Below, piece by piece: positions 1-64,000 of a stretch of DNA of 64,000 bases; the first letter of the stretch is position 1, and each line of letters begins with the position of its first letter. The position numbers were made by a program, and so were the translations under genes. Source of the DNA: Thermoleophilaceae bacterium (GTDB lineage Bacteria; Actinomycetota; Thermoleophilia; Solirubrobacterales; Thermoleophilaceae); NCBI GenBank assembly GCA_040901445.1, contig JBBDYQ010000025.1, positions 187,925 through 251,924 of the forward strand, written 5' to 3'. The notes below the pieces were generated by a model. That model saw only the letters and a list, made by a program, of their open reading frames with translations. It searched no databases and was not told where the DNA came from.

Positions 1-860
1 TCCAGAACGAGCCGGAGGTCATCGCAACCGAGGCGAAGGTGCGGCTGATCGACATGCTCGCGAGCACCGGGGTGCGGCGGCTCGAGCTCACGAGCTTCGT
101 GCGAGCGGACGTGATCCCGCAGCTCGCCGATGCCGAGGAGGTGCTGCGTGGCGTGGACATGCCGGATGGCGTGGCCCGGTCGGTGCTGATCCCCAACGAG
201 AAGGGGCTCGACAACGCACTCCGGCTGCGCGAGGCCTTCGATGAGGTCAACCTCTTCCTCTCCGCCACCGAGACGCACAACCGGAAGAACGTGAACCGCT
301 CGGTGGAGGAGTCGCTGTCGGGGCTCGAGAAGGTCATCGAGCGCGCGCGGGGCGAGGGGCTGCGCTGCGAGGGGGTGATCTCGGTGAGCTTCGGCTGTCC
401 CTACGAGGGGCAGGTGCCCCCCGAGCGGGTGTTCGGGATCGCCGAGCGGCTGGTGTCCGCCGGGTGTGAGGAGATCGCGTTCGGCGACACCACCGGCATG
501 GCCAACCCGCGCCAGGTGCGCGAGTTCTTCGATGCGGCGCTCGGGACGCTCGGGAGCGTGGAGCTCACGGCCCACTTCCACAACACGCGTGGCCAGGGCC
601 TGGCCAACGTCGTGAGCGCGCTGGAGGCGGGCATCCGCTCCTTCGAGTCGTCCTTCGGCGAGCTCGGGGGCTGCCCGGTGCCGAAGGGGGCGACGGGCAA
701 CATCGCCAGCGAGGACCTCGTCTCGATGCTCCACGAGATGGGGTTCGAGACCGGCATCGATCTCGAGAAGCTGCTCGCGTGCGCCCGCGAGGTGCAGGAG
801 GTGCTCGGCCGTCCGCTGGGCAGCCACCTGCTCACGGCGGGCCCGGTGGACTGGCGCTAG
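1..860 (+). CDS. mvaB: Hydroxymethylglutaryl-CoA lyase, 5' truncated by window edge
   Basis: Cleaves 3-hydroxy-3-methylglutaryl-CoA to acetyl-CoA and acetoacetate, the last step of leucine breakdown. The reading frame is open from base 3 and reads QNEP..TEAKVRLID before the first possible start at 39, which matches the start of the family's TIM barrel, so the true start lies outside the window. The barrel motifs LELTSFV, FGDTTGMANP, AHFHNTRGQGLAN and the C-terminal GGCPVPKGATGN loop with its conserved Cys are visible. The C terminus (GRPLGSHLLTAG) is complete. It converges on the enoyl-CoA hydratase gene with a 4-nt overlap. A related HMGL-like lyase with another acyl-CoA substrate cannot be excluded. 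Confidence 0.9.
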   Translation, partial: QNEPEVIATEAKVRLIDMLASTGVRRLELTSFVRADVIPQLADAEEVLRGVDMPDGVARSVLIPNEKGLDNALRLREAFDEVNLFLSATETHNRKNVNRSVEESLSGLEKVIERARGEGLRCEGVISVSFGCPYEGQVPPERVFGIAERLVSAGCEEIAFGDTTGMANPRQVREFFDAALGTLGSVELTAHFHNTRGQGLANVVSALEAGIRSFESSFGELGGCPVPKGATGNIASEDLVSMLHEMGFETGIDLEKLLACAREVQEVLGRPLGSHLLTAGPVDWR

Positions 861-1636
861 CGCCCGGCGAAGTCCGGCTGGCGCTTCTCGAAGAAGGCGC
901 GCGAGCCCTCGGCGAAGTCCTCGCTGGCGGCGAGCTGCGCCTGCACGGTGACCTCGTGCTCCAGCGTGGAGGCGAGCGCGGGCTTGGCGGCGTGGTCGAG
1001 CACGCGCTTGGCCAGGCCCACCGCGCGCGGCGCACAGGCCAACAGCTCGTTCGCGAGAGCCTCGGTGGCGGCGTCGAGCTCGTCCGCCGGCGCGATCCGG
1101 TTGGCGAAGCCGATCCGGTGCGCCTCGCGGCCGTCGACGACCTTCCCGGTCATGATCAGCTCCTTGGCGTTGCCCAGGCCCACGATCGACGGCAGGCGCG
1201 AGCAGCCGCCGACGTCGGGGATCAGCCCAACGCGTACCTCCATGATCCCGAGGAGCGCGTCCTCGGCCACGACGCGCATGTCGGCGGCGCAGGCAAGCTC
1301 GAACGCGCCGCCCAGGCAGCCGCCGTGGATCTGGGCGATCGTGGCCTTGGGCATCTCCTCGAGCAGGTTCCAGATGTGCAGGATGGGGCGGCGGAACTCG
1401 CGCAGCCGGCCGGGGTCCTCCGACAGCGACTTGAGGTCACCCACGTCCATGCCGGAGGAGAACATCGGGCCGTCGCCGCGCAGCACCACGACGCGCACGT
1501 GGTCGTCGTGGGCGGCGGCCTCGAAGGCCTCGCCGAGCGCGCGCACGACGTCCTCACTCAGCGCGTTCCGCTTCTCGGCGCGCTGCATCACGATGTGACG
1601 GACGGCCCCGCGGTCCTCTGTGCCCACCAGTCCCAT
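857..1636 (-). CDS. Enoyl-CoA hydratase/isomerase (crotonase) family protein
   Basis: A 259-residue crotonase-fold protein, the normal family length, that would hydrate a 2-enoyl-CoA. RAEKRNALS near residue 20 is the CoA-binding loop, HGGCLGGAFELA (105-116) gives the oxyanion hole and the first catalytic Glu (E113), and MEVRVGLIPDVGG gives the second Glu (E133), so hydratase activity is plausible. It is divergent from the 3-hydroxyacyl-CoA dehydrogenase gene across a 33-bp gap and convergent with the HMG-CoA lyase gene. Substrate chain length or branching cannot be told; the leucine-type neighbours suggest a short or branched acyl-CoA. Confidence 0.9.
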   Translation of the reverse strand: MGLVGTEDRGAVRHIVMQRAEKRNALSEDVVRALGEAFEAAAHDDHVRVVVLRGDGPMFSSGMDVGDLKSLSEDPGRLREFRRPILHIWNLLEEMPKATIAQIHGGCLGGAFELACAADMRVVAEDALLGIMEVRVGLIPDVGGCSRLPSIVGLGNAKELIMTGKVVDGREAHRIGFANRIAPADELDAATEALANELLACAPRAVGLAKRVLDHAAKPALASTLEHEVTVQAQLAASEDFAEGSRAFFEKRQPDFAGR

Positions 1637-1669
1637 ATAACTCCCCTCGCTCGAGAATCAGGAGGCTAT

Positions 1670-2551
1670 ATGGAGATCAAGAAGGTGGGAGTGCTGGGAG
1701 CCGGGCTCATGGGGCACGGCATCGCCCAGGTGGCTGCGCAGGCCGGTTACGACGTCGTGCTGCGGGAGGTGGACGACGACCGGCTCGCCAATGGCATCGG
1801 CCGGATCGAGAAGCAGCTCGCCCGCGCGGTGGAGAAGGGCAAGGCCGAGCAGGCCGACGCCGACGCCGTCCGCGGCCGCATCCAGGGCACGACCGACTAC
1901 GCGGACCTCGCCGACTGCGACCTCGTGATCGAGGCGATCACCGAGGACATCGCGCTCAAGCTCGAGATGTGGCGCGAGCTGGACGGCATCGTCAAGGACG
2001 GCGCGCTGCTCGCCACCAACACGTCCTCGCTGCCGGTCATCGACCAGGCGGCGGCCACCGGCCGGCCCGACCGGATGATCGGCCTGCACTTCTTCAACCC
2101 GGCCCAGGTGATGAAGCTGGTCGAGGTCGTGAAGAGCGTCGCCACCTCCGGCGAGGCGTTCGAGGCGGGCGTGGCGTTCGGCGACAGCCTGAACAAGCTC
2201 ACCGTGCAGACAAAGGACAAGGCGGGCTTCATCGTCAACCGCCTGCTCGTGCCCTACATGCTCGACGCCATCCGCGCGTACGAGGAGGGGGTCGGCTCCA
2301 TCAGCGAGATCGACGAGGCCATGAAGGCGGGCGCCGGGCATCCGATGGGCCCGCTCACGCTCGCGGACTTCGTGGGCCTCGACACCATGGGCTCGATCTG
2401 CGACGTGATGTTCGACGAGTTCCGCGAGCGCCGCTTCGCCAAGCCACCCACGCTGCGCAAGATGCTCGCGGCCGGCTGGTACGGCAAGAAGTCCGGCATG
2501 GGCTTCTACGACTACTCGGGCGACGCGCCGGTGGAGAACGCCGGGTTGTGA
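1670..2551 (+). CDS. 3-hydroxybutyryl-CoA dehydrogenase
   Basis: NAD(P)-dependent oxidation/reduction of 3-hydroxyacyl-CoA, 293 residues. I chose the ATG at 1670 because AGGAGG lies 4 nt upstream (1660-1665) and the Rossmann motif GAGLMG starts at residue 10; the frame is open far upstream but that part is antisense to the hydratase. ITEDIALK, NTSSLPV, LHFFNPAQVMKLVEV and the C-terminal domain with KAGAGHPMGPL..DFVGLDT are typical of FadB2/PaaH-like short enzymes. It lies divergent from an enoyl-CoA hydratase, the enzyme that makes its substrate. Confidence 0.93.
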   Translation: MEIKKVGVLGAGLMGHGIAQVAAQAGYDVVLREVDDDRLANGIGRIEKQLARAVEKGKAEQADADAVRGRIQGTTDYADLADCDLVIEAITEDIALKLEMWRELDGIVKDGALLATNTSSLPVIDQAAATGRPDRMIGLHFFNPAQVMKLVEVVKSVATSGEAFEAGVAFGDSLNKLTVQTKDKAGFIVNRLLVPYMLDAIRAYEEGVGSISEIDEAMKAGAGHPMGPLTLADFVGLDTMGSICDVMFDEFRERRFAKPPTLRKMLAAGWYGKKSGMGFYDYSGDAPVENAGL

Positions 2552-2603
2552 CGGGGGCGTAATCGAGGGGCCGCAGACTTCACCGTCCGAGGGTCGATCT
2601 AGG

Positions 2604-2900
2604 GTGACGGACGTGCGCAATACCGTTGTCATCGAGTCGAGGCACCTGGACACCGACGAGCGCGAGCGCGTCGAGGTGGAGGTTGCCCCTGCAACCGATG
2701 AGCCCGGCCAGCGCCGTCAGCTCGTGGAGCTTGTGGCCCGGCATCGGCCGGGTGCCCGGCTGCGCTCGTTCGCGGATGGCGCCGCGACCTTCCTGGATGC
2801 GCAGCACCTCGTGATCGCCGCCTACTCGCCGCGGCTTGCCACGCGCCGCGTGGGTTCACGGGGCGAGGACGCGCCTCAGGACGCGCTCTTCGCCGCGTAG
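2604..2900 (+). CDS. Hypothetical 98-aa protein
   Basis: No family recognised. A small charged soluble protein with a GTG start at 2604 (a second GTG at 2613 is possible) and no clear Shine-Dalgarno. It has the pattern VVIESRHLDTDERERVEVEV followed by a short helical stretch and a hydrophobic FLDAQHLVIAAY segment, with no signal peptide or membrane span. It ends 18 bp before the restriction-modification gene on the same strand, so it may be cotranscribed with it, but nothing in it looks like a controller (no helix-turn-helix). Confidence 0.5.
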   Translation: MTDVRNTVVIESRHLDTDERERVEVEVAPATDEPGQRRQLVELVARHRPGARLRSFADGAATFLDAQHLVIAAYSPRLATRRVGSRGEDAPQDALFAA

Positions 2901-2918
2901 TCGGATCGGGGCTCGCGG

Positions 2919-5900
2919 GTGACCGGCGAGGGCCAGCTCGAGCTTCCCGTCGGCCCCTATCGCAACGGCGGGCTCTTCTCGGAGCGCTTCCTCAGCGAGC
3001 TTCTTCCCGAGTGGCCGGAGTTCGGAGACGCCGACCACCGGCCACTGCTCGAAGAGCTTCAGGAGCTTTTCGCCGCCGAGCGCATAGGTCTGGCAACCGC
3101 CAACGAGGCGCAGACTGAGGAGCACTGGATCCAGCCGGTGCTTGCCGCGCTCGGCTTCCACTACACCGTGCAGGCCGGGATGCGCGTCGGGGCCGGTCGG
3201 CGCCAGCCCGACTACGCGCTCTTCCTCACCGAGGCCGACCGTCGTGACGCCGACCCCCTTGAGGGCGCCGCGCGCTACGAGTCGGCGGTTTGCGTCGCGG
3301 ACGCCAAGCGCTTCGATCGCCCGCTGGAGCGGCGCCGGGCCGAGCGCGCGCTGTCGGAGGATCCGGTCGCGCAGATAATTCATTACGTCTCGGTCACCCG
3401 CCGGCCGTGGGGCCTGCTGACGAATGGGCGGCACTGGCGGATGTACGGGCTCGAGCGGGATCTTCTGGGCGGCGCCTTCTACGAGGTGGACCTCGTGCGG
3501 CTGCTGGAGGCAGGCGACGCGCGGGCGTTTCGCTGGTTCTCCGTGCTCTTCTCGGCGTCGGCGTTCGAGCCCGGGCCTGATGGGCGTTCGCTCCTGGATC
3601 GCGCGCTCGGCGAGAGCCGGGCGAGCGCCGTGGCGGTCGGGGACGCGCTCGAAGAGCAGGTATTCGACGCTGTGCCCCGGATCGCGGCAGGTCTGCTCGG
3701 AGACGGCGAGCGTGATGCCCCGGCTCTGGCCGCGGCGTTCGACCACTCCCTCGTCCTGCTCTACAGGCTCCTCTTCTGCCTGTACGCCGAGGCCCGTGGC
3801 CTTCTGCCCGTGGAGAACCGGCACTACTTCGAGTACAGCCTGCGCAAGCAGAAGGAGGGGGTGGCCGCCGACCTGGCCGGCGGCCGGCGCTTCAGCTCGC
3901 AGTCCGATGACCTCTACAACGACCTGCGCGCGCTGTTTCGGATCGTCGATCGCGGCGACGAGTCGATCGGCGTGGCTGAGTACAACGGCGGTCTCTTCTC
4001 GGCGCGCCGGCATCCGTACTTCGAGGGGCGTACCGTGCCGGATGACGCGCTGGCTCCCGCGCTCGACGGCCTCTACCGCGTCGGCGGCGAGTTCGTGGAC
4101 TACCGCGACCTCTCAGTCCGCCACCTGGGCACGATCTACGAGCGGCTGCTGGACTACCAGCTGGCGGATGACGGCGAGCTGACGCTGGTCGCCACCTCGG
4201 GCCGGCACGAGACCGGCTCTTACTTTACGCCCGAGCTGGTGGTGGACCGCATCGTCGAACGGACACTCGAGCCGGCTCTCGCGGCGCGCTCCGAGGCCCT
4301 CGGGGCGGTCGATCTGCAAGCCGATGACGTGCTGGACGCCTTCTTGGACGTAAAGGTGCTCGATCCCGCGATGGGCAGCGGCCACTTCCTCGTGGCCGCT
4401 GCGGCGTGGATCGCCCAGTACATCGCCACCGATCCGCTTTACGACGGCGACCTCTCCCTCGACGAGATCCAGCGGCGCGTGGCCGAGCGCTGCCTGTACG
4501 GCGTCGACGCCAATCCGATGGCGGTCGAGCTCGCGCAGCTGTCGCTCTGGCTCGCGACGGCACGTGTCGGTCAGCCGCTGACCTTCCTCGCCAACCTTCG
4601 CGTCGGCAACTCGCTGGTTGGAGCGAAGCTGGAGGAGCTGCTCGCGGGCGAGGAGACGCTCTTCGCAGAGCGGCTCGCGCGCGATGCCGAGGCGATCCTC
4701 GAACGGCTCGATACGATCGCGGAGCGCGGAAGCGATGCCGGCGAGGACGTCCACGAGAAGGAGCGCCTCGCCGAGGCGGCACAGGCGCTGCGTGAACCCC
4801 TGGAGCGGCACGCCGACGAGGAGGTCGCACCGCACTTCACCGAGACAGGACTCGCGCCGCTGCACTGGGCGCTAGAGTTCCCGGACGTCTTCCTCGCTCC
4901 GGACGGACGGCCACTCGGCGGCGGTGGCTTCGACGCGGTGATCGGCAACCCGCCGTACGTGCGGATCCAGGAGACCGGGCGCGAACTGGCGGCGTGGTGT
5001 CGCCGTCGCTTCCAGACGGCCTCCGGCAGCTTCGACACCTACGTGCCGTTCATCGAGCAGGGCGTCGCGCTGCTTGGGCCGTCGGGCCGTCTCGGCTTCA
5101 TCGTCCCCAGCCGCTTCCTCAAGGCCGACTATGGGCGGCGGCTGCGGGAGTGGCTCACCCAGAACCGGCTGGTCGAGGAGATCGTGGACTTCGGCGATGC
5201 TCAGCTCTTCCCCGGCGCCACCAACTACACCTGCATCACCGTGCTGCGGCGGCATGGCGGGAATGAACTCACCTACCGGCGCGTAGGGCGGGGAGCGGAC
5301 GATCTGAGGCGGGCCCTGGCTTCGCTCGATACCGCACCGGGCGCGTCGTTCTCGGTTACGGAGCTGGGTCAGGATCCGTGGGTGCTGGCCACAGGCGAGG
5401 AGGCGGAGCTGTTGCGCGCACTGCGGGGCGGCTCGGAGCGTCTTGACAGCGTGACTACCCAGATCTTCCAGGGGCTTGTGACGAGCGCGGATCCGATTTA
5501 CGTGGTCGAGGATCGCGGACAGCGCGGAGACCGCCGGATCGTCTACTCGCGAGCATCCGATCGCGAACTGGAGCTGGAACCCGACCTGCTCCACCAGCTT
5601 GCAAGCGGCATCGACGTTGAGAGGCACGCCTTCCGCCCGCTGCGGAGCCTGGTCTTGTTTCCGTACCGCCACGATGGTGACGAGATGCGGCTTCTGCGGG
5701 ACGATGAGCTGGCCGCACTGCCCCGTACAGCGGCGTACTTCGCGGAGCACGAGCCGGTGCTGCGGGGCCGGGAGCGGCGTCGTATGGACCGCGATGGGTG
5801 GTACGGGTACGTGTATCCAAAGAACCTGGGCGCTCACGACCTTCCCAAGCTCGGCGTGGCCGCCACGGTCCAGCACCTCGAGGTTGCTCCCGACCCCGGC

Positions 5901-6497
5901 GGCGAGGTCTACTTCCACAACGTGCGCGTGAACGGGATCCTCGAGCGCGACGGCGGCCCATCGATCTGGCTGCTTGGCGTGCTCCTGAACTCGCGACCGC
6001 TTGACTGGGTCTTCCGGCGTATGTCGATCCCTCACGCCAACGGCTACTTCGCCGCCAACAAGCAGTTCATCGCGCCCCTGCCCATCCGGATCCCCGGCGC
6101 ACAGGCCGGAGGCGAGCTCGAGACACTCGGCCGGCGGATCCACGACCGTGCAGCGGCCATCCTCGGCGAGCGCCGCGGCTTCCTCGACTGGCTCGAGGGC
6201 GAGCTCGGGCTGCGCACCACGGAGCTCGATGGCTCGACTGCCGTCGCCCGCTACGACGAGCTGACGCTGGACGAGCTGCTCGCGCTGCTGCGGCGCAACC
6301 GGAGGCGGATCGGGCCGGAGGTCGAAGGCCGGGCGTTTCGCGAGCGCCTCACCGCCGAGCACGCCGAGAGTGTCGATCGCATCGCCGGGCTGCGCGCGAC
6401 GCTCGACCGCGACGAAGACACCGCGGAAGCGGCCGTGGAAGAGCTCTACGAGCTCACCGCTGCTCAACAAGAGCTGATCGCTCGCGACTACGCCTAG
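2919..6497 (+). CDS. Type IIG-like restriction enzyme/adenine methyltransferase (Eco57I/class I N6-MTase)
   Basis: A 1192-residue single-chain restriction-modification protein. Near the N terminus P97-D98 and D128-A-K130 (in PDYALF and ADAKRF) form a candidate PD-(D/E)xK nuclease site. The SAM-binding motif DPAMGSGHF starts at residue 482 and the catalytic adenine-methylation motif NPPY is at 677-680. After this come a target-recognition-like region (PKNLGAHDLPKLG, HANGYFAANKQFIAPLPI) and a helical C terminus. The length and order fit type IIG/IIL enzymes that need no separate methylase or specificity subunit. GTG start at 2919 with a weak ribosome site. Its codon use includes more A/T-ending codons than its neighbours, consistent with acquisition. 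A pure modification or BREX/DISARM-type methylase is an alternative, but no such partners are here. Confidence 0.85.
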   Translation: MTGEGQLELPVGPYRNGGLFSERFLSELLPEWPEFGDADHRPLLEELQELFAAERIGLATANEAQTEEHWIQPVLAALGFHYTVQAGMRVGAGRRQPDYALFLTEADRRDADPLEGAARYESAVCVADAKRFDRPLERRRAERALSEDPVAQIIHYVSVTRRPWGLLTNGRHWRMYGLERDLLGGAFYEVDLVRLLEAGDARAFRWFSVLFSASAFEPGPDGRSLLDRALGESRASAVAVGDALEEQVFDAVPRIAAGLLGDGERDAPALAAAFDHSLVLLYRLLFCLYAEARGLLPVENRHYFEYSLRKQKEGVAADLAGGRRFSSQSDDLYNDLRALFRIVDRGDESIGVAEYNGGLFSARRHPYFEGRTVPDDALAPALDGLYRVGGEFVDYRDLSVRHLGTIYERLLDYQLADDGELTLVATSGRHETGSYFTPELVVDRIVERTLEPALAARSEALGAVDLQADDVLDAFLDVKVLDPAMGSGHFLVAAAAWIAQYIATDPLYDGDLSLDEIQRRVAERCLYGVDANPMAVELAQLSLWLATARVGQPLTFLANLRVGNSLVGAKLEELLAGEETLFAERLARDAEAILERLDTIAERGSDAGEDVHEKERLAEAAQALREPLERHADEEVAPHFTETGLAPLHWALEFPDVFLAPDGRPLGGGGFDAVIGNPPYVRIQETGRELAAWCRRRFQTASGSFDTYVPFIEQGVALLGPSGRLGFIVPSRFLKADYGRRLREWLTQNRLVEEIVDFGDAQLFPGATNYTCITVLRRHGGNELTYRRVGRGADDLRRALASLDTAPGASFSVTELGQDPWVLATGEEAELLRALRGGSERLDSVTTQIFQGLVTSADPIYVVEDRGQRGDRRIVYSRASDRELELEPDLLHQLASGIDVERHAFRPLRSLVLFPYRHDGDEMRLLRDDELAALPRTAAYFAEHEPVLRGRERRRMDRDGWYGYVYPKNLGAHDLPKLGVAATVQHLEVAPDPGGEVYFHNVRVNGILERDGGPSIWLLGVLLNSRPLDWVFRRMSIPHANGYFAANKQFIAPLPIRIPGAQAGGELETLGRRIHDRAAAILGERRGFLDWLEGELGLRTTELDGSTAVARYDELTLDELLALLRRNRRRIGPEVEGRAFRERLTAEHAESVDRIAGLRATLDRDEDTAEAAVEELYELTAAQQELIARDYA

Positions 6498-6526
6498 CGA
6501 GAGCCCCTGCAAGACTGCCCGCCGCG

Positions 6527-8038
6527 ATGAGCGATCTCAAGTCAGCCCTCGAGCGCGCCCGGGCCGGCGGCCCGCAGCGCCACCACGAGAAGTCCGCCGG
6601 GCAGGGCAAGCTCCCCGTGCGCGAGCGCGTGGAGCGGCTCGTGGACCCGGGCTCGTTCGCCGAGGAGGCGCTGCTCGCGAACTGGGAGCAGGAGGGGTTC
6701 GGCGCCGACGGCGTGGTCACCGGCATGGCGTCCGTGGCCGGGCGGCCCGTGTGCCTGATGGCCAACGACCCCACGGTCAAGGCCGGCTCGTGGGGGCCGA
6801 AGACGGTCGAGAAGATCATCCGCATCCAGGAGCAGGCGCTCGAGCATCGGGTGCCGATGATCTACCTCGTCGACTCCGCCGGCGCGCGCATCACCGAGCA
6901 GGTGCAGATGTTCCCGGGGCGCCGCGGCGCCGGGAAGATCTTCCACACCGAGGTCAAGCTCTCGGGCGTGGTGCCGCAGGTGTGCGTGCTGTTCGGCCCG
7001 TCGGCGGCGGGCGGCGCCTACATCCCCGCCTTCTGCGACGTGGTGATCATGCGCGACGGCAATGCGTCCATGTACCTGGGGTCGCCGCGGATGGCGGAGA
7101 TGGTGATCGGCGAGACGGTCACGCTCGAGGAGATGGGCGGGGCGCGCATGCACACGGGCGTGTCGGGATGCGGGCATTTCCTGGTGAAGACGGACGAAGA
7201 GGGAATCGATACGGCGAAGCGCTATCTGTCGTACATGCCGGTGAGCTGGCAGGACCAGCCTCCGGTGGCGCCGCCCGCCGCGCCTGCACGGGACTCCTTC
7301 GACATCCCGGAGGACGAGAACAAGCCGTTCGACATGATCGAGCTGATCGAGGGCCTCGTGGACGAGGACTCGTTCCTCGAGGTGCAGAAGCGCTGGGCCA
7401 GGGAGCTGCTCGTGGGCTACGCGCGCATCGAGGGGCGCGTGGTGGGCATCGTGGCCAACCAGCCCAAGCAGCGCGGCGGCGTGCTGTTCGTCGACTCCTC
7501 CGACAAGGCCGCCCGCTTCATCTGGACCTGCAACGCCTTCAACGTGCCGCTGCTGTTCCTGGCCGACGTGCCCGGCTTCATGATCGGCACGGCCGTGGAG
7601 CGCCAGGGCATCATCCGGGCGGGCGCCAAGATGATCTCGGCGGTGTCCGAGGCCACCGTGCCCAAGCTGTCGGTGATCGTGCGCAAGGCCTACGGCGCGG
7701 GCCTGTACGCCATGGCCGGCCCGGCGTTCGACCCCGACGCGTGCATCGCGCTGCCGGGCGCCAGGATCGCGGTCATGGGGCCACAGGCGGCCATCAACGC
7801 CGTCTACTACAACCAGGTGCAGGCGATCGAGGATCCGGGCGAGCGCGAGGCGTTCGTGGAGAAGCTGCGCACCGAGTACAAGGAGGAGATCGACGTCCTC
7901 CACCTCGCATCCGAGCTGGTCGTCGATGCGGTCGTCCAGCCCGAGGCCCTGCGGGCCGAGCTGGCGCGGCGCTACGAGCTCTACGCCGGGCGGGCCCGCG
8001 AGTGGCCCGCGAAGCACAACGCGGTCACGCCCGTCTGA
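6527..8038 (+). CDS. Acyl-CoA carboxylase carboxyltransferase (beta) subunit
   Basis: Transfers carboxyl from carboxybiotin to an acyl-CoA (propionyl-CoA or methylcrotonyl-CoA). It has 503 residues with two crotonase-like halves: YLVDSAGARITEQ, GPSAAGGAYIPAFCD and LGSPRMAEM in the first, and ADVPGFMIGTAVERQGIIRAGAKM and the YGAGLYAMAGPAFDPD segment in the second. The two oxyanion-hole glycine pairs are present. The start is ATG at 6527, 29 bp after the restriction-modification stop. The biotinylated alpha subunit is not in the window. The nearby HMG-CoA lyase suggests methylcrotonyl-CoA, but sequence alone does not decide the substrate. Confidence 0.9.
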   Translation: MSDLKSALERARAGGPQRHHEKSAGQGKLPVRERVERLVDPGSFAEEALLANWEQEGFGADGVVTGMASVAGRPVCLMANDPTVKAGSWGPKTVEKIIRIQEQALEHRVPMIYLVDSAGARITEQVQMFPGRRGAGKIFHTEVKLSGVVPQVCVLFGPSAAGGAYIPAFCDVVIMRDGNASMYLGSPRMAEMVIGETVTLEEMGGARMHTGVSGCGHFLVKTDEEGIDTAKRYLSYMPVSWQDQPPVAPPAAPARDSFDIPEDENKPFDMIELIEGLVDEDSFLEVQKRWARELLVGYARIEGRVVGIVANQPKQRGGVLFVDSSDKAARFIWTCNAFNVPLLFLADVPGFMIGTAVERQGIIRAGAKMISAVSEATVPKLSVIVRKAYGAGLYAMAGPAFDPDACIALPGARIAVMGPQAAINAVYYNQVQAIEDPGEREAFVEKLRTEYKEEIDVLHLASELVVDAVVQPEALRAELARRYELYAGRAREWPAKHNAVTPV

Positions 8039-8173
8039 CTCGGGCCGCGGCGTGCCGCGCCATCCCGTGCGAGCACCTGCTCCACCATCCTGGATCGGGA
8101 GTCCATACGACCCCCAAAGCAGGACGGTCGCCTCCTGCCGGCTTCTGTGCATCTCGCCCCGGCAGGGGCACGC

Positions 8174-8266
8174 GGTTGTGAGCGGGCCGCAAAGCCGGCG
8201 CACCGGTTTGTGACGAGGCGCAAAGCGCCGGGCCCGGTTTGTGACGCAGCCCGAAGTCGGGGCGGT
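8174..8266. repeat. Three tandem 31-bp imperfect repeats, each able to form a small hairpin
   Basis: Units at 8174-8204, 8205-8235 and 8236-8266 each begin GGTTTGTGACG (first unit GGTTGTGAGCG) and each hold a short inverted repeat in the middle, for example GGCGC-AAA-GCGCC in unit 2 and CCCGA-AG-TCGGG in unit 3. They lie between the carboxylase stop and the start of a secreted hydrolase. The stems vary in sequence while the spacing is kept, so secondary structure rather than sequence may be conserved. The preceding 8039-8173 shows nothing I can name. Confidence 0.7.
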
Positions 8267-8297
8267 CCGGGCGCGGTATCTTCGGGTCGTGGGAGGA

Positions 8298-10004
8298 ATG
8301 CGCTCGCGCATGATGCGCAAGGCTGCGATCGGGCTGCTGTCTGGCGCGGTCATGGTCTCGACCGCCTGGGCGGGCGCGGCGCTGGTGCCCCTGCCCGGCG
8401 GCGGCGGCGAGCGCGAGGCGGCACCGCGGGATGCCGCGGCCGGCCAGGCGCGGGGCGAACGCGAAGGCGGGGGCGCCGCCACGTCCACGCGCGCGGCCGA
8501 CGTCGCCGTCGCCGATCCGTCCACGCTGGAGCCGGGCCAGGTGCTCGCCGGCGCGGCCAAGACGTCGATCTCCCCCCGCCCCGAGGAGTACGGAGGCACG
8601 TGGGAGCGCAGCCACGAGGCGTGCGCGACGCTGAGCGCGGAAGGCTTCCAGGCCCTGCTGAGCGACCCGGCCCAGACCGGCGACCATCTGGCCTCCACCG
8701 GTTCCCCGTGGCCCGAGAACCCCAACTGCATCTACATGGGTGGCTTCGGGCTCGGGCCGATGAACCCGGTGACGTCCTGGAACGAGGAGCTCGGCCTGTG
8801 GGTGCGGGCGATCGCGCTCCGGGACCGCCAGGGCGACGACCTCGTGGTGGCCGTCATCGACGGCGAGGGCTGGTTCTGGGACTACAACCGCAAGTGCGAC
8901 GACTGCGGCATCAAGCAGCTGACGGCCGCGCTGGCCGCCGACGAGCAGCTCGGCCTCGAGGCCGAGGACATCGTGATCGCGGCAACGCACGCGCACTCGG
9001 CGCCGGACTTCATCGGCGGCTGGGGCTTCGTGCCCGACTGGTACATGGAGCAGGTGTCCGAGACCATCACGTCCACGGTCCGCGACGCCGTCGCCTCGAT
9101 GCAGCCTGCGGTGCTCGAGGTGGGGGAGGAGATGGCCCGGCCGTTCAACCGCGAGCGCCGCGACACCTACCGCTCGGCCGAGGAGCAGCAGCTGGCCTGG
9201 CTGCGCGCGTACGTGCCGGGACCGGGCAACAGCCCCGACGAGACCATCGCCACCGTCGGCGCCTACGCCGCGCACCCGACCACGTTCGGCACCAACGACG
9301 GCGAGGCCCACCCGGACTGGCCCGGCCTGTTCGAGGCAACGCTGGAAGAGCGCTTCGGCGGGGTGGGCATGCACCTCATGACCGGCCTGGGCAACATGTC
9401 CGCGGCCGGCCTCGACCACGCCGGCGATGACGACCACCCGACCGGCGCGGACGACCTCGCCGGGCTGATCCCCGAGCATGGCGCCGGCCAGCCCGTGGAG
9501 GAGCCGGACATCCGGACGACGCGGACGACGTGGAAGCAGCCGGCCACGAACGTCCCGCTCACGGCGCTGGGACTGCCGGGGTTCTTCGACCGCGAGTTCA
9601 CCAACGAGCCCGCCACCGTGCAGACCGGCGAGGACCCGGAGAAGCTCCAGTGCACCTCCGCGTCGCCCGTGTCGGTGGAGGTGGCGGCATCGGCTGCGCG
9701 CATCGGCGACGAGTTCGCGCTCACCGCCTCGCCCGGCGAGATCTTCTCCAACTTCTCGAACACGGTGAAGGAGCAGGCACCGGGGGCCGTCACGATGCCG
9801 CTCGGGCAGGCGGGCGATGCCCTGGGCTACATGCCCCAGTCGTTCGAGATGAGCCCGGTGGGCCAGCAGGGGCTCGGCTTCGTGGGCGAGCTCCAGGGCT
9901 ACCTGTTCGTCAACTACGAGGACGCCTACGCCATCGATCGCTGCTTCGGCGACATGGCGCTGGAGACGTCGATCGAGCTGCTGGGCGAGCTGGCCGGCGG
10001 CTAG
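8298..10004 (+). CDS. Secreted neutral/alkaline ceramidase-like hydrolase
   Basis: About 569 residues. Start uncertain: ATG at 8298 (used), 8310 or 8313 all keep the signal peptide RKAAIGLLSGAVMVSTAWAGA; GGGAGG at 8291-8296 would suit 8310 somewhat better. After a low-complexity acidic/alanine linker comes a neutral-ceramidase N-terminal-like domain: the zinc motif THAHSAPD starts at residue 230 (H231, H233), followed by ...AYAAHPTTFG, another conserved ceramidase histidine element, and MTGLGNMS. Such enzymes are exported zinc amidases, several acting on N-acyl sphingosine. The usual C-terminal Ig-like domain is short or absent. The true substrate could be another amide or lipid. Confidence 0.75.
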   Translation: MRSRMMRKAAIGLLSGAVMVSTAWAGAALVPLPGGGGEREAAPRDAAAGQARGEREGGGAATSTRAADVAVADPSTLEPGQVLAGAAKTSISPRPEEYGGTWERSHEACATLSAEGFQALLSDPAQTGDHLASTGSPWPENPNCIYMGGFGLGPMNPVTSWNEELGLWVRAIALRDRQGDDLVVAVIDGEGWFWDYNRKCDDCGIKQLTAALAADEQLGLEAEDIVIAATHAHSAPDFIGGWGFVPDWYMEQVSETITSTVRDAVASMQPAVLEVGEEMARPFNRERRDTYRSAEEQQLAWLRAYVPGPGNSPDETIATVGAYAAHPTTFGTNDGEAHPDWPGLFEATLEERFGGVGMHLMTGLGNMSAAGLDHAGDDDHPTGADDLAGLIPEHGAGQPVEEPDIRTTRTTWKQPATNVPLTALGLPGFFDREFTNEPATVQTGEDPEKLQCTSASPVSVEVAASAARIGDEFALTASPGEIFSNFSNTVKEQAPGAVTMPLGQAGDALGYMPQSFEMSPVGQQGLGFVGELQGYLFVNYEDAYAIDRCFGDMALETSIELLGELAGG

Positions 10005-11011
10005 CCCAGCTCGGCCGCCAGCGCGCCCACCTCCGCGAAGATCCGGATCCGCTGCAGCGGGCTCACGCCGCCGGCGTCCAGCGACAGGTGGCGGTAGATC
10101 GTGTGGACGGAGATGACGACCCGTTCCGGGCCGTCCCAGGACGTCCAGTCCCCGCCCGCGGCGACGATCTCGCGGGCAGCCTGCAGCGGCGAGCGCCCCT
10201 CGGCGAAGTGGAGCTGGGCGGCCTCGTCGATCTCGGTCCACCAGGTGCGCAGGGCGCGCACCTCGTCGAGTCCGCACACGGGGCCGTGGCCGGGCACCAC
10301 GGCGGCGGCGTCGAGCGCCTCGATGCGGTCGAGCGCGGCGATCCAGCGTCCCACCGGGCCCGCCCACATCACCGGTGTGATGCCCACGAACATCACGTCG
10401 GCGGCGAACACCACGCGCGCGTCGGGCACCCACACCAGGAGGTCGCCCTGGGTGTGGCCCGGACCGACCTGGATCAGCTCCACGCGCCGCCCGCCCACGT
10501 CGAGCGCCAGCGCGCCCTCGAAAGTGCGGGTGGGCGGAGTGACCCGCACGTCCGTGAAGTCGAAGGGGCGCAGCATCGCCTGCACGTAGGGGCCGGCGGC
10601 GCCGCCCGGCACGCCCAGCCGTCTCCCGGCCGACAGCACGCCGGCCAGCTTGCGGAAGGCTGCCATGGCGCCCGGAGTGAGCTCGCCCAGCTCCTCCTTC
10701 GCCGCCTCCGTGGCCACGATCTCGGCCCCGGAGAGCTCCTGGTTGCCCCACGTGTGGTCGCCGTCGGAGTGGGTGTTCACGAGGGTGCGGATGGGCGCGG
10801 GGGCGGTGAGCGGGGCCATGGCGTCGAGCATCCGCCGCGTGAGGGCGGGGGTCCAGAGGGTGTCCACCAGCAGCGACTCGCCGTCGCCCGCCACAAGGCC
10901 GGCGTTGGACTCGCCCCACGAGCCGTTGGGCTGCATCCAGGCGTGCACACCGCCGGCCAGCTCGCGAAGGCCCGCCTCGAACCGCGCCGGGGCGCCGTGC
11001 AGCGTGCTCAT
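10001..11011 (-). CDS. MBL-fold metallo-hydrolase
   Basis: A 336-residue soluble metallo-beta-lactamase-fold enzyme. The first metal motif is H81-S-D83-G-D85-H86; the later ligands sit in VGPGHTQGD, FAADVMFVG and VVPGHGPV. The ATG at 11011 was chosen because it overlaps the upstream peptidase stop codon by 4 nt (ATGA), indicating translational coupling, and because the conserved fold begins soon after; the frame stays open further upstream only antisensically. It converges on the ceramidase-like gene with a 4-nt overlap. Substrate unknown; the class includes thioesterases, lactonases and quinol-type hydrolases. Confidence 0.85.
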   Translation of the reverse strand: MSTLHGAPARFEAGLRELAGGVHAWMQPNGSWGESNAGLVAGDGESLLVDTLWTPALTRRMLDAMAPLTAPAPIRTLVNTHSDGDHTWGNQELSGAEIVATEAAKEELGELTPGAMAAFRKLAGVLSAGRRLGVPGGAAGPYVQAMLRPFDFTDVRVTPPTRTFEGALALDVGGRRVELIQVGPGHTQGDLLVWVPDARVVFAADVMFVGITPVMWAGPVGRWIAALDRIEALDAAAVVPGHGPVCGLDEVRALRTWWTEIDEAAQLHFAEGRSPLQAAREIVAAGGDWTSWDGPERVVISVHTIYRHLSLDAGGVSPLQRIRIFAEVGALAAELG

Positions 11012-12168
11012 GGGGCCAGGTCCGGGCCGATTCGCTCGTCGACGAGCTCGACGAGCTCGCAGCAGAAGTCGTACCCGCGCTCCAGCGCGTCCTCGTCCAC
11101 ACGGTCCAGCGCGTAGTCCATGGCGTTGAGGCAGGAGACGCTGAGCGCCGGATAGCCGCGCATCCGGGCGAGGTGGGCGTCGCTGACGCCGCGCGAGACC
11201 ACCGGTCGACCCTCGTCGATCTCCTCGCACAGCTCCAGCAGCGCGGGGTGGTAGGCGGCGGCCACCACGAAGCCCTGCTTGCGCGTGTAGCGCGGAGTGC
11301 CGTGGCCCACACGGTTGACGTCGAGGAAGATCGTGCTCGCACGGTCCAGCTCGCGGCGGTGGCGAGCCAGCCACTCGCGCATTCCCAGCAACAGCGACTT
11401 CTCGGCGCCGGTGAACAGCACCCAGACGTCGAAGTGGTCGAGCGTCCCGCCGTAGCGCTCGGCCAGGCGCAGCACGGTGGCCACCCCCGAGGCGTTGTCG
11501 TTGGCGCCGCGCACGAAGCCCGACAGGGCGATGTCCATGAGCAGCGGCACGCTCACGATGAGGATGACGGTGAAGATGAACTGGACGACCGTGAGGGCGA
11601 GCGCGTCGATGTCGAAGAGGCGCACCACGGCGCAGGCCAGCACGACGACGATCGACCAGAAGAAAGGCTCGAAGGGGCCGATCGTGCGGCGCAGGAGCTT
11701 GCCGGCCACCGCTCGGCGCTCCGCGGCGCGCGGACTGAAGACGGCGCCCCCGCGCCCCGTGTCGTAGTGCGCGACGAGCACGAGCGTGCCCGGCTTGTCC
11801 CCGTCCTCGGCCGATAGGACGTTCTGGGAGGCGCGGCGCCCGGTGAGGCGACGCAGCAGGAGGAAGCTGCCGGTGAGGTCGCCGAAGGCGGAGACGGCGA
11901 CGAACGCCAGGATGGCTGCGCCCGCCACGGGCGTGTCGACCGACAGGACGCTGCCGAGGATCGCGAGCAGCGCGTGCAGCGCGTGGGTGACGGGCCAGTT
12001 GGGACGAACGCTGATCGGCTGGACCTCGGCGTCGCGCCCGAGTTCCTCCAGCCGGCCGCGCAGGTGCTCCGCCGCACGCCGTTCGGCGTCGGTCCCGGCG
12101 CCGCGTCCCTCGAACGCGGCGAGCTTCTCGATCTCGCGGAGGGGCTCGATCAACCTAGAATCGTCCAC
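11008..12168 (-). CDS. Membrane-associated M28-like peptidase with an altered metal ligand
   Basis: 386 residues. Three or four hydrophobic spans (about 62-95, 170-185, 190-212) split the peptidase core. M28 elements are visible: H134-Y-D136, N-D224-NASG, E256, D283 (FLDVNRVG) and H332 (SDAH). The family normally has Glu-Glu at the general base and next metal ligand; here the pair is E256-K257 (codons GAG AAG), so one zinc ligand is replaced by lysine. It may be a mononuclear enzyme, a pseudoenzyme or a divergent subgroup. ATG at 12168 lies 2 bp from a divergent tRNA gene. First gene of a two-gene unit with the MBL hydrolase. Confidence 0.8.
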   Translation of the reverse strand: MDDSRLIEPLREIEKLAAFEGRGAGTDAERRAAEHLRGRLEELGRDAEVQPISVRPNWPVTHALHALLAILGSVLSVDTPVAGAAILAFVAVSAFGDLTGSFLLLRRLTGRRASQNVLSAEDGDKPGTLVLVAHYDTGRGGAVFSPRAAERRAVAGKLLRRTIGPFEPFFWSIVVVLACAVVRLFDIDALALTVVQFIFTVILIVSVPLLMDIALSGFVRGANDNASGVATVLRLAERYGGTLDHFDVWVLFTGAEKSLLLGMREWLARHRRELDRASTIFLDVNRVGHGTPRYTRKQGFVVAAAYHPALLELCEEIDEGRPVVSRGVSDAHLARMRGYPALSVSCLNAMDYALDRVDEDALERGYDFCCELVELVDERIGPDLAP

Positions 12169-12170
12169 GC

Positions 12171-12245
12171 GCGGCGGTGACGGGAACTGGCATACCTCAT
12201 CGGCTCAAAACCGATGGCTTGTGGGTTCGACTCCCACCCGCCGCA
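12171..12245 (+). tRNA. tRNA-Leu(CAA), atypical: short variable loop and weak D stem
   Basis: 75 nt. The acceptor stem GCGGCGG/CCGCCGC is perfect with discriminator A, the T arm is GTGGG-TTCGACT-CCCAC, and the anticodon stem ATCGG/CCGAT holds loop CTCAAAA, giving anticodon CAA. Leucine tRNAs normally carry a long variable arm; this one has about 5 nt (GGCTT). The D stem (ACG against CCT) has a mismatch. It may be an unusual functional tRNA or a decaying copy. Confidence 0.7.
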
Positions 12246-12257
12246 TGACGCAGCCCG

Positions 12258-12746
12258 TCAGGCAGTGGACGGGTGCGCGCCGGGCGGCAGCGGCTCGTCT
12301 CGCGAGACCTCGACCTCGACGTTCCATTCCTGGCGGAACCCGCGCATGGCAAAGGCCACGAGCAGGAACTGCACGGGGATGATCATGAGCGTGAGCAGTC
12401 CGAGGATGCCGGGCGGGAGGGCAGGGTCGTCGAAGCCCGCCTTGTCGCGCTCGAACCAGGCCGGCCCGGCGACCGCGGCGATGACCGCGAAGATGATGGC
12501 CAGCGCCGCGGAGACGGGCAGCAGGCCGCGGTTCCAGCGCGCGACGAAGTACGCGGACACGGCGTAGATGATGATGTAGGCCACGGCGCCGATCTCCGCG
12601 CCCTGCATGGCCTCCCACCCGCCGACGAGCACGATCGCGATGAGGGCCGCGCTCGTGAGCAGCAGGAAGACAACCGCCGCCTTCGTCGCCTTGGACTCGG
12701 CCTTGTCGCGGTTGGGATGGGTGACGACGACGTCGGATTGGCCCAT
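12258..12746 (-). CDS. Hypothetical four-helix membrane protein
   Basis: 162 residues from the ATG at 12746, which is the first Met after a tRNA antisense region. A charged N-terminal 20 residues (HPNRDKAESKATK) is followed by about four hydrophobic segments (near 22-45, 50-70, 75-95 and 112-135) and a polar acidic tail VEVEVSRDEPLPPG. No signal peptide and no named family recognised. It sits alone between two tRNA genes and is convergent with tRNA-Leu(CAA), so its function cannot be inferred from context. Confidence 0.65.
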   Translation of the reverse strand: MGQSDVVVTHPNRDKAESKATKAAVVFLLLTSAALIAIVLVGGWEAMQGAEIGAVAYIIIYAVSAYFVARWNRGLLPVSAALAIIFAVIAAVAGPAWFERDKAGFDDPALPPGILGLLTLMIIPVQFLLVAFAMRGFRQEWNVEVEVSRDEPLPPGAHPSTA

Positions 12747-12868
12747 CGGAGCGGACTCTATCCGTCCGTGCCGACGCGTGCGCAGGTGACGCGTCCGGCG
12801 GACGAAACCAACATTCGCCCCCCATACGGTGCTCAACGTCGGTCTCGTCGCTGCGGGCATGCACTGCA

Positions 12869-12952
12869 TGCAGGCGGAGGGACTCGAACCCCCATGCTCT
12901 CTCGAGCACCGGCACCTAAAGCCGGCGCGTCTGCCAGTTCCGCCACGCCCGC
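12869..12952 (-). tRNA. tRNA-Leu(TAG)
   Basis: 84 nt on the minus strand. Acceptor GCGGGCG pairs with CGCCTGC (one G-U), the long class II variable arm (TGCTCGAGAGAGCA) is present, the anticodon loop is TTTAGGT giving TAG, and the T arm is GGGGG-TTCGAGT-CCCTC. It is normal for a leucine tRNA, unlike the CAA gene nearby. Confidence 0.95.
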
Positions 12953-12970
12953 GTAGGAGCGATTCTAGGG

Positions 12971-13741
12971 TCAATACTTGGGTCCAACGAACGTGTCGAG
13001 CTTCGCGACCGAGTCGCGACGCGCGACGGAGACGTTCCACCGCCCCCAGGGTCTCCATGCGATGGACAGCCGATCGCAAGCGTCCGTGAAGAGTCGCCGG
13101 ATGTCGTCGGAGCGGTTGGAGAACTGGTAGCGCGGATATGCGTACTCGCGGCCTGCGACGCACACCTTGTTAGTGCCGCGCCAGCCGTCCGAGAAGATGA
13201 GGCCGCGAAGGAAGGGGCCAGTGTGCTCGTCGACGACAGCCCGCTGCCAGGTTGCCAGCTCGATTCGCCGCCGGTGCTTTCGGCCCGGCCCGTGTTGGGG
13301 AAAGAGGCACCCCCATTCGCGGCCGTACGAGCGCACGATGATGCAGTTCCTATCGGGCTGCTTACGCAGGTGCGATCGCCGCTTGGGCAGCACGTCCGCA
13401 ATCGCGTGGCGGCACTCGGCAATGAGGCCTGGGTAGGCGGTGTCCATCGCGACGCAGAGGTAGACGGCGTTACCGCTGGTCGTCAAGAAGCCGTCTCCGA
13501 GATACAGGCCGAGCAAGAACGAGTACACCGCGGTCTGCGGCCTGCCATGCGGTAGGCCTCGACAGCCATGGCAGCGAGCGACCGGCTCCTCCGGAACGCG
13601 CCCCCGGCACCAATTCGCCACCGTGCTATGCGGGATTCCAAGGCGCCGGCTGATCTCCCAGGTGCTCTGCCCTGCCGCGCGCAAGGAGAGCGCGGAGGCA
13701 ACAACGTCTCGCGACCAAGCAACTCCTTTTGACACGAACAC
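12971..13741 (-). CDS. Solo LAGLIDADG-like homing endonuclease with N-terminal helix-turn-helix
   Basis: About 256 residues using the GTG at 13741 (GTG 13735 is an alternative). The N terminus has a DNA-binding helix-turn-helix, STWEISRRLGIPHSTVANWC, followed by a CHGC pair. Two LAGLIDADG-type helices follow: FLLGLYLGDGF and FLRGLIFSDGW, each ending in the acidic residue that binds catalytic metal. The end (RRDSVAKLDTFVGPKY) resembles chromosomal solo homing-endonuclease-like proteins common in actinobacteria. It is not inside an intron or intein but lies between tRNA-Leu(TAG) and tRNA-Trp, a typical landing zone. Activity is unproven; some family members act as regulators. Confidence 0.75.
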   Translation of the reverse strand: MFVSKGVAWSRDVVASALSLRAAGQSTWEISRRLGIPHSTVANWCRGRVPEEPVARCHGCRGLPHGRPQTAVYSFLLGLYLGDGFLTTSGNAVYLCVAMDTAYPGLIAECRHAIADVLPKRRSHLRKQPDRNCIIVRSYGREWGCLFPQHGPGRKHRRRIELATWQRAVVDEHTGPFLRGLIFSDGWRGTNKVCVAGREYAYPRYQFSNRSDDIRRLFTDACDRLSIAWRPWGRWNVSVARRDSVAKLDTFVGPKY

Positions 13742-13813
13742 ATGTTCGCAGGAGCTGCGGACGCCGCCACGAATCGCTTCTCCGCTCGAGCCGCCTAAAA
13801 TCACACGGCCCTC

Positions 13814-13884
13814 GGGGGACTGGTGTAGTGGTAACACGACGGCCTCCAAAGCCGTAACTCGAGGTTCGATTCCTCGGTCCCCCG
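13814..13884 (+). tRNA. tRNA-Trp(CCA)
   Basis: 71 nt. Acceptor GGGGGAC/GTCCCCC, D stem GTGT/ACAC, anticodon stem ACGGC/GCCGT with loop CTCCAAA (anticodon CCA), T arm CGAGG-TTCGATT-CCTCG, discriminator G as expected for bacterial tRNA-Trp. Confidence 0.95.
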
Positions 13885-13889
13885 CTCCC

Positions 13890-14246
13890 ATGCACTGGCT
13901 CGTCGACGGCATGAACGTGATCGGCTCACGCCCCGACGGCTGGTGGCGTGACCGGGACGGCGCCGTGCAGCGGCTCGTCGGGGAGCTGGCCTCGCTGGTC
14001 GAACGGTCGGGCGATGCAGTGGCGGTCGTCTTCGACGGCCGGCCTGTGAAGCTCGAGGATCCCGGGCGGGTGGACGTCCGCTTCGCCACCCGCAGTGGCC
14101 GCGACGCGGCCGACGACGACATCGCCGCGCTCGCGCAGGCGGGGCTCACCGTCGTCACCTCGGACGCCGGCCTGGCGGAGCGCGTACGCGCCGCCGGGGC
14201 GGACGTCGTGGGCGCGGGCACCTTCCGCGCGCGGCACCTCGGGTAG
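13890..14246 (+). CDS. NYN-domain protein (YacP/Rae1-like predicted ribonuclease)
   Basis: 118 residues. The ATG at 13890 lies only 5 bp after the tRNA-Trp gene, so the tRNA and this mRNA are probably processed from one transcript. The PIN-like NYN fold is shown by the N-terminal LVDGMNVIGS, AVVFDGRP in the middle, and DDDIAALA and VTSDAGLAERVRAAGADVVG near the end, placing the conserved acidic residues at the strand ends where NYN nucleases bind metal. Related proteins cleave rRNA or mRNA on the ribosome, though this one has not been linked to a target here. Confidence 0.8.
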   Translation: MHWLVDGMNVIGSRPDGWWRDRDGAVQRLVGELASLVERSGDAVAVVFDGRPVKLEDPGRVDVRFATRSGRDAADDDIAALAQAGLTVVTSDAGLAERVRAAGADVVGAGTFRARHLG

Positions 14247-14257
14247 CGTCCGCGGCG

Positions 14258-14624
14258 ATGCAGATCGCCAACCTCGACAGCGTCGACTCCTTCGTCACGC
14301 TCGACGGCTCCACCATCCGCGAGGTTGCCGGCCCGGCGTGGACGGCGGCCCGCAACCAGAGCCTGGCCGAGGCCACCGTGCCGCCGGGCGCGGAGACGGC
14401 GGAGCACTTCCACAAGGAGTCGGAGGAGCTCTACTTCTTCATCCGTGGCAGCGGCCGGATGCGGCTGGGGGAGGCGGAGCAGGATTCCAGGCGGGCCACT
14501 GCGTGGTGATCCCGCCCGGCACCCGCCACAAGCTCTGGAACGGCAGCGGCGACGAGCCGCTCGTGCTGCTCTGCTGCTGCGCGCCTACAGCGACGAGGAC
14601 ACGGTCATCACCGAGCGCAGCTGA
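14258..14624 (+). pseudogene. Cupin-domain protein broken by two 1-bp deletions
   Basis: Reads MQIANLDSVDSF... through the cupin metal motif (PPGAETAEHFHKESEELYF..GSG) in one frame, then moves to a second frame around 14485-14490 (FQAGHCVVIPPGTRHKLWN, the second cupin motif) and a third around 14580 (YSDEDTVITERS). Each shift is explained by one missing base. Joined, the product would be a complete single-domain cupin of about 122 residues. Either a recent pseudogene or two sequencing errors; the motifs are otherwise intact, which favours error or very recent decay. Confidence 0.7.
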
Positions 14625-14631
14625 CGGGCGT

Positions 14632-15186
14632 CTAGACTCGTCGAGCCCGCGGGCGAGGTGTAACGGGTTGCACGTCAGCCTTCCAAGCTGAAGGTAGCCG
14701 GTTCGAGTCCGGTCGCCCGCTCTTCTCAGCAGTCCATCGCCGAGCCGAGCCGGCACGCACGGCACCCCGGCGTTGAGCTGTGCGCCGACGGTGGCAGTTC
14801 GCGCAGACGACCTCGCACTTCTGGATCTCATCGAGGATCGTCTGCCACGTGAAATGGACGAGCTTGGCCCCGATCGAAAACGACTTGTCACGCATGTGGT
14901 CGAACTCGAGGACCACCGGATCGGTTTCACCGCAGTCCGCACAGGGGTGCGAACGGAAGTAGTCGATCAGCAACCGCGTCCGCTCCTGCCGGAGCTTCTG
15001 CTTCCCGGCGCGCGCATGCCCGATGTACCGCTGCTTGTTGGCCTCGTAATGCTCGCGCCCGTAAGCCGAACGGCACGGCCGGCAATACGAGTCGCGTTGG
15101 CCTTTCTGCCTCCGACGCCAGGCGAACTCGTCGAGTGGCTTCACCTGATGGCAGCGCGAACACGGCTTCGTTTCCATTGCGAACAT
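14632..15186 (-). CDS. HNH endonuclease-like protein, C terminus read antisense through tRNA-Gly
   Basis: About 184 residues from ATG 15186 (ATG 15177 also possible). The N-terminal zinc-ribbon is CSRC..YCRPC with a DEFAWRRRQKGQRD insert. A helical linker leads to an HNH core: HPCADCGETDPVVLEFDH, ...EVVCANCHRRRT, with Cys pairs and the metal His. The last about 45 residues run through the antisense of tRNA-Gly and probably add nothing; the functional part ends near 14760. Such small HNH genes are frequent mobile passengers. Here it lies between tRNA-Gly and tRNA-Pro. Confidence 0.75.
   Translation of the reverse strand: MFAMETKPCSRCHQVKPLDEFAWRRRQKGQRDSYCRPCRSAYGREHYEANKQRYIGHARAGKQKLRQERTRLLIDYFRSHPCADCGETDPVVLEFDHMRDKSFSIGAKLVHFTWQTILDEIQKCEVVCANCHRRRTAQRRGAVRAGSARRWTAEKSGRPDSNRLPSAWKADVQPVTPRPRARRV
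14649..14721 (+). tRNA. tRNA-Gly(TCC)
   Basis: 73 nt. Acceptor GCGGGCG/CGCCCGC, anticodon stem TCAGC/GCTGA with loop CTTCCAA (anticodon TCC), T arm GCCGG-TTCGAGT-CCGGT, discriminator T (U in the RNA, usual for tRNA-Gly). Confidence 0.95.
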
Positions 15187-15235
15187 AGGTTCGCTCTGCG
15201 TTCGGACGGACCGTCGCCTAAACTGATGACCGCGC

Positions 15236-15309
15236 CGGGGCGTGGCGCAGTCTGGTAGCGCACTCGGCTGGGGGCCGAGCGGTCGCTGGTTCGAATCCAG
15301 TCGCCCCGA
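15236..15309 (+). tRNA. tRNA-Pro(GGG)
   Basis: 74 nt. Acceptor CGGGGCG/CGCCCCG, anticodon stem CTCGG/CCGAG with loop CTGGGGG (anticodon GGG), T arm GCTGG-TTCGAAT-CCAGT, discriminator A. Confidence 0.95.
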
Positions 15310-15314
15310 TTCGG

Positions 15315-15656
15315 GTGGCGCGAGCGCCGAAGCGCGCTCAGCGTCTCGCCCGCGACGCCTGGCTGGTCTTGCCCGTGACGCATGCCCTGGCATACGATCC
15401 CGCCGTGGAGGCGGAGGGACAGCTCGGCACCAAGCTCGTCCTCGAGGGCGGCGTGCTCGAGATCTTCTCCCATGGCCGGTCGGCCGCCCGCCTGCAAGCC
15501 GGTGCGGATGCTGCGATCAGGCGCATTCCGCGCGGGGACGGACTCGCGATCAGCATACGTCTCCAGGACGGCTCGAAGCTGCTCGCCTTCAGCGCGGAGC
15601 AGACGCCCGCCGCGGAGGCGCTGCTTGCGGCGTTCGAGTCCTCTGGCCCGGCGTGA
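15315..15656 (+). CDS. Hypothetical 113-aa protein
   Basis: No family recognised. GTG start 6 bp after the tRNA-Pro gene; a later GTG at 15375 would give a shorter protein. After a basic N terminus the sequence alternates short strands (TKLVLEGGVLEIFSH, LAISIRLQDGSKLLAFSA), suggesting a small beta-sandwich or PH-like fold rather than an enzyme, and it ends with a short helix. No signal peptide or membrane span. It converges on the TetR-family regulator gene with 9 bp between stops. Confidence 0.5.
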   Translation: MARAPKRAQRLARDAWLVLPVTHALAYDPAVEAEGQLGTKLVLEGGVLEIFSHGRSAARLQAGADAAIRRIPRGDGLAISIRLQDGSKLLAFSAEQTPAAEALLAAFESSGPA

Positions 15657-15665
15657 CGCCGTCGC

Positions 15666-16295
15666 TCAGCCGTCCCTCACCCCGAGGATCGCCGCCTCCA
15701 CGGCGCGCAGCCGGTCCACGTCGCCGCGCATGCCGGCCGCGGCGTCGTTGAAGAGGAAGGCCTCGGCCAGGCGCACGATCGCGTAGCCCAGCGTGGCCGG
15801 CTCGACCGGCGGGTCGTAGTGGCCGGCGCGGGCCTCGTCCTCGATCATTCCGACGATGCGCTCGACCATGTGCGGCTGCAGGTAGCCCGCTCCGGACGTG
15901 ATCACGCGCAGCGCGGCGGCGCGTTCGCGCTCGACGAACACCCGGAGCGCGGGCGCGTCTGCGAGGCTGCGGTTGAAGCGGTCGAAGGTCTCGAGCAGCG
16001 CACGGCCGCCGCGCCCACGGGCTCGAGCACGAGCCGCGTCGAGCAGCGGCTCGGCGGCGTGGAAGAGCACCTCGCCGAGCAGCCCCTCGCGGGAGCCGAA
16101 CCAGCGGTAGATCGTGGTGCGCCCGACGCCGAGCTGGGCCGATATCGCCTGGACGTCGACGCGGCGCCCGCGCAGGTAGTGGCCCAGCGCTGTGGCGAGG
16201 ACCTCGTCGCGCGTGGCCGCGGCCGGGCGGCCGCGACGGGGGACGAGTGCCGGGTCGGCGGGCATGCGCGGGAGATCGTAGTGCGTTTGGTACAT
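15666..16295 (-). CDS. TetR/AcrR-family regulator (QsdR-like C-terminal domain)
   Basis: About 209 residues from ATG 16295; ATG 16265 (MPADPALVPRRGRP) is equally possible. The N-terminal helix-turn-helix is VDVQAISAQLGVGRTTIYRW, close to the QsdR group, which controls lactonase/hydrolase genes in Rhodococcus. The C-terminal helical domain (FVERERAAALRVITS..YLQPHMVERI) also fits. It is divergent from the three-gene secreted hydrolase operon across about 60 bp, so it is probably the local repressor of that operon. Ligand unknown. Confidence 0.85.
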   Translation of the reverse strand: MYQTHYDLPRMPADPALVPRRGRPAAATRDEVLATALGHYLRGRRVDVQAISAQLGVGRTTIYRWFGSREGLLGEVLFHAAEPLLDAARARARGRGGRALLETFDRFNRSLADAPALRVFVERERAAALRVITSGAGYLQPHMVERIVGMIEDEARAGHYDPPVEPATLGYAIVRLAEAFLFNDAAAGMRGDVDRLRAVEAAILGVRDG

Positions 16296-16355
16296 CACGT
16301 TCGCCGTGTTCCGATATGCTCGCCGGGTCGGCTTCGGGAGAGCTGAGGAGAGACG

Positions 16356-17810
16356 ATGCAGGGATCGTGGAGTGGCCTGGCGGCGGCGGCTGTGTGCTGC
16401 GCCGCGTTTGCGCTCGTGCCGCAGATGGCTGCGGCGCAGGAGGAGTGCGCGAGCTACTCCTGCGCGGACTACCGCGACCACGATCTCGACAACTACACGC
16501 GCGCGCGCGGCCGGCAGGTGGGGGAGTCCATCTCGCCCGAGTACCACCGCGACTTCATCGGCGCCTGCGCGGACACGCAGGGGCGGTCCGCGGCCAAGCA
16601 GCTCAACGATGTGACGAAGGGCCGCGTGTACGGCGGGGTCGGTCAGGCCACGTGCTGGTGGAGCGTGGGCGACGCGCCGGCCTACCACGACGTCGGCCGG
16701 CGACGGGTGCACTTCATGTCGCGCACGGGCGCGAAGCTCCAGGGCCACATCTGGGGCGCCGAGGCGCCGGGGCCGCGGCCGGGCGTGGTGATCACCACCG
16801 GCTCGATCCAGGCCTCCGACCAGATGTACTGGTGGGCCGCCCGCGCACTGGCCGCACGCGGCTACGTGGTGATGACCTTCGACGTCCAGGGTCAGGGCCA
16901 GTCCGAGACCTTCGGCCACGAGCCGGGCGACATCTTCCCGACGGACGAGGGCTTCCCCTCGCAGCAGGCGCCGAACTTCCACGACGGCACGATCGACGCG
17001 CTGCGCTTCTTCCTCTCGACGCCCGACGACCCCTACCGGCCGCAGGGCTGGTCCGAGGACGACGCGGCGGCCTCGGAGGCCGCCTCCGGCGGCGAGCAGG
17101 TGGACTGGGTGAACCCGGGCCACGGGGCGCTCGACCGCGACCGCATCGGCATAGCGGGCCATTCGCTGGGAGCGAGCGCGGTGAGCGCGGTGCAGCAGTG
17201 CAGCGACGAGGGCGAGGCCTGGCAGACGCTCGAGCTGTGCGGCGGCCGCTCGTTCCCGATCCGCGCCGTCGTCGCCTGGGATGCGCTCAGCGCCGACGGC
17301 GTCACGCCGGTCGTGCCGGCGATGAGCCAGCAGGCGGACGGCTACTTCCTCTTCCCCACGCTCTCGCCCTCACCCCCGGATCCGAGCTCGTCACTGGGCG
17401 GCTACGAGCTCTGGGAGGGGTCGGGGCTCGACGCGTTCATGTACGTCGTGCGCGGCGGCACCCACATCGAGTGGTCGCAGGTGCCCTACACCTCGGCCAC
17501 AACGTACGGCGCTCCGATGAACGCCTACTACACGCTCGCGTGGATGGACCGCTGGGTCTCGGACGACCCGGCCGTGCGCGCGGACGCCTACGACCGGCTC
17601 GTAGACGGGCCGCGGGGAGCGCCCGAGGAGCCGTTCAGCGCCAACCACTTCTCGACGCGGCGGTACTCGGCCGCGACGCTGAGCGCCCCGGGCGCCGAGG
17701 GCGACGCTCCGGCGGTCGAGACCACGGACCTGCGCCGGTGGGCAGGAAGAAGCGAGGTCGGCGACTGGGCCGGCTCGAACGCAGACCGACAGGGGAGGTT
17801 CCTGCCATGA
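16356..17810 (+). CDS. Secreted alpha/beta hydrolase, first of three tandem paralogues
   Basis: 484 residues with signal peptide (LAAAAVCCAAFALVPQMAAAQ). The mature region starts with Cys-rich ECASYSCADY. The alpha/beta hydrolase core has GVVITTGSIQASDQMYWWAARALAARGY, VMTFDVQGQGQS and the nucleophile elbow GHSLGA (S270); an acidic residue near DAFMYV and THIEWS provide the Asp/His candidates. The ATGA overlap (17807-17810) with the next gene shows coupling. The nearest recognisable relatives are esterase/lipase- or dienelactone-type hydrolases. No lipid-binding lid is obvious; substrate unknown. Confidence 0.8.
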   Translation: MQGSWSGLAAAAVCCAAFALVPQMAAAQEECASYSCADYRDHDLDNYTRARGRQVGESISPEYHRDFIGACADTQGRSAAKQLNDVTKGRVYGGVGQATCWWSVGDAPAYHDVGRRRVHFMSRTGAKLQGHIWGAEAPGPRPGVVITTGSIQASDQMYWWAARALAARGYVVMTFDVQGQGQSETFGHEPGDIFPTDEGFPSQQAPNFHDGTIDALRFFLSTPDDPYRPQGWSEDDAAASEAASGGEQVDWVNPGHGALDRDRIGIAGHSLGASAVSAVQQCSDEGEAWQTLELCGGRSFPIRAVVAWDALSADGVTPVVPAMSQQADGYFLFPTLSPSPPDPSSSLGGYELWEGSGLDAFMYVVRGGTHIEWSQVPYTSATTYGAPMNAYYTLAWMDRWVSDDPAVRADAYDRLVDGPRGAPEEPFSANHFSTRRYSAATLSAPGAEGDAPAVETTDLRRWAGRSEVGDWAGSNADRQGRFLP

Positions 17811-18991
17811 GCAAGACGACGTTCCTCGCCGCCCTCGCGGCCGGGCTGGTGGCGGCGTCCGCCGCTCACGCTGCCGACGCCACATATGACGAGAACGCCA
17901 ACTGGCTCGCCGGCTTCGGAGCCACGACGCAGCACCTGACCGACGCCGGCGAGATGAGCGAGACGGCCGTCGGCTCGCTCAACAACGCGGTCGAGAACGC
18001 GCAGGACCCCGACGCCCTCAACCAGGGCCCCTACCAGCTGCACCAGTGGCCCTGGAACGGCGACCCCGACCGTGAGCCGTGCGGCCGCGAGGCGCTCGTT
18101 CCCATCGCTGCCGAGGGCTGCTACGCCGGCCGGACGCAGCGCGTGAGCTTCGACAACGGCGCCGGCCTGACGCTGGACGGGACCGTCTTCCATCCGGACT
18201 CCGACACGCTCCGCGACGCGGAGGGACGAGTGCCGGGAGTGGTCATCTCCGATGGTTTCCAGGGCAACCAGAAGATGTACTGGTGGGCGGCCCAGGGCCT
18301 CGCCGAGGCGGGCTATCTCGTCATGACATATGACGTCTCGGGCCAGGGCCACTCGCAGGGCAGCGCCACAGGGGACGCCGCGGCCGAGCTGCACGAGGCG
18401 GTGGACTACTTCATCGGCGCCGAGCGCGACTGGGCGGATGAGCTCCAGGCCGGCAACGTCGGGATGGCCGGCCACTCCATGGGCGCCGGTGCCGTGCAGA
18501 GCGTGGGCAACGCGAACCGCCCGGAGATCAACGCGATCGTGGCGTGGTCCGATCTCGGTCCGGGCTACACGGGCGACGCCCCGATCCAGGGCCAGGGTGC
18601 CGACTACGACAACTGGATCTTCCCGCCGGTGCCCTCGGAGGACGGTCCCGACTCCGAGGCCAAGCTCGACGGCTTCGATGCCGTCCGCGGACGCGGGGTC
18701 GACGTTCAGGAGGTCGTGATCGAGAGCGCGAGCCATCTCGCCTGGTCGCACGTGGACGGCGCCTGGACGTCGACCTGGAGCGAGGAGGTCGCGGCCTTCT
18801 ACACCCTTGCTTGGTTCGACCGCTACCTCGGGGACGACTTCCCCCGCGAGGGCGTGAGCGCGACCGAGCGGCTCGTGTCCAACTACGAGGCGCGAGAGGC
18901 ACCGGGTCACGGGCTGTCGCGCAAGTACCTCTCGGCCTACTCGATCGGGGCCGATCTGTGCCGGGACCAGAGGGACAGGGAGGGGTGCTGA
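17807..18991 (+). CDS. Secreted alpha/beta hydrolase, second tandem paralogue
   Basis: 394 residues. ATG 17807 follows AGGGGAGG (17791-17798) and overlaps the upstream stop by 4 nt. Signal peptide MSKTTFLAALAAGLVAASAAHA. Core motifs mirror the first gene: GVVISDGFQGNQKMYWWAAQGLAEAGYLVMTYDVSGQGHS and nucleophile GHSMGA at S224; ASHLAWSHVDG supplies the histidine. Cys pairs (PCGRE..GCYAG, LCRDQRDREGC) suggest extracellular disulfides. Shorter than the first paralogue by loss of an internal loop region. Confidence 0.8.
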   Translation: MSKTTFLAALAAGLVAASAAHAADATYDENANWLAGFGATTQHLTDAGEMSETAVGSLNNAVENAQDPDALNQGPYQLHQWPWNGDPDREPCGREALVPIAAEGCYAGRTQRVSFDNGAGLTLDGTVFHPDSDTLRDAEGRVPGVVISDGFQGNQKMYWWAAQGLAEAGYLVMTYDVSGQGHSQGSATGDAAAELHEAVDYFIGAERDWADELQAGNVGMAGHSMGAGAVQSVGNANRPEINAIVAWSDLGPGYTGDAPIQGQGADYDNWIFPPVPSEDGPDSEAKLDGFDAVRGRGVDVQEVVIESASHLAWSHVDGAWTSTWSEEVAAFYTLAWFDRYLGDDFPREGVSATERLVSNYEAREAPGHGLSRKYLSAYSIGADLCRDQRDREGC

Positions 18992-20229
18992 AGCGAGCCC
19001 TGGTGGTGGCGGCCGTGGGCGCGCTCGCGGTCGCGCCCCCCGCCCTCGGACAGTCGGTTGGCGTGATCGACTGCGAGGGCCCCGCCGGTGATGCCTCCCC
19101 GGGGACCCTGGCCTGGGAGCAGCGCGAGGCGGAGAACGTCATCTGCGCCACCCAGCGCAATCTCGACATCCTCACCAACCCCGCTTACTACCGGGGCCTC
19201 GCCATGCTCGGGCCCCGGACCGCCACCGCCATGGACCCGCTGCGCGAGCCCACCAGGTGGCACGGCTCGCGCTTCCGCTTCGAGGAGCTCGCGATCCCCG
19301 ACGGCGGGCGCGAGCTTCCGGCCTTCCTGTTGCGCCCGTGCGATGCGTCCTGTGCCGGGGTGCCGGTCGGGCTGGAGCCGCATGAGCCGCCCTACCCCGC
19401 GGTGGTGATCATGCACGGGGGCGCGGCCAACCACGAGATGTACCTGTGGGCGGCCGAGGGCCTGGCCGAGGCCGGCTACATGGTCCTGACGGTGAACATC
19501 GGCCGCACCGACGACAGCCACTACGAGACCACGAAGGCCGCGCTCGACTGGCTCCTGTCGGCGCGCAACCGGCATGCGGGCGAGCTCGACCGCGAGCGCA
19601 TCGGGCTCGCCGGCCACTCGGCGGGCGGAGTGGCGGTCAGCCGGCTGGGGCAGGAGGACGAGCGCGTGTCCGCGATCGTCTCGTGGGACCGCGCCCAGTC
19701 CGGCCGGATGCCCCCCGACCTCCCGCTCCGCACGCCGGCGCTGTTCGTGGTCGCCGACTTCAACTGCCAGCAGGTACCGGTCTGCCTGCCGGAGCGGCGC
19801 GAGGCCGCGCCCGACCCGCTCGGCCCCGGCAACAAGGACGAGGACTTCCGGCGCCTGCGCACGGCGGGAGTGGACACGATGAAGGTCGCGCTGCGCGCGG
19901 CCACGCATCTCGACTTCACCGAATGGCCGCTGCTGAACGCGAGCCGCTACGGCGTGGCGACCACGTTCTACTTCACCCGCGCCTGGTTCGACCGCTACCT
20001 GAAGGGAGATCCGGAGGCGGCAGGACGGCTCACGGCTGAGCGCTTCGACGGATCCGCGGACGTCCACAACATCAGCACGGGCCGCTGGGACCCGGCGACC
20101 CAGTCCAATCGTCCGGCCCTCATCGCGGGCCAGCCGCTCGCGGATCGCCTCAGCTTCCACTTCCGCTCCGGCTACTGGCTCGAGGGCGGGGCGCTCGCGT
20201 GTGAGGACGTGCGGGCCGGCTGCGGGTAG
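18985..20229 (+). CDS. Secreted alpha/beta hydrolase, third tandem paralogue
   Basis: 414 residues from GTG 18985, overlapping the upstream stop by 7 nt; GGGAGG sits immediately before it. Signal peptide LKRALVVAAVGALAVAPPALGQ. The paralogous block reads AVVIMHGGAANHEMYLWAAEGLAEAGYMVLTVNIG, with nucleophile GHSAGG (S212) and ATHLDFTEWP near the end for the His. The dipeptide GQGxS block of the other two copies is replaced (GRTDDS). Two more Cys pairs. The stop is 16 bp from the convergent beta-helix gene. Confidence 0.8.
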   Translation: MLKRALVVAAVGALAVAPPALGQSVGVIDCEGPAGDASPGTLAWEQREAENVICATQRNLDILTNPAYYRGLAMLGPRTATAMDPLREPTRWHGSRFRFEELAIPDGGRELPAFLLRPCDASCAGVPVGLEPHEPPYPAVVIMHGGAANHEMYLWAAEGLAEAGYMVLTVNIGRTDDSHYETTKAALDWLLSARNRHAGELDRERIGLAGHSAGGVAVSRLGQEDERVSAIVSWDRAQSGRMPPDLPLRTPALFVVADFNCQQVPVCLPERREAAPDPLGPGNKDEDFRRLRTAGVDTMKVALRAATHLDFTEWPLLNASRYGVATTFYFTRAWFDRYLKGDPEAAGRLTAERFDGSADVHNISTGRWDPATQSNRPALIAGQPLADRLSFHFRSGYWLEGGALACEDVRAGCG

Positions 20230-20245
20230 CCGTGCTCGGGTGCCG

Positions 20246-22696
20246 CTACCGCGGGGCGAGCAGGGTCAGCCTTCGCCGGTCGGTGCGGGCGCGACCGGCG
20301 GCGTCGCGGTAGGTCACGTGCACCTCGGCGACGACGCGGCGCGACCTGCGCAGCGCGGTGAGCGCGCTCCGTGACAGCCTGACCGTGACGGTCCTCATGC
20401 GTCCCGGGGTTGCGCGCACTCGTGCGGCTCCCAGACGTCCGGAGCCCCGTCGAAGCTCGACGGTCGCCGTCTCCCCCGGCGCGGCGCCGGCCGGGAACAG
20501 CGCCTCCACGCGCACGCGGCCGGTGCGCGAGACCCGCGCGCTGCGGGCCGGCATTCGCAGCACGAGCGAGCGGCGGGTGGTGGCGGTGGAGCCGTCCGGG
20601 CGGACCTGGGCGATGACCAGGCGCAGGCTGACCCTGCCGCGCCGGCGCAACTCGAGGGCGACCGCCCGCGGCAGCGAGACCCTGATCCGCCGCGACTGGC
20701 CTGAGGGCACGGCGAGCGCCCGCGACGGCAGCTGGACGGCACGCCGGCGCGGCCGGCGCTGGGAGCTGCCCGCCCGGCGATCCGAGGCCACGGGGATGCT
20801 GCCCGTGCGCCCCGACAGCTCGAACAGGCAGGCCGGAAGCTGCTGCTCGGCGCAGGAGAGCTCCAGCGTGAGCACCCGCCCCGAGCCGGTGTCTACGTCG
20901 CGCAGGCCGTCGGCGAGCGAGACGGGGGCGAAGGGCGGACGGGGGTCCCCGGCGGCGGGGGCCGTCACGACCTGGACGGGGCCCGGCACCGTCTGGACGG
21001 TGGCAGGCGGAGGTGGAGGCGGAGCGCCCGGGGGAGTCAGCTCGAAGGCGCCGATGTCGCAGCCGCCCTGCTGCGGGCGCGGGACGTCGCGCTGGTCGAC
21101 GGGCGGGCAGCCGCCGCTGCCGGCGTCGACCGCCTGGCTGCCCGACAGCAGCGCGTGCGTCTGCGTCGCCCCGCCGTTGTCGGCGAGCGCCCCAAGTGCC
21201 GCACTCCCGTTCTGGACGTCGCCGGCGACATTGAAGCCGCACTCACTCCCCGAGTCGAGGTTGTTGCCCTGCGATCCGAACCCGAGTCCGCTCGAGTCCG
21301 AGCACTGCTGGCCGGCGGCAGCCGCCACGTTCCCGGACACGATCGTGTCCTGGATGCTGAAGGCGCCGCGGGCAGCCGTACCGAACGATGGGCTCAGATC
21401 ATTCGCCAGGCCGCCGCCGCTCCCGCCCGCGCTGTTCCCGGCGATCGTGCTGCTCTCGATCGCGATGTTCGCCCTGCCCAGCGCGCGAATGCCTCCGCCG
21501 TTCGTGTCCGCGCGGTTGCCGCTGATCGTCGAGTTGGAGATCAGCAGCGGGTGCTCGCTCTCGTAGTTGATCCCGCCGCCGCCCCTCGTGGACGTGTTGC
21601 CGCTGATCGTGCTCGAGTCGATGACCGCCACGACCTGGTTGCGGAGGTCGAGTGCGCCGCCGCCGGAAGTGGCAGACGTCGACTGGGTGCGGTTGCCACT
21701 CACGGAGCTGTCCACGAGCAGAAGCGTGGTGTCGTTCTGCGCGTAGATCCCGCCGGCCTCGTCCTCGGCGACGTTGTCCGCGATCACCGAGCGCAAGACC
21801 GTAAGCACGGCGTCGTTCTGGAGGAAGATCGCCCCGCCCGTCGACTGCGTGCCGGGTGTCAGGACGTGCCCGGTCAGCGTGCTGTCGCTAACGGTCGCGG
21901 AGGCGTCTTCGTGGTTGACGAGCACACCGCCCCTTACGGCGACGTTGCCGCTGAAGGTTGAGCGCTGGATCACGAGCCTTCCGTGACCCTGGTTGTCGAT
22001 CGCGCCGCCCGACCCCAGCCCGGTGGGCCCCGCCCGGTTGCCGCTGAAGCGGCTGCCGACCACGGTGAGGCGGCCCTCGTCCAGGTTCTGGATCGCGCCG
22101 CCGGCGCCGCCCGCCTGGTTGCCGGTGAAGCTGCTGTCCGACACGACCATCTCGGGGGTGCTGAAGGTGCCGGGGCCGGCGTTCACGATTGCGCCGCCGT
22201 CTTCGCCGATGATCGTGCCGATGTTCGCGTCGAACGCCACCCTGCGGATCTGCACGTCGCCGTCGTCGTTGCGGATGGCGCCGCCGCTCCCGTCGCCCCC
22301 GGTGATGCGGAGGTCCTGGAAGTCGCCCTCGCCGGATGGGCCGAGCACATGGAAGGCGCGATCGGCGATCGGCCCCGCGTCCACCGTCGTACCGCCGGCG
22401 CCGGAGCCCGCCCCGCGGAAGGACACGTTCCTTGTGAGGTCCAGGTCGCCGGTGGCGGCGGCGTCCTCGCCGGGGCCGTCGATCGTGAGCGTGTGCGCGC
22501 CCGCCGGCAGCACGATGACGTCGTGGTTGGTCGTGGCGTTGGCGGCGATCACGGCCTCGCGCAGAGAGCAGTCGGCGTCGCAGGCGCCGTCGGCCGTGTC
22601 CGTCTGCTTGGTGACGGTGAACGTAGCGCCATGCGCGGCGGCCGGCGCGAGCAGCGCAGCGGCGACGGCGGCGATGAGGACGAGCCTTCCTCTCAC
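20246..22696 (-). CDS. Secreted CSLREA / parallel beta-helix surface protein
   Basis: 816 residues, GTG start. Signal peptide (VLIAAVAAALLAPAAAHG) followed by the CSLREAVIAAN element, which gives the CSLREA-domain name. About 20 right-handed beta-helix rungs follow, with repeated STISGN / SSTIAGN / GSGGAI patterns (residues roughly 60-530). A choice-of-anchor Q-like element DQRDVPRPQQGGCDIGAFE closes the helix, then a proline stretch and a basic Ig-like C-terminal domain rich in RVSL/RLSR. Likely exposed on or released from the cell surface; pectate-lyase-fold proteins of this type bind or cleave polysaccharide, but no catalytic site is evident. Confidence 0.8.
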   Translation of the reverse strand: MRGRLVLIAAVAAALLAPAAAHGATFTVTKQTDTADGACDADCSLREAVIAANATTNHDVIVLPAGAHTLTIDGPGEDAAATGDLDLTRNVSFRGAGSGAGGTTVDAGPIADRAFHVLGPSGEGDFQDLRITGGDGSGGAIRNDDGDVQIRRVAFDANIGTIIGEDGGAIVNAGPGTFSTPEMVVSDSSFTGNQAGGAGGAIQNLDEGRLTVVGSRFSGNRAGPTGLGSGGAIDNQGHGRLVIQRSTFSGNVAVRGGVLVNHEDASATVSDSTLTGHVLTPGTQSTGGAIFLQNDAVLTVLRSVIADNVAEDEAGGIYAQNDTTLLLVDSSVSGNRTQSTSATSGGGALDLRNQVVAVIDSSTISGNTSTRGGGGINYESEHPLLISNSTISGNRADTNGGGIRALGRANIAIESSTIAGNSAGGSGGGLANDLSPSFGTAARGAFSIQDTIVSGNVAAAAGQQCSDSSGLGFGSQGNNLDSGSECGFNVAGDVQNGSAALGALADNGGATQTHALLSGSQAVDAGSGGCPPVDQRDVPRPQQGGCDIGAFELTPPGAPPPPPPATVQTVPGPVQVVTAPAAGDPRPPFAPVSLADGLRDVDTGSGRVLTLELSCAEQQLPACLFELSGRTGSIPVASDRRAGSSQRRPRRRAVQLPSRALAVPSGQSRRIRVSLPRAVALELRRRGRVSLRLVIAQVRPDGSTATTRRSLVLRMPARSARVSRTGRVRVEALFPAGAAPGETATVELRRGSGRLGAARVRATPGRMRTVTVRLSRSALTALRRSRRVVAEVHVTYRDAAGRARTDRRRLTLLAPR

Positions 22697-22730
22697 ACCG
22701 CCAAGATGACCCCTGGCGCGCGCCCCGTCG

Positions 22731-22748
22731 TCAGGGTGAGCACCCTGA
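22731..22748. terminator. Small stem-loop between two minus-strand genes
   Basis: TCAGGGT-GAGC-ACCCTGA, a 7-bp stem with a 4-nt loop, downstream of the 22769 gene's stop on the minus strand. The T-rich stretch (TCTTT) is on the opposite side from what an intrinsic minus-strand terminator needs, so its role is uncertain. Confidence 0.35.
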
Positions 22749-22768
22749 TCTTTCGTCCTTCGCCCCGC

Positions 22769-23062
22769 TCAGCCCAGCTCGGGCGCCGACATCCGCGCGA
22801 GCGTCTCGTGCAGCTCCGCCACGCGGCGCTTCACAGGGTCGCCGTCGGGCCGGTCGTGCACGATGTCCCACGTGGCCTCCGCGGCCGTCCGGGCGGTCTC
22901 CGGGGTGGCCTCGGCCACCACTGCCTCGACCACCTTGAGCTCGAACTGCTCGATCTGCTCGGCGGGGTTGCCCGGCGGGATCTTGGGCAGCGGCTCCTTC
23001 ACGACCTTGCGCCACAGGCCGGCGGCGATCGCGAGGCGGTTCTCGAGTGCGCGGGCGTCCAT
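22769..23062 (-). CDS. Hypothetical 97-aa protein, duplicated copy (copy 1)
   Basis: A soluble, mostly helical protein of unknown function (MDARALENRLAIAAGLWRKV... WDIVHDRPDGDPVKRRVAE). It is identical to the copy at 25599-25892 except for the last residue (Gly here, Arg there), because the 820-bp duplication ends inside the gene's last codons. In the intact locus it follows typA; here it follows a typA fragment. No promoter of its own is evident. Confidence 0.6.
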   Translation of the reverse strand: MDARALENRLAIAAGLWRKVVKEPLPKIPPGNPAEQIEQFELKVVEAVVAEATPETARTAAEATWDIVHDRPDGDPVKRRVAELHETLARMSAPELG

Positions 23063-23595
23063 GGGCCGATGAGGGTAGCCGTCCGCCGGCGCTATGCGGG
23101 GGCGGCCGCGTGCTTGGCCCGCCGTGCCGCCTTCATCCGCTCCGTGGCGTCCAGCTCGACCTTGCGCAGGCGGATGGCGCCGGGCGTGACCTCCACGCAC
23201 TCGTCCTCGCGCAGGAACTCGAGCGCCTGGTCGAGGGAGAGCACCCGGTGGGGCACCAGCCGCACGAGCACGTCGGCGGTCGACGAGCGGATGTTGGTGA
23301 GGTGCTTCTCCTTCGTGGCGTTCACGTCGAGGTCGGCCGCGCGGGCGTTCTCGCCCACGATCATTCCCTCGTAGACGTCTTCGCCGGGCCCCACGAACAG
23401 CGTGCCGCGCTCCTGCAGGCTCATGAGCGCGAACTGGGCCGCCGCCCCGCTGCGGTCGGCCACCAGTGCGCCGGTCGGCCGCGTGCGCAGCTCGCCCGCC
23501 CACGGCTCCCAGCGGTCGAAGACGTGATGCAGCAGGCCGGTGCCGCGCGTCTCGGTGAGGAACTCGGTGCGGAACCCGATCAGGCCGCGCGCGGG
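22776..23595. repeat. 820-bp direct duplication, copy 1
   Basis: Matches 25606-26425 base for base except C at 23575 against G at 26405 (offset 2830). Carries the 97-aa hypothetical gene and the last about 170 codons of typA. The break at 23595 falls inside the typA coding sequence (after PARGLIGF on the protein), with unrelated sequence beyond. No insertion-sequence ends or target duplications are visible at either breakpoint. Confidence 0.9.
23092..23595 (-). pseudogene. typA/bipA 3' fragment, truncated by duplication
   Basis: C-terminal about 168 residues of TypA (from [12 protein letters not shown] to the end), identical in protein to residues about 445-613 of the intact gene. It lacks the GTPase domain, domain II and part of domain III. 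It retains only the C-terminal domain, so it cannot act as a translation GTPase. An accidental ATG upstream (23607) could allow a 171-residue product. Confidence 0.9.
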
Positions 23596-23631
23596 TGGCC
23601 GAGGCATGGCGCCTCATGGCGACCCGGCGCG

Positions 23632-23866
23632 CACCCGTCCAAGCGGGCCTATGACGCGCTGCAGGAGGGGGGCTACTCTCCGGAGGTGGTGAAGTGCTAC
23701 GGGCCTCGCGCCGCTGCCCGACGTCACGAGGGGTCGCAAGGACGTCAACCGCCTGACCGGCGAGAGCTACGTTCCGGTGCTCGTCCTCGACGACGGCGAG
23801 GTCATCGCGGACTCGAAGAGCATCGTGGCCTGGGCGCGCGACAACCCGGCTCGCGGCGCGGGCTGA
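23632..23866 (+). pseudogene. Broken glutathione S-transferase N-domain / glutaredoxin-like gene
   Basis: Reads HPSKRAYDALQEGGYSPEVVKCYG in one frame, then, after one extra C near 23701-23705, LPDVTRGRKDVNRLTGESYVPVLVLDDGEVIADSKSIVAWARDN in the next. This is the thioredoxin-fold N-terminal domain of GST/glutaredoxin proteins (cis-Pro in VPVLV). The start codon and the first strand with the active-site region are missing, since the sequence begins just after the typA duplication breakpoint. Two independent lesions make this a true remnant. Confidence 0.75.
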
Positions 23867-23898
23867 GCCGCCGCCAGAACTCCGTAGCGCGGCGCGCG

Positions 23899-24359
23899 TC
23901 AGTTCGTTCGCCCGAAGCCGCCGTCGAGAGCGAGCAGATCGTCCTCGGACAGCTCGATCAGCGCGGCGTTGACGTTCTCGCGCAAGGTGCTTGGGCCACC
24001 CCGTGCCGGGGATAGGCAGCACGACGGGCGACTCGTGTAGCAGCCAGGCGAGTGCGATCTGGGCCGGCGTTGGGCCATGCCGGGCGGTGGCGCCGGTCAC
24101 CGCGCCGGAAGAGCGGGCCAGGTCACCCATGCCGATCGGAGCCCAGGGCATGAACCCGATCCCGGCCGCTTCACATTCCCTCAGGACATCGTCGGCTGCC
24201 TGCTCGGCGACGTTGAAGCGGATCGTTCGCTCGTTGCGAAGCTCCCGGATGGCGCCGAACTGTTCCTCGGGGAGCCGCATGGCGCCGAAGCCGAGCCGGT
24301 GGACGCTCAGCTCGCCGCCGATCGCGCAGGTGCCGGACGCGTGCGCGGGCAGAGATGTC
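23899..24359 (-). pseudogene. Decayed aldo/keto reductase gene
   Basis: Three recognisable pieces in order on the minus strand: an N-terminal piece IGGELSVHRLGFGAMRL; then, with most of the TIM barrel deleted, EQFGAIRELRNERTIRFNVAEQ..CEAAGIGFMPWAPIG and AQIALAWLLHESPVVLPIPGT; then a 1-bp shift and the C terminus LRENVNAALIELSEDDLLAL ending at TGA 23899. The catalytic Tyr/Lys region is lost with the internal deletion. A redox-type operator is still present upstream. Confidence 0.75.
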
Positions 24360-24387
24360 TTCTCGCGGGGAGTGGCCGCGAGGCTAC

Positions 24388-24409
24388 GACCTCAAGCGTG
24401 CTTGAAGTC
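24388..24409. promoter_or_regulatory. SoxR/MerR-like operator palindrome
   Basis: Near-perfect 22-bp dyad: left arm GACCTCAAGC, 2-nt centre GT, right arm GCTTGAAGTC (one mismatch). The CCTCAAG...CTTGAGG shape is typical of SoxR/MerR-family sites placed between -35 and -10. It lies just upstream of the decayed aldo/keto reductase gene (minus strand) and no MerR-family gene remains nearby. The rest of 24410-24536 leads into the PD40 gene; I see no other element in it. Confidence 0.6.
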
Positions 24410-24536
24410 AAATGCGGGCGCCCCGCCTAGTACGAACGCGCGGGTTGCGGTGGCCGCACCGCGCGGATAGTGTTGCTCCACGGGAAACAGGGGGCGGGCA
24501 TCGCGGGCTGGCCCCCGCGTGGGCAGGGGAGTGACG

Positions 24537-25589
24537 ATGCGACGGTTGAGGCTGCGCTGTGCACCGGTGGCGGCGGCGATCACGGGGTTGCTCTTGGCGG
24601 TGCCGGCCGCTCAGGCGGCGTTTCCCGGTGAGAACGGGAAGATCGCGTTCAGCCGAGACGCCCAGATCCACGTGATGAACCCTGACGGGAGCGCCCAGAC
24701 CAGCCTCACCAGCGGACCCGACGACTCGCCCGCCTTCTCGCCCGACGGCACCAGGATCGCCTTCACGGGCGCCCGGGACGGCAATGTCGAGGTCTGGGTC
24801 ATGAACGCCGACGGCAGCGGCCAGACCAACCTCACCAACCACCCGGCGGTCGACGGCGTGCCCGCCTGGTCTCCCGACGGCACCCAGATCGCCTTCGGGA
24901 GCTTGCGGGACGGCAACTTCGAGGTCTACGTGATGAACGCCGACGGCAGCGGACAGACCAACCTCAGCAACAACCCGGACTTCGACGCCGATCCGGCGTG
25001 GTCGCCCGACGGCGCCCAGATCGCTTTCACGAGCTTCCGGGACGGCAACGAGGACATCTACGTGATGAACGCCGACGGCAGCGGACAGACCAACCTCACC
25101 GACAACGAGAACGGCAACAGCACACCTTCCTTCTCGCCCGACGGCAGCCAGATCGTCTTCTCAGGCTCGCGGGAGGGCGACCTCAGCCCCGAGATCTACG
25201 TGATGAACGCCGACGGCAGCGGCGAGACCAAGCTCACCAGCGACGAGGCGCCGGACGAACAACCGGTGTTCTCGCCCGACGGCACGAGGATCGCCTTCCA
25301 GGTCCAGCGTGACGCCCCTCACGAGATCTATGTGATGAACGCCGACGGCAGCGGCCAGACCAACGTCAGCAACACTCCGGACGAGGAAGAGACTGGGCCC
25401 GATTGGGGACCCAAGCCCGCCTCGGCCCCCGCGACGTGCGAGGAGGACACCAGCGGGGATCAGGAGAGCGGTCCGGTCTCCGGCCCGGTCCATGGCGTCG
25501 ACGAGGCACTCGGCAGCGGCTCCGGCAATCCGCTCGGCGTCCTCCTGCACCACGTCAACTGCGACGTGATCGTGGGCCTGGGCCTGTAG
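24537..25589 (+). CDS. Secreted TolB-like PD40 beta-propeller protein
   Basis: 350 residues from ATG 24537 with AGGGGAG at 24525-24531. Signal peptide (CAPVAAAITGLLLAVPAAQA). Then about seven 40-residue PD40 blades, each built as xxPAFSPDGTxIAFxSxRDGNxEIYVMNADGSGQTNLT; the near-identical nucleotide sequence of several blades suggests recent internal expansion. A 70-residue C-terminal tail with a Cys pair (ATCEED..HVNCDV) follows. Likely periplasmic/surface binding module; no enzyme motif. Its stop is 9 bp before the convergent copy-2 hypothetical gene. Confidence 0.85.
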   Translation: MRRLRLRCAPVAAAITGLLLAVPAAQAAFPGENGKIAFSRDAQIHVMNPDGSAQTSLTSGPDDSPAFSPDGTRIAFTGARDGNVEVWVMNADGSGQTNLTNHPAVDGVPAWSPDGTQIAFGSLRDGNFEVYVMNADGSGQTNLSNNPDFDADPAWSPDGAQIAFTSFRDGNEDIYVMNADGSGQTNLTDNENGNSTPSFSPDGSQIVFSGSREGDLSPEIYVMNADGSGETKLTSDEAPDEQPVFSPDGTRIAFQVQRDAPHEIYVMNADGSGQTNVSNTPDEEETGPDWGPKPASAPATCEEDTSGDQESGPVSGPVHGVDEALGSGSGNPLGVLLHHVNCDVIVGLGL

Positions 25590-25598
25590 TCCCTGCCG

Positions 25599-25892
25599 CT
25601 AGCGGAGCTCGGGCGCCGACATCCGCGCGAGCGTCTCGTGCAGCTCCGCCACGCGGCGCTTCACAGGGTCGCCGTCGGGCCGGTCGTGCACGATGTCCCA
25701 CGTGGCCTCCGCGGCCGTCCGGGCGGTCTCCGGGGTGGCCTCGGCCACCACTGCCTCGACCACCTTGAGCTCGAACTGCTCGATCTGCTCGGCGGGGTTG
25801 CCCGGCGGGATCTTGGGCAGCGGCTCCTTCACGACCTTGCGCCACAGGCCGGCGGCGATCGCGAGGCGGTTCTCGAGTGCGCGGGCGTCCAT
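25599..25892 (-). CDS. Hypothetical 97-aa protein downstream of typA (copy 2)
   Basis: Original location of the duplicated hypothetical: it starts 29 bp after the typA stop on the same strand and is probably the last gene of that operon. Helical, soluble, no motif recognised; LWRKVVKEPLPKIPPGNPAE and WDIVHDRPDGDPVKRR are its most distinctive parts. Ends ...APELR. Confidence 0.65.
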   Translation of the reverse strand: MDARALENRLAIAAGLWRKVVKEPLPKIPPGNPAEQIEQFELKVVEAVVAEATPETARTAAEATWDIVHDRPDGDPVKRRVAELHETLARMSAPELR

Positions 25893-26425
25893 GGGCCGAT
25901 GAGGGTAGCCGTCCGCCGGCGCTATGCGGGGGCGGCCGCGTGCTTGGCCCGCCGTGCCGCCTTCATCCGCTCCGTGGCGTCCAGCTCGACCTTGCGCAGG
26001 CGGATGGCGCCGGGCGTGACCTCCACGCACTCGTCCTCGCGCAGGAACTCGAGCGCCTGGTCGAGGGAGAGCACCCGGTGGGGCACCAGCCGCACGAGCA
26101 CGTCGGCGGTCGACGAGCGGATGTTGGTGAGGTGCTTCTCCTTCGTGGCGTTCACGTCGAGGTCGGCCGCGCGGGCGTTCTCGCCCACGATCATTCCCTC
26201 GTAGACGTCTTCGCCGGGCCCCACGAACAGCGTGCCGCGCTCCTGCAGGCTCATGAGCGCGAACTGGGCCGCCGCCCCGCTGCGGTCGGCCACCAGTGCG
26301 CCGGTCGGCCGCGTGCGCAGCTCGCCCGCCCACGGCTCCCAGCGGTCGAAGACGTGATGCAGCAGGCCGGTGCCGCGCGTCTCGGTGAGGAACTCGGTGC
26401 GGAAGCCGATCAGGCCGCGCGCGGG
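25606..26425. repeat. 820-bp direct duplication, copy 2 (source copy)
   Basis: Partner of 22776-23595, one mismatch. This copy is embedded in the complete typA gene, so it is the likely donor. Same orientation, separated by 2010 bp holding the two broken genes and the PD40 gene. Confidence 0.9.
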
Positions 26426-27763
26426 AACGAGGTACTCCATTCGCACCCAGCCCGTGCCGTGGTTGACCATCTGCTCGAGGCGCCCCTTGCGCATGGCGAG
26501 CAACTGGGTGATCACGCCGACGTAGTCCTCCGGGATGTCGATGGCCATCCGCTCCACCGGCTCGTGCACCCGCCCGTCGACCTCGCGGGTGAGCACCTGC
26601 GGCTGGCCCACGGTGAGCTCGAAGCCCTCGCGGCGCATGAGCTCCACGAGCACGGCCAGCTGAAGCTCGCCGCGTCCCTGGACCTCCCATGTGTCGGGCC
26701 GCTCGGTGTCGTGCACGCGCAGCGACACGTTGCCCACCAGCTCCTGGTCCAGCCGCGCCCGCACCTGCCGCGCCGTTAGGCGGGATCCGCTGCGGCCGGC
26801 GAGCGGCGAGTTGTTGATCCCGATCGTGACGCTCAGCGACGGCTCGTCCACCGTGATCACGGGGAGGGGGCGGGGGTCATCGAGAGCGGCCAGGGTCTCG
26901 CCGATCGTGATCTCGGGTATGCCCGCCACGGCGATGATCTCGCCCGGCCCCGCCTCCTGGGCCTCGACACGGTCCAGCGCCTCGGTGACATACAGCTCGC
27001 CCACCTGGGCCCGCTCGACCGTGCCGTCGGCTCGGCACCACGCCACGGCCTCGCCGCGCCGGATCGTGCCGTTGCGCACCCGGCACAGCGCCAGCCGGCC
27101 GACGTAGGGGGAGGCGTCGAGGTTCGTGACGTGCGCCTGCAGCGGGTGCTCGGGATCGTGCGCCGGCGCGGGGATGTGCTCCAGCAGCAGGTCGAGCAGC
27201 GGCGCGAGCGACTCGCCCTCGACCCCTTCCTCGAGCGACGCCTGCCCGGCCCTGGCATTGCAGAAGACGATCGGGAAGTCGATCTGGGACTCGTCGGCGT
27301 CGAGGTCGAGGAAGAGCTCGAGCACCTCGTCCACCACCGCGCCGATGCGCGCGTCCGGGCGGTCCACCTTGTTCACGACGAGGATCACCGGCAGCCGCGC
27401 CTCCAGCGTCTTGCGGAGCACGAAGCGAGTCTGGGGGAGAGGGCCCTCGCTGGCGTCCACCAGCAGCAGCACGCCGTCGACCATCGTCAGGCCTCGCTCC
27501 ACCTCGCCGCCGAAGTCGGCGTGCCCCGGGGTGTCCACGATGTTGAGCTTCACGCCGGCGTGGCGGACCGCCGTGTTCTTCGCCAGGATCGTGATGCCCT
27601 TCTCGCGTTCGAGGTCCATCGAGTCGAGCACGCGCTCGGCCACGTCCTGGTTGGCGCGGAACGCGCCGGACTGCCAGAGCATGGCGTCGACGAGCGTGGT
27701 CTTGCCGTGATCGACGTGGGCGACGATCGCGACGTTGCGGATGTCCTCGCGGAGGGCTTGCAC
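25922..27763 (-). CDS. typA: Translational GTPase TypA/BipA
   Basis: 613 residues, full length for the family. GTP-binding motifs: AHVDHGKTT (15-23), GITI switch [22 protein letters not shown]. Domain II, the EF-G-like domain III and the TypA-specific C-terminal domain ([23 protein letters not shown]) follow in order. It binds the 70S ribosome and is needed for stress and low-temperature growth in studied bacteria. GTG start at 27763 directly after GGAGG. The gene lies 18 bp downstream of the SpoIIE-type phosphatase gene. Its 3' end has been copied to 22776. Confidence 0.97.
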
Positions 27764-27781
27764 CTCCAGGAGGCTAGTGAG

Positions 27782-28930
27782 CTAGCGGGCCGGTGCGGCC
27801 TGCGACTCGCGCGCGGGCTCGGGGGCGGCCATGGGCTCGGCGACCGCCGGCGGGTGCGCGACCGCCTCCACGCGCTCGGCCATGGTGCTCGTCCAGGCGG
27901 GGGAGAGCTTCGACCGCAGCGCCACGAGGCAGACGTCGTCCGGGAGCCGCCCGCGCGAGAACACCCGCGCCGCCTCCACCACCCGTTCGACGGCCTCGTC
28001 GGGCGTGGGGCGGTTGAGCTCGTCGATCAGCCGCGTGAGCCGCACGCGCCCGAACGGCTCGTACGACTGGCGCCGGGGGCGCGCGTCCGTGACGCCGTCG
28101 GTGTAGAGCAGGATCCCGGCCTGGGGTAGGCGCGCGTGGTATCCCACCACCGGCAGCTCGGGGGCGATGCCGAGCGGGTAAGAGGGCTTGAACGTGCCGA
28201 TCGGCTGACCGTCCGTGAGCGACAGCGGCGGGGGGTGGCCCGCGCTTGCCCACACCAGCGAGGAGTCGGGCCGCACCACCACGCACACCATCGTGATGAA
28301 CTCCGCCGACACGCCGTGCTGGCGGATGAGCTCTGCGTTGGTCACGCGCAGCAGGTGCACCGGGTTGTCGGAGTAGGGCGCGCACGCGCTGAGCGTGGCG
28401 CGGGCGAAGGTGGCGCGCTTGGCGGCGTCGATCCCCTTGCCCACGACGTCTCCGACGACCACGACCGTCGAGTTGTTGTGCCCCGGCGCGACGAGGTAGA
28501 AGTCACCGGCCACGCCGCGCTCGGCCGGCACGTAGCGCGTGGCCACCTCGAGCAGCGGCAGGTCCGGCGCCTGAACGGGGGCGAGCGCGTCTTGGATCAC
28601 CCGCAGGCGGCCGAGCTCGGCGATGCGCCGCTCGCGTTCGTCGCGCAGCTGCCCGAGCAGCCACGCGGGCACCATGACGAGGGGGATGCGCACGACCAGC
28701 GTCCAGGGCTCGAACGGATCGGCAAAGAGGGCGGCCGCCACGAGCACCGCGGAGGCGGCCACGCCGGCGACGAGCGCCGCGCGGGTGCCGAACCACCAGG
28801 CGGCCGCCAGCACCGGCAGCAGCTCGACCGAGCCCGGGTCGGGCATGAGCGTGAGCCGCAGCAGCAGAATGGCCCCGAGCGAGGCGACGATCGCGACGAT
28901 CTGGACGTCACGGCGCTCGTCAGGCCGCAC
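27782..28930 (-). CDS. Membrane SpoIIE/PP2C-family serine phosphatase
   Basis: About 382 residues from GTG 28930, chosen because GAGGCGG lies 6 nt upstream; it overlaps the upstream gene by 11 nt. The N-terminal 110 residues form four or five membrane spans (IVAIVASLGAILLLRL, LPVLAAAWWF, LVAGVAASAVLVAAALF, VVRIPLVMVPAWLLG). A short coiled segment leads to the PP2C core: VAGDFYLV, VVVVGDVVGKGIDAAK, WASAGHPPPL, LLYTDGVTDARP and DDVCLVALR, with the metal-binding aspartates present. It likely dephosphorylates an anti-sigma-factor antagonist, as in RsbU-type systems; none is in the window. Alanine/proline-rich tail. Confidence 0.9.
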   Translation of the reverse strand: MRPDERRDVQIVAIVASLGAILLLRLTLMPDPGSVELLPVLAAAWWFGTRAALVAGVAASAVLVAAALFADPFEPWTLVVRIPLVMVPAWLLGQLRDERERRIAELGRLRVIQDALAPVQAPDLPLLEVATRYVPAERGVAGDFYLVAPGHNNSTVVVVGDVVGKGIDAAKRATFARATLSACAPYSDNPVHLLRVTNAELIRQHGVSAEFITMVCVVVRPDSSLVWASAGHPPPLSLTDGQPIGTFKPSYPLGIAPELPVVGYHARLPQAGILLYTDGVTDARPRRQSYEPFGRVRLTRLIDELNRPTPDEAVERVVEAARVFSRGRLPDDVCLVALRSKLSPAWTSTMAERVEAVAHPPAVAEPMAAPEPARESQAAPAR

Positions 28931-29318
28931 CGGCACCCGCCTCGCGCACCGCGCCCGAGCAGACGACGTCGATCGCGCTGATGCGCCCGTCATCCACGGT
29001 GAGGAACTCCCACCACTCCACGATCCACGCATCGTCGCCGCGGCGCAGGCGCCAGCGGGTGCCGGCGCGCACGCGCTCGCCCACGCGCTCCACGTCCACG
29101 GCCAGCGTCTCGTGGGAGTCGTAGGCGGCGAGGAACTCCCGCGCCTCGCGGAGTACCTCGGGGGCGCCGCGCAGCTTCACGATCTCGCCCGGGGCGATCT
29201 CCCGCTGGCGCACGTCCGGCGCGAGCAGCGTCTCGAGGCGCACCTCGTCGCCCGCCGCGTACGCCTCGGCGAATGCGAGCCCACAGGCCAGGGTGTCGGT
29301 GGTCGCTCCTACCGTCAT
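28920..29318 (-). CDS. SnoaL/NTF2-like small protein
   Basis: 132 residues with the cone-shaped NTF2 pattern: N-terminal helices (LAFAEAYAAGDEVRLETLLAPDV), then alternating strands ending WRLRRGDDAWIVEWWEFLTVDDGRISAIDV. No conserved catalytic Asp-His pair is obvious, so ligand binding is more likely than catalysis. ATG at 29318. First gene of the minus-strand unit leading to the phosphatase and typA. Confidence 0.75.
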   Translation of the reverse strand: MTVGATTDTLACGLAFAEAYAAGDEVRLETLLAPDVRQREIAPGEIVKLRGAPEVLREAREFLAAYDSHETLAVDVERVGERVRAGTRWRLRRGDDAWIVEWWEFLTVDDGRISAIDVVCSGAVREAGAGAA

Positions 29319-29362
29319 GTGTTCCCCCCTCGCTCGTCTCGGACGGAGTGTGCCATGCCACG

Positions 29363-30841
29363 CTAGGCCGGTCGAACCCGAATGCTCACGCGGGTCGAAT
29401 CCGGACCGGCCACGAGCCGCAGCACGCGCGCCCCGGGCGGCGAGGTCACCGAGGCGCCCGTGACATCCACCTCATACGTGCCAGGGTAGTGGCGCGGAGG
29501 CAGGAAGACCTCGGTTTCGAGGCCGGGGGCGAGCGAGCCCCCATCCGCCCGCCGGGTGGCGTACTGGAGGGTGAACGCGCGCGAGGCGGGATCGAACGCC
29601 CACGACTCGGGAGTGCCGGCCACCGCTCGCGGGAACGGGCGGGCGAGCACGTCGAGCTTGGCCTTCTTCACGTTGGCGCCCGTGGGCGGCTGCGCGGGGT
29701 CCTCCACCAGCGACTGGGCGCCGCCGCCGCCGCTGGTGGTGGGGTCCGCGCAGGTGCAGTAGTGCCAGTACTGCCACGACAGGCGGTACTCGTCCGCCCC
29801 CTCCACGAGGCGGCGCAGCAGGCCGAGGTCGTCGCTGGCGCCGAACTCCGACAGCAGCAGGGCGTCGCCCGTGCGGCGCGAGTGCTCCTCCGCGTGGGCG
29901 AACACGAAGTCGCGCTCGACCAGCCCGCACACCGGGTCCTGCAGCTCGGGCGGCAGCGACACTCCAGGCACCACGCCGGCCGCCAGGCAGTAGTTGTGGA
30001 AGGAGAAGCCGGCGTTGGGGTCGCCCGTGTCGCCGTGCCGTGTGGGCACGCCGGAGTTGAAGATGACGTTGGGCTCGTACCAGACCAGTCCGTCGGGGTC
30101 GGCCTGGCGGATGGCGGCGATCATGCGCTTCGAGAAGCTGGTGAGCGGCCCGGCGTCGAACAGCGGGCAGCCCACTTCGGGCACGACGCACGTGGGCCAG
30201 GCGCTGCCCGGCCACGGCTCGTTCATCAGGTCGTAGCCCATGACGAACGGGTGCCCGGCGAAGCGCGCGGCCACGTGGCGCCAGGCAGCCGCGTAGCGAT
30301 CCTGGAGTCCGAAGTCGTTGGCCCAGAAGTGGTCGAAGGCGCGCCACAGCGCGGGCATGGCCAGGTAGTTGGCGGGGAAGCCGAGGCGCGGCTGTGCGGG
30401 CAGCCCGTCGTCGTGGGTAGCCCAGTCGGGGAAGCCCTCGCCACCGAAGCGCTGGTTGTAGAGGTCCTGGTGGAAGTCGAGCTGGGAGTGGATCCCGTGC
30501 TGGGCGAGCAGGTCCACGGTGCGCTGGATCGAGTCGAGATAGGCGTCGTCGTACTCGCCCGGGCGCGGCTCCAGCGCCGCGTAGATCACGCCCACGCGGG
30601 CGGTGTTGAAGCCGTGCTCGGCGAGGAATGCCGCGTCGTCGGCGGAGAAGCCCACGGCCTCGGGCTCGAACGGCGGCCGCTTGGAGACCATGTTCACGCC
30701 GTGGAGCACCACCACGCGTCCGTCGGAGTCCGTGAGCCAGCGGCCGGAGTGGGAGAGGGGCTCGGCGGCCGTGGCGGAGGATGCCGCGGCGAGCAGCGCG
30801 CAGCCCAGGGCGACACAGACGGCCAGGAGCCTCCCCCGCAT
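29363..30841 (-). CDS. Secreted GH5 endoglycoceramidase-like glycosidase
   Basis: 492 residues with signal peptide (LLAVCVALGCALLAAASSATA). The TIM barrel starts WLTDSDGRVVVLHGVNMVSK. HSQLDFHQDLYNQRFGGEG is the block characteristic of endoglycoceramidases within GH5. The acid/base is E208 in YDLMNEPWPG and the nucleophile E332 in LLSEFGAS. A beta-sandwich C-terminal domain (YEVDVTGASVTSPPG) corresponds to the usual EGCase C-domain. Such enzymes release the whole glycan from glycosphingolipids or related glycolipids. A ceramidase-like enzyme is encoded at 8298. Other steryl- or glycolipid-glucosidases of GH5 are the main alternative. Confidence 0.82.
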   Translation of the reverse strand: MRGRLLAVCVALGCALLAAASSATAAEPLSHSGRWLTDSDGRVVVLHGVNMVSKRPPFEPEAVGFSADDAAFLAEHGFNTARVGVIYAALEPRPGEYDDAYLDSIQRTVDLLAQHGIHSQLDFHQDLYNQRFGGEGFPDWATHDDGLPAQPRLGFPANYLAMPALWRAFDHFWANDFGLQDRYAAAWRHVAARFAGHPFVMGYDLMNEPWPGSAWPTCVVPEVGCPLFDAGPLTSFSKRMIAAIRQADPDGLVWYEPNVIFNSGVPTRHGDTGDPNAGFSFHNYCLAAGVVPGVSLPPELQDPVCGLVERDFVFAHAEEHSRRTGDALLLSEFGASDDLGLLRRLVEGADEYRLSWQYWHYCTCADPTTSGGGGAQSLVEDPAQPPTGANVKKAKLDVLARPFPRAVAGTPESWAFDPASRAFTLQYATRRADGGSLAPGLETEVFLPPRHYPGTYEVDVTGASVTSPPGARVLRLVAGPDSTRVSIRVRPA

Positions 30842-30858
30842 GACGCGGAGCCTACCCG

Positions 30859-30909
30859 GGGGTCAGGTCTTGCACTGCACCCGCCGAGAGGGGTCACCGA
30901 GAGGGGTCA
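30859..30909. repeat. GGGGTCA-type short repeats in a 92-bp intergenic gap
   Basis: GGGGTCAGGTCTTGCA (30859-30874) is followed by two exact tandem 13-mers CCGAGAGGGGTCA (30884-30896, 30897-30909). The GGGGTCAGGTCTTG word resembles REP-like sequences seen near IS200-type transposases in other bacteria; that comparison is from memory. Confidence 0.5.
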
Positions 30910-30933
30910 GCGTGGGCCCTTAAGCTGCCGTGC

Positions 30934-31776
30934 GTGCCGCAGCCGCTACTGGCCGTCGACGCCCCCTCGCTCCTCTACCGGGCCTTCTTCGCGCTCCCCA
31001 CGAAGATCACCGGTGCGGACGGGCTGCCCGTCAACGCCCTGCTCGGCTCTGTGAACATCCTGCTGCGCGAGGTGGAGGCGCACGCCCCCCGGGCGGTGGT
31101 CTGCTGCTTCGGCCCCGATGCCGCCGAGTACCGCGTGGAGCTCTATCCCGGCTATCACGCCGCGCGTCCCCCCATGCCGGACGAGCTGGTGCCCCAGTGG
31201 GAACGCGCCCCCGCCCTGTTCGAGGCGTTCGGCTGGCGTGTGGACCGCCACGACTCGCTGGAGGCGGACGACCTGCTGGGCGCCCACGCCGCGGCGGAGC
31301 GCGCCGCCGGCGGCCGGGCGCTGGTGCTGACCGGCGACCGCGACATGTACCAGTGCGCGGGCGACGGCGTGACGGTGCTCTACATGAAGACCGGCGCGAG
31401 GGGCGCTGAGGTCGTGGACGCCGCCGAGGTCGAGCGCCGCTACGGAGTGCCGCCCGCGATCGTGCCTGACTTCATCGCGCTGCGAGGCGATCCCTCGGAC
31501 GGCCTGCCGGGCGCCAAGGGAGTGGGCGAGAAGACGGCGGCCGATCTGCTGCGGCGCCACGGCTCGCTCGAGGCGGCGGTGGCCGCAGCCGCCGGCGAGA
31601 AGCCGCGCGTGGCGGCGGCGCTCACGGACGAGCTCCTCCCGGCGTACAAGGAGATCGCCACTCTGCGCCCGGTGGACGTCGAGCGCCCCCCGGATGCGGC
31701 CACCGACCGCGCGGGCGGCGCCGCCGCGGCGCGCGCGCTCGGCATGGAGCGGCTGGCCGCGCGGCTGGAGAGCTGA
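30934..31776 (+). CDS. 5'-3' exonuclease (Pol I N-domain / FEN-like)
   Basis: 280 residues: a free-standing flap nuclease domain without a polymerase. Acidic metal ligands appear in LLAVDAPSLLYRAF, CCFGPDAAEYR, SLEADDLLGA, LTGDRDMYQ and the DFIALRGDPSDGLPGAKGVGEKTA block, which also contains the helix-3-turn DNA-binding motif. GTG at 30934. Stand-alone copies occur in actinobacteria beside a full polA and may process RNA primers or flaps. It is divergent from the glycosidase gene. Confidence 0.9.
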   Translation: MPQPLLAVDAPSLLYRAFFALPTKITGADGLPVNALLGSVNILLREVEAHAPRAVVCCFGPDAAEYRVELYPGYHAARPPMPDELVPQWERAPALFEAFGWRVDRHDSLEADDLLGAHAAAERAAGGRALVLTGDRDMYQCAGDGVTVLYMKTGARGAEVVDAAEVERRYGVPPAIVPDFIALRGDPSDGLPGAKGVGEKTAADLLRRHGSLEAAVAAAAGEKPRVAAALTDELLPAYKEIATLRPVDVERPPDAATDRAGGAAAARALGMERLAARLES

Positions 31777-31864
31777 CGTGGCCGGTCTCCGAGTGCTCCC
31801 GACCGCAGGTGGCGCACGGCTGGCCGGCACGCGGCCGGCGATCTGCCGGATTGCTCGCGCCGCC

Positions 31865-31933
31865 GGGTCGCTTTGCCCCGACATGTTCTTGGTAAAGCGA
31901 CCCAGCGCCGTGACTGACGTCCCTGGGCACGTC
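31865..31933. repeat. Dispersed hairpin element, copy A
   Basis: Perfect 10-bp stem GGGTCGCTTT (31865-31874) / AAAGCGACCC (31894-31903) around a 19-nt loop containing GCCCCGACATGTTCTTGG, then after 13 bp a second small dyad GACGT-CCCTGGGC-ACGTC (31916-31933). The same two parts recur at 56908-57024. It sits downstream of the exonuclease and of the convergent metallophosphoesterase, so it could terminate transcription, but the conserved loop suggests more than a terminator. 31777-31864 shows nothing else. Confidence 0.75.
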
Positions 31934-31935
31934 GT

Positions 31936-33801
31936 CTAGCGGACGCGCACGCGGTAGCGGCGGATCGTGGTGGGCCGGTCCGAGCGCACCCGGACCTCCA
32001 CGGTGTAGATGCCGGCGCGCACGCGGCGGCCGCGGCGGGTGCCGTCCCAGCCCGCGTGCAGCGTCCCGTCCGCGCATTCGTGGGCGAGCGTGGCCACGGT
32101 GCGCCCGCGGCGGCGGACCCGCACAAGCACCTCGGCCGGCTGGGCCAGCCGGACGGACGCCACCCGCCGCGCTCGGCCGGCCCGCAGCGAGCGGGCGCCG
32201 CGGCGGAAGGAGCGCACGATCCGCCCGTTGTGGCTGAGCGCGGTGATGCGCGTGCGCTGCGCCTCCCAGCCCGAGGTGATCTCCACCGTCGCGCGCCCGG
32301 GACATGAGGCCTCGAACACGCCCGAGTCGGTCTGGCTGGCGGTGTCGCGGCGGGGGTCGTCTTCCTCGGCCGCCACGGGCGCGAGCACGAGTGGGTTGCC
32401 CGATGTCCAGATCCGCGCCGGGGTGGGGAGGGCCTCCTTCGCGGTGAGGGTGGGCTGCGACGACTGCGCCAGCGAGACCGCGCCGTAGCCCGAGACGGCC
32501 ACGAGCCCCACGACGAGGGCCAGCGGCGCGAGGCCGCCGCGCGAGAGCAGGTCGGCGCGGGCGGCCAGGCCGAGCAGCAGCAGGAGCAGGGCAGGCATGA
32601 GCAGCCAGCGTCCGGCGTCGCGCAGCCCGCTGCCGAGCAGTGCCGGCCGGCGCGGGTCCGGGTCGCGCAGTTCCAGCGCCGGTACCTGCGCGGGGTCGTG
32701 GAACACGGGCTGGCGCGCAAACGCCTCGAGGTGCAGCCGCTCGCCGCGCCGCACCCGGTCCGGCCCTTCGATGCTGATGCCGTCCTCCACGACGATCGGC
32801 ACCGTGTCGGTCTCCACCCGGTCGCCGTCCACGCGCAGCAGGCGGTAGCCGTGCCAGTAGCCGTGGTCGGTGCCCACCGGGCCGGTGGTGTAGAGCTCGC
32901 CGCCCGCGCCGCCGTCGATGTAGTACGGGATCCCGCCGAGGCCGCGGTAGAGGAACTGCCCCTTGATGTGGCCGAGGAAGACGGCGTCCACGCCGGCGCG
33001 CTCGGCCACGATCTCGAACAGCTGGTTGTCGGGCGAGATGCCCTTGCCCATCACGTGGTTCAGCGAGATCGGATCCGCGTACGTGGGGTCGCGTGGGTCG
33101 CGCGTGGGCTGGTGCATGACCACGAATGCGAGCCGGCCGTCGCGCTCTGCCTCGCCGGCCGCGCGCTCGAGGAACTCGTACTGCGGCCGCCCGGCCGCGT
33201 TCTGGGCGCTCGGCGCCTGGAGCGGGTCGCAGTTGGTGATGCTCTGGCAGGAGTTGTCGATGAAGATCCAGCGGACGTTGCCGTGGTCCACGAAGTAGTG
33301 GGAGGCCGCGCCCTCGGGGTCGTCGACGGGGCGCTCCTTCGGAGACAGTGCGGGGTCGTCGTAGGGCGCCGCGTCGCCGAACGGGTACGGCCGGCCGGCG
33401 AACACCTCGACGTAGTTGGAGAGGTCGGCGACCGGGCTCACGCCGCCCGGCAGCCCGAGGGGGGCCTCGCGGTCGTGGTTGCCCACGGCGGCGAAGTAGG
33501 GGACGCCCGCCTCGTCGTAGGCGCGCATGATCTCGCGCCAGCGCTCGAGCTCCTCGGCGTTGCCGTCGTTGGCCTTGTCGCCGGACATCGTCACGACCGC
33601 GGGGCGGTAGCGGACGACGTCGGCCACGACCTTGGGCAGCAGGGTGAGCCCGTCCTCGTCGTTCCAGTGCTCCTCGCCGTAGTGCGCGTAGAGGGCCCCG
33701 GGACCCTGTGCGGGCGGCCACGGCGCCTCCGGCGTGTACGCCGCGGCCGGCGCGGCGCACGCCAGCGCGAGAACGAGCCCTGCCACTAGACGCCTACCCA
33801 T
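31936..33801 (-). CDS. Secreted, membrane-anchored metallophosphoesterase
   Basis: 621 residues. Signal peptide (GLVLALACAAPAAA). The calcineurin-like core shows TMSGDKANDG, AAVGNHDRE, VVMHQPTRD and FLGHIKGQF, i.e. the GDxx-GNHD-H-GHxx set; the usual N-terminal DxH is not obvious (HYGEEHWND lies there). After the catalytic domain are two hydrophobic spans near residues 400-445 and a beta-rich C-terminal domain with RVRRRGRTVA / GTRRGRRVRAGIYTVEV, which looks like a FlgD-Ig-type fold. So the enzyme is exported and probably held at the membrane. Substrate unknown. Confidence 0.8.
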   Translation of the reverse strand: MGRRLVAGLVLALACAAPAAAYTPEAPWPPAQGPGALYAHYGEEHWNDEDGLTLLPKVVADVVRYRPAVVTMSGDKANDGNAEELERWREIMRAYDEAGVPYFAAVGNHDREAPLGLPGGVSPVADLSNYVEVFAGRPYPFGDAAPYDDPALSPKERPVDDPEGAASHYFVDHGNVRWIFIDNSCQSITNCDPLQAPSAQNAAGRPQYEFLERAAGEAERDGRLAFVVMHQPTRDPRDPTYADPISLNHVMGKGISPDNQLFEIVAERAGVDAVFLGHIKGQFLYRGLGGIPYYIDGGAGGELYTTGPVGTDHGYWHGYRLLRVDGDRVETDTVPIVVEDGISIEGPDRVRRGERLHLEAFARQPVFHDPAQVPALELRDPDPRRPALLGSGLRDAGRWLLMPALLLLLLGLAARADLLSRGGLAPLALVVGLVAVSGYGAVSLAQSSQPTLTAKEALPTPARIWTSGNPLVLAPVAAEEDDPRRDTASQTDSGVFEASCPGRATVEITSGWEAQRTRITALSHNGRIVRSFRRGARSLRAGRARRVASVRLAQPAEVLVRVRRRGRTVATLAHECADGTLHAGWDGTRRGRRVRAGIYTVEVRVRSDRPTTIRRYRVRVR

Positions 33802-33859
33802 GACCTGTCGTTGATACCACGGGCGGGCGAGGGCGCGTTGCGGTCCGGTGAATGCAATC

Positions 33860-33872
33860 GAGAATCATTCTC
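33860..33872. promoter_or_regulatory. Zur/Fur-type operator overlapping the znuA-like promoter
   Basis: Perfect 13-bp dyad GAGAAT-C-ATTCTC, the core shape of actinobacterial Zur sites (TGAAAATCATTTTCA-like). It abuts TATATA (33874-33879), a good -10; transcription would then start near 33886-33888, right at the ATG (33890), with no room for a ribosome-binding site. A leaderless mRNA repressed by zinc-loaded Zur is the simplest reading. Confidence 0.7.
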
Positions 33873-33889
33873 ATATATAGTCGGCGTCG

Positions 33890-34801
33890 ATGCGTGCCCG
33901 CCTCCTCCTGACCGCCGCCGTCCTCGCCCTGGGCGCGGCCGGCTGTGGCAGCGACGACGACGGCGCGAGCGATGCCGGCGGCGGGCTGCGCGCGGTGGCC
34001 ACGACCACCCACGCCGCCGACCTGCTGGCGAACCTGGGCGGCGAGCGCGTGGACGTGCACACTTTGCTGACGCCCACGTCGGACCCGCACGAGTACGAGC
34101 CCCGGCCCAGCGACGCGCGGGCCGTGGCCGAGGCCGCTCTGGTGGTGCGCTCGGGAGGCGACCTGGACGAGTGGCTCGGCGACGTGGTGGAGAACGCCGG
34201 CGGCGATGCCGAGGTGCTCACGCTGATGAACCGAGTGAGGACGCGCGGGGACGATCCGCACTGGTGGCAGGATCCGCGCAACGCCGTGCTCGCGGTGGAG
34301 GCCATCGGCGCCGCACTGGCCGAGGCCGATCCCGAGGGGGCGGCCGAGTACCGGCGCAGCGTCGCGGCCTACGCCCGGCGGATCGAGTCGCTCGACGCCG
34401 ACATCGCCGCGTGCATGGCCGCGATTCCCGGCGGGCGGCGCAAGCTCGTCACCACGCACGACTCCTACGGCTACTTCGCGGCGCGCTATGACATCGAGGT
34501 CGTAGGGGCGGTGATCCCGTCGCTCTCGAGCCAGGCGCGCCCGTCGGCCGGCGACACCGCGGCGCTGGTGCGCCAGATCCGGGAGGAGGACGTGGCGGTC
34601 ATCTTCCCCGAGAGCGCGCTCGACCCCCGCCTCGAGCGGGCGGTGGCGGATGAGGCGGGGGCGGAGGTCGGTGAGTCCCTCTACGCCGACTCCCTCGGGC
34701 CCGAGGGCTCCGAGGGGGATACGTATCTCGGCGCGCTTGCCCACGACGCCAAAGCGCTGGCGCGAGGCTTCACCGGCGGCGCGCGCGGCTGCGACCTCTG
34801 A
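33890..34801 (+). CDS. Zinc/manganese ABC transporter substrate-binding lipoprotein (ZnuA-like)
   Basis: 303 residues. Lipoprotein signal with lipobox LGAAGC (Cys19). A cluster A-1 metal-binding protein: VATTTHAADLLANLGGERV, TSDPHEYEPRPSDA (first His), DPHWWQDPRNA (second His), TTHDSYGYFAARYDI (third His) and FPESALDP (acidic ligand). The His-rich loop of some ZnuA proteins is absent. The cognate permease and ATPase are not in the following genes, so it must work with components encoded elsewhere. A Zur-like operator precedes it. Confidence 0.88.
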   Translation: MRARLLLTAAVLALGAAGCGSDDDGASDAGGGLRAVATTTHAADLLANLGGERVDVHTLLTPTSDPHEYEPRPSDARAVAEAALVVRSGGDLDEWLGDVVENAGGDAEVLTLMNRVRTRGDDPHWWQDPRNAVLAVEAIGAALAEADPEGAAEYRRSVAAYARRIESLDADIAACMAAIPGGRRKLVTTHDSYGYFAARYDIEVVGAVIPSLSSQARPSAGDTAALVRQIREEDVAVIFPESALDPRLERAVADEAGAEVGESLYADSLGPEGSEGDTYLGALAHDAKALARGFTGGARGCDL

Positions 34802-34830
34802 CGCCGCCGCGCCTGGCAGGATTGCTCGTG

Positions 34831-34998
34831 ATGTGCGCGCAGTGCATGGCGGCGGCCGCCACCACGGCCGCGGCGGCCACCGGCATCCGAGCCTGGCTGG
34901 CCGCTCGGAAGCCCGGTTGGCTCACGCCCGCGCGGCTGCGTAGCGTGTCCGCCGGCCTTCTCGCCACGGCGGTCATCGGCGCGGGATTGCTGTCCTGA
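34831..34998 (+). CDS. Small membrane protein with CxxC (55 aa)
   Basis: Begins MCAQCMAAAATTAAAATG, continues IRAWLAARKPGWLTPARLRS and ends in a short membrane helix AGLLATAVIGAGLLS. The N-terminal CAQC could bind metal or form a disulfide. ATG 34831 (GTG 34828 possible); no good ribosome site. It is 29 bp after the zinc lipoprotein and ends at the point where the YibE/F frame opens. I recall similar tiny proteins in other actinobacteria, without known function. Confidence 0.55.
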   Translation: MCAQCMAAAATTAAAATGIRAWLAARKPGWLTPARLRSVSAGLLATAVIGAGLLS

Positions 34999-35042
34999 GC
35001 CGGGATGTTGGGTTCGCACTGCTGCGCACCCCGGCCGGGCGG

Positions 35043-36230
35043 TTGGCGGCGGGAGTGCTGGCCGCGCTCGCGCTGGCCACGGGGATCGGGCTCGCCATCC
35101 TCTGGCCCGGCGACGATCCGGGCGGAACCGACCTCGGCGGTCTCGTGGCTGGTGAGACCGAGGCGGCGGAGGTGGTGGGGATCAGCGCGGAAGGCTGCGA
35201 GGCGCTCGCGGGCCCCGGCTGCCGGCTCGTCCTGTTCGAGCTGCGCAGCGGGCCCAACGAGGGCGAGCAGAGCGCGCTGACGCTGCCCGGCGGGGACGCG
35301 CTCGCGCCGGAGCTGCAGCCGGGCGACTCCGTCCGCGTGCTCCGCAACGTCCCCTCCGGCATCGACCCGGCGCTTGCCCGGGAGCTGCCCATCGACGACG
35401 TGTCCACCCAGCCGTTCGCCTTCGTCGACTTCGAGCGGCGCGCGCCGCTCGTCTGGCTCGCCATCGCGTTCGCCATCCTGGTCATCGCGTTCGGGCGCGG
35501 GCGCGGTGCGCTCTCGCTCATCGGGCTGGCGGCCAGCCTCGCGCTCGTCATCGCGTTCGTCGCGCCGGCCATTCTCGACGGCGCAGCGCCGCTGCCGGTG
35601 GCCATCGTGGGCGCGCTGGCCATCATGTTCGTCACGGTTGCGCTCACTCACGGCGCCAACGCGAAGAGCGCCGCGGCCATGCTCGGCACCGCGGCCAGCC
35701 TGCTCCTCACGGCGCTGCTCGCCCTTGCGTTCGTGGAGCTCGCCCACATCACCGGGCTGTCCTCCGAGGAGGCCACGCTGCTCCAAGGGTCCGCGCCGGG
35801 GGAGCTCTCGCTCCAGGGCCTCGTGCTCGCCGGCATGGTCATCGGAGCACTCGGCGTGCTCGACGACGTCACGGTCAGCCAGGCCTCCACGGTCATGGCC
35901 CTGCGCCGCGCCAACCCGGCGCAGCACGCCGGCGAGCTCTACCGCAACGCGCTGGCGGTGGGCCGCGACCATCTCGGCGCCACCGTCAACACGCTGGTGC
36001 TCGCGTATGCGGGCGCCGCGCTTCCCGTGCTGCTCATCTTCAGCAGTCAGGGCACGAGCGTCGGCGAGGCGCTCAACCGCGAGCCGGTGGCCACCGAGGT
36101 GGTGGCGATGCTCGTGGGCTCGATCGGGCTGATCGTGGCCGTTCCGCTCACCACTGCGGTGGCGGCGGCACTCGCGTCGCGGCTTCCTGCCTCCGCGCTG
36201 CCCGAGCATGGGCACGAGCACACGCACTAG
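35043..36230 (+). CDS. YibE/F-family membrane protein
   Basis: About 395 residues from TTG 35043; GTG 35055 and a further-upstream CTG overlapping the 34998 stop are alternatives. An N-terminal anchor helix (VLAALALATGIGLAIL), then an extracytoplasmic beta domain (about 40-130) and seven or so membrane helices with the family's diagnostic block GALGVLDDVTVSQAS...NP.QH..ELY..AL.VGRDHLGATVNTLVLAYAGAALPVLL. The C terminus is histidine-rich (PEHGHEHTH). Family function is not established; the zinc-regulated neighbour and the His tail suggest metal-linked transport. Confidence 0.85.
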   Translation: MAAGVLAALALATGIGLAILWPGDDPGGTDLGGLVAGETEAAEVVGISAEGCEALAGPGCRLVLFELRSGPNEGEQSALTLPGGDALAPELQPGDSVRVLRNVPSGIDPALARELPIDDVSTQPFAFVDFERRAPLVWLAIAFAILVIAFGRGRGALSLIGLAASLALVIAFVAPAILDGAAPLPVAIVGALAIMFVTVALTHGANAKSAAAMLGTAASLLLTALLALAFVELAHITGLSSEEATLLQGSAPGELSLQGLVLAGMVIGALGVLDDVTVSQASTVMALRRANPAQHAGELYRNALAVGRDHLGATVNTLVLAYAGAALPVLLIFSSQGTSVGEALNREPVATEVVAMLVGSIGLIVAVPLTTAVAAALASRLPASALPEHGHEHTH

Positions 36231-36242
36231 GCTGCCGGTCCC

Positions 36243-37118
36243 ATGGAGATCTACCGCACGCCCGAGGAGCGCTTCGAGAACCTGCCCGGCTACGACTTCG
36301 CCCCCAACTACACCGACGTGGACGGCCTCCGGCTGCACTACGTGGACGAGGGGGAGGGCCGGCCCGTCGTCTGCTTCCACGGCGAGCCCACCTGGGCCTA
36401 CCTCTACCGCAAGATGCTGCCGCCCCTCGTGGGAGCGGGGCACCGCGTGGTGTGCCCGGACTATCCGGGCTTCGGGCGCTCCGACAAGCCCACGGAGCGC
36501 GGCTGGTACACCTACGACCGCCATGTCGAGCACGTCTCGGCCCTGCTCGCGGGGCTCGACCTGCGCGACGCCACGGTGGTCGTGCAGGACTGGGGCGGGC
36601 CGATCGGGCTGCGCTGGGCGGTGGAGAACCCCGAGCGCGTGGCGCGGCTCGTGATCCTCAACACCGGCCTGTTCACCGGCCGGGTGTCGAAGGGGTTCAT
36701 GGCCTGGCGCAACTTCGCGGAGAAGAACCCGGACCTGCCGGTGGGCATGGTGATCCAGGGCGCCACCACCAGCGAGCTGCCCGACGACGTGGTGGCGGCC
36801 TACGAGGCGCCGTTCCCAACGCCGGAGTCGAAGGCGGGGGCTGCGCAGTTCCCGCTGATCGTGCCCGTCGAGGAGGGGGCGCCGGGCGCCTCCGAGATGC
36901 GCGCGGTGTCCGACGAGCTGTCGCGCTGGGACAAGCCGTGCCTGGTGGCCTTCTCGGACTCCGATCCCGTCTTCCCCTTCCCGCGCTCGGGCCAGGTGTT
37001 CGCGGACCTCGTGCCCGGGGCGGCCGAGCAGGTGCCGGTCGAGGGAGCGGCCCACTTCCTGCAGGAGGACCGCGGCGAGCGCATCGCCGAGGAGATCCTG
37101 CGTTTCTCGGCAGCTTGA
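36243..37118 (+). CDS. Haloalkane dehalogenase-like alpha/beta hydrolase (HLD-I type)
   Basis: 291 residues. Oxyanion/halide-loop HGEPTWAYLYRKM, nucleophile D116 in VVQDWGGP with the adjacent halide-binding Trp117, acid D in AFSDSDPVF and His in GAAHFLQED. An aspartate rather than serine nucleophile and HGEPTW (not HGNPT) point to haloalkane dehalogenase subfamily I or a close hydrolase. Cytoplasmic, no signal peptide. It starts 12 bp after the YibE/F stop. Halogenated substrate is inferred from the motif set only. Confidence 0.85.
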   Translation: MEIYRTPEERFENLPGYDFAPNYTDVDGLRLHYVDEGEGRPVVCFHGEPTWAYLYRKMLPPLVGAGHRVVCPDYPGFGRSDKPTERGWYTYDRHVEHVSALLAGLDLRDATVVVQDWGGPIGLRWAVENPERVARLVILNTGLFTGRVSKGFMAWRNFAEKNPDLPVGMVIQGATTSELPDDVVAAYEAPFPTPESKAGAAQFPLIVPVEEGAPGASEMRAVSDELSRWDKPCLVAFSDSDPVFPFPRSGQVFADLVPGAAEQVPVEGAAHFLQEDRGERIAEEILRFSAA

Positions 37119-37122
37119 GGGC

Positions 37123-37659
37123 TCAGCCGCGGCCGGGGCGGCCCGCGGCCTTCAGCACGGTCGTGCGGTTCTTGGTGCTCGCCTCGTAGAGACGCACCGC
37201 CGCGGCCAGATCCGGGTCCGCTCCGCCGAGGCGGTCCACGATGTCGCGTGCCCGCATCTGGTCGTAGCCGGCCCAGGGTTGTGAGACCGCGACCTCCGGC
37301 CCGGCGCCGTACTCGGCGCCGACGTCGGAGGACTCGCCCGCCAGCGTGGCCTCCTCGGCCACGTTCTCGAGCAGCGGGTCGGGTGGGGACGGGTCGGTGT
37401 CGGCGGGCCGCCAGGCGGGCGCCTCGGCGCGCTCGGCCTCGACGGCCTGCGCGGCGCTGGGGGCAGCGGGCCCTCCGAAGGACCGCGGGGAACGCGCGGG
37501 ATCGGCCGGGCGCCGGTCCTGCTGCTTGGCATCGCCGTCGCCGAACGCCCGCTCGAGCACCTGCCCGGCGCCCGACCGTGCGACCCGGACGCCCTTCGCT
37601 GCGGCCTTCATGGCAAGGCTGCGGCCCCGCCGGGCGAGCTGCTGTGCGGTGTTCGCCAT
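37123..37659 (-). CDS. Hypothetical 178-aa basic/acidic bipartite protein
   Basis: A basic N-terminal third (ARRGRSLAMKAAAKGVRVARSG) resembling a membrane- or nucleic-acid-binding helix, a disordered proline/alanine/acidic middle, and a short folded C terminus (GYDQMRARDIVDRLGGADPDLAAAVRLYEASTKNRTTVLKAA) with the look of a small helical interaction domain. No known family recognised. It ends 5 bp before the convergent dehalogenase stop. Confidence 0.6.
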   Translation of the reverse strand: MANTAQQLARRGRSLAMKAAAKGVRVARSGAGQVLERAFGDGDAKQQDRRPADPARSPRSFGGPAAPSAAQAVEAERAEAPAWRPADTDPSPPDPLLENVAEEATLAGESSDVGAEYGAGPEVAVSQPWAGYDQMRARDIVDRLGGADPDLAAAVRLYEASTKNRTTVLKAAGRPGRG

Positions 37660-37819
37660 CGCCGTGGTGCTACCCGGCGGGCGGGCCGTGAAACGTGGCG
37701 GCCGCGGTGCTCAGGCCTTGGCGCCCATGAACTCGTCGAGCTGTGCGACATCGGCCATTCGCGACACGTAGGTACGGAGGGAGGACGGAATCCCGCCGGG
37801 CCGTTCGGCGACCGACTGA

Positions 37820-37903
37820 TGCGGGCGAGAGGAGTCGAACCTCCACGCTCTTTCGAGCACACGGTTCTGAGCCGTGCCTGTCTACCAGTTCCAGCACGCC
37901 CGC
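37820..37903 (-). tRNA. tRNA-Leu(CAG)
   Basis: 84 nt on the minus strand. Acceptor GCGGGCG/CGCCCGC, anticodon stem CACGG/CCGTG with loop CTCAGAA (anticodon CAG), long variable arm TGCTCGAAAGAGCG, T arm GGAGG-TTCGACT-CCTCT, discriminator A. Confidence 0.96.
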
Positions 37904-37983
37904 GAGGACGGCGAGTATAGGACGGAGCGCGGGTCGGGATGGGTGGATCGGCCCGTGGAGGACCTCGCGCAGGCGATCACGCG

Positions 37984-39522
37984 CTAGGCGCCGGCAGCAG
38001 CCGCCAGCCCCGCCAGCGCTCGCTCCAGCCCCGCCGCCGCGTCCGCCACGTCCGGCAGCGCGTCGCGGTCGGCCAGCAGCCCGAAGCCCACGCCGCCGTC
38101 GTAGCTGAGCATCCCGATCGACAGGGCCTGGTTGCGCGGGTTCAGCGGGACCGCCGGGAAGACCTCGCGCAGCGGGACACCGTCGAGGTAGAAGGTCTGC
38201 TGCGGGCCGGGCACGTTCGACACCACGAGGTTGAACAGGCGCGGCGCGCCCAGCGCCCGCGCCGTGAGCGAGGCCACGATCGGCGGGGCGAGGCCCGCCG
38301 CTCCCACGACGAAGGCGCCGGCGCGGACCTGCGCGGAGCCGCGCAGCTCGCGGGTGGACGCCGCGATCGCCCGCACCCGGTCCAGCGGCTCTCCCCGCAG
38401 GGGGAGGTCGATGAACACGGTGGAGATGCGGTTGCCGAGCTCGCTGTCACCCGTGGTGTCGCGCGTGGACACCGGGACGAGGGCGATCGCGGTCTCGGGC
38501 GGGTCATCACCCAGGTACTCCTCGAGCATGAGCGCGACCGCCGCCAGCAGCACGTCGTTCACGCTGGCCCCGGCCGCCCGCCGGATGGCCTTCACGACCT
38601 CGAGGTCCGCGCGAGCGACTGCGAACGCGCGCTCGGGGCCGATCGCGGCGTTGATCCGCGTGTCGGGCGCCTGCGGGCGCGCGCGGCTGAGCTCGCGGAG
38701 GGTGTCGAGGGCGTCGGTCAGGCGGCGCTGCGCCCGTCGCGGGCTCACGCCCCCCGCGGCGACCACGAGCCCGCGGCCGCCCCCGCCGGCCAGCCGCCGG
38801 GGCACGTCGAGCTGGGCGGTGGCCAGGCGCCGCAGCTCGCGCCGCCCGGGGACGCCCACGGCCGCCGCGAGCGCGCGCAGCTCCCGCGGGCCCGGCGCCA
38901 CGTCCGCGGGCACCCGCGGCAGCAGGGGCTCCATTGCCCCGAGCCGGCGCTGCAGGTCGAGCTGGGGCATCAGCGCGGCGAGCTCGGCGACCCAGGTGCG
39001 CCGCCGTTCCTCGACATCACCGGCGGGCGGGGGCAGGTCGAGCGGCTCCGGGGTGGGATCGAGGATCACGGTGGCCACGCCGATCGCGGCGATCCCGTCC
39101 ACGAGCGCGTGGTGCATCTTCGCCACCACCGCGGTGCGCCCGGTCTCGGCGCTGTCCACCACGAGCAGCTCCCAGAGCGGTCGCTCGCGGTCGAGGCGCT
39201 CGGACATCGCCGGGCCCACCACGGCGGCGAGCGCGGCGTCGTCGCCGGGCGCGGGCCAGCGCACCGCGCGCACGTGGCGCGCGGCGCTGAAGTCCGGGTC
39301 CTCCTCCCACACCGGCTGCGACAGGCCCAGCGGGGCGCTCGGCGCCAGCCGCATGCGGTAGTGCGGCACGAGGTGGATGCGCTCCTCGATGCGCCGCGCA
39401 ATCGTGGCCGGCGCCACCCGCCCGCCGAACACGAGCACGCCGGCGACGTGCATGTGCACCGGCCCCTGCTCCGCCTGGATCGCGGACAGATCCGCCGGCG
39501 ACAGGGCGACCGGGCCGGTCAG
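37984..39522 (-). CDS. Wax ester synthase/diacylglycerol acyltransferase (WS/DGAT)
   Basis: 512 residues. Makes wax esters or triacylglycerol from acyl-CoA. LSPADLSAIQAEQGPVHMHVAG is the family start; the catalytic HHxxxDG is H137-H138-ALVD142-G. PLWELLVV, SVNDVLLAAVALML and VVSNVPGPQQTFYLDG are further conserved blocks. No ATG, GTG or TTG fits the N terminus: a CTG at 39522, overlapping the upstream hydroxylase stop by 4 nt (CTGA), is the best start and implies strict coupling. Storage lipid synthesis; membrane-associated. Confidence 0.88.
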   Translation of the reverse strand: MTGPVALSPADLSAIQAEQGPVHMHVAGVLVFGGRVAPATIARRIEERIHLVPHYRMRLAPSAPLGLSQPVWEEDPDFSAARHVRAVRWPAPGDDAALAAVVGPAMSERLDRERPLWELLVVDSAETGRTAVVAKMHHALVDGIAAIGVATVILDPTPEPLDLPPPAGDVEERRRTWVAELAALMPQLDLQRRLGAMEPLLPRVPADVAPGPRELRALAAAVGVPGRRELRRLATAQLDVPRRLAGGGGRGLVVAAGGVSPRRAQRRLTDALDTLRELSRARPQAPDTRINAAIGPERAFAVARADLEVVKAIRRAAGASVNDVLLAAVALMLEEYLGDDPPETAIALVPVSTRDTTGDSELGNRISTVFIDLPLRGEPLDRVRAIAASTRELRGSAQVRAGAFVVGAAGLAPPIVASLTARALGAPRLFNLVVSNVPGPQQTFYLDGVPLREVFPAVPLNPRNQALSIGMLSYDGGVGFGLLADRDALPDVADAAAGLERALAGLAAAAGA

Positions 39523-40103
39523 GGACGTCTCGTGAGCTTCTTCGCGGGCGTGCGGAACACGTGGTCCCACCAGGGGGCGCTGATCCCGTAGCCCGCCGTG
39601 TGGTCCTGGAAGTGGTGGCGCATGTGCAGCTCGCGCAGTTGCTTGCCGAGCCGCGACTTCGGCCGGTGGTGGTGCAGCGCGTAGTGGGTCATGTCGTAGA
39701 AGAGGTAGCCCGCGAAGAACCCGGCCGCCACCGCCCACGCCTCGGGCGTGCCGAGCACCGCGAGGAAGAGGCCCATGAACGCCGCGCCGAGCGGCACGCT
39801 GACCGACGGCGGCATCACCAGTCGCAGCGGGTCGTTGGGATGGTCGTGGTGGACGCCGTGGATGATCCAGTGGAGGCGCGCGCCTATCGGGTGGTCGGGC
39901 TCGAAGTGGAACACGACCCGGTGGATCCAGTACTCCATCAGCGTCCAGAAGAAGTAGCCGCCCACGGCCCACGCGAGCGTGATGAGCGGACTCATGCCGT
40001 CCAGCGCGAGGGCGGCGAAGATGGTGACGGCCGGGAGGAAGATGAGCACCGGCACGGCGGGGTGCACGCGCGAGAGGCGATCGAGCATGTCCGACTCGAA
40101 CAT
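39519..40103 (-). CDS. Sterol desaturase/fatty-acid hydroxylase superfamily protein
   Basis: About 194 residues from ATG 40103 (ATG 40088 is close by; a TTG at 40145 would add 14 residues). An integral membrane di-iron enzyme with histidine boxes HRVVFH, HWIIHGVHHDHPND, HYALHHHRP and HMRHHFQDH, and spans between them. The box set and short length resemble the fatty-acid 2-hydroxylase (FA2H/Scs7) group, which hydroxylates acyl chains of sphingolipids. It is coupled to WS/DGAT, so it may hydroxylate an acyl chain entering storage or wall lipids. Confidence 0.82.
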   Translation of the reverse strand: MFESDMLDRLSRVHPAVPVLIFLPAVTIFAALALDGMSPLITLAWAVGGYFFWTLMEYWIHRVVFHFEPDHPIGARLHWIIHGVHHDHPNDPLRLVMPPSVSVPLGAAFMGLFLAVLGTPEAWAVAAGFFAGYLFYDMTHYALHHHRPKSRLGKQLRELHMRHHFQDHTAGYGISAPWWDHVFRTPAKKLTRRP

Positions 40104-40281
40104 GCGGGGCGATGTCCGCAGAACGTCAGTCCTTCGCGTGGCCAAGATCCTCGCTTCCCGGGCCGGGGCAGGGCCCGCCCGATACTAGCGCCGGGCCCGG
40201 TCCTGCTCTATCCGCCGGAGTGCCGAGGCGGCGCCGCGGCCATTAGCCGCGACGCCGCCAGCGACCCCCCCTGCACGGTCC
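40104..40281. other. Intergenic stretch between two minus-strand genes
   Basis: 178 bp, very GC-rich with imperfect dyads (GCGCCGGGCCCGG). TAGTAT on the minus strand (about 40182-40187) could be a -10 for the hydroxylase-WS/DGAT pair. No gene seen. Confidence 0.35.
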
Positions 40282-43104
40282 TCAGCGGGGCGTGACGGTG
40301 ATGTTGCCGCCCGTCGCGGTCCCGGTGAAGCGGTAGTTGCTCGGCGCCGCGATCCCGATGTCGTCATTGCCGAGGTTGAGGACGCTCAGGTCGTCCACCT
40401 GCCACTGGATGCGCTGCCGGCCGTCTTCGAGGATGGCCTCGCCGCGGGCCCCGTTGAGGCCGAAGCGGCTGACCGGCGTGAACAGGTTGACCTGACCCGA
40501 CGCGCGGTGGTTGGCGCCGGGGTCCTCGAAGCGGACGCTGCCCGAGTAGAACCCGAGCAGGCTGCGGGTGACGTTGATGGAGAACGTGGCCTCACCGCCG
40601 CTCGTGCCCTCGTAGGTGACGCCGCCGATGACGCGCGTAACCGTGCTGGTGGCGCGCGGCGGCAGGTTCACCGTGGTGGGGTCGCTGTCGGAGTCGTTGG
40701 CCGCGTTCGTGTCGTTCGGGGTCGAGACCGAGGCCTCGTTGGTCACGCCGGGCACGGCCTCGCGCCTGGGCGTCACGCGCAGCGCGATGGGCGGCGCGGC
40801 CGTGTTCCCGTTGAGCTGGGCCGCGCGGGTGCAGGTGACCTCCTGGCCGTCGGCCGCGCAGGTCCAGCCGCTGCCGGTGGCGGAGTCGAACGCCAGGCTG
40901 TCGGGCAGGACGTCGGTGACCGTGATCGGCCCGACCGTGCGGTCGGCGCTGACGTTGCTCACGCGCAGCGTGTAGGTGCCGAAGCGGCCCGCGGTGAAGT
41001 TCCCGCTGTGGGACTTGTCCAGCGCGAGGTCGGGGCGCACGACGCGCGTCTGCGTGGGGTCCTGGTCCACGTTGTTCGCGAGGTCCAGGTCCTCGGGGCC
41101 GCCGACGTTGGCCGCGTTCACGACCTCACTGGCCACGTCGTCCCCGACCTCCACCCGCAGCGTGATGGCAGGCGCCGTGACGCCGGCCTGCAGGCTGCCG
41201 TCACGCGTGCACGTGACCAGGCCGCCGGTCTCGGAGCAGTCCCAGCCCGAGCCCGTGGCCAGCACGTAGCTCAGTCCCTGCGGGAGCTGGTCGGTGACCG
41301 TGATCGGCCCGGGCGAGCCGGTCGTGCCCTGGTTGCGGGCCACGATCCGGTAGCTCTCGACCTCGCCCACCTCGAACACCCCGGTGTGGCTCTTGTCCAC
41401 GGTGAGGTCCACGCCGAGCTGGCGCGTGGTTGTGGGGTCGGAGTCCGAGTTGTTGCCCGGGTTCTCGTCACCGGTCGTCGCGACGCTCGCCGTGTTCACG
41501 ATCTGCGCGGGGGCGTTCGACGCGACGTTGACGCGCACCGCGATCGGCGGCAGGGCGTCACCCGCGCCCACGGGCCCGGGATGGGTGCACGTGACGAGGC
41601 CGCCGGAGTGCCCGCAGCTCCAGTCGATGCCGAAGGCGCTCACGAACGTCAGGCCCGCCGGCAGCTGGTCGGTGACGGTGACCTGCCCGCTCGTCGGCTG
41701 CGACCCGACATTGGACACCGCGAGCGAGTACGTGCCGCGGCGCGCGCGCAGGAAGTCGCCGTCGTGGGACTTGTCGATGGCCAGGTCCGGCTCGGGCCGC
41801 AGCACCTGGACCGTGTCCGTGTCGCTGTTGTTGGCCGCGGTGGCGTCGTTGGGTGTGGACACTTCCGCGGTGTTGGAGACCTGCGGCACGGCGTCGCCCG
41901 TCACGCCGACGTCCACGGTGATGGTCGGCAGCGCCTCGCCCGCGGCCACCGGGCCGGGGTGGGTGCACGTGACCAGCCGGGCGTTCTCCCCGCAGGTCCA
42001 GCCGTCGCCCGCGGCGGCGGCGAACGGCAGGGACTCGGGCAGCAGGTCGGTCACCGTGGCCGTGCCGTCCGTGGCCCGCGTGCCGACGTTGGTGACGTCG
42101 ATCGCGAACGACCCGGGACTGGATGCCACGAAGGCGCCCTCATGCGACTTGTCGACGGCCAGGTCTGGTTCACGCGCCTGCACGGTGATCGTGCGCGTGG
42201 TCTCGTCGAAGTCGCCCTCGACATCGGTCACGCGCAGCTTCGCCGGGTACACGCCGGGCGTGACGTACGTGAACGACGTCGTGGGGATCGTGGTGGTCTG
42301 GTCGAACGTGCCGTTGCCGTCGAAGTCCCAGCGGTAGTTGGCGACCCCGGCGGTGGCGGCGGAGCCGGCCGCGTTGAAGTCCACGTCGAGCGGCTCGAGG
42401 CCCTGGCTCGGCGTGGCCGTGAAGCCGGCCCGCACGCCCTTCTGGGCGATCGGGTTCGTCCTCGCCGCGATCACCGCGCTGGTGTTGCTCGTCGGGATGC
42501 CGATCGCGCTGTTGATCTCGCCGTTGTAGTCCGTGCCGAGGAAGCTGCCGCAGCCCTGCGCGCCGGGCACGAAGAAATTGTGGTCAGCGACCGTGACGCG
42601 GCCGTTGGACACGTTGTAGCCCACGCCTCCGGACTTGGCGGTGCTCAGCCCGACGTTGATGGGCGTGATGCGGCAGTCCCCGCCGAAGCCGGGCGGCGAC
42701 GACCCCTGCGGGTCGATGTCGATGCGCAGGCTCGCGTTGAGCGTGGTGAGCCCGCTGAGCGGGTTGAGCCCGCCCGTGGCGTTGTTGTTGGCCGTGATCC
42801 GGATCCGGAAGTTGAACGTCCCGATCGGCGAGTCCACCGACGTGAACTGGTCGGGGAACACCACGTTCGCGCGCGGGATCGTGAGCACCCCAGCGCCGGT
42901 GAGCGATCCGTTGAACGTGATCTGAGTGGAGCCGTCGAAGTCGAACTCCTCGTTGTTCACGCGGAACGTGCCCGCCTCCGACGTGACGGCGATCGAGCCC
43001 GGGTTGGCGACCTTGCGGCCGGACGCCGAGGTGGCGATCACCAGTCCGGTGACGACGATGGCCACCCCGAGCGCGGCGGTGAGGATGCGAGTCCTGGTGC
43101 TCAT
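40282..43104 (-). CDS. Secreted repeat protein: PKD domain plus four DUF11 repeats
   Basis: 940 residues. N-terminal membrane anchor or signal (ILTAALGVAIVVTGLVIATSA). Residues about 30-220 form a unique beta domain. A PKD domain follows (ANYRWDFDGNGTFDQ..TPGVYPAKLRVTD). Then four tandem DUF11 repeats of about 125 residues, each opening with PDLAVDKSHxGxF and carrying VTDxLPxxLxF..GxGWxC..VTCTHPGPV and NxAxVSTPNDxxxANNSDxD; the paired Cys of each repeat would form a disulfide. A C-terminal beta domain (TGTATGGNITVTPR) ends the protein. Likely a cell-surface or matrix stalk. AAGGAGAG precedes the start; it is the second gene of an operon with the glycine-rich protein 21 bp upstream. Confidence 0.85.
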   Translation of the reverse strand: MSTRTRILTAALGVAIVVTGLVIATSASGRKVANPGSIAVTSEAGTFRVNNEEFDFDGSTQITFNGSLTGAGVLTIPRANVVFPDQFTSVDSPIGTFNFRIRITANNNATGGLNPLSGLTTLNASLRIDIDPQGSSPPGFGGDCRITPINVGLSTAKSGGVGYNVSNGRVTVADHNFFVPGAQGCGSFLGTDYNGEINSAIGIPTSNTSAVIAARTNPIAQKGVRAGFTATPSQGLEPLDVDFNAAGSAATAGVANYRWDFDGNGTFDQTTTIPTTSFTYVTPGVYPAKLRVTDVEGDFDETTRTITVQAREPDLAVDKSHEGAFVASSPGSFAIDVTNVGTRATDGTATVTDLLPESLPFAAAAGDGWTCGENARLVTCTHPGPVAAGEALPTITVDVGVTGDAVPQVSNTAEVSTPNDATAANNSDTDTVQVLRPEPDLAIDKSHDGDFLRARRGTYSLAVSNVGSQPTSGQVTVTDQLPAGLTFVSAFGIDWSCGHSGGLVTCTHPGPVGAGDALPPIAVRVNVASNAPAQIVNTASVATTGDENPGNNSDSDPTTTRQLGVDLTVDKSHTGVFEVGEVESYRIVARNQGTTGSPGPITVTDQLPQGLSYVLATGSGWDCSETGGLVTCTRDGSLQAGVTAPAITLRVEVGDDVASEVVNAANVGGPEDLDLANNVDQDPTQTRVVRPDLALDKSHSGNFTAGRFGTYTLRVSNVSADRTVGPITVTDVLPDSLAFDSATGSGWTCAADGQEVTCTRAAQLNGNTAAPPIALRVTPRREAVPGVTNEASVSTPNDTNAANDSDSDPTTVNLPPRATSTVTRVIGGVTYEGTSGGEATFSINVTRSLLGFYSGSVRFEDPGANHRASGQVNLFTPVSRFGLNGARGEAILEDGRQRIQWQVDDLSVLNLGNDDIGIAAPSNYRFTGTATGGNITVTPR

Positions 43105-43125
43105 GGTTGCTCTCTCTCCTTGCCG

Positions 43126-45537
43126 CTAGGGGGCGGTGGTGTTGGTGGCCGACTGCCCGGTGGCGCCGCTGTTGCCCCCGGGGCCCCCGGTCCCGCCGGG
43201 TCCGGGCGTGATGGTGGTGGCGCTCACGCTTGCTGTCGCGCCCGAGACGCGAACGATCCCGATGCTCGGGCCGCCCGCGCCGCCGCCGCCGCGGCCGCCC
43301 GTGCCGCCGTTGCCGCCGCGGCCGCCGTTGCCCCCGCGCCCGACCTCGTTGCAACAGTTGTTGCCGGGTCCGCCGTTGGCGCCCGTGCCGGCGCCGCCGC
43401 CGTTGCCGCCGGCGCCGCCACTGCCGCCGCCGCCCGTCTGGATGGTGGAGCCGTCGCCGACGCTGACGGTCGAGGCCACGAGGTAGAGGCCGAACGAGCC
43501 GCCGCCGCCGGTGCCGCCCTGACCGCCGCTGCCGCCGGCTCCGCCGGAGCCGCCGCCCCCGCCGCCGCTGCCCTTGCCGCCGATGGCGAGGCAGCCGTTG
43601 AACGGGTTCTGGTTGTTGCGCTGGCCCGAGCCGCCGCCGCCGCCGCCGCCGCCGTGTCCCTTGCCGCCGCTGGCGGCCGTGCCGCCCGAGTTGCCGCGGT
43701 TGAACGTCTGGCCGGCACCCGAAAGCCCGCTGCCGCCGGACGCCCCGCCGCCACCTGTGCCACCGGTGGCGGCATTGGCGCCGTTCTGACCGTCGTTGTG
43801 TCCGCAGTTCCTGCCGCTGGTGGCAGGTCCGCCGTTGCCGCCGTTGCCGCCGCCCGCGTTGGAGACGACGCCGTTGACGCCGCGTGCGCCGGAGTTCTGG
43901 CCGCTGTTGCCGCCCTTGCCGCCGGCCCCGCCCGCGTTGCCCCCGCCGGTGGCGCCGCCGCCTCCGGCGCCCCCGGTGCCGCTCTGGCCCGGGGTTACGT
44001 CGTTGTCGCCGCCGCCGCCTCCGCCGCCGGTGTTGCCGTTGGCGCCGGTGGAGCCGTTGCCCCCCGTGGTCCCCGGCGCGCCGGGGCCGGCGGTCACGGC
44101 CACACGCTGCAGCGCGAGCTGGGAGCCGTTGACGGCGCGGATGCCGTAGGCGCTGGTGCTCGAACCGCCGCGGTCACCGTGGACCGACAGCAACTGGAGC
44201 GTGACCTGCTGGTCGCCGTCCGCGAGCATTCCCTGCGGCTCGCCGCTGATGCGCGACGGAGTGGCCGGCGTGAGCGAGCGCTGCCAGCCGGCGTCGTAGC
44301 CGCCGGCGATGAACACGCCGTCGGCCAGTGCCAGGCTGGTCGCGTAGGTGCCGCCCCGGACCAGGATGTGGTCGCGGTCGTCGTCGCTGGTCGCCAGCGC
44401 AACGGCCGCCTGCATGGTGGCAAGGGGTTGGCCCATCGAGCCGTCACCGGTGTCCGAGCCGGAGGGCGAGACGAAGACGGCGGTGCCGACGCGGCCGTCG
44501 ATGCCGTCGCAGCTGCGGTCCGTGAAGTCAAGGTCGGGGACGTCGAGCGCATCCGGGTAGGTGAGCGCGTCGAAGTCGTCGCAGTCAACGCCGGCCGGGG
44601 CGGAGTCGTCGTCCTTGTCGGCGTCGCAGGCGTCGCCGATCTCGTCGCCGTCGTGGTCCTCCTGGCCGGGGTTGGCGACGGTGTCGCAGTTGTCGCCCTC
44701 GTCGGGCACGCCGTCGCCGTCGTTGTCGCCCTCGCAGGCGTCGCCGAGGCCGTTGCCGTTGGTGTCGTCCTGGCCGGGGTTGACGTCGTCCTTGCAGTTG
44801 TCCGTCTCGTCGGGCACGCCGTCGCCGTCGTCGTCGGTGTCGCAGACGTCGCCCTCGCCGTCGCCGTCGGTGTCGCCCTGCTCGCTGTTGCGCTGGTCGG
44901 CGCAGTTGTCGCGGTCGTTGGCCACGCCGTCGCCGTCGCGGTCCGGATCGCAGGCGTCGCCGGCGCCGTCCTCGTCGGCGTCCTCCTGGCCCGGGTTCGG
45001 GATGGTGACGCAGTTGTCCGCGACGTCGTCGGTCCCGTCGCCGTCGGAGTCGACGTCGCAGACGTCGCCGCTGCCGTCGCCGTCCTCGTCGGCCTGGTCG
45101 GGATTGACGGCCAGACGGCAGTTGTCGGACCCGTCCCCGGCGCCGTCGCCGTCCGTGTCGGGATTCAGCGGGTCGGTTCCGGCGTCGCGCTCGCCGCCGT
45201 CGCTGAGCCCGTCACCGTCGGTGTCGGGGTTGGTGGGGTCGGTGCGCGCGCGGAACTCGTCGATGTTGTTGAGGCCGTCGCCGTCCTTGTCGGCCCCGCC
45301 GTCGCTGACGTTGCAGCGCAGCCCGTAGCGGACCTCGAAGCCGTCGGGCATGCCGTCGCCGTCGGTGTCGGCGTTGAAGGGGTTGCAGCCGCGCTGGTTC
45401 TCGACGCTGAAGGGGACGCCGTCGCCGTCCACGTCGAGGTCGAGCAGACCCTGCGCGCCGGCGCCCGCGGGCACGAGCAGCAATGCGACCACAACGATCG
45501 GAAGGACCAGCAGCCCGCAGCGCGCGCGTGACCTCAT
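43126..45537 (-). CDS. Secreted thrombospondin type-3 repeat / glycine-rich protein
   Basis: 803 residues from ATG 45537. Signal peptide (GLLVLPIVVVALLLVPAGAGA). Residues about 25-330 are some ten calcium-binding type-3 repeats (DxDGDGxxDxxDNC, NPxQxDxDxDGxGDxC), with Cys in step. A DUF1565-like beta-helix segment follows (VFVSPSGSDTGDGSMGQPLATMQAAV, with HILVRGGTY). The last 330 residues are glycine/alanine/asparagine low-complexity (GGxGGxGG) with short strand islands, reminiscent of PE-PGRS-like or silk-like tracts. Probably an extracellular calcium-stabilised fibre. First gene of the operon with the DUF11 protein. Confidence 0.85.
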   Translation of the reverse strand: MRSRARCGLLVLPIVVVALLLVPAGAGAQGLLDLDVDGDGVPFSVENQRGCNPFNADTDGDGMPDGFEVRYGLRCNVSDGGADKDGDGLNNIDEFRARTDPTNPDTDGDGLSDGGERDAGTDPLNPDTDGDGAGDGSDNCRLAVNPDQADEDGDGSGDVCDVDSDGDGTDDVADNCVTIPNPGQEDADEDGAGDACDPDRDGDGVANDRDNCADQRNSEQGDTDGDGEGDVCDTDDDGDGVPDETDNCKDDVNPGQDDTNGNGLGDACEGDNDGDGVPDEGDNCDTVANPGQEDHDGDEIGDACDADKDDDSAPAGVDCDDFDALTYPDALDVPDLDFTDRSCDGIDGRVGTAVFVSPSGSDTGDGSMGQPLATMQAAVALATSDDDRDHILVRGGTYATSLALADGVFIAGGYDAGWQRSLTPATPSRISGEPQGMLADGDQQVTLQLLSVHGDRGGSSTSAYGIRAVNGSQLALQRVAVTAGPGAPGTTGGNGSTGANGNTGGGGGGGDNDVTPGQSGTGGAGGGGATGGGNAGGAGGKGGNSGQNSGARGVNGVVSNAGGGNGGNGGPATSGRNCGHNDGQNGANAATGGTGGGGASGGSGLSGAGQTFNRGNSGGTAASGGKGHGGGGGGGGSGQRNNQNPFNGCLAIGGKGSGGGGGGSGGAGGSGGQGGTGGGGSFGLYLVASTVSVGDGSTIQTGGGGSGGAGGNGGGAGTGANGGPGNNCCNEVGRGGNGGRGGNGGTGGRGGGGAGGPSIGIVRVSGATASVSATTITPGPGGTGGPGGNSGATGQSATNTTAP

Positions 45538-45809
45538 AGCGATGAAACCCCCCTGCCGCGCGACCCCGCGCGATTCGTACCTTGGGCCAATCGAGGCGCG
45601 CGGCAACCCCCTGCCCGCACCGCGGCGCGACTCTAGACGGCGGGCAAGGGCTGGTTACGGACCGATGACAAGTCTCGTACGAATGTCACACCCCGGTGAC
45701 CCCGATCGGTTGTCCCTCGGGTGCCGGGGGTGATGACGACGCGCATGCAGGGGGCACACGTGGGTCGCTCGAGGCGCCGGTGAGCTGCCGCCCGCAAAGC
45801 AGACGCCAT
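45538..45809. other. Intergenic region upstream of the surface-protein operon
   Basis: 272 bp. Contains the leader of the minus-strand operon (GGGGGG at about 45545-45552 as ribosome site) and a loose dyad TGACA-N13-TGTCA (45666-45670, 45684-45688). No gene seen. Confidence 0.4.
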
Positions 45810-45845
45810 GGGAACAGCCCCGGCCGCACTGGCCGGGCTGTTCCC
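45810..45845. terminator. Strong stem-loop downstream of the Doc gene
   Basis: GGGAACAGCCCCGGCC (45810-45825), loop GCACT, then GGCCGGGCTGTTCCC (45831-45845), a 15-bp stem with one bulged C. It lies just after the Doc stop (45849) on the minus strand; the T run (CTTT) is on the plus-strand side. Confidence 0.7.
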
Positions 45846-45848
45846 CTT

Positions 45849-46244
45849 TCAGGACAGGTCGGTCCTTTCGTTGACCCACACCACGAACGCCTCCTCCGTG
45901 ATCTCGCGCGCCGCGAGCCGCTCGATCATGCCCGCGGTCTCCGCCTGGCCGTCCGCCGGGTGGGAGAACGTGCCACCGTTGCGCTCGATGAACTCGACCA
46001 TCGACACGTAGGCGACGCGCTTGTTCCCGTCGGGGAGCGGGTGGTTGCGGATGATCCGCGAGCAGAGGATCGCGGCCTTCGTGGCCACGCCCTCATAGAA
46101 CTCGACCTCGCCGAACCCGGCGAACGGCGCGGCGAGCGCCGATTCCGCCTGGCTGATCTTCGTGATCCGCGCGACCTGCTCGGCCGGAACGCCCAGGGCG
46201 TACTCGGCGATGAGCAGGAGGTCGGCTAGTTCAATTGACCGCAT
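45849..46244 (-). CDS. doc: Fic/Doc-family toxin
   Basis: 131 residues, the normal Doc length. The catalytic loop reads HPLPDGNKRVAY, matching HxFx(D/E)GNKR except that the aromatic position is Leu. Doc kinases phosphorylate EF-Tu; Fic proteins AMPylate targets. With the Asp-Gly in the loop this is intermediate, so the exact modification cannot be told. ATG 46244 faces the RHH gene across a nested operator; a Phd-type antitoxin upstream in the same direction is lacking. Confidence 0.88.
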   Translation of the reverse strand: MRSIELADLLLIAEYALGVPAEQVARITKISQAESALAAPFAGFGEVEFYEGVATKAAILCSRIIRNHPLPDGNKRVAYVSMVEFIERNGGTFSHPADGQAETAGMIERLAAREITEEAFVVWVNERTDLS

Positions 46245-46246
46245 GG

Positions 46247-46295
46247 TTGCACGGTATCACGATACCTTGACACCGTGCAACAGCGATGCTAGGTT
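46247..46295. promoter_or_regulatory. Nested operator and promoter between doc and the RHH gene
   Basis: Outer arms TTGCACGGT (46247-46255) and ACCGTGCAA (46272-46280) enclose inner arms GGTATC (46253-46258) and GATACC (46261-46266). The plus-strand promoter TTGACA (46267-46272), 17-bp spacer, TAGGTT (46290-46295) overlaps the right arm. A protein bound here would repress both divergent genes, fitting autoregulation of a toxin-antitoxin unit. Confidence 0.8.
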
Positions 46296-46334
46296 CATAG
46301 CAAGCAACTACCACCGACGCTAGGAGGAGGACCG

Positions 46335-46544
46335 ATGGCCAAGGCAATGACGCTGCGGCTGCCGGACGACAAGGCGGCCGAGCTCGAGGCGATCGCCCGT
46401 GCCGACGAGATGCCCATCTCCGAGGCTGTGCGCAGCGCCATCGAGCACCACATCGAGTCGCGCCGGGCCGACAAGGACTTCCAGGCTCGGCTCGCCAGCC
46501 TGATCGAGCGGGACAAGGAGATCCTCGAGCGACTGGCGCGATAG
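46335..46544 (+). CDS. Ribbon-helix-helix protein, probable antitoxin
   Basis: 69 residues, an Arc/MetJ-like RHH: the DNA-binding strand MTLRLPDDKAAELEAIARADEMPISEAVRSAI, then an extended charged helix (ESRRADKDFQARLASLIERDKEILERLAR) suitable for wrapping a partner toxin. AGGAGGAGG precedes ATG 46335. It is divergent from doc and ends before a clear terminator. Antitoxin role is inferred from proximity and the shared operator. Confidence 0.8.
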   Translation: MAKAMTLRLPDDKAAELEAIARADEMPISEAVRSAIEHHIESRRADKDFQARLASLIERDKEILERLAR

Positions 46545-46580
46545 CCACACACCGGCACCACCGCAACATCACCATCATCG

Positions 46581-46613
46581 CGACGCCCCCGACCTAACCC
46601 GTCGGGGGCGTCG
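46581..46613 (+). terminator. Intrinsic terminator of the RHH gene
   Basis: Perfect 13-bp stem CGACGCCCCCGAC / GTCGGGGGCGTCG with a 7-nt loop CTAACCC, followed by CCGTTTCC. 37 bp after the RHH stop. Confidence 0.8.
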
Positions 46614-46722
46614 CCGTTTCCGGCCTCAACTTCAAGCGGCCGACGCCGATGATCATCAGCGGGCGACTCGAAACCTCCCCGCCTGGCGCGCACACCGGCG
46701 CGCACGACCCCCAAGAACGAGA

Positions 46723-46746
46723 GAATCCCGCTCATGGAGCGGGTTC
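46723..46746. terminator. Displaced original terminator of tRNA-Glu
   Basis: GAATCCCGCTC-atg-GAGCGGGTTC hairpin just outside attL. An equivalent hairpin follows the intact tRNA-Glu at 55853-55876, as expected if the element split the tRNA from its own downstream hairpin and supplied a new one. Confidence 0.65.
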
Positions 46747-46772
46747 CGCAAGTACCGCCACGGGGATTCGAA
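46739..46772. repeat. attL (34-bp core)
   Basis: Identical to 55869-55902; begins GCGGGTTCCGCAAGTACCGC and ends GGGGATTCGAA, where the last part is the antisense of the T loop and acceptor 3' side of tRNA-Glu. To the right the sequence departs from tRNA (TGCCGCG), so this is the end carrying the cut-off tRNA 3' fragment. Confidence 0.92.
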
Positions 46773-46819
46773 TGCCGCGCGGCGGTTGCGGCGCTTTGCC
46801 GCTGTTCGCGTTCTCCCCG

Positions 46820-48211
46820 CTAATCGAGCGTTTCCACGATTTCGGCGCCCGCCACGTTTGCGGCTGTTTCCGGACGTTCTGTTGACCTGGCGTTGACCCT
46901 GCCGTTGTCGGTCGCCACGGTGCCGAATGCCTCATGGACTCGCGCTAGATCGTGGTCGTGACCACGATCTAGGCGCTGGCCCCGGAGCGGCTCGAGCGGG
47001 TCGCCGAGGTCGGCGTCGAGCAGGTGGACGTAGGTGTCGAGCGTGAAGCTCGGCGAGTGGTGGCCGAGCCACCGCTGCACCGCGACGACGCTCCGCCCGG
47101 CGGCGAACATGCGCGACGCGACCGTGTGCCTGAACGTGTGGAAGCCCGCCCACTCGACGCCCGCCTCCGAGCACGCCGGCGCGAGCACGCGTTGGTGCAG
47201 GTGGTGGGTGTCATAGGCCCCGCCGGCCGGGCTCTCGAACACGAGCGCGTCTGAGGCCGTCCCTAGCGCCCTCAGACGGTCGGCCAGGTCGATCGGGATG
47301 GGGAGGTCCCGACGCGCGTAGCGGGATTTGAGCGCGCCTATGACCATCCCCTCGCCGGTGCGGCGCACCGCGCGCTGGCGGACCCGCACGTACGGCCGGT
47401 CGCCGTCGAGCGCCAGGTGGCGGCCCTCGAACGCGATCAGCTCCGAGCGACGGACGCCCGTCGCGGCGAGCAGCTCGAACATGACCCGATGCCCGGGGTG
47501 CGCGAGCGCGACAACGAGCTCCATCGTCTCGACCGTCTCGCCGTCGTCCTCGAAGCGGGGGAACGGCCGCGGCGCGTCGTCGTCGTCCTCGACGCGCGGC
47601 CGGTGCGGCAGCGCCGCCCCCAGGGCCGGGTTGTGCGGGATCAGGCCCTCGCGCCGGGCGGTCGCCAGGCACGCCGTGAGCGGCGCCAGCGCGTTCCTGA
47701 CGCTCTTGTCGGACAGCGTGCCGCCCTTCCCGTTCGGTTGCTTCACGAGCCACCCGATGAGGTCGGCCACGTCGCGCGGCGCGACGTCGGAGAGCCTTAC
47801 GCCCTCCTCGAAGTGGCGCAGCGCGTAGCGGTTGAGCCGCGAGCGGTACTCGTGGCGCGTCTCCTCGCGGAAGCCGCGCCGGCCCGTGCCCTGGTAGCGC
47901 TCGACCCACTCGCGGGCGTACTCGTGCAGCGTCGGCTCCGCCCGCTCGCGTTCGGCGCGCTCGCGCTCGCAGTCCGGGCACTCCTCGCGCGGCTGGTCGC
48001 GGTGGAGGCCGGCGGCGTGCCCCTTCGACAGCTTCGCTCGCCGGGCGGCCGCGGCCTTACCCTCGCGGGCCTCGGCGAAGGTGCCGAACGTCTGCATCGT
48101 GGGCCGCGGGACCACGTAGGAGCACTCGCAGCGGCCGTTGCGGCCGCAGCCGCTCTTGTGCCGGCGGAAGATCCCGGGCGTCGTCGTCTTCTCGAGCTTC
48201 GTGGCCATCAC
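46820..48211 (-). CDS. int: Tyrosine recombinase (phage-type integrase)
   Basis: 463 residues. N-terminal arm-binding part with a Cys cluster (KSGCGRNGRCECSY, ECPDCERE) that may hold zinc, a SAM-like core-binding domain (TLHEYAREWVERYQ...), then the catalytic domain with R254 (ATGVRRSEL), H358-xx-R361 (HTFRHTV), H in WLGHHSP and nucleophile Y394 (TLDTYVH). Full catalytic set, so probably active. It lies 47 bp from attL, and its ATG overlaps the HhH gene's stop by 4 nt. Confidence 0.95.
   Translation of the reverse strand: MMATKLEKTTTPGIFRRHKSGCGRNGRCECSYVVPRPTMQTFGTFAEAREGKAAAARRAKLSKGHAAGLHRDQPREECPDCERERAERERAEPTLHEYAREWVERYQGTGRRGFREETRHEYRSRLNRYALRHFEEGVRLSDVAPRDVADLIGWLVKQPNGKGGTLSDKSVRNALAPLTACLATARREGLIPHNPALGAALPHRPRVEDDDDAPRPFPRFEDDGETVETMELVVALAHPGHRVMFELLAATGVRRSELIAFEGRHLALDGDRPYVRVRQRAVRRTGEGMVIGALKSRYARRDLPIPIDLADRLRALGTASDALVFESPAGGAYDTHHLHQRVLAPACSEAGVEWAGFHTFRHTVASRMFAAGRSVVAVQRWLGHHSPSFTLDTYVHLLDADLGDPLEPLRGQRLDRGHDHDLARVHEAFGTVATDNGRVNARSTERPETAANVAGAEIVETLD
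46881..46898. promoter_or_regulatory. Candidate integrase arm-type sites, left end
   Basis: Two direct GTTGACC words 11 bp apart (46881-46887, 46892-46898), matched by the same pair at the right end (55814-55832). Spacing and position inside the att-flanking DNA fit arm-type integrase sites. The pair lies within the int C-terminal codons. Confidence 0.5.
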
Positions 48212-48642
48212 GCCTCCTGCCGGTTGTGGTTGAAGTGCAGCCCGCGCGCGGCCAGGGCGGCTTCGATCGCGGCGATCGACTTGGCGCCGATGCCCGGCAC
48301 GGCCGCCGCCTCCCGGCGCGTGCGGGCCGCGGCGTCGAGCAGCGTCAGCAGCCCGGCCCGCTCCGTCCTGCCGATCGCGGTGACGGGAACCACCTTCCGG
48401 ATGGCCAGCGCGTCGCTGACCGGCCCATCGGGGCGAACGTCCATCGGGTCCCTGAGCACCGGGATCGACGCCAGCGCGACCGCGGACTCCGGGTCGGGCG
48501 GCTCCGCGTCGGGCAGCGCGGCCCGCATCGCGCTCGCGATTTTCGCGAGCGCCGGCTGCCAGATGTCGTCCTCTATCACCACGGCGGCTTGCTCGACCGC
48601 CCCCAGCACCATCTCGAACGCTTCCCGGTCGCGATCGGTCAT
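48208..48642 (-). CDS. Element protein with C-terminal helix-hairpin-helix
   Basis: 144 residues. An acidic helical N-terminal half with no motif, then VPGIGAKSIAAIEAALAARGL, a helix-hairpin-helix of the alpha-CTD/DisA type that contacts DNA backbone. Start ATG 48642 after a GGGGG run; stop overlaps the integrase start by 4 nt, so the two are made together. It may be a recombination directionality or accessory DNA-binding factor. Confidence 0.65.
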   Translation of the reverse strand: MTDRDREAFEMVLGAVEQAAVVIEDDIWQPALAKIASAMRAALPDAEPPDPESAVALASIPVLRDPMDVRPDGPVSDALAIRKVVPVTAIGRTERAGLLTLLDAAARTRREAAAVPGIGAKSIAAIEAALAARGLHFNHNRQEA

Positions 48643-48736
48643 CACGTCCCCCTCTCTGCCACGGGAGGGCGGCGCCAGTGGACCGCGAGCGGCCCTACGA
48701 TGCCTGTAGGCATAGGAGCATCTCCTCCTGTGCTCA

Positions 48737-48772
48737 GAGAGCCCGTCAGCGTCAACAGCGCGGCGGGCTCTC
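48737..48772. terminator. Stem-loop between structural and integration modules
   Basis: GAGAGCCCG (48737-48745) and CGGGCTCTC (48764-48772) around an 18-nt loop, followed on the plus side by GCTTT. It separates the lectin-fold gene from the HhH-integrase pair and could let integrase be expressed separately. 48643-48736 and 48773-48823 show no gene. Confidence 0.45.
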
Positions 48773-48823
48773 GCTTTGCCGTACACGACGACTCTACGCC
48801 CGCCACGGTGGCCGCGCAAGAGG

Positions 48824-49717
48824 TCACTCGCCCGGGAGCAGGATGCCGCGCTCAACGATGTCCACCGTGATCTTCGTGGACCGCTCGAGGCCGTGGTCGC
48901 GCTCGGCCACGCTGTCGCCGTCCCGTGCCGCCACCACGATCCGTGACGTGCCCGGGGGGAGGTACATCCGCGCGCCGCGGTAGTGCGGCGGCTTGCCCTT
49001 GTTGCCGCTCGCGTCGAGCGTGACCGTGTCGTCGTGGCGGACCTCGACGGAGCCCTCCGGCGGGATGGCGTACTTCGGGGAGTCGAGCGCTTGGGCGAAG
49101 AAGTCGGAGTAGATGTGGGTCGCGTCGTCGTCGACTGTGTCGGCGAACCCGAGCTGTCCGCTCGCGTAGTCGCCGCCCGGGGCGAGCCTGTCGTCCTGCC
49201 CAGCCTCGGAGACCAGCGCCGTTCCGGCGCCGGTCATCGTGAAGCCCCACCCCCCGCCCTCGTCGACGTCCAGCGAGAGCGCGTAGGGCACGTCCACCTC
49301 GAAGTCCACCCCCCCGCTGGCGACGATCCCCGCATCCACGCCCGCGTCGAAGAACCTGACGAGCCACGCCCGCGACGAGAAGCTGAATTGCGCTATGAGG
49401 TAGTCGAAGTTGGCCGGGGTGCCGCGGGCGAGCAGCCAAGCGACCCCGGTCGCCGCGTCGGACTCCACAGTCACCCCCACGCGGACGCCGGTCAGCGAAT
49501 CGGGCAGGACCGCGTAGCGGGTGCTCGGTGACGCCGCCGTCCGGATCGCCCCGTCGCTCTCCCTGGTGAAGTCGGGGCTACCCGGCGCGTGGATGTCGGT
49601 GTCCCACGGCCCGGTGCCCACGTCGGGGTTCGATGCGTCGAGCGCCGCGCTCGCGCCGGTGAGGTCGTCGCGGGCGTTGAGGGTGAGCGGGTGGAACTGG
49701 CCGGGTGCCCGGATCAT
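48824..49717 (-). CDS. Putative phage structural protein with lectin-like (LamG) fold
   Basis: 297 residues from ATG 49717. The N-terminal 200 residues alternate strands with W/F/Y and G/D turns (GVRVGVTVESDAATGVAWLLA, FDYLIAQFSFSSRAWLVRFF, GGGWGFTMTGAGTALVSEAG), like concanavalin/LamG domains in phage tail or decoration proteins. A C-terminal domain (VTLDASGNKGKPPHYRGARMYLPPGTSRIVVAA..) resembles the distal domain of siphovirus tail proteins. No catalytic motif. Likely the receptor-binding or capsid-surface component. Confidence 0.55.
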   Translation of the reverse strand: MIRAPGQFHPLTLNARDDLTGASAALDASNPDVGTGPWDTDIHAPGSPDFTRESDGAIRTAASPSTRYAVLPDSLTGVRVGVTVESDAATGVAWLLARGTPANFDYLIAQFSFSSRAWLVRFFDAGVDAGIVASGGVDFEVDVPYALSLDVDEGGGWGFTMTGAGTALVSEAGQDDRLAPGGDYASGQLGFADTVDDDATHIYSDFFAQALDSPKYAIPPEGSVEVRHDDTVTLDASGNKGKPPHYRGARMYLPPGTSRIVVAARDGDSVAERDHGLERSTKITVDIVERGILLPGE

Positions 49718-49721
49718 CTTC

Positions 49722-50384
49722 CTAGTCCCTTCTCTCGACAGCGATGGCGTGCTCGACCGCGATCTGCGGCGACCGGTGCCCGCCCGGAAAGACCCAGCCC
49801 GAAGCCGGATCGAAGTACTCGTAGGGCCCCTGCCCCACGATGCAGTGGACGAGCTCGCCCGGCCGGTGCGGGCGATCCCACCCACCCTCGTCCGGAGCGT
49901 CGGCCATCGCGTAGGAGTCGGCCACCGCATTGTCCGTGGAGGCACCGACACCCATCGCCTCGTGCACGGGGATGCGATGATCTACCCCGTCGGGTAGATC
50001 ATCGCCAGGACGCCTGAGCGTCTGCCCGCGTTTGAGGATCGTCCCGTCGCGTTGCCCCTCTCGGACCAGTCCGCCGATGCGGCGATCCCACCCCAGCCAC
50101 AAGCGGCGATCAGACGCCGGCGGCGGCAGCTCGTGTAGCGATTCCCACCGGAACCCCTGCGCGGTGAAGAACTCCAGCGCCTCGCCGAAGTCATCCATCG
50201 GCGGCACGTCCTCAATGGGGACTTGGGTGATCGTGGCGACGGCGGCCACGATGCAGCCATCCTCGCGGCCGTTGGACCGCTGGTAGTAGCCCGTGCGGCC
50301 ATCGGGCAGCGTGACGGTCAGTCGCGGCAGCACGGCCTCGATGCCATCAACCGTCATGCGGAGCGGCGGAGCCTCAACGCTCAC
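49722..50384 (-). CDS. Papain-like cysteine hydrolase family protein, element copy 1
   Basis: 220 residues from GTG 50384 (ATG 50357 possible). The signature EDGCIVAAVATITQVPIEDVP places C44 at a helix start; H180 (ELVHCIVGQ) and D192 (YFDPA) complete a possible Cys-His-Asp triad with H-to-D spacing of 12. The paralogue at 50559 has the same signature and spacing. Similar C39/papain-fold proteins of unknown role are common in phages. Role in capsid maturation or host interaction is speculation. Confidence 0.6.
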   Translation of the reverse strand: MSVEAPPLRMTVDGIEAVLPRLTVTLPDGRTGYYQRSNGREDGCIVAAVATITQVPIEDVPPMDDFGEALEFFTAQGFRWESLHELPPPASDRRLWLGWDRRIGGLVREGQRDGTILKRGQTLRRPGDDLPDGVDHRIPVHEAMGVGASTDNAVADSYAMADAPDEGGWDRPHRPGELVHCIVGQGPYEYFDPASGWVFPGGHRSPQIAVEHAIAVERRD

Positions 50385-50553
50385 GGCGCTCCAGGCCGCG
50401 CACGCCACGCGGCGCCCAGGGAGCCCGATCGGCGCGGCCGGCCCCCTCCGGCCCGTCCTGCGGCCCGTCCTGCGGCGCGCGCTTCGGCTCGACTGCGAAG
50501 TGGACGCGCCCAGGGAGCCCCTCCTTCTTGCGAAAAGCTTTACCAGCACCCAT
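50374..50553 (-). CDS. Small basic/acidic element protein (59 aa)
   Basis: Begins MGAGKAFRKKEGLPGRVHFAVEP, then a low-complexity PQDGPQDGPEGAGRAD stretch and an Arg-rich end. It overlaps the next gene start by 11 nt and starts 5 bp after the upstream stop, the tight packing typical of phage genes; otherwise unsupported. Confidence 0.45.
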   Translation of the reverse strand: MGAGKAFRKKEGLPGRVHFAVEPKRAPQDGPQDGPEGAGRADRAPWAPRGVRGLERRER

Positions 50554-50558
50554 TTGCT

Positions 50559-51254
50559 CTACACCTCTCTCTCGTCGTCGTTGTCGCGCTCGACGCTGAT
50601 GCCGTAGGCGATGTCGCTTTCGTTCCACTGCCGCACCCGGATGCGGACGTCCCCGACGGTGGGCGGCTTCACCGAGATGGCCGGGTCGAAGTACACCCGG
50701 TCCCAGGCCATCACCAGGCAGTGATCGAGGAAGTTGGAGCCCGCGCCCGAGCGGGCCGCCGCGGCCGCCGGGATGAAGTCAGCCTGCGCGTCCATCTGCT
50801 CCTGGTCGACCTCGACGACGCCGATCCATCGCTGGCAGTCGAACACCGCGTGAGCCGTCGGGCCCCAGCCGCCCGGCTCGGGCAGGTCCCGGTGGACGCC
50901 GAACCGGAGGCCTCGCTTGCGTAGAAACAGCTCGAGCCGCGCCCACGATTCGTCGTTGATTGCCTCCGGGTCGTCGCCGGCCGTCAGGCGAGCGTCGAGG
51001 CGAACGTCGGGCAGCTGCTCCAGCGGCACCTGCAGCACCGTGGCGAGCGCCACCCGGAAGCAGTCGTCCCGACGATCGGGGTGCATGCAATAGAGCAGCT
51101 CGCTGTCGCCGGAGGCTCGCGCGACCGGAGCCTTCCGCCCGAACGCCAACCACGGGCAACTGCCGCCGGTGGTGAGCAGGTCCCGGTCCACCTCAAGCTC
51201 GCGCACCACCCGCGCGCCGAGCACCGTCTCGCCCTTCCCGCGCTTCCTGGCCAT
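50559..51254 (-). CDS. Papain-like cysteine hydrolase family protein, element copy 2
   Basis: 231 residues. ATG 51254 shares one base with the HNH stop (TGATG). Signature DDCFRVALATVLQVPLEQLP puts C65 at the helix start; H178 (NFLDHCLVMAW) and D190 (YFDPA) complete the putative triad, again 12 apart. It shares the pattern C-x3-A-x-A-T-x2-Q-V-P-x-E-x2-P with the copy at 49722 but little else, so the duplication is old. N-terminal ARKRGKGETVLGARVV is basic. Confidence 0.62.
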   Translation of the reverse strand: MARKRGKGETVLGARVVRELEVDRDLLTTGGSCPWLAFGRKAPVARASGDSELLYCMHPDRRDDCFRVALATVLQVPLEQLPDVRLDARLTAGDDPEAINDESWARLELFLRKRGLRFGVHRDLPEPGGWGPTAHAVFDCQRWIGVVEVDQEQMDAQADFIPAAAAARSGAGSNFLDHCLVMAWDRVYFDPAISVKPPTVGDVRIRVRQWNESDIAYGISVERDNDDEREV

Positions 51255-51655
51255 CAGGGGGCCTTTCGGTCGGGTTCTGGGACGCTCAGGAATCCCCAAA
51301 CCCGTAGACACCGGGAAACGCTAGGCCGAAGGTCGTCACGGCGATCTGCGTTTCGGGGTCTCCCCCACCCCGGGGTGCCCGTGTGCGCGCTGGTCATCGG
51401 TGCGAGCCCGGGGTGTTGGCCGCGTGGCCGCTTGCGCGGCGGCCGGCGCGCGGTGATCGCGGAGTGGTGTGACGTGCATAGCGCTTGCAGGTTGGTCGGG
51501 TCGTAGCCGCGTGGGCCGGCTGGGCCGAGGCCGTCGAGGTGGTGCACCTGCTGGCTCGGCTCGTTGCAGCCGTTCTCCTCGCAGGTCGGGCGCTGGCGGA
51601 GGATGCGGGCGGAGAGTCGGCGCCAGCGTCGCCGGTCGTAGGGGCGGCCGGGCAT
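51254..51655 (-). CDS. Phage-type HNH endonuclease
   Basis: 133 residues from ATG 51655 (TGATG overlap with the upstream stop). HNH core: RPTCEENGCNEPSQQVHHLDG, ...YDPTNLQALCTSHHSAIT, with metal-binding Cys pairs and the catalytic His. In many siphoviruses an HNH gene next to the capsid or terminase genes is needed for packaging; here it is two genes away from the capsid gene and the terminase is missing. The C-terminal 60 residues are Pro/Arg-rich and may be disordered. Confidence 0.8.
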   Translation of the reverse strand: MPGRPYDRRRWRRLSARILRQRPTCEENGCNEPSQQVHHLDGLGPAGPRGYDPTNLQALCTSHHSAITARRPPRKRPRGQHPGLAPMTSAHTGTPGWGRPRNADRRDDLRPSVSRCLRVWGFLSVPEPDRKAP

Positions 51656-51963
51656 CAGGCTTCTGTCTCCTGCTCGGGGTGCCAGTCGCCGGTGTCGGGG
51701 TCGCGCATGACGCTGCCGTGGTGGCGGGCGAGGTCGAGCCCGGCGCCAACTTGCGGGTGGTGCTCGATGAGGCAGTGAAGGCACCACGTGTAGTAGTCGT
51801 CGTCTGTGGCGTCGTCGCCGTGGTCGGGCGCGTCGCTCATGAGCACGGCGTAGCCGGAGTCGTGCGGGAGGTCGGACCCCCCCGGGGGGTCATCGTGTAG
51901 GACGGCGACGACGGGCGGCGTGGTGCCGACGACGACGGCGACCTGGTGGCCATGCTCGGTCAC
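51655..51963 (-). CDS. Hypothetical element protein with Cys/His cluster (102 aa)
   Basis: GTG start. An acidic middle (DAPDHGDDATDDDYYTW) leads to CLHCLIEHHPQVGAGLDLARHH, a possible zinc site, and a short polar tail. The N-terminal part (HQVAVVVGTTPPVVAVLHDDPP) may form a small sheet. No family recognised; it precedes and is coupled to the HNH gene. Confidence 0.55.
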   Translation of the reverse strand: MTEHGHQVAVVVGTTPPVVAVLHDDPPGGSDLPHDSGYAVLMSDAPDHGDDATDDDYYTWCLHCLIEHHPQVGAGLDLARHHGSVMRDPDTGDWHPEQETEA

Positions 51964-51986
51964 GCCGTGCCCCCTGGTCCTCGGCG

Positions 51987-52024
51987 GCCCGCCGCGCAGG
52001 GAGAGAAAGGCCCTGCGGGCGGGC
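51987..52024. terminator. Stem-loop after the capsid gene
   Basis: GCCCGCCGCGCAGGG (51987-52001) and CCCTGCGGGCGGGC (52011-52024) form a 14-bp stem with one bulge and a 9-nt loop. No strong T run. It lies 115 bp downstream of the capsid stop, where highly expressed capsid mRNA would be expected to end or attenuate. The rest of 51964-52139 has no gene. Confidence 0.6.
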
Positions 52025-52139
52025 GACTGCCGCGCACTACTAAAACGCGGGCCGAGGCTCGGAGGCCCGCCGCGCGCTCAAGGCGATGACGCACGACGGG
52101 CACTGGCGTGGTCATGTGCACGCCTCCGAGGTTCATGGG

Positions 52140-53000
52140 CTAGGCGACCGCCGTGTCGAGCTTCACGATCCGGTCGCCGTCGACCAGTTCCGCGCCGCCG
52201 AACGTGTTGACCGCGATCACGTCGGACAGCACGCTCGCGTCGAAGTCCTGGAGGACTCGGAGCGCGATGCCCTGGACCGCCTGCGCCCGGGCGCTGGCGG
52301 CGCCGCTCGGGACCGCCGGCGCCAGCGTGGCGAAGGCCAGCGCGGAGCGGTGGTAGACCGCGGCCTCGCCGTCGGTGAGCGCCGAGCTCTCGACGACCTG
52401 CAGCCCGTAGATCGAGCCGAGCGTGGCGTTGCGCAGCGCGTCCGGGGACCCGGACTCGTTGACCTTGACGAACGTGTCCACCTTGAACAGGCGGCTCGCG
52501 ATCTGTGGGCTGACCGCCAGGTAGCGGCCGGCGGCGGGCACGTCGTTGTCCACCAGCGTCTCGCGGGCGGCGAGGATCACGTCCTTGGTGTCCTCGGGAT
52601 CCTCGGCGAGCGCGAACGAGCTGGTCGCCGCCAGGCCGTTGATGACCGCGGCGAGGCGGTCCTCGCCGGCCGCTGCGACGGCGGCGATCATCGGCGCGAG
52701 CACCTGGTTGGCGAAGTCGCGCACGTCGAGCGTGAGCTCTTCATCGGTGATCTTGACCGCCGAGTACCAGTGTTCGAGGACCACCGCGATCTCCGTCTCG
52801 TCGAGGGAGTCGAACGAGATGGGATCGCCGCCGACCACCTGCTGGTTGGCGGTGAGCCGCTGAGGCACGCGAACGATCGCGGTGCCGCCGGAGCCGTGGT
52901 AGTCGGTGCCGGGGACTCGGAGCGCGGTCTGTGGCAGCACGAGCATGCGTGCGAGCAGCTCGACCGCGAGGCTGACGATGTCACGGGTGACGAGGGCCAT
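52140..53000 (-). CDS. Major capsid protein (P22 coat-like)
   Basis: 286 residues. MALVTRDIVSLAVELLARMLVLPQT, then TAIVRVPQRLTANQQ, the SAVKITDEELTLDVRDFANQVLAPM block, AVSPQIASRLFK and GLQVVESS are the features I associate with P22-coat/HK97-fold capsid proteins of actinophages and Streptomyces prophages. AAGGAAG lies 6 nt before ATG 53000. Full length for this subgroup, no frameshift. It follows a scaffold-like gene, the normal order. Confidence 0.8.
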   Translation of the reverse strand: MALVTRDIVSLAVELLARMLVLPQTALRVPGTDYHGSGGTAIVRVPQRLTANQQVVGGDPISFDSLDETEIAVVLEHWYSAVKITDEELTLDVRDFANQVLAPMIAAVAAAGEDRLAAVINGLAATSSFALAEDPEDTKDVILAARETLVDNDVPAAGRYLAVSPQIASRLFKVDTFVKVNESGSPDALRNATLGSIYGLQVVESSALTDGEAAVYHRSALAFATLAPAVPSGAASARAQAVQGIALRVLQDFDASVLSDVIAVNTFGGAELVDGDRIVKLDTAVA

Positions 53001-53003
53001 GGG

Positions 53004-53123
53004 TTACTTCCTTTCGATGGCAGAGCCTCGGCTGTCGCCGAAGCGCGTGTTCAACTCGACTCGCGGATCTCCCGCGGGGCTGCCATCGCGGCCGTGCCCT
53101 GGTGCTACCGCCGCGGCCAGCAT
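53004..53123 (-). CDS. Possible 39-aa ORF just upstream of the capsid gene
   Basis: ATG 53123 to TAA 53004, reading MLAAAVAPGHGRDGSPAGD and ending SRGSAIERK, overlapping the capsid ribosome site. It might be a leader or head-decoration peptide, or chance. The 174-bp gap otherwise holds no gene. Confidence 0.25.
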   Translation of the reverse strand: MLAAAVAPGHGRDGSPAGDPRVELNTRFGDSRGSAIERK

Positions 53124-53174
53124 CGCGCCGACCGGGCACCTCTCAGTGTATGGGGCGAAGCGGCGGATCTCCCG

Positions 53175-53594
53175 TCACCACCGCTTGAGCACGTCGTCAG
53201 CCACCGCGCCGAGATCCTGCGGCTCGGCGCTCGACACAGCGCCCGGCTTGAGGCGCTCCTTCGGCCGCGTGCGGCGGCTCTCACTGGCCTCTTCGGCGGG
53301 CTTGAACGCCTCCGTGAGCGCGTCGGCACTGGCGGCCAGCTCCTCCTCGGTGTCGCCGGTCAGGAACCCAGCCTGCTGGTCGCTCAGGTTCCTCTCTGCG
53401 GCCACGGCGCGGACGCGCTCGGCTCGCTCGAGCTCGTCGGCGCGCTGGCGTGCCTCGCGCGCCTCGCGTTCGGCGCGTGCCCGGGCGTCGCGCTCGGCTT
53501 TCAGCGCCTTCGCGGCGCCGTCGCCCTCGGGCTTGCCCTCCTGCTGCTCGGGCTTGCCCTCCTGCTCGGGGTTGGTGTTCTCGGGATCGGTCAT
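53175..53594 (-). CDS. Putative scaffolding protein
   Basis: 139 residues. Acidic, Gln/Glu/Pro-rich N terminus (NTNPEQEGKPEQQEGKPEGD), a coiled coil of Ala/Arg/Glu heptads (ALKAERDARARAEREAREAR), then a short helical domain (RNLSDQQAGFLTGDTEEELAAS) and a basic, conserved-looking end. This composition and its position just before the capsid gene are those of phage scaffolds that copurify with procapsids. Start ATG 53594, 6 bp after the previous stop. Confidence 0.65.
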   Translation of the reverse strand: MTDPENTNPEQEGKPEQQEGKPEGDGAAKALKAERDARARAEREAREARQRADELERAERVRAVAAERNLSDQQAGFLTGDTEEELAASADALTEAFKPAEEASESRRTRPKERLKPGAVSSAEPQDLGAVADDVLKRW

Positions 53595-53599
53595 TTGGA

Positions 53600-53998
53600 T
53601 CAGTTCTCCTGCGGGTCGATGACGTCGGGGTAGTTGTCCAGCAGCTCGCCCAGGAGCTCGTTCGGGTCCTGCTCCAGGGACAGCAGCAGGATCGACGGGA
53701 GCACCGCGAGCTGCTCGACCAGCGCGTCGAGGTTCGCGTCGTTCAGGATCGCGGCCATCTGCTCGCCGTCGCGCTTGTGGGCGGCGATGGCGAGCCGGAT
53801 CGCGGCACGCTGCGCGTCCGCCTTCTGCTTCTGGGTCCATTCGTGCACTACGTCCTCCTCGTGTTGGGGTGGGTCTAGCTTGGCGGTGCGTTCGCGCCGG
53901 CCGCAGCGGAGACAGCGCGGCGGCCCGTGGACGTCCTCCACTAGGAACGGGACGGGGCACCAGCACGGCGCGGCGATCGTCGGCGCGGGGTCGTTCAT
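53600..53998 (-). CDS. Element protein: zinc-ribbon N terminus plus helical domain (132 aa)
   Basis: Begins MNDPAPTIAAPCWCPVPFLV, then CLRCGRRE, giving a CxC..CxxC zinc ribbon, followed by long helices (TQKQKADAQRAAIRLAIAAHKRDGEQMAAIL, LLLSLEQDPNELLGELLDNYPDV). ATG 53998 overlaps the upstream stop by 4 nt. The C-terminal part looks like a helical interaction module. No family recognised. Confidence 0.6.
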   Translation of the reverse strand: MNDPAPTIAAPCWCPVPFLVEDVHGPPRCLRCGRRERTAKLDPPQHEEDVVHEWTQKQKADAQRAAIRLAIAAHKRDGEQMAAILNDANLDALVEQLAVLPSILLLSLEQDPNELLGELLDNYPDVIDPQEN

Positions 53999-54177
53999 GC
54001 GGCCCTCCGGGGGCCGTAGCGGCGGATCTCGGCGGCGACGGCCTCGAGCCTCGCGGCGTGGCGGTGGCAGACCCAGCGAGCCTCGAGCGCGGGCTCCTGG
54101 CAGCCTCCGCCGCGGTACGTACAGCTCGTGCCCGGCTGCGGCCACGAGGGGCGCTCCTGGGCGGCGCGGCGGCTCAC
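53995..54177 (-). CDS. Small zinc-finger-like element protein (60 aa)
   Basis: CTYRGGGCQEPALEARWVCHRH holds Cys-x7-Cys-x9-CHRH, a plausible zinc site, and an Arg-rich helical end. ATGA overlaps at both ends with neighbouring genes make it a real, translationally coupled gene. Confidence 0.65.
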   Translation of the reverse strand: MSRRAAQERPSWPQPGTSCTYRGGGCQEPALEARWVCHRHAARLEAVAAEIRRYGPRRAA

Positions 54178-55022
54178 GCGGCGTCTTCCTCAGTGCCGAA
54201 GCGTTTGTCCTCGCAGGACCGGCAGAACGCGCCCTTCCCAGCGGGGATCTCGGTCCCGCAGTCGCGGCACTCGAGCTTGGAGATGCCGGCGAGGTCGCGG
54301 AGCGCCTTGGCGCGGCGCTCCCGCACGTCCCGGTGGTCCGGGCCGCGCTTGGCCACGGTGCGGCACGCGATCGCGAACGCGGCGCCAGCGTCGTCCTCTT
54401 TCCAGTCGTCCTTGAGTCCCCAGCGGACGGCGAGCGCCGCTGCCTCCCTCGCCAGCTGGTCGCGCTCGGCGGGGGCCAGGCCGGCGGCGTGGCTCTCGAC
54501 GGCGAGAACGACCTGGTTTCGAATGTTGGTTTCGTTGCCGGTGAAGCGCTCGCACCTGCGCAGCGTCGCGAGGACTGCCGTCATTGATTCCTCAGAAAGC
54601 CCCCCGCCGCCGCCCGCGCGAGCGGTGGACGGTTCTCTGACGATTAAGGACGGTTCGGGTGTCACCCGTGACAGGGTCTCCGTCTCAGATTGAGACGGTC
54701 CGGCCGCGTCGATGACACTGTGTCGATCTGAGACGGTCGCATCTTGAGAGGGTGTGAGGGCCTCGAGACGGACGCGGTAGCGGTTGCAGCCGTTGCGCGC
54801 CGACTTGTACGACACCTCGAGCTCGCCGAGCTCCTTCAGCCGATCGACGCAGCGATGCACGGTCGAGAGCGAGACGCCGGCGCGCTCCGCGATCGTCTCG
54901 ACGGACGGCCACGCCTCGGCGCCCTCGTGGTTCGCACACTCGGCGATGACCACGAGCACCATCCGTGCCGAGCCGCGGGCGCGAGAATGGCGGAGAACGG
55001 CCTCTACGGCGGTGAAGCTCAC
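54174..55022 (-). CDS. Replication-type helix-turn-helix protein with C-terminal zinc ribbon
   Basis: 282 residues from GTG 55022 (GTGA overlap with the excisionase-like stop). A winged HTH (AWPSVETIAERAGVSLSTVHRCVDRLKELG) of the HTH_36/DnaD-like initiator type, a disordered Ser/Thr/Pro linker (about 105-155), a helical domain, and a zinc ribbon (LECRDCGTEIPAGKGAFCRSC). This architecture is common for the primosome or initiator protein of actinobacterial integrative elements. It could instead be a transcription factor. Confidence 0.72.
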   Translation of the reverse strand: MSFTAVEAVLRHSRARGSARMVLVVIAECANHEGAEAWPSVETIAERAGVSLSTVHRCVDRLKELGELEVSYKSARNGCNRYRVRLEALTPSQDATVSDRHSVIDAAGPSQSETETLSRVTPEPSLIVREPSTARAGGGGGLSEESMTAVLATLRRCERFTGNETNIRNQVVLAVESHAAGLAPAERDQLAREAAALAVRWGLKDDWKEDDAGAAFAIACRTVAKRGPDHRDVRERRAKALRDLAGISKLECRDCGTEIPAGKGAFCRSCEDKRFGTEEDAA

Positions 55023-55303
55023 GGCCGCAGCCCCCCGCCGGTGCGGACCCACGCGTCGAGCTCGCTCTTACGGCCGACGAGTGCGGATCCGTCGCGGTGC
55101 ACGGGGATGCGCGGCGGGTTGCAGCTCGCGAGCGCATATACGCGACTCCGGGGCGCGTCGAGGTACTCGGCGATCTTCTCTGCCCCGCGGAGCCACCCGT
55201 CGTCGGCGGGCGCCTGGCGGTCGGCGAGCCTCTCGGCGACGCGCTCGGCGAGGACGTCGATCAGCTCGTCGGGGAGCGCGAGCGAAAGCGGCCCGGCGCT
55301 CAT
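55019..55303 (-). CDS. Excisionase-like MerR-type winged-helix protein
   Basis: 94 residues. After an N-terminal helix (LPDELIDVLAERVAERLADRQ) comes a helix-turn-helix of the excisionase type: LRGAEKIAEYLDAPRSRVYALAS, wing PRIPVHRDGSALVGRKSELDAWVR. Such proteins bend DNA at att sites and set integration versus excision. It is at the opposite end of the element from the integrase gene, and starts the main minus-strand transcription unit after the small 55300 gene. Confidence 0.75.
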   Translation of the reverse strand: MSAGPLSLALPDELIDVLAERVAERLADRQAPADDGWLRGAEKIAEYLDAPRSRVYALASCNPPRIPVHRDGSALVGRKSELDAWVRTGGGLRP

Positions 55304-55563
55304 GGCCGCACCCCGCAGAGCGCGGCCGGTCTAGAGCCTGGTGGGTCGGGGTCGCCGCGCGACGCGCTCGATCGTCGCGTCGCGGCGTGGCGCTCGCGCC
55401 GGCCACGTGGCCGGCTGCGCCCCTGCGCGCCACACGTCGGCCCGGTCGTGTCGGAGCGACTCGCCTGCTGCGAGGCGCGTAACGCGGGGCCCATTGGGCC
55501 GCCCATCACCTGGCGGTGGAAGCGCTGGAGCTCGGCGGCCTGCCGAAGTAGTGCGGCGTTCAC
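55300..55563 (-). CDS. Hypothetical Arg-rich element protein (87 aa)
   Basis: MNAALLRQAAELQRFHRQVM gives a clear helix; the rest is Arg/Ser/Pro-rich and likely disordered. ATGA overlap with the excisionase-like start. No family recognised; the low-complexity end weakens the call. Confidence 0.45.
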   Translation of the reverse strand: MNAALLRQAAELQRFHRQVMGGPMGPALRASQQASRSDTTGPTCGAQGRSRPRGRRERHAATRRSSASRGDPDPPGSRPAALCGVRP

Positions 55564-55868
55564 ATGTCCCGCCTGCGCTGGGGCTGGCGCGTGGCGCTAG
55601 CCGGGCGTGTGTGCTGCGTCATCGTCTCGTCTCCTGGCGGTGGTGGCTGCCTGCGCGCTGCGCGTCTCGCCGGGTGGCAGGTGCCGCTGCGGCCCGAGAG
55701 CCGCAGCGGCGAAGCCATCACGTGCAGAGACGATCAGCACGTTTGGATAGTCGCCTTCCTGTCGGACAGAAAGGGTCAGCCCGATTCCGCCAAGGGCGGC
55801 CTCGATGCGGCGTGTTGACCTGGGCGTTGACCCGGTTGCCCCGGAACGACGAGAACCCGCATTGGAAT
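55564..55868. other. Right-end non-coding zone with possible small ORF
   Basis: 305 bp between the last element gene and attR. A protein-like minus-strand frame (IEAALGGIGLTLSVRQEGDY, then PNVLIVSARDG) covers about 55650-55795 but has no normal start. It also holds the right arm-type sites. It would contain the promoter for the element's minus-strand unit; I see no convincing -10/-35. Confidence 0.4.
55814..55832. promoter_or_regulatory. Candidate integrase arm-type sites, right end
   Basis: GTTGACC at 55814-55820 and CGTTGACC at 55825-55832, the same pair in the same orientation as at 46881-46898, with TGGG instead of TGG between them. Confidence 0.5.
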
Positions 55869-55876
55869 GCGGGTTC
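55853..55876 (-). terminator. Hairpin after tRNA-Glu
   Basis: GAACCCGCATT and AATGCGGGTTC form a perfect 11-bp dyad (10 bp plus a 4-nt loop in practice), 7 nt beyond the tRNA 3' end on the minus strand. It replaces the displaced hairpin at 46723-46746. Confidence 0.7.
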
Positions 55877-55902
55877 CGCAAGTACCGCCACGGGGATTCG
55901 AA
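55869..55902. repeat. attR (34-bp core)
   Basis: Identical to 46739-46772. Positions 55883-55902 are the 3' end of the intact tRNA-Glu, so integration left the tRNA functional. Confidence 0.92.
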
Positions 55903-55955
55903 CCCCGGTTTCCGCCGTGAGAGGGCGGCGTCCTAGTCCCCTAGACGATGGCGGC
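55883..55955 (-). tRNA. tRNA-Glu(CTC), integration target
   Basis: 73 nt on the minus strand. Acceptor GCCGCCA/TGGCGGT (one G-U), anticodon stem CCGCC/GGCGG with loop CTCTCAC (anticodon CTC), T arm CCGGG-TTCGAAT-CCCCG region, discriminator A. Its 3' end is part of attR. Confidence 0.94.
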
Positions 55956-56015
55956 CTGGACCGCGGCGGATTGTAGCGGCCGTCCGAGGGAGCGCCCTCG
56001 TTACCCTCGGAGGCC

Positions 56016-56846
56016 GTGCTCGCGCGCGCGAAACTCCCTCTCGCCCTCGCTGCCGGCTGTGCCGGGGCGTTCCTCGGACTGCTCGCGCTCGCCTACTTCG
56101 CGGGCTTTGCGGCCTGGTCGGACGGTGCTGCGCTGCAGGGGTTCCTGGGCCTTCAGCGGCCCCTGACCGTTCCCGTGTTCGACCGCCTCGTCCATCTCGC
56201 CGACCCGCTGCCCTACGCGCTCTTCGGCCTCGGGCTGGTGGCCGCCGCCCTCGCTCAGGGCCGGCCCCGTCACGCTGCCGCGGCCGTCCTGCTGGTCGGC
56301 GGGTCGGCCGTGTCGAGCCAGGTGCTCAAGCCCCTGCTCGCCACGGAGCGAACCTTCCACTTCGCCGACGTCCAGGCGGCGGCCTACCCGAGCGGCCACG
56401 CCACCGCCGCCATGGCGCTGGCGCTCGCCGCGGTGCTCGTGGCGCCGCCCGCGTGGCGGCGGCTCACGGCGGTCGCCGGTGGCGCGCTCGCGCTGGCCAT
56501 CTCGTTCTCGATCCTCGCGCTGGGCTGGCACTTCCCCAGCGACGTGGTCGGCGGCTACCTGGTGGCCACGACCTGGTGTCTCCTCGCCGTGGCCGCGCTG
56601 CGCGCCGCCGGTGCGCGCTGGGCCGACCACAGCGGCCGCGACGCGGCCCGGCACGCGCTCAACCCGCGCAGGGCGCGGGCGCTCGCCGGGTCGGTGGGCA
56701 TCGCGGCCGCCGTGGTGCTCGGGGCGCTTGCGCCGCACGCCGCGAGCTACGCGCAGCGGCACACGGCCTTCGCCGCCGTCGCGGCGGCCATCACGCTGGC
56801 CGCCGCGATGCTGCTCGCGACGGTCACCGCAGCGACGCGGCGCTAG
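56016..56846 (+). CDS. PAP2-family membrane phosphatase
   Basis: 276 residues, GTG start. Six or more membrane helices. The PAP2 active site reads KPLLATER (motif 1), YPSGHATA (motif 2, catalytic His) and SILALGWHFPSDVVGG (motif 3, nucleophile His). It dephosphorylates phosphatidate, undecaprenyl pyrophosphate or a similar lipid phosphate on the outer membrane face. Extra C-terminal helices (RALAGSVGIAAAVVLGAL..) beyond the core. It lies just outside the integrative element. Confidence 0.88.
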   Translation: MLARAKLPLALAAGCAGAFLGLLALAYFAGFAAWSDGAALQGFLGLQRPLTVPVFDRLVHLADPLPYALFGLGLVAAALAQGRPRHAAAAVLLVGGSAVSSQVLKPLLATERTFHFADVQAAAYPSGHATAAMALALAAVLVAPPAWRRLTAVAGGALALAISFSILALGWHFPSDVVGGYLVATTWCLLAVAALRAAGARWADHSGRDAARHALNPRRARALAGSVGIAAAVVLGALAPHAASYAQRHTAFAAVAAAITLAAAMLLATVTAATRR

Positions 56847-56907
56847 CTGGCGGGCGGCGCGATGCCCCACCCGGTAGACGCCGGGACACTCCCGCAGCAG
56901 CGCCGCT

Positions 56908-57024
56908 GGGTCGCTTTGCCCCGACATGTTCTGGGTAAAGCGACCCAGCGCCCGGACTCAGCCCGTTCGACGAGCCACGCGATGGCCCAGCCGGCCACGC
57001 CTTCGCAACGTCCCTGGGCACGTC
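56908..57024. repeat. Dispersed hairpin element, copy B
   Basis: GGGTCGCTTT (56908-56917) / AAAGCGACCC (56937-56946) with the same 19-nt loop as copy A at 31865 (one T-to-G difference), then, after 61 bp instead of 13, the same ACGTCCCTGGGCACGTC word (57008-57024). So copy B carries about 48 bp more between its two parts. It lies between the PAP2 gene and the first cobalamin riboswitch. Confidence 0.75.
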
Positions 57025-57096
57025 AGCCAGCCCCGGGCCCACCTCCCTCGCGGCGAGCGCGCAGCCCGTCCACCCGATAGGGTCCCAGCCCGAAGG

Positions 57097-57262
57097 GCCG
57101 GTGGCGAGGGAAGTCCGGTGTGAATCCGGCGCGGTCCCGCCACTGTTACCGGCTAGGCCCCGCCGCACGATGCCACTGGAGAGCGCCGCTCTCCGGGAAG
57201 GCGCGGCAGAGGGCGAATCCGGGAGCCAGGAGACCTGCCTCCGGCCCACAAGCCACGTATCC
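57097..57262 (+). ncRNA. Cobalamin riboswitch 1
   Basis: Contains GGTGGCGAGGGAA, the GTGTGAATCCGG segment, GGTCCCGCCACTGTTACC and the B12 box GCCAGGAGACCTGCC (57225-57239). The region 57099-57279, including the ribosome site GGAAGGGGAGG, is identical to 58265-58445. It should switch off the downstream gene when adenosyl- or methylcobalamin is plentiful. Candidate -10 CGATAG at 57075-57080. Confidence 0.93.
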
Positions 57263-57281
57263 CTCGCGGAAGGGGAGGCAC

Positions 57282-58232
57282 ATGCTCACCAGGAAGACCC
57301 TCGCCGCCGGCTGCGCCGCGGCGTGCTCGCTCGCTGTCGCCGGACCGGCGGTCGCCAACCATCTCGATCCCGTCGCGTCGCTGCGCGTGGAGGGGGTGAA
57401 TCAGGTGCTGGCCCCTGGCTCGAGCTACGTGGCCGGGCCCGAACGGATAGTCACCGACGAGGACTGCGGCGGCAGCGGCCGCACGGTCTCCCTGCGCGAG
57501 CCCACCGCGCTGGGGCTGCTCGAGCAGGGCACCGACACCAACCGCCGGCTGCGCCCGCTCGGGGTGAGCGACGAGTTCGACTTCGGCCTGCTGGTGTGCC
57601 GTATCGCCGACCTCACGGGAAGCGACACGGGCTTCTGGCTCTACAAGGTCGACCACTCCTCGCCCGAGGTGGGCGCCGACCAGCGCGAGATCGAGGACGG
57701 CGACGAGGTCCTGTGGTACTTCTCGGACACGGCGCGCGGCGTGAACACCGGTGACGAGCTGGTGATCGAGGCGCCGGCGCGCGCCGAGCCCGACGAGCCG
57801 TTCGAGGTGCGCGTTCTCGCCTACGACGCGGCCGGCAATCGCACCGCGGCGGCGGGCGCACAGGTGCACGGGCGTACCGTCGTGACCACCGGGGCGGACG
57901 GCCGCGCCACGATCGAGCCGGAGCAGCGCGGCCGGAGGCGGCTGCGCGCGGTGCGCGGCGGCGACATCCCGTCCACCCCCGTGGTCGTGTGCGTCGGGAG
58001 CGAGGGCGGCTGCGCCGCGAAGACCACGCACCGGATCGTGGGCACCAACGGTGACGACGTCTTCCGCGGCACGAGCGAAGCCGACCGGATCCTCGCGCGC
58101 GGGGGTGACGACCGCATCGACGTGCGCGGCGGCGGCCGCGACATCGTGGACTGCGGCAGCGGCGACGACGTGGTGCACGCCGACCGCGACGACCGCGTCG
58201 GCCGCTCCTGCGAGCGCGTGCGCCGGCGCTGA
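57282..58232 (+). CDS. Secreted transcobalamin-C-domain-like protein A with RTX-like repeats
   Basis: 316 residues from ATG 57282, just after the riboswitch's ribosome site. Signal peptide (KTLAAGCAAACSLAVAGPAVA). A first domain (SLRVEGVNQVLAPG... TVSLREPTALGLLEQG) leads into GFWLYKVDHSSPEVGADQREIEDGDEVLWYFSDT, the layout of DUF4430/transcobalamin-like C-terminal domains (GFWxYxVNxxxxxxGAxxxxLxxGDxVxW). An Ig-like domain follows, with VCVGSEGGC, then short calcium-type repeats (GTNGDDVFRGTS, GGDDRIDVRG, GSGDDVVHAD). Likely a B12- or corrinoid-binding surface protein. Corrinoid binding is inferred from the fold and the riboswitch. Confidence 0.78.
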   Translation: MLTRKTLAAGCAAACSLAVAGPAVANHLDPVASLRVEGVNQVLAPGSSYVAGPERIVTDEDCGGSGRTVSLREPTALGLLEQGTDTNRRLRPLGVSDEFDFGLLVCRIADLTGSDTGFWLYKVDHSSPEVGADQREIEDGDEVLWYFSDTARGVNTGDELVIEAPARAEPDEPFEVRVLAYDAAGNRTAAAGAQVHGRTVVTTGADGRATIEPEQRGRRRLRAVRGGDIPSTPVVVCVGSEGGCAAKTTHRIVGTNGDDVFRGTSEADRILARGGDDRIDVRGGGRDIVDCGSGDDVVHADRDDRVGRSCERVRRR

Positions 58233-58262
58233 CCGGCGGGTGTATGCTGGCCACCGTCAAGG

Positions 58263-58428
58263 GTCGGTGGCGAGGGAAGTCCGGTGTGAATCCGGCGCGG
58301 TCCCGCCACTGTTACCGGCTAGGCCCCGCCGCACGATGCCACTGGAGAGCGCCGCTCTCCGGGAAGGCGCGGCAGAGGGCGAATCCGGGAGCCAGGAGAC
58401 CTGCCTCCGGCCCACAAGCCACGTATCC
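58263..58428 (+). ncRNA. Cobalamin riboswitch 2 (identical duplicate)
   Basis: Same 181 bases as copy 1 (58265-58445), B12 box at 58391-58405. It follows the protein A stop by about 30 bp and has its own -10-like TATGCT (58243-58248). It controls protein B and all genes downstream that overlap it. Confidence 0.93.
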
Positions 58429-58450
58429 CTCGCGGAAGGGGAGGCTCCCA

Positions 58451-59569
58451 ATGATCGGACGAACTCTGGCCCTCGCCGGGCTCGTCGGCGTCGTCGCGTG
58501 TGCGACCGCCGCCGCGGCCCCGGTGACTGTGGACCTTCGCGTCGAAGGCGCGACTCAAACGCTGTATGAAGGACCCGTCGTCACGGACGGCCACCAGATC
58601 GACAAGGGGGACGGACCGCACCCGTGCGACGGCACCAACGGGGACGCCAACGCCACGCCAGGCCCCACGATGACGTCCGCGCTCGACGACTCGGAGCTCG
58701 ACTGGGCCGGAACGTGGTTCTCCGACTTCGACGACTTCGGGATCGACAGGATCGGCCCGGATGCCTCGGACGCGAGCCGCTTCTGGGGCTACGCGCTGAA
58801 CTACGCGCCGGTGAACGTCGGGGGCTGCCAGCAGCAGGTGGCCGGCGGCGACCAGGTCCTGTTCGGCTACGACTTCTTCTCCAAAACGCACCTGCTGAAG
58901 CTCAACGGCCCGGCGCGGGCGGCAACCGGCGAGTCGTTCAGCGTGGCCGTCGCGGACGGCGACGGCGGTGAGGCGATCGTGGGAGCGTCCGTAGGCGGTG
59001 CGACAACCGGTGCCGCGGGCACGGCCGCCGTCTCCATCAACACCCCCGGCGTGCACAGGCTGAAGGCCGAGCGTGCGGACTCGCTGCGCTCCAACGCGCT
59101 CGACGTCTGCGTCTACTCGCCCGGCAGCGGCGGCTGCGGCACCGTGCCGGCGCCCGGGACGCAGACGGCGCCGGACGCGCCGCAGCTGCCGCAGGCCCCG
59201 GGCTCCACGCCCGACACCACCGCCCCGCGTGCCTTCATCACCGGGCTGCGCGGCCGCCGCACCTACCGGCGCGCGCCGCGACTGCTGCGCGGCCGGATCG
59301 CAGAGGATCGCGGCATCCACCAGGTCTATCTCCGGCTGCGCATGATCGACCGCAACGGCTGCCGCTGGCTGTCGGGCCGCCGGGAGGTGTTCACCCGCCC
59401 GCGCACCTGCACGCGGGCGCGCTACATCCGGCTCGGCGACGCGGCCGACTGGTCCTACCTGCTGCCGTTCTCGCTGCCGCGCGGGGCGCGCTACATCTTC
59501 GACGTGAAGGTGCTCGACCGCGCCCTCAACCGGGACGTGGAGCAGGTGCGCTTCCGGGTCGCCAGATGA
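58451..59569 (+). CDS. Secreted transcobalamin-C-domain-like protein B
   Basis: 372 residues from ATG 58451. Signal peptide (LALAGLVGVVACATAAAA). VDLRVEGATQTLYEGPVVTDGHQI matches the start of protein A. RFWGYALNYAPVNVGGCQQQVAGGDQVLFGYDFF is the DUF4430-type core; an Ig-like domain ending LDVCVYSPGSGGCG mirrors protein A's VCVGSEGGC. A proline linker and a C-terminal Ig/FN3-like domain (PRAFITGLRGRRTYRRAPRLLRGRI...) follow. The stop overlaps the next ATG by 4 nt. Confidence 0.75.
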   Translation: MIGRTLALAGLVGVVACATAAAAPVTVDLRVEGATQTLYEGPVVTDGHQIDKGDGPHPCDGTNGDANATPGPTMTSALDDSELDWAGTWFSDFDDFGIDRIGPDASDASRFWGYALNYAPVNVGGCQQQVAGGDQVLFGYDFFSKTHLLKLNGPARAATGESFSVAVADGDGGEAIVGASVGGATTGAAGTAAVSINTPGVHRLKAERADSLRSNALDVCVYSPGSGGCGTVPAPGTQTAPDAPQLPQAPGSTPDTTAPRAFITGLRGRRTYRRAPRLLRGRIAEDRGIHQVYLRLRMIDRNGCRWLSGRREVFTRPRTCTRARYIRLGDAADWSYLLPFSLPRGARYIFDVKVLDRALNRDVEQVRFRVAR

Positions 59570-60273
59570 GGCTCGCCGCGCCCGTCGCCGTCGCGCTCGT
59601 CCTGCTCGCCGCCGCGCCCGCCGAGGCGCGGCGGGCGCCGGTGGTCAAGCAGCTCGTGGTCACGGCGTCGGGCCGCGCGTACGCGGACACCGTGCGCGCG
59701 AGCTCAACGACCGTGCGCGTGGGCCGGCGCCGCTGCCGCGTGTCCCAGTCCACTCCGCTCGCAGCGCTCGTCCGCTCGGACGTGCCGCGCCTGTCGCTGC
59801 GCGACTTCGGGCGCTGCTCGCGGCGGGCGCGCGACGCCGCCGGGCTGTACGTGCGGGCCATCGGCCGCGACCGCGAGCGCGGCCGCGAGGGCTGGGTCTA
59901 CAAGGTGGGCAACCGCCAGGGCAGCGCCGGTGCCGCGGACCCGAGTGGCCCGTTCGGCCGCGGGCGGTTGCGGGGGCGCCCGCGGATCCTCTGGTTCTAC
60001 TGCGCCCTTGACGAGGAGGGCAGCTGCCAGCGGACGCTGGCGCTCCGGGCCCGTCCCGAGCCGGGAGGCGTGGCGGTGCGGGTGCTCGCCTACGACGACC
60101 GCGGGCGGAGCGTGCCCGCGGCGGGAGCAACCGTGCGCGCGGGTGCGACGTCGGCCGTTGCGGACGCCGGCGGCCTTGCGCGCCTGGAGCTGCCCGCGGG
60201 CCGGCACCGGCTGCGCGCCGAGCAGGAGGGCCGCATCCGCTCGTTCGACGAGGTGGTGAGAGTGGCGCGGTGA
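59566..60273 (+). CDS. Secreted transcobalamin-C-domain-like protein C
   Basis: 235 residues with a signal peptide (APVAVALVLLAAAPAEA). TTVRVGRRRCRVSQSTPLAALVRS starts the domain and EGWVYKVGNRQGSAGAADPSG...RILWFYCALDEEGSC holds the DUF4430-like core with a Cys pair. The Ig-like end (VRVLAYDDRGRSVPAAGATVRAG) matches A and B. ATGA and GTGA overlaps with neighbours show one operon. Basic overall. Confidence 0.7.
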   Translation: MRLAAPVAVALVLLAAAPAEARRAPVVKQLVVTASGRAYADTVRASSTTVRVGRRRCRVSQSTPLAALVRSDVPRLSLRDFGRCSRRARDAAGLYVRAIGRDRERGREGWVYKVGNRQGSAGAADPSGPFGRGRLRGRPRILWFYCALDEEGSCQRTLALRARPEPGGVAVRVLAYDDRGRSVPAAGATVRAGATSAVADAGGLARLELPAGRHRLRAEQEGRIRSFDEVVRVAR

Positions 60274-61211
60274 CATCCTGGCCGGCCACGGTCTGCGCCG
60301 TTCTCGCCATCGCGGCGGGGACGGCGGGCTGCGGCCTCGGGGCGGGCGACGAGCAGGGCGGCGACGGCGCCACGCTGCGGGTCACGCGCGACTTCGGCCA
60401 CGAGCTGCTCGAAAGCGCGGAGGTGGACGCGCTGCGCGAGAGCGACACGGTGATGCGCCTCCTGCGCGCGCAGGCCGGCGACGTCGAGACCGCGTACGGC
60501 GGGCGCTTCGTGAGCTCGATCGGCGGCCTCGCGATGGAGGGCGGCGGCGAGCCGCGCGACTGGTTCTACTGGGTGAACGGGGTCGAGGCGAGCATCGGCG
60601 CCGGCGAGTACGAGCTCTCGCCCGGTGACGTCGTGCAGTGGGACCACCGCCGCTGGGCTGCCGCCATGCGCGTGCCGGCCATCGTCGGCGCCTATCCCGA
60701 GCCGCTGCTGCACGGGCTGGAGGGCAAGCGACTGCCGGTGCGGGTGGAGTGCGCGGACCCGCGGGGGCGGGCATGCGCCACGGCCAAGGAGCGGCTCGGC
60801 GAGGCCGGCGTGACGGCCACCGGGTCGGCTCTGGGCTCGCCGGCGAGCGGTGAGGTCATCCGCGTGGTGGTGGCCCCCTGGCAGCGCGCCCGCGAGCTGG
60901 CCTCGATCCAGGCCATCGAGGAGGGGCCGGCGGAGAGCGGCGTGTTCGCCCGCTTCGAGGACCGGGGCCGCGAGCTCCTCCTGCTCGGCGCCGACGGCGA
61001 GCCGGTGCGTCCGGCGCCGGCCGGCAGCGGGCTGGTGGCCGCGATCTCGTTTGCCGAGGCCAAGTCGGTCTGGGTGGTGACCGGGGTGGACGAGGCCGGC
61101 GTGCTCGCCGCGTCCGCGGCCCTGGACGAGGAGGTGCTGCGCGACGCCTTCGCGGTGGCGGTGCTGCCCGCGGGCGCGCAGAAGCTGCCGCTGGTGGAGG
61201 GCGGGGGATGA
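60270..61211 (+). CDS. DUF4430-type lipoprotein D
   Basis: 313 residues, GTG start overlapping the previous stop by 4 nt. Lipoprotein signal ending TAGC (Cys21). LRVTRDFGHELLES.. SDTVMRLLRAQAGDVETAYGGRFVSSIGGLAM..DWFYWVNGVEASIGAGEYELSPGDVVQWDHR is a complete, canonical DUF4430 (transcobalamin C-terminal-like) domain, the best of the four. The second half (AMRVPAIVGAYPEPLLHGL...) is a beta-alpha domain of unknown kind. It would sit on the outer membrane leaflet beside the ECF transporter encoded next and hand ligand to it. Confidence 0.82.
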   Translation: MTSWPATVCAVLAIAAGTAGCGLGAGDEQGGDGATLRVTRDFGHELLESAEVDALRESDTVMRLLRAQAGDVETAYGGRFVSSIGGLAMEGGGEPRDWFYWVNGVEASIGAGEYELSPGDVVQWDHRRWAAAMRVPAIVGAYPEPLLHGLEGKRLPVRVECADPRGRACATAKERLGEAGVTATGSALGSPASGEVIRVVVAPWQRARELASIQAIEEGPAESGVFARFEDRGRELLLLGADGEPVRPAPAGSGLVAAISFAEAKSVWVVTGVDEAGVLAASAALDEEVLRDAFAVAVLPAGAQKLPLVEGGG

Positions 61212-62098
61212 GGGCCGGGATCGTCCCCGTCTACCGGCGCCGTCCGAGCGCGCTGCACGCTGCGCGGGCGGGCGCGTCACTGGCGTTCTGCGGCGCCCTG
61301 TCGCTCGTGGTCGTGCTGTTCGAGCATCCGCTCGTCCTGGCCGCCGCGCTCGCGGCCGCCTGGGCGGCGGGCACGCTCGCGGGCGTGGCGTCCGAGTTGC
61401 GCCGCTCGCTGCGGCTGGCGCTGCCGTTCGCCCTGCTGATCATGCTGATCAACCCGATCGTGTCCCAGCAGGGCGACACGCTGCTGGTGCGCGGCTGGGA
61501 GGTGCTCGGCCAGCGCTGGGACGTGACGCTGGAGGCGCTCGCCTACGGCGGCGTGGCCGCGCTGCGGCTCGTGGCGCTGCTCGTGGTCTTCGGCCTGCTC
61601 ACCGCGTGCGTGGACCCGGACGATCTGCTGCGGCTGTTCCGGCGCGTTTCGTACCGATCCGCGCTCACCGCGGCTCTCACCACCCGGCTCGCTCCGGTGC
61701 TCGCACGCGACGCGCTGCGGATGGGCGACGCCGCACGCTGCCGAGCCGTCCCCGCCGGGCGGGGCGCCGTGGCGCGCGCCGCCCTGGCAAACGCGCTCGA
61801 CCGCGCTGTGGACGTGGCGGCCGCGCTCGAGGTCCGTGGCTACGCCGGGGCCCGTCGTCCCGCGCGCACGCGCGCGCCGTGGTCGCGCCACGATCTTCGC
61901 GTCGGCGTGGCGGCGCTGGCCATCGCGGCCGGCGCCGTGGCCGCGAAGGCCGGCGGCGTGTTCGCCTTCGAGGCATACCCGCTGCTGTCGGCTCCGGTGG
62001 GCCCGGCCGAGGCGGCGCTCGCGCTGGTGCTGCCGCTCGTCGCGGCGGTTCCGCTGCTGGGCGCGGCGGCGCGGCTGGGAGTGGCGGCCCGTGCTTGA
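61208..62098 (+). CDS. ecfT: ECF transporter transmembrane subunit EcfT
   Basis: 296 residues. Five or six membrane helices; NPIVSQQGDTLLV and the ARG-type coupling helices (..AALEVRGYAGARR, TTRLAPVLARDALRMGDAAR) are family marks of EcfT/CbiQ. The Ala-Arg-Gly-like motifs contact the ATPases. ATG overlaps the lipoprotein stop by 4 nt. Couples ATP hydrolysis to toppling of the S component; membrane. Confidence 0.9.
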   Translation: MRAGIVPVYRRRPSALHAARAGASLAFCGALSLVVVLFEHPLVLAAALAAAWAAGTLAGVASELRRSLRLALPFALLIMLINPIVSQQGDTLLVRGWEVLGQRWDVTLEALAYGGVAALRLVALLVVFGLLTACVDPDDLLRLFRRVSYRSALTAALTTRLAPVLARDALRMGDAARCRAVPAGRGAVARAALANALDRAVDVAAALEVRGYAGARRPARTRAPWSRHDLRVGVAALAIAAGAVAAKAGGVFAFEAYPLLSAPVGPAEAALALVLPLVAAVPLLGAAARLGVAARA

Positions 62099-63668
62099 GG
62101 CCGAGCGCTTCTCCTACCGCTACCCGGACGCGGGCCGGCCGGCGCTGCGGGAGCTGTCGCTGGCGCTGGAGCCGGGCTCGTTCGTGGTGCTCGCGGGCGA
62201 GTCGGGCTGCGGCAAGTCCACCCTGCTGCGCGCCGCCTGCGGGCTGGTGCCGCACTTCCACGGCGGGGAGGCGTCCGGTGAGCTGCGCGTGGCCGGGATG
62301 AGCGTGCGCGAGCACGGGCCGAGCGAGCTGGCGGCGGTGTCCGGGACGCTGTTCCAGGACCCCGAGGCGCAGGTGGTGATGGGCGGGGTGCGGGCGGAGA
62401 TCGCGTTGCCGCTCGAGCACCGCGGCGAGCCGGCCGGCGCCGTGGCGCGGGGCGTGGAGGAGGCCGCGCTGGCACTCGGCGTGGGGCACCTGCTCGAGCG
62501 CCGGACTGACACGCTCTCGGGCGGCGAGCTGCAGCGCGTGGCCCTGGCCGCGGCGCTGGCGCCCCGGCCGCGGTTGCTCCTGCTGGACGAACCCTCGTCG
62601 CAGCTCGATCCCGTGGCGGGCGACGAGCTCGTCGGGCTGCTGCGGCGCCTGAACGAGGAGTGGGGGACCACCGTGCTGATCGCCGAGCAGCGGGTGGAGC
62701 GCTGCCTGCCGGCGGCCGATCGCGTCCTGGCGCTCGCGGACGGCCGCCTCGTGTGCGACGCGGCCCCGGATGACTTCCTGGCCTGGGCCGCCGACGCCGC
62801 GCCCGCCCTCGCCACGCCCGCCGCGCGGCTGTTCTCGCTCGCCGGCCTGCGGCCGCTGCCGCGGTCGGTGAAGGAGGCGCGCGCGCGGCTGGCGGGTGCG
62901 GGGACGGCGCCGGCGCCGGGGCCCGCGTCCGCGTCCGCACTGGCCACGCGCCCGCGCCGCCGCGCTCCGGCGGCACTGGAGCTGCGCGGCGTCTGGCACG
63001 AGATCGAGGACGGGCCCGCCGTGCTGCGCGGGGTGGACCTGCGCCTGGAGGCGGGCGAGCTCGCCGTGCTCATGGGCCGCAACGGGGCCGGGAAGAGCAC
63101 CCTGCTGTGCCACGCGCGCGGCCTGCTCGAGCCCACGCGCGGCACGGTGGAGCGGGCGGGCGACGTCGCCCTGGCGCTCCAGAACCCCAACGACTACCTC
63201 GTGCACGAGCACGCCGCCGACGAGGCGGGACCCGCCGGCCTGGCGCGCGCCGGCCTCGCCGGTCGCGGCGCGGAGAACCCGCGCGACCTCTCGGGCGGCG
63301 AGCGCCAGCGGCTGGCCCTGGAGATCACACTAGGCGAGCGGGCCTGGACGGTCGTGTGCCTCGACGAGCCCACCCGCGGCATGGACCGCCCGCACAAGCA
63401 CGCGCTCACGGCCCGGCTGCGCGAGCTGGCCGCAGCGGGTGCCGCCGTGCTCGTGGCCACCCACGACACGGAGTTCGCCGCGGGCCTGGCCGACCGCATC
63501 GTGCTGATGGGGGAGGGGGTCGTGATCGCCGACGGCCCGACGGCCGAGGTGCTGTGCGGCGGCTGGCATTTTGCGACGGAGACGGCGCGCATCCTCGACG
63601 GGGCAGGCGGGGCGCTGTTGCCGGAAGAGGGAGCTCGACTGCTACGAAGGGAGCTGGTGGACGCGTGA
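62091..63668 (+). CDS. ecfA: ECF transporter ATPase, EcfA-EcfA' fusion
   Basis: 525 residues carrying two ABC ATPase domains in one chain. Walker A motifs GESGCGKST (36-44) and GRNGAGKST (from 329); signatures DTLSGGELQRVALA and RDLSGGERQRLALE; Walker B LLLLDEPSSQLDP and VVCLDEPTRGMD. The two halves are joined by a Pro/Ala linker. GTG 62091 overlaps the EcfT stop by 8 nt. The fusion replaces the separate EcfA1/EcfA2 pair. Confidence 0.93.
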   Translation: MLEAERFSYRYPDAGRPALRELSLALEPGSFVVLAGESGCGKSTLLRAACGLVPHFHGGEASGELRVAGMSVREHGPSELAAVSGTLFQDPEAQVVMGGVRAEIALPLEHRGEPAGAVARGVEEAALALGVGHLLERRTDTLSGGELQRVALAAALAPRPRLLLLDEPSSQLDPVAGDELVGLLRRLNEEWGTTVLIAEQRVERCLPAADRVLALADGRLVCDAAPDDFLAWAADAAPALATPAARLFSLAGLRPLPRSVKEARARLAGAGTAPAPGPASASALATRPRRRAPAALELRGVWHEIEDGPAVLRGVDLRLEAGELAVLMGRNGAGKSTLLCHARGLLEPTRGTVERAGDVALALQNPNDYLVHEHAADEAGPAGLARAGLAGRGAENPRDLSGGERQRLALEITLGERAWTVVCLDEPTRGMDRPHKHALTARLRELAAAGAAVLVATHDTEFAAGLADRIVLMGEGVVIADGPTAEVLCGGWHFATETARILDGAGGALLPEEGARLLRRELVDA

Positions 63669-64000
63669 CCTGGCAACTGGCGTCGTTCCTCATCCTGGGC
63701 CTCGTCATCGCGGTCGGGTTCGGCTGGTACGAGCGCTCGCATCCGAGCGCGCGCGTGCTCGCGCTCGTGGCCGCGCTCGCGGCGTTCGCCGTCGTCGGGC
63801 GGCTCGCTTTCGCCGCGATCCCCAACGTGAAGCCCACCACCGACATCGTGCTGCTCGCGGGCCACGCGCTCGGGGCCGTGCCCGGCTTCGCCGTCGGCGC
63901 GGTCACCGCGATCGTGTCCAACCTCTTCTTCAGCCAGGGGCCGTGGACGCCGTGGCAGATGGTGGCCTGGGGCGGCGTGGGCGCCGCCGGCGGCGGGCTG
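63665..64000 (+). CDS. ECF transporter substrate-binding (S) component, cut by window edge
   Basis: 112 residues visible from GTG 63665, which overlaps the ATPase stop by 4 nt. Membrane helices (LASFLILGLVIAVGFGW, VLALVAALAAFAVVGRLAFA) and the S-component block IPNVKPTTDIVLLAGHALG, FAVGAVTAIVSNLFFSQGPWTPWQM. The riboswitches and neighbours point to cobalamin or a precursor, as in CbrT-type S components. The C terminus lies outside. Confidence 0.88.
   Translation, partial: MTWQLASFLILGLVIAVGFGWYERSHPSARVLALVAALAAFAVVGRLAFAAIPNVKPTTDIVLLAGHALGAVPGFAVGAVTAIVSNLFFSQGPWTPWQMVAWGGVGAAGGGL

Follow-up and report, generated by a model that had tools for sequence, protein, structure and literature searches.

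Type II toxin–antitoxin modules usually carry the antitoxin gene first in one operon, so that the toxin is not made alone. MetJ, a repressor with the RHH fold, uses tandem 8-bp met boxes. The accessible part of PMC13379313 gives only the sequence of a single MetJ box; in that of PMC8251345, CopG is known to occupy repeated sites as RHH dimers placed side by side, and the same is proposed for ParD2. The Doc toxin of phage P1 phosphorylates EF-Tu, according to the available portions of PMC10440598 and PMC4803016, and in another system a carrier fused to a Phd-C tail is enough to counteract the corresponding Doc (PMC10440598, same portion). The Fic/Doc partners named in the excerpted text of PMC2701414 are AbrB, Xre, YhfG, and PHD, with no RHH protein paired with Doc; nor does such a pairing appear in the excerpts of PMC6504116, PMC10440598, PMC4803016, PMC7157771, and PMC7718023. 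The titles and abstract openings of the matches listed, mostly from outside the subscription literature, include no paper on a divergent RHH–Doc pair. Such pairs may well appear already in the output of genome annotation pipelines.

The locus described here lies in a 64-kb stretch of DNA, the whole of which is called the window. Two genes, doc and an RHH gene, are transcribed away from each other, and the intergene between them contains repeats. Both open reading frames, their orientation, the dyad, and the promoter hexamers lie where the original prediction placed them. The coding features are as follows.

45849-46244, minus strand: doc, Fic/Doc family toxin, 131 aa (Pfam Fic, TIGR01550, AF2 model, Foldseek)
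46017-46043, minus strand: Doc active-site motif HPLPDGNKR, residues 68-76, intact (alignment of 35 sequences)
46335-46544, plus strand: RHH (CopG-type) protein, 69 aa, proposed antitoxin and repressor (RHH_1, AF2, Foldseek)
46470-46541, plus strand: RHH C-terminal helix from D46, proposed Doc-binding tail (conservation, helix 47-68, tail resemblance)

Judging from sequence, we regard the two genes, with a probability of roughly 0.7, as a type II toxin–antitoxin pair whose genes are on two separate transcripts and are repressed together through one shared operator. The pair is probably a functional one of a real and known kind. The RHH–Doc pairing itself is normal in the Doc family, and the new element is apparently the rare divergent layout with its shared phased operator, which seems to be inherited.

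The assignment of the minus-strand gene to the Doc family is borne out by Pfam Fic (37.3 bits, cut-off 24), by TIGR01550 DOC_P1 (40 bits, cut-off 38.65), and by the fold of P1 Doc. The protein also matches PHROG 577, "Doc-like toxin", and the Doc profile together with the HxxxxGNKR motif, present as HPLPDGNKR, places it among the Doc/death-on-curing toxins. Across 35 aligned sequences, the window among them, G73 and N74 never vary, and H68, K75, and R76 are conserved in at least 90%. The F position of HxFx, which we take to be the Doc motif, is occupied by L. A profile built from 35 sequences, again with that of the window, finds the chains 9vzc (3.3e-13) and P1 Doc 3k33 (1.7e-4) among solved structures. 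The AlphaFold (AF2) model has a pLDDT of 97.1, and its top five Foldseek matches are all P1 Doc chains with a probability of 1.00, TM of 0.69-0.70, and E values of 4.8e-3 to 1.3e-2, none of which is below 0.001; the identity to P1 Doc chains is 18-20%. Three other Fic-domain places are found in the host genome, which contains no second match of the window Doc at E up to 10. In the defence library, Doc has only partial matches, to longer candidate-defence proteins (PDC-S23 and others), and the RHH protein has none.

The partner is an RHH protein, as predicted, with an RHH_1 score of 24.9 bits against a cut-off of 20.5. Its AF2 model (pLDDT 95.8) consists of helices 11-23, 28-45, and 47-68, and the best Foldseek matches are the CopA(SO) antitoxin, ParD, and CopG, every one with E >0.1. 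The sequence has no match among solved structures; its profile finds designed repeat proteins first, followed weakly by VapB26 and CopG-family chains. The Phd/YefM antitoxin of Phd-Doc modules is replaced here by a protein with RHH_1 and with no Phd Pfam match at E up to 0.1.

We compared the locus with its relatives, which together with the window make 121 distinct loci: 97 tandem (RHH gene upstream), 7 divergent, and 17 without RHH. This count drops six duplicate loci, loci without a Doc match, and identical Doc proteins; the raw tally, duplicates kept, of the window and 143 loci is 113 tandem, 10 divergent, 19 without RHH nearby, and 2 without Doc. An RHH protein thus lies beside Doc in 104/121 distinct loci, giving the conserved pairing of a toxin with a small DNA-binding protein that is typical of type II modules. 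The idea that an RHH partner for Doc is uncommon fails on this number, and it is the orientation that is unusual: only 7 of the 104 RHH–Doc loci are divergent. In the window and the six others, the two genes do not share one operon, a usual but not strictly required trait of type II modules. The divergent loci are the window, L003 (a viral contig), L114, L116 (= L022, L140), L120, L123, and L144. Tandem RHH-doc loci occur in Actinomycetota, Chloroflexota, and others. Doc matches were found in 42/296 genomes of the phylum, 26/399 of the class, and 21/232 of the order, and RHH matches in 6/61 relatives and 3/31 genomes of the family, all genome counts including the window's own. Among the 21 genomes of the order with a Doc relative, six have the divergent layout. 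Viral contigs contributed 3 loci and GTDB genomes the best 80 of 181; a Doc relative is also present in 3 plasmid records and 28 phage records, the latter all at <60% identity. One locus (L071) contains two successive RHH-doc copies, and the fetched loci L054 and L092 each include a further RHH gene that differs from the first and runs the opposite way.

The regulatory features of the intergene and the flanks are listed below.

46247-46280, no strand: whole symmetric candidate operator TTGCAC-GGTATC-AC-GATACC-TT-GACACC-GTGCAA, symmetric about box 2
46253-46258, no strand: operator box 1, GGTATC, overlapping the candidate doc -10 (sequence)
46261-46266, no strand: operator box 2, GATACC, center of the outer dyad (sequence, inverted-repeat scan)
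46269-46274, no strand: operator box 3, GACACC, overlapping the RHH -35 (sequence)
46251-46280, minus strand: candidate doc promoter TTGCAC-18-TACCGT, -10 six nt before the doc ATG, leaderless geometry (sequence)
46267-46295, plus strand: candidate RHH promoter TTGACA-17-TAGGTT (TTGACA 46267-46272, TAGGTT 46290-46295)
46322-46331, plus strand: Shine-Dalgarno-like AGGAGGAGGA of the RHH gene (sequence)
46580-46614, plus strand: G+C-rich hairpin directly 3' of the RHH gene, possible terminator without a long T run (z -5.81)
45810-45845, minus strand: G+C-rich hairpin directly 3' of doc, possible terminator without a long T run (z -3.29 on the minus strand, -5.23 on the plus strand)

The repeats had been described as a nested, two-layer dyad with the inner repeat inside the outer one. 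Both repeats are present, the outer one (46246-46259 / 46268-46281) being 93% complementary, but they are not concentric. The two-layer reading was dropped for a single array of three boxes, since the center of the outer dyad (46263.5) falls on box 2 and relatives show the same 8-bp pitch. Boxes 1 and 2 make up the inner dyad, and the symmetry of the full array gives the outer one. Taken by itself, the outer dyad is not unusual: the 64-kb window contains 52 dyads with 9-bp arms and a span up to 34. The inner repeat is beyond chance: the window has nine GRTAYC words, and the one pair of them at distance 8 is boxes 1 and 2. In the whole genome of 3,537,634 bases (3.54 Mb), GRTAYC-N2-GRTAYC occurs at one place, the operator, and the reversed control pattern at none.

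The same words recur in front of related RHH genes. GATACC or GGTATC lies within 120 nt upstream of the RHH gene in 41/86 de-duplicated loci (86 of 97 upstreams kept) against 4.6 expected from dinucleotide shuffles, and GRTAYC upstream of RHH in 58/82 de-duplicated tandem loci against 6.5 in mononucleotide shuffles. The 82-locus set leaves out tandem loci with RHH E >1e-20, without a start found, with an upstream region <100 nt or containing N, or >80% alike. Pairs of relaxed boxes in these 82 upstreams number 59 at distance 8, 21 at 16, and 6 at 24, against about one each in shuffles. The seven divergent intergenes contain 9 box pairs at 8, 5 at 16, and 4 at 24 (shuffles ~0.1; 0.08 at 8), and a pair at distance 8 is present in 5/7 of the loci, the two without being L123 and L144.

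The positions of the boxes relative to the promoters should be noted. Box 3 overlaps the RHH -35, in agreement with the claim that the operator overlaps the RHH promoter, and the candidate doc -10 TACCGT overlaps box 1. The RHH promoter had been called consensus-like. It is present and is the sole occurrence of TTGACA-17-TANNNT in the 64-kb window, but TAGGTT shares 3/6 positions with TATAAT, and a strict sigma-70 scan of 45700-46720 finds no promoter, just as a terminator scan of the same interval finds no terminator. TAGGTT fits the looser actinobacterial TANNNT, which according to the accessible part of PMC3898074 precedes 73% of the primary starts of M. tuberculosis as their -10 motif. The same part reports that 32/37 toxin–antitoxin pairs with a primary start are leaderless in that organism.

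TANNNT at 6 nt before a start is the geometry of a putative leaderless mRNA. Of the 82 tandem loci, 48 show TANNNT at exactly this distance from the RHH start, and none of the other spacings from 0 to 59 occurs in more than 6. By start type, 54 of the 82 are leaderless-like (5-7 nt) without an SD, 22 have an SD only, 6 have neither, and none has both. In the divergent loci the RHH gene is SD-led in 6/7, doc lacks an SD in 7/7 (none was found before the window doc), and TANNNT lies 6-7 nt upstream of doc in 3/7, the window included. A simple transfer of the leaderless start from RHH to doc is made less likely by the tandem loci nearer the divergent group: in these 32, a set hand-picked from the tree, 21 RHH genes are SD-led, 6 are leaderless-like, and 5 are of neither type. 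Of the remaining 50 RHH genes, 48 are leaderless-like.

We also inspected the C-terminal helix of the RHH protein, in which D46, F49, R52, and L67 are invariant (25 sequences, window included). Where Doc relatives lack an RHH gene, a different small protein is usually encoded upstream and ends in a similar tail; the names given to these partners (AbrB-like, HTH, Phd-like, no recognised domain) are a reading of their sequences, not a family search. No small upstream partner was found at L099, cut by a contig end, and at L105. When other Doc-antitoxin tails were scored with a matrix of RHH tails, 10/13 beat shuffles at p<0.05 (uncorrected), or 9/12 (uncorrected) with a distant RHH protein left out. 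The P1 Phd tail is barely above shuffles (p 0.0495), two AbrB-like tails and one Phd-like tail are not, and a PDB search with the RHH tail profile retrieves no Phd up to an E value of 10. The RHH helix thus appears to resemble other Doc-antitoxin tails moderately. The evidence for a Doc-binding tail consists of the invariant residues, the similar tails on swapped partners, and the tail scoring. In eight loci of the window's class (L053, L061, L074, L126, L127, L130, L131, and L146), a short upstream partner without an RHH match has a tail of the same kind as the RHH tail (..FDRLAR, ..FERLGR), and six of these loci form one group with support of 100 in the Doc tree. A genome of the window's family contains an orphan RHH gene with a Doc-antitoxin tail (L142:1502-1711) and no doc within the fetched locus.

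From these features the following mechanism can be proposed. RHH dimers would dock side by side on the boxes with an 8-bp pitch and obstruct the doc -10 at box 1 and the RHH -35 at box 3, judging from their positions, so that one occupied operator would shut both promoters. The C-terminal helix may bind and block Doc like the Phd tail in phage P1, as conservation, moderate tail resemblance, and synteny suggest. If the antitoxin falls, both promoters would open; the RHH mRNA has a strong SD, and the doc mRNA, without an SD, is probably leaderless. Free Doc would stop translation by analogy with P1 Doc.

The divergent layout looks inherited, because the seven divergent loci group in the careful tree built from Doc and RHH together (66 thinned loci). 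There they lie on one side of a branch, corresponding to one change; the branch has ultrafast bootstrap of 88 and SH-aLRT of 79.9 and is not starred. The quick Doc+RHH tree, less resolved, requires two changes against 6.7 in shuffles, with 0/500 as low. Both trees leave out RHH proteins with E >1e-19, Docs with E >1e-25, and non-divergent Docs >80% alike. The Doc-only tree (100 rows, with five of the then six known divergent loci, L120 being too short) is also less resolved than the careful one; the single change it gives for the divergent layout is relative to the group without RHH only and does not enter the argument. A clade constraint on only five of the seven divergent loci is not rejected (p-AU 0.111). 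These results favor, rather than establish, one origin of the divergent layout.

The locus adjoins an integrative element, as the original prediction stated. The element, of ~9.2 kb (46739-55907), is integrated at the 3' end of tRNA-Glu (55882-55955, minus strand) between att-like repeats (46739-46777 and 55869-55907) that are 95% alike, with an integrase adjoining the left repeat. The pair lies outside it, because the left repeat is beyond the RHH gene, and the idea that the pair is cargo of the element is unsupported. By PHROGs the element encodes an integrase, an HNH endonuclease, a major head protein, a scaffolding protein, and a replication initiator; no tail, portal, or large-terminase family was matched among the eight element proteins searched. 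It is possibly a phage satellite that carries a capsid, or else a remnant.

Three other explanations of the pair were weighed against these observations. The split layout may mark a module in retirement, in which tight coupling is lost, Doc nears inactivity, and selection keeps the RHH repressor. The state of the divergent docs gives this idea some ground: the catalytic His is missing from L114 and L123, the match to the window Doc stops at residue 94 in L120 and at residue 98 in L144, and around the aligned start of L116 there is no ATG, with just a TTG and a GTG 13-14 codons upstream. With the other five damaged, only the window and L003 copies look whole. The orphan RHH gene of L142 points the same way. 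Against this, the window Doc is full length with its motif kept and a confident Doc fold, L003 likewise looks whole, and split or broken docs are found in tandem loci too (L014, L032, L038, and L070). The HxxxxGNKR motif is intact in 94/97 tandem and 5/7 divergent distinct loci, a share biased in the viral and GTDB scans because these were seeded by short Doc peptides; in the loci first found in whole-protein genome searches it is intact in 19/20 tandem and 4/6 divergent, numbers too small to link the divergent layout with doc decay. We consider retirement unlikely, though a serious alternative.

The RHH protein might instead only regulate doc and itself, with Doc a non-toxic Fic-fold enzyme in another role. 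Many Fic-fold proteins are not toxins, and the operator pattern would fit any autoregulated divergent pair. The GNKR-type Doc signature, the TIGR01550 score above cut-off, and the swapping of partners with similar tails beside the same Doc family make this quite improbable. That the two genes are unrelated neighbors joined by the adjoining integration event is very improbable: the element does begin only ~195 bp right of the RHH gene, but this explanation is already contradicted by synteny, as RHH and Doc are paired in 104 distinct loci, 7 of them divergent, with the operator conserved. The toxin–antitoxin reading is the preferred one. In its favor are the RHH–Doc synteny, the 8-bp array, the genome-unique site, the folds, the Doc motif, the tail residues, the similar tails, and the one tree group; against it are the lack of Phd in the tail-profile search, the 3/13 tails that do not beat shuffles, the 2/7 divergent loci without a box pair at distance 8, the damaged docs, and the empty promoter and terminator scans.

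A bolder proposal, which we hold to be doubtful, is that divergent RHH–Doc pairs form a distinct type II class with separate mRNAs and opposite translation modes, in which conditions favoring leaderless translation would raise the toxin:antitoxin ratio directly, without any need to degrade the antitoxin by proteolysis. Leaderless mRNAs become more abundant in M. tuberculosis during starvation (PMC3898074, accessible part). The divergent layout would allow toxin and antitoxin to be made separately, and would offer a natural system in which their promoters and translation modes are separately tunable under one operator. Genes that are parted yet kept together in several lineages test how far toxin–antitoxin coupling is needed. 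The array further suggests a concrete box code for an RHH antitoxin family, GRTAYC with an 8-bp pitch.

The locus resembles Phd-Doc of phage P1 in the Doc fold, in the GNKR/ANKR-type motif of both toxins, in a small DNA-binding antitoxin with a C-terminal tail (predicted in the window), and in toxin-modulated repression as its likely logic. It differs in that the antitoxin is RHH, not Phd, and in that the genes are divergent, whereas those of P1 are antitoxin-first on one strand, an order seen in L149. The 97 distinct tandem RHH-doc loci share homologous Doc and RHH proteins and the GRTAYC operator with 8-bp pitch, but have both genes on one strand with the RHH start leaderless-like or SD-led, whereas doc in the window starts on its own over the operator and lacks an SD. 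With the CopG/MetJ/ParD repressors the window protein shares the RHH fold and presumably the side-by-side docking of dimers at repeated sites, which is known for CopG and has been suggested for ParD2 (PMC8251345, accessible part), and it differs from them in its Doc-antitoxin-like tail and its box sequence GRTAYC. PanA-Phd-C/Doc (NetFlax) likewise carries a Doc-neutralising tail on an unrelated antitoxin domain (PMC10440598, available portion), the tail in the window being predicted; the N-terminal domain is Panacea there and RHH in the window, where the genes are divergent.

What the first reader, a model, noticed from the sequence alone, without database searches (positions are those of the whole stretch)
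46739..55902. 9.1-kb tRNA-Glu element with capsid and scaffold but no terminase, portal or tail
Seen: 34-bp att repeats, complete integrase, excisionase-like protein, P22-like capsid protein with a scaffold-like gene, HNH, all genes intact, tightly overlapping and in one direction. Missing: any packaging ATPase, portal, protease, tail or lysis gene. A randomly decayed prophage would normally show broken genes. Inference: a phage satellite that makes its own (perhaps smaller) capsid and borrows packaging and tail functions from a helper, analogous to capsid-forming satellites but of a different gene set.
Basis: partly seen in the sequence, partly recalled or inferred. Interest (0 to 1): 0.8.

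Follow-up and report, generated by a model that had tools for sequence, protein, structure and literature searches.

The report
Small phage satellite carrying capsid genes
A 9-kb mobile element in an actinobacterium carries its own virus shell gene and shell-assembly helper gene but lacks the DNA pump, portal and tail, so it most likely travels by borrowing those parts from another virus; a second, distantly related element with the same gene trio suggests it is not just a broken virus.

Summary
A 9.1-kb element lies between copies of a 34-bp exact repeat at the 3' end of tRNA-Glu(CTC). It carries intact, same-direction genes: excisionase-like protein, replication initiator, Zn-ribbon-like protein (g10), scaffold, P22-type capsid protein, HNH, two C39-like proteins, integrase. 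No ORF is a large terminase or portal. One correction: gene 48824-49717 is homologous to the C-terminal half of a protein encoded next to the tape measure in prophages of the same order, so one tail-derived module is present.

Key new evidence is a second element, in a Solirubrobacteraceae MAG: 8.0 kb, at the 3' end of prs, with a different integrase and replication genes. It has the same g10-scaffold-capsid cassette plus a small terminase, and again no large terminase, portal or tail. Both scaffolds are shorter than every phage relative compared, and g10 was found only in these two elements. Searches found no close larger parent prophage.

Best reading (0.7): a capsid-encoding phage satellite that borrows portal, packaging motor and tails. 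Similar gene sets are published for mycobacterial phage-like elements (candidate PICIs), so this is a new variant of a known kind. Helper dependence, particles and mobility are untested.

The parts
46739..46777 (.). att repeat, integrase end of the element
   Evidence: 37/39 identical, first 34 bp exact, to 55869-55907
55869..55907 (.). att repeat, tRNA end; exact core covers the last 21 bp of tRNA-Glu
55882..55955 (-). tRNA-Glu (CTC), integration target, intact
   Evidence: ARAGORN; Rfam RF00005 57.7 bits
55019..55303 (-). excisionase-like HTH protein (94 aa)
   Evidence: phrog_18541 5e-7, HTH_17 weak; homologs sit next to related integrases in G182 (36%) and at tRNA-Phe in the same genome (33%)
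54174..54962 (-). replication initiator, O-like winged helix (262 aa)
   Evidence: phrog_391 1.3e-16; HTH_36 7e-12
53995..54177 (-). 60-aa Cys/His-rich small protein, weak coding signal
   Evidence: gene call score 8; no family match
53600..53998 (-). g10: Zn-ribbon-like N-terminus plus helical part (132 aa); found only in the two satellites
   Evidence: 35% identical to L011:9120-9569; no match in 50,697 phages or in 230 other genomes of the order
53175..53594 (-). scaffolding protein, shortened (139 aa)
   Evidence: phrog_1793 8e-7, phrog_233 1.4e-6; 54% identical to the G069 scaffold; phage relatives 164-259 aa
53001..53174 (-). non-coding spacer between scaffold and capsid, similar to the spacer in the G069 element
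   Evidence: local alignment score 42 against null maxima of 35-36; suggestive only
52140..53000 (-). major capsid protein, P22-type (286 aa)
   Evidence: phrog_283 6.9e-38, PF25209 5.5e-10, PF11651 6.6e-9; profile match to solved phage capsid 8zdh 1.1e-49
51655..51963 (-). 102-aa protein, unknown
   Evidence: gene call; no family match
51254..51655 (-). HNH endonuclease (133 aa), start overlaps the previous stop
   Evidence: phrog_589 5.5e-14
50559..51254 (-). g5: C39-like cysteine-peptidase-like protein (231 aa)
   Evidence: phrog_5845 4e-4, family of unknown function; paralog of g4 with shared Cys, His and Asp-Pro motifs; peptidase reading is by eye
49722..50357 (-). g4: second C39-like protein (about 211 aa, start uncertain)
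   Evidence: 35% identical to g5
48824..49717 (-). g3: stand-alone homolog of the C-terminal ~300 aa of a tail-region protein encoded next to the tape measure (297 aa)
   Evidence: neighbour confirmed as tape measure, phrog_13339 1.5e-120
48208..48642 (-). g2: helix-hairpin-helix protein resembling the C-terminal domain of RNA polymerase alpha (144 aa)
   Evidence: weak: 1coo E 0.073, NF003519 0.07
46820..48208 (-). tyrosine integrase, complete (462 aa)
   Evidence: phrog_1 1e-43, PF00589 3.3e-13

Best explanation
The element is a phage satellite: an integrated island with its own integrase, excisionase-like protein and replication initiator that makes its own scaffold and major capsid protein and takes portal, packaging ATPase, head-tail connectors, tail and lysis from a helper phage. 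Shown here: the att-bounded intact element, its gene set, the missing parts, and a second element with the same cassette. Inferred: (a) the satellite capsid protein and its short scaffold build a shell around the helper's portal, giving heads sized for about 9 kb that favour the satellite; (b) DNA is chosen for packaging by a satellite factor (TerS in the G069 element; possibly HNH or another small protein here) working with helper TerL; (c) g3, a piece of a tail-region protein, either swaps into or interferes with the helper's tail.
For: Precise att sites at tRNA-Glu. All genes open with coding periodicity. Second element in G069 (Solirubrobacteraceae MAG OFTM160): 8.0 kb between 17-bp repeats, one at the 3' end of prs, with a different integrase, a RepB/CHC2-type primase in place of the O-like initiator, the same g10-scaffold-capsid order (35/54/43% identity), a TerS (phrog_1496 5e-20; PF05119) and no TerL, portal or tail. 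In the order, the g10 profile matches only these two genomes; g10 has no phage match. Both scaffolds (139, 147 aa) lack coil sequence present in eight phage scaffolds of 164-259 aa. Phage relatives with a complete head region run TerL-portal-scaffold-capsid-adaptor. A decayed int/xis pair at tRNA-Phe in the same genome shows what decay looks like here: broken integrase, no cargo. A third, unrelated capsid-and-scaffold-only element next to tRNA-Met in G107, with serine integrase and HK97-type capsid, suggests the pattern recurs in the order.
Against: No excision, particle or helper has been observed. No resident helper: no TerL found in the 3.5-Mb assembly (one search had no positive control). 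The capsid tree does not join the two satellites: they fall with capsids of the G357 phage and Thermobifida phage P1312 (group split 99/98), and a satellite clade is neither supported nor rejected (p-AU 0.28). No TerS and no repressor were recognised in the window element, and g3 could be a leftover of a lost tail module.
Confidence: 0.7

Rival explanations
1. A deletion remnant of an ordinary siphoprophage: TerL, portal, connectors and most tail genes were lost, leaving scaffold, capsid and the C-terminal end of a tail protein, now inert.
For: g3 starts at the domain boundary of a larger tail-region protein, as a deletion fusion might; integrase and excisionase resemble those of a full prophage in G182 (49% and 36%); no helper in the genome; the capsid tree does not unite the satellites.
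Against: All genes are open with coding signal; the same g10-scaffold-capsid cassette with the same missing parts sits in a second element at another site with other integration and replication genes; g10 was not found in phages; both scaffolds share a coil deletion; no close parent prophage in 232 genomes of the order, a phylum sample, IMG/VR or 50,697 phages.
Confidence: 0.18
2. A capsid homolog used to remodel helper capsids: the satellite capsid and scaffold do not build their own shell but mix into helper capsids and make them small or non-functional, as Ccm of SaPIbov5 does; still a satellite, but with a different head mechanism.
For: Ccm, a phage capsid-protein homolog, redirects helper capsids without a satellite portal or terminase (PMC8569155); this element lacks portal and TerL.
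Against: Ccm was the only SaPI protein found in the small capsids (PMC8569155), whereas here a matched scaffold has been kept with the capsid in both elements.
Confidence: 0.25
3. A domesticated capsid compartment or gene-transfer-agent-like cluster kept for the host rather than a mobile element.
For: Capsid and scaffold without packaging genes could make empty shells.
Against: Bounded by att repeats with its own integrase, excisionase-like protein and replication initiator; no other genome of the same family matched the capsid.
Confidence: 0.04

Closest known systems
Mycobacterial phage-like elements phiRv1, phiRv2, phiBN42_1, phiMmcs_2; elements of this sort re-read as candidate PICIs (PMC3986857, PMC10654092)
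   Same: phiRv1 and phiRv2 are 9.3 and 10.8 kb; att-bounded, often at tRNA genes. phiBN42_1 lists integrase, excisionase, primase, prohead protease and capsid, and phiMmcs_2 capsid, HNH and integrase, without terminase or portal; some candidate PICIs carry scaffold and terminase genes
   Different: phiBN42_1 lists a prohead protease and the window element has none recognised; here a P22-type capsid with a separate short scaffold, the g10 gene, a C39-like pair and g3; host is in the order that holds Solirubrobacteraceae, not Mycobacterium. No direct sequence comparison was made with these elements
Capsid-forming PICIs (cfPICI), as described in the introduction of PMC10690885
   Same: Satellite encodes its own capsid; HNH present; tails would come from a helper
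   Different: cfPICIs also encode protease, portal, connectors, TerL and TerS; none of these was recognised in the window element
SaPIbov5 / cos-type SaPIs with Ccm (PMC8569155)
   Same: Satellite carries a phage capsid-protein homolog; helper supplies the rest of the head
   Different: Ccm occupies only the pentamers in helper shells and was the only SaPI protein found in them; here capsid and scaffold travel together
Streptomyces satellites MulchRoom and MiniFlayer (PMC10690885)
   Same: Actinobacterial satellites with capsid, scaffold and HNH genes
   Different: They encode TerS, TerL, portal and adapter and lack key replication genes; the window element is the reverse
Siphophages with related capsids, e.g. 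Thermobifida phage P1312, Streptomyces phage Attoomi, Mycobacterium phage Douge
   Same: Homologous scaffold-capsid pair (35-36% capsid identity)
   Different: Full 42-75 kb phages; P1312 carries TerL, portal, adaptor and tail next to the capsid

Membership tests
Capsid-forming PICI (cfPICI) | Encodes major capsid protein | tested here: met
   phrog_283 6.9e-38
Capsid-forming PICI (cfPICI) | Encodes portal, TerL, TerS, protease and connectors | tested here: not met
   No Pfam, PHROG or NCBIfam match; no gene but the integrase exceeds 300 aa; g10 is not portal-like
[quoted passage not shown]
Mycobacterium-type candidate PICI (integrase plus major capsid protein, PMC10654092) | Bounded by attL and attR at a specific site | tested here: met
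   34-bp exact repeat at tRNA-Glu
Phage satellite in general | Own integration and replication genes | tested here: met
   integrase, excisionase-like protein and O-like initiator
Phage satellite in general | Mobilised by a helper phage and packaged in particles | not testable with these tools
   Needs a helper phage and culture; no TerL-bearing prophage found in the assembly
Classical PICI/SaPI | Divergent control region with an Stl/AlpA-type regulator (from general knowledge) | tested here: not met
   All genes point one way and no repressor was found; the G069 element does have a divergent integrase and HTH repressor
Intact temperate phage | Complete packaging, head, tail and lysis genes | tested here: not met

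The most novel reading that the evidence does not exclude
A satellite lineage that keeps only a scaffold-capsid pair plus a satellite-specific partner (g10), builds its own small shell on a stolen portal and motor, and also carries a free-standing piece of a tail-region protein that swaps into or blocks the helper's tail, so that it controls both head size and tail function of the particles it steals.
Probability: 0.18. Interest if true: 0.72.

Novelty: new variant of a known kind. Interest (0 to 1): 0.5.

Why it matters
It is a compact case of a satellite that makes a capsid but not the portal or packaging motor, a division of labour between SaPIs (which mostly remodel helper capsids) and cfPICIs (which make whole heads). 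A second divergent element with the same cassette makes the phiRv1/phiRv2-type question, satellite or fossil, directly testable outside pathogens, with clear predictions: does the satellite capsid plus short scaffold form small shells, do they accept a foreign portal, and what does g10 do.

Tried and rejected
Hidden TerL or portal: rejected by ORF size, family scans and a profile comparison of g10 with phage portals. Structures of g10 and g3: AlphaFold2 models too poor to use (pLDDT 44 and 30). More satellites in IMG/VR by capsid, scaffold, C39-like protein, g10 or g3: the scaffold hits that could be read were ordinary phages and the other queries gave none. Phylum sample of 396 genomes: other capsid hits on readable contigs were phages or phage fragments. 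Named genome-contig scan: only the G069 MAG. Plus-strand ORFs in the element: out-of-frame shadows in GC-rich DNA. Defence genes (PADLOC): only a weak HTH match. Shared packaging site with candidate helpers: best local scores no better than noise. Empty attB site in relatives: not searched, because no other genome of the same genus appeared in the searches.
Full report
What is there. The element spans 46739-55907. A 39-bp repeat (37/39, 34 bp exact) lies at both ends, the exact core of the tRNA-end copy covering the last 21 bp of an intact tRNA-Glu(CTC) at 55882-55955 minus. Genes run away from the tRNA on the minus strand and end with the integrase. A codon-usage gene caller finds 12 genes there, with no strong plus-strand gene; the HNH gene was added from its family match.

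Gene assignments. xis-like (55019-55303), O-like replication initiator (54174-54962, phrog_391 1.3e-16), a 60-aa Cys/His protein, g10 (53600-53998), scaffold (53175-53594), capsid (52140-53000), a 102-aa protein, HNH (51254-51655), two C39-like paralogs g5 and g4 (35% identical), g3 (48824-49717), g2 (48208-48642, weakly like the RNA polymerase alpha C-terminal domain), and integrase (46820-48208). The capsid profile matches a solved phage capsid (8zdh) at 1.1e-49.

What is missing. No TerL, portal, protease, connector or lysis match appears in Pfam, PHROGs or NCBIfam. Only the integrase exceeds 300 aa; related phage TerL and portal genes encode 425-579 and 450-513 aa, so a disguised TerL or portal is unlikely.

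A tail-derived gene. g3 has no phage-database match, but within the order it is similar to the C-terminal half of a 665-671-aa protein encoded directly after the tape measure region in two prophages: 35% over 133 aa (pairwise E 8e-15) and 26% over 310 aa (pairwise E 5e-13); in G072 the neighbour is a tape measure by phrog_13339 1.5e-120. The 665-671-aa protein itself has no good family match, so 'distal tail / tail tip' is inferred from position. g3 starts at the domain boundary. It may be a captured module or a leftover.

The second element. A capsid search over 232 genomes of the order found five carriers, the window's genome included. One, G069 (Solirubrobacteraceae MAG OFTM160), has an 8.0-kb element between 17-bp repeats, the left one at the 3' end of prs. 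It encodes integrase, HTH repressor, excisionase, a RepB/CHC2-type primase, g10 (35%), scaffold (54%), capsid (43%) and TerS (phrog_1496 5e-20, PF05119), and no TerL, portal or tail. Integration site, integrase and replication genes differ, so the shared cassette is not simply the same insertion inherited.

Shared features of the two. In the order, the g10 profile matches only these two genomes, and g10 has no match in 50,697 phages. Both scaffolds (139 and 147 aa) lack coil sequence present in eight phage scaffolds (164-259 aa). Both have a longer scaffold-capsid spacer (174 and 195 bp) than the phage relatives measured (16-98 bp from the coordinates), and the two spacers align better than 1000 dinucleotide shuffles and 651 real windows (score 42 against 35-36). 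Unrelated phage loci reach 43 for the G069 spacer when many windows are scanned, so this is only suggestive.

Against over-reading. The capsid tree places both satellites with the G357 phage and Thermobifida phage P1312 (99/98) but does not unite them; a satellite clade is not rejected (p-AU 0.28). The capsid could have been captured twice. The window element has no recognised TerS and no repressor. No TerL was found in the host assembly, so any helper would have to come from outside.

Remnant test. The other capsid relatives that could be read were full prophages, phages or phage contig fragments with the usual head order, except a short G173 contig (L016) whose context is too small to judge. 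In the comparisons made, none exceeded about 39% capsid identity to the window, against 43-45% for the G069 satellite. In the same genome a related int/xis pair at tRNA-Phe has a broken integrase and no cargo, a picture of real decay.

Convergence. A third element, in G107, lies between host genes next to tRNA-Met: scaffold (phrog_4708 2.8e-5), HK97-type capsid (phrog_10 1.8e-25), a protein whose N-terminus reads like a TIR domain (read by eye, not tested against Pfam), and a serine integrase, with no TerL, portal or tail called. Its middle part codes poorly and its att sites were not found, so it may be partly degraded.

Mechanism and comparison. The most economical model is a satellite that supplies scaffold and capsid and borrows the rest. 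Published relatives in kind are mycobacterial phage-like elements with integrase and capsid but no listed terminase or portal (phiBN42_1, phiMmcs_2; PMC3986857); regions with integrase plus capsid were proposed in 2023 as candidate PICIs (PMC10654092). cfPICIs differ by encoding the whole head and packaging set (PMC10690885). Ccm of SaPIbov5 shows that a capsid homolog can redirect helper shells (PMC8569155). Tail-assembly inhibitors carried by satellites (PMC11364771) make an interference role for g3 conceivable, but g3 was not shown to be related to them.

Limits. Everything here is sequence comparison of two elements; at least one comes from a MAG. Structure predictions failed. Helper, excision and particles are untested.

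Noticed in passing
   Followed up: yes
L071 3709-13216 (genome G107): Third small element in the same order, next to tRNA-Met: scaffold, HK97-type capsid, TIR-like protein, HNH-like ORF and serine integrase, with no TerL, portal or tail called.
   Followed up: partly
L058 11587-13343 (same genome, contig C15): Decayed relative of the element's excisionase-integrase pair at tRNA-Phe, with the integrase broken into pieces.
   Followed up: partly
window 53001-53174 and L011 10013-10207: Non-coding spacer between scaffold and capsid is longer than in related phages and similar between the two satellites; could be regulatory or a packaging signal.
   Followed up: partly
window 49722-51254 (-): Two tandem, diverged C39-like cysteine-peptidase-like paralogs of unknown role.
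   Followed up: no
window 48208-48642 (-): Small protein with a helix-hairpin-helix end resembling the RNA polymerase alpha C-terminal domain; weak match.
   Followed up: no
window 45849-46544: Doc/Fic-like toxin gene and a divergent ribbon-helix-helix gene just outside the integrase end of the element.
   Followed up: no
window 53526-53566: Perfect 20-bp repeat inside the scaffold gene, giving a doubled EGKPE segment.
   Followed up: no
L016 (genome G173, contig C135): Capsid gene on a 4.2-kb contig with no portal or terminase called beside it; too short to say whether it is another capsid-only element.
   Followed up: no
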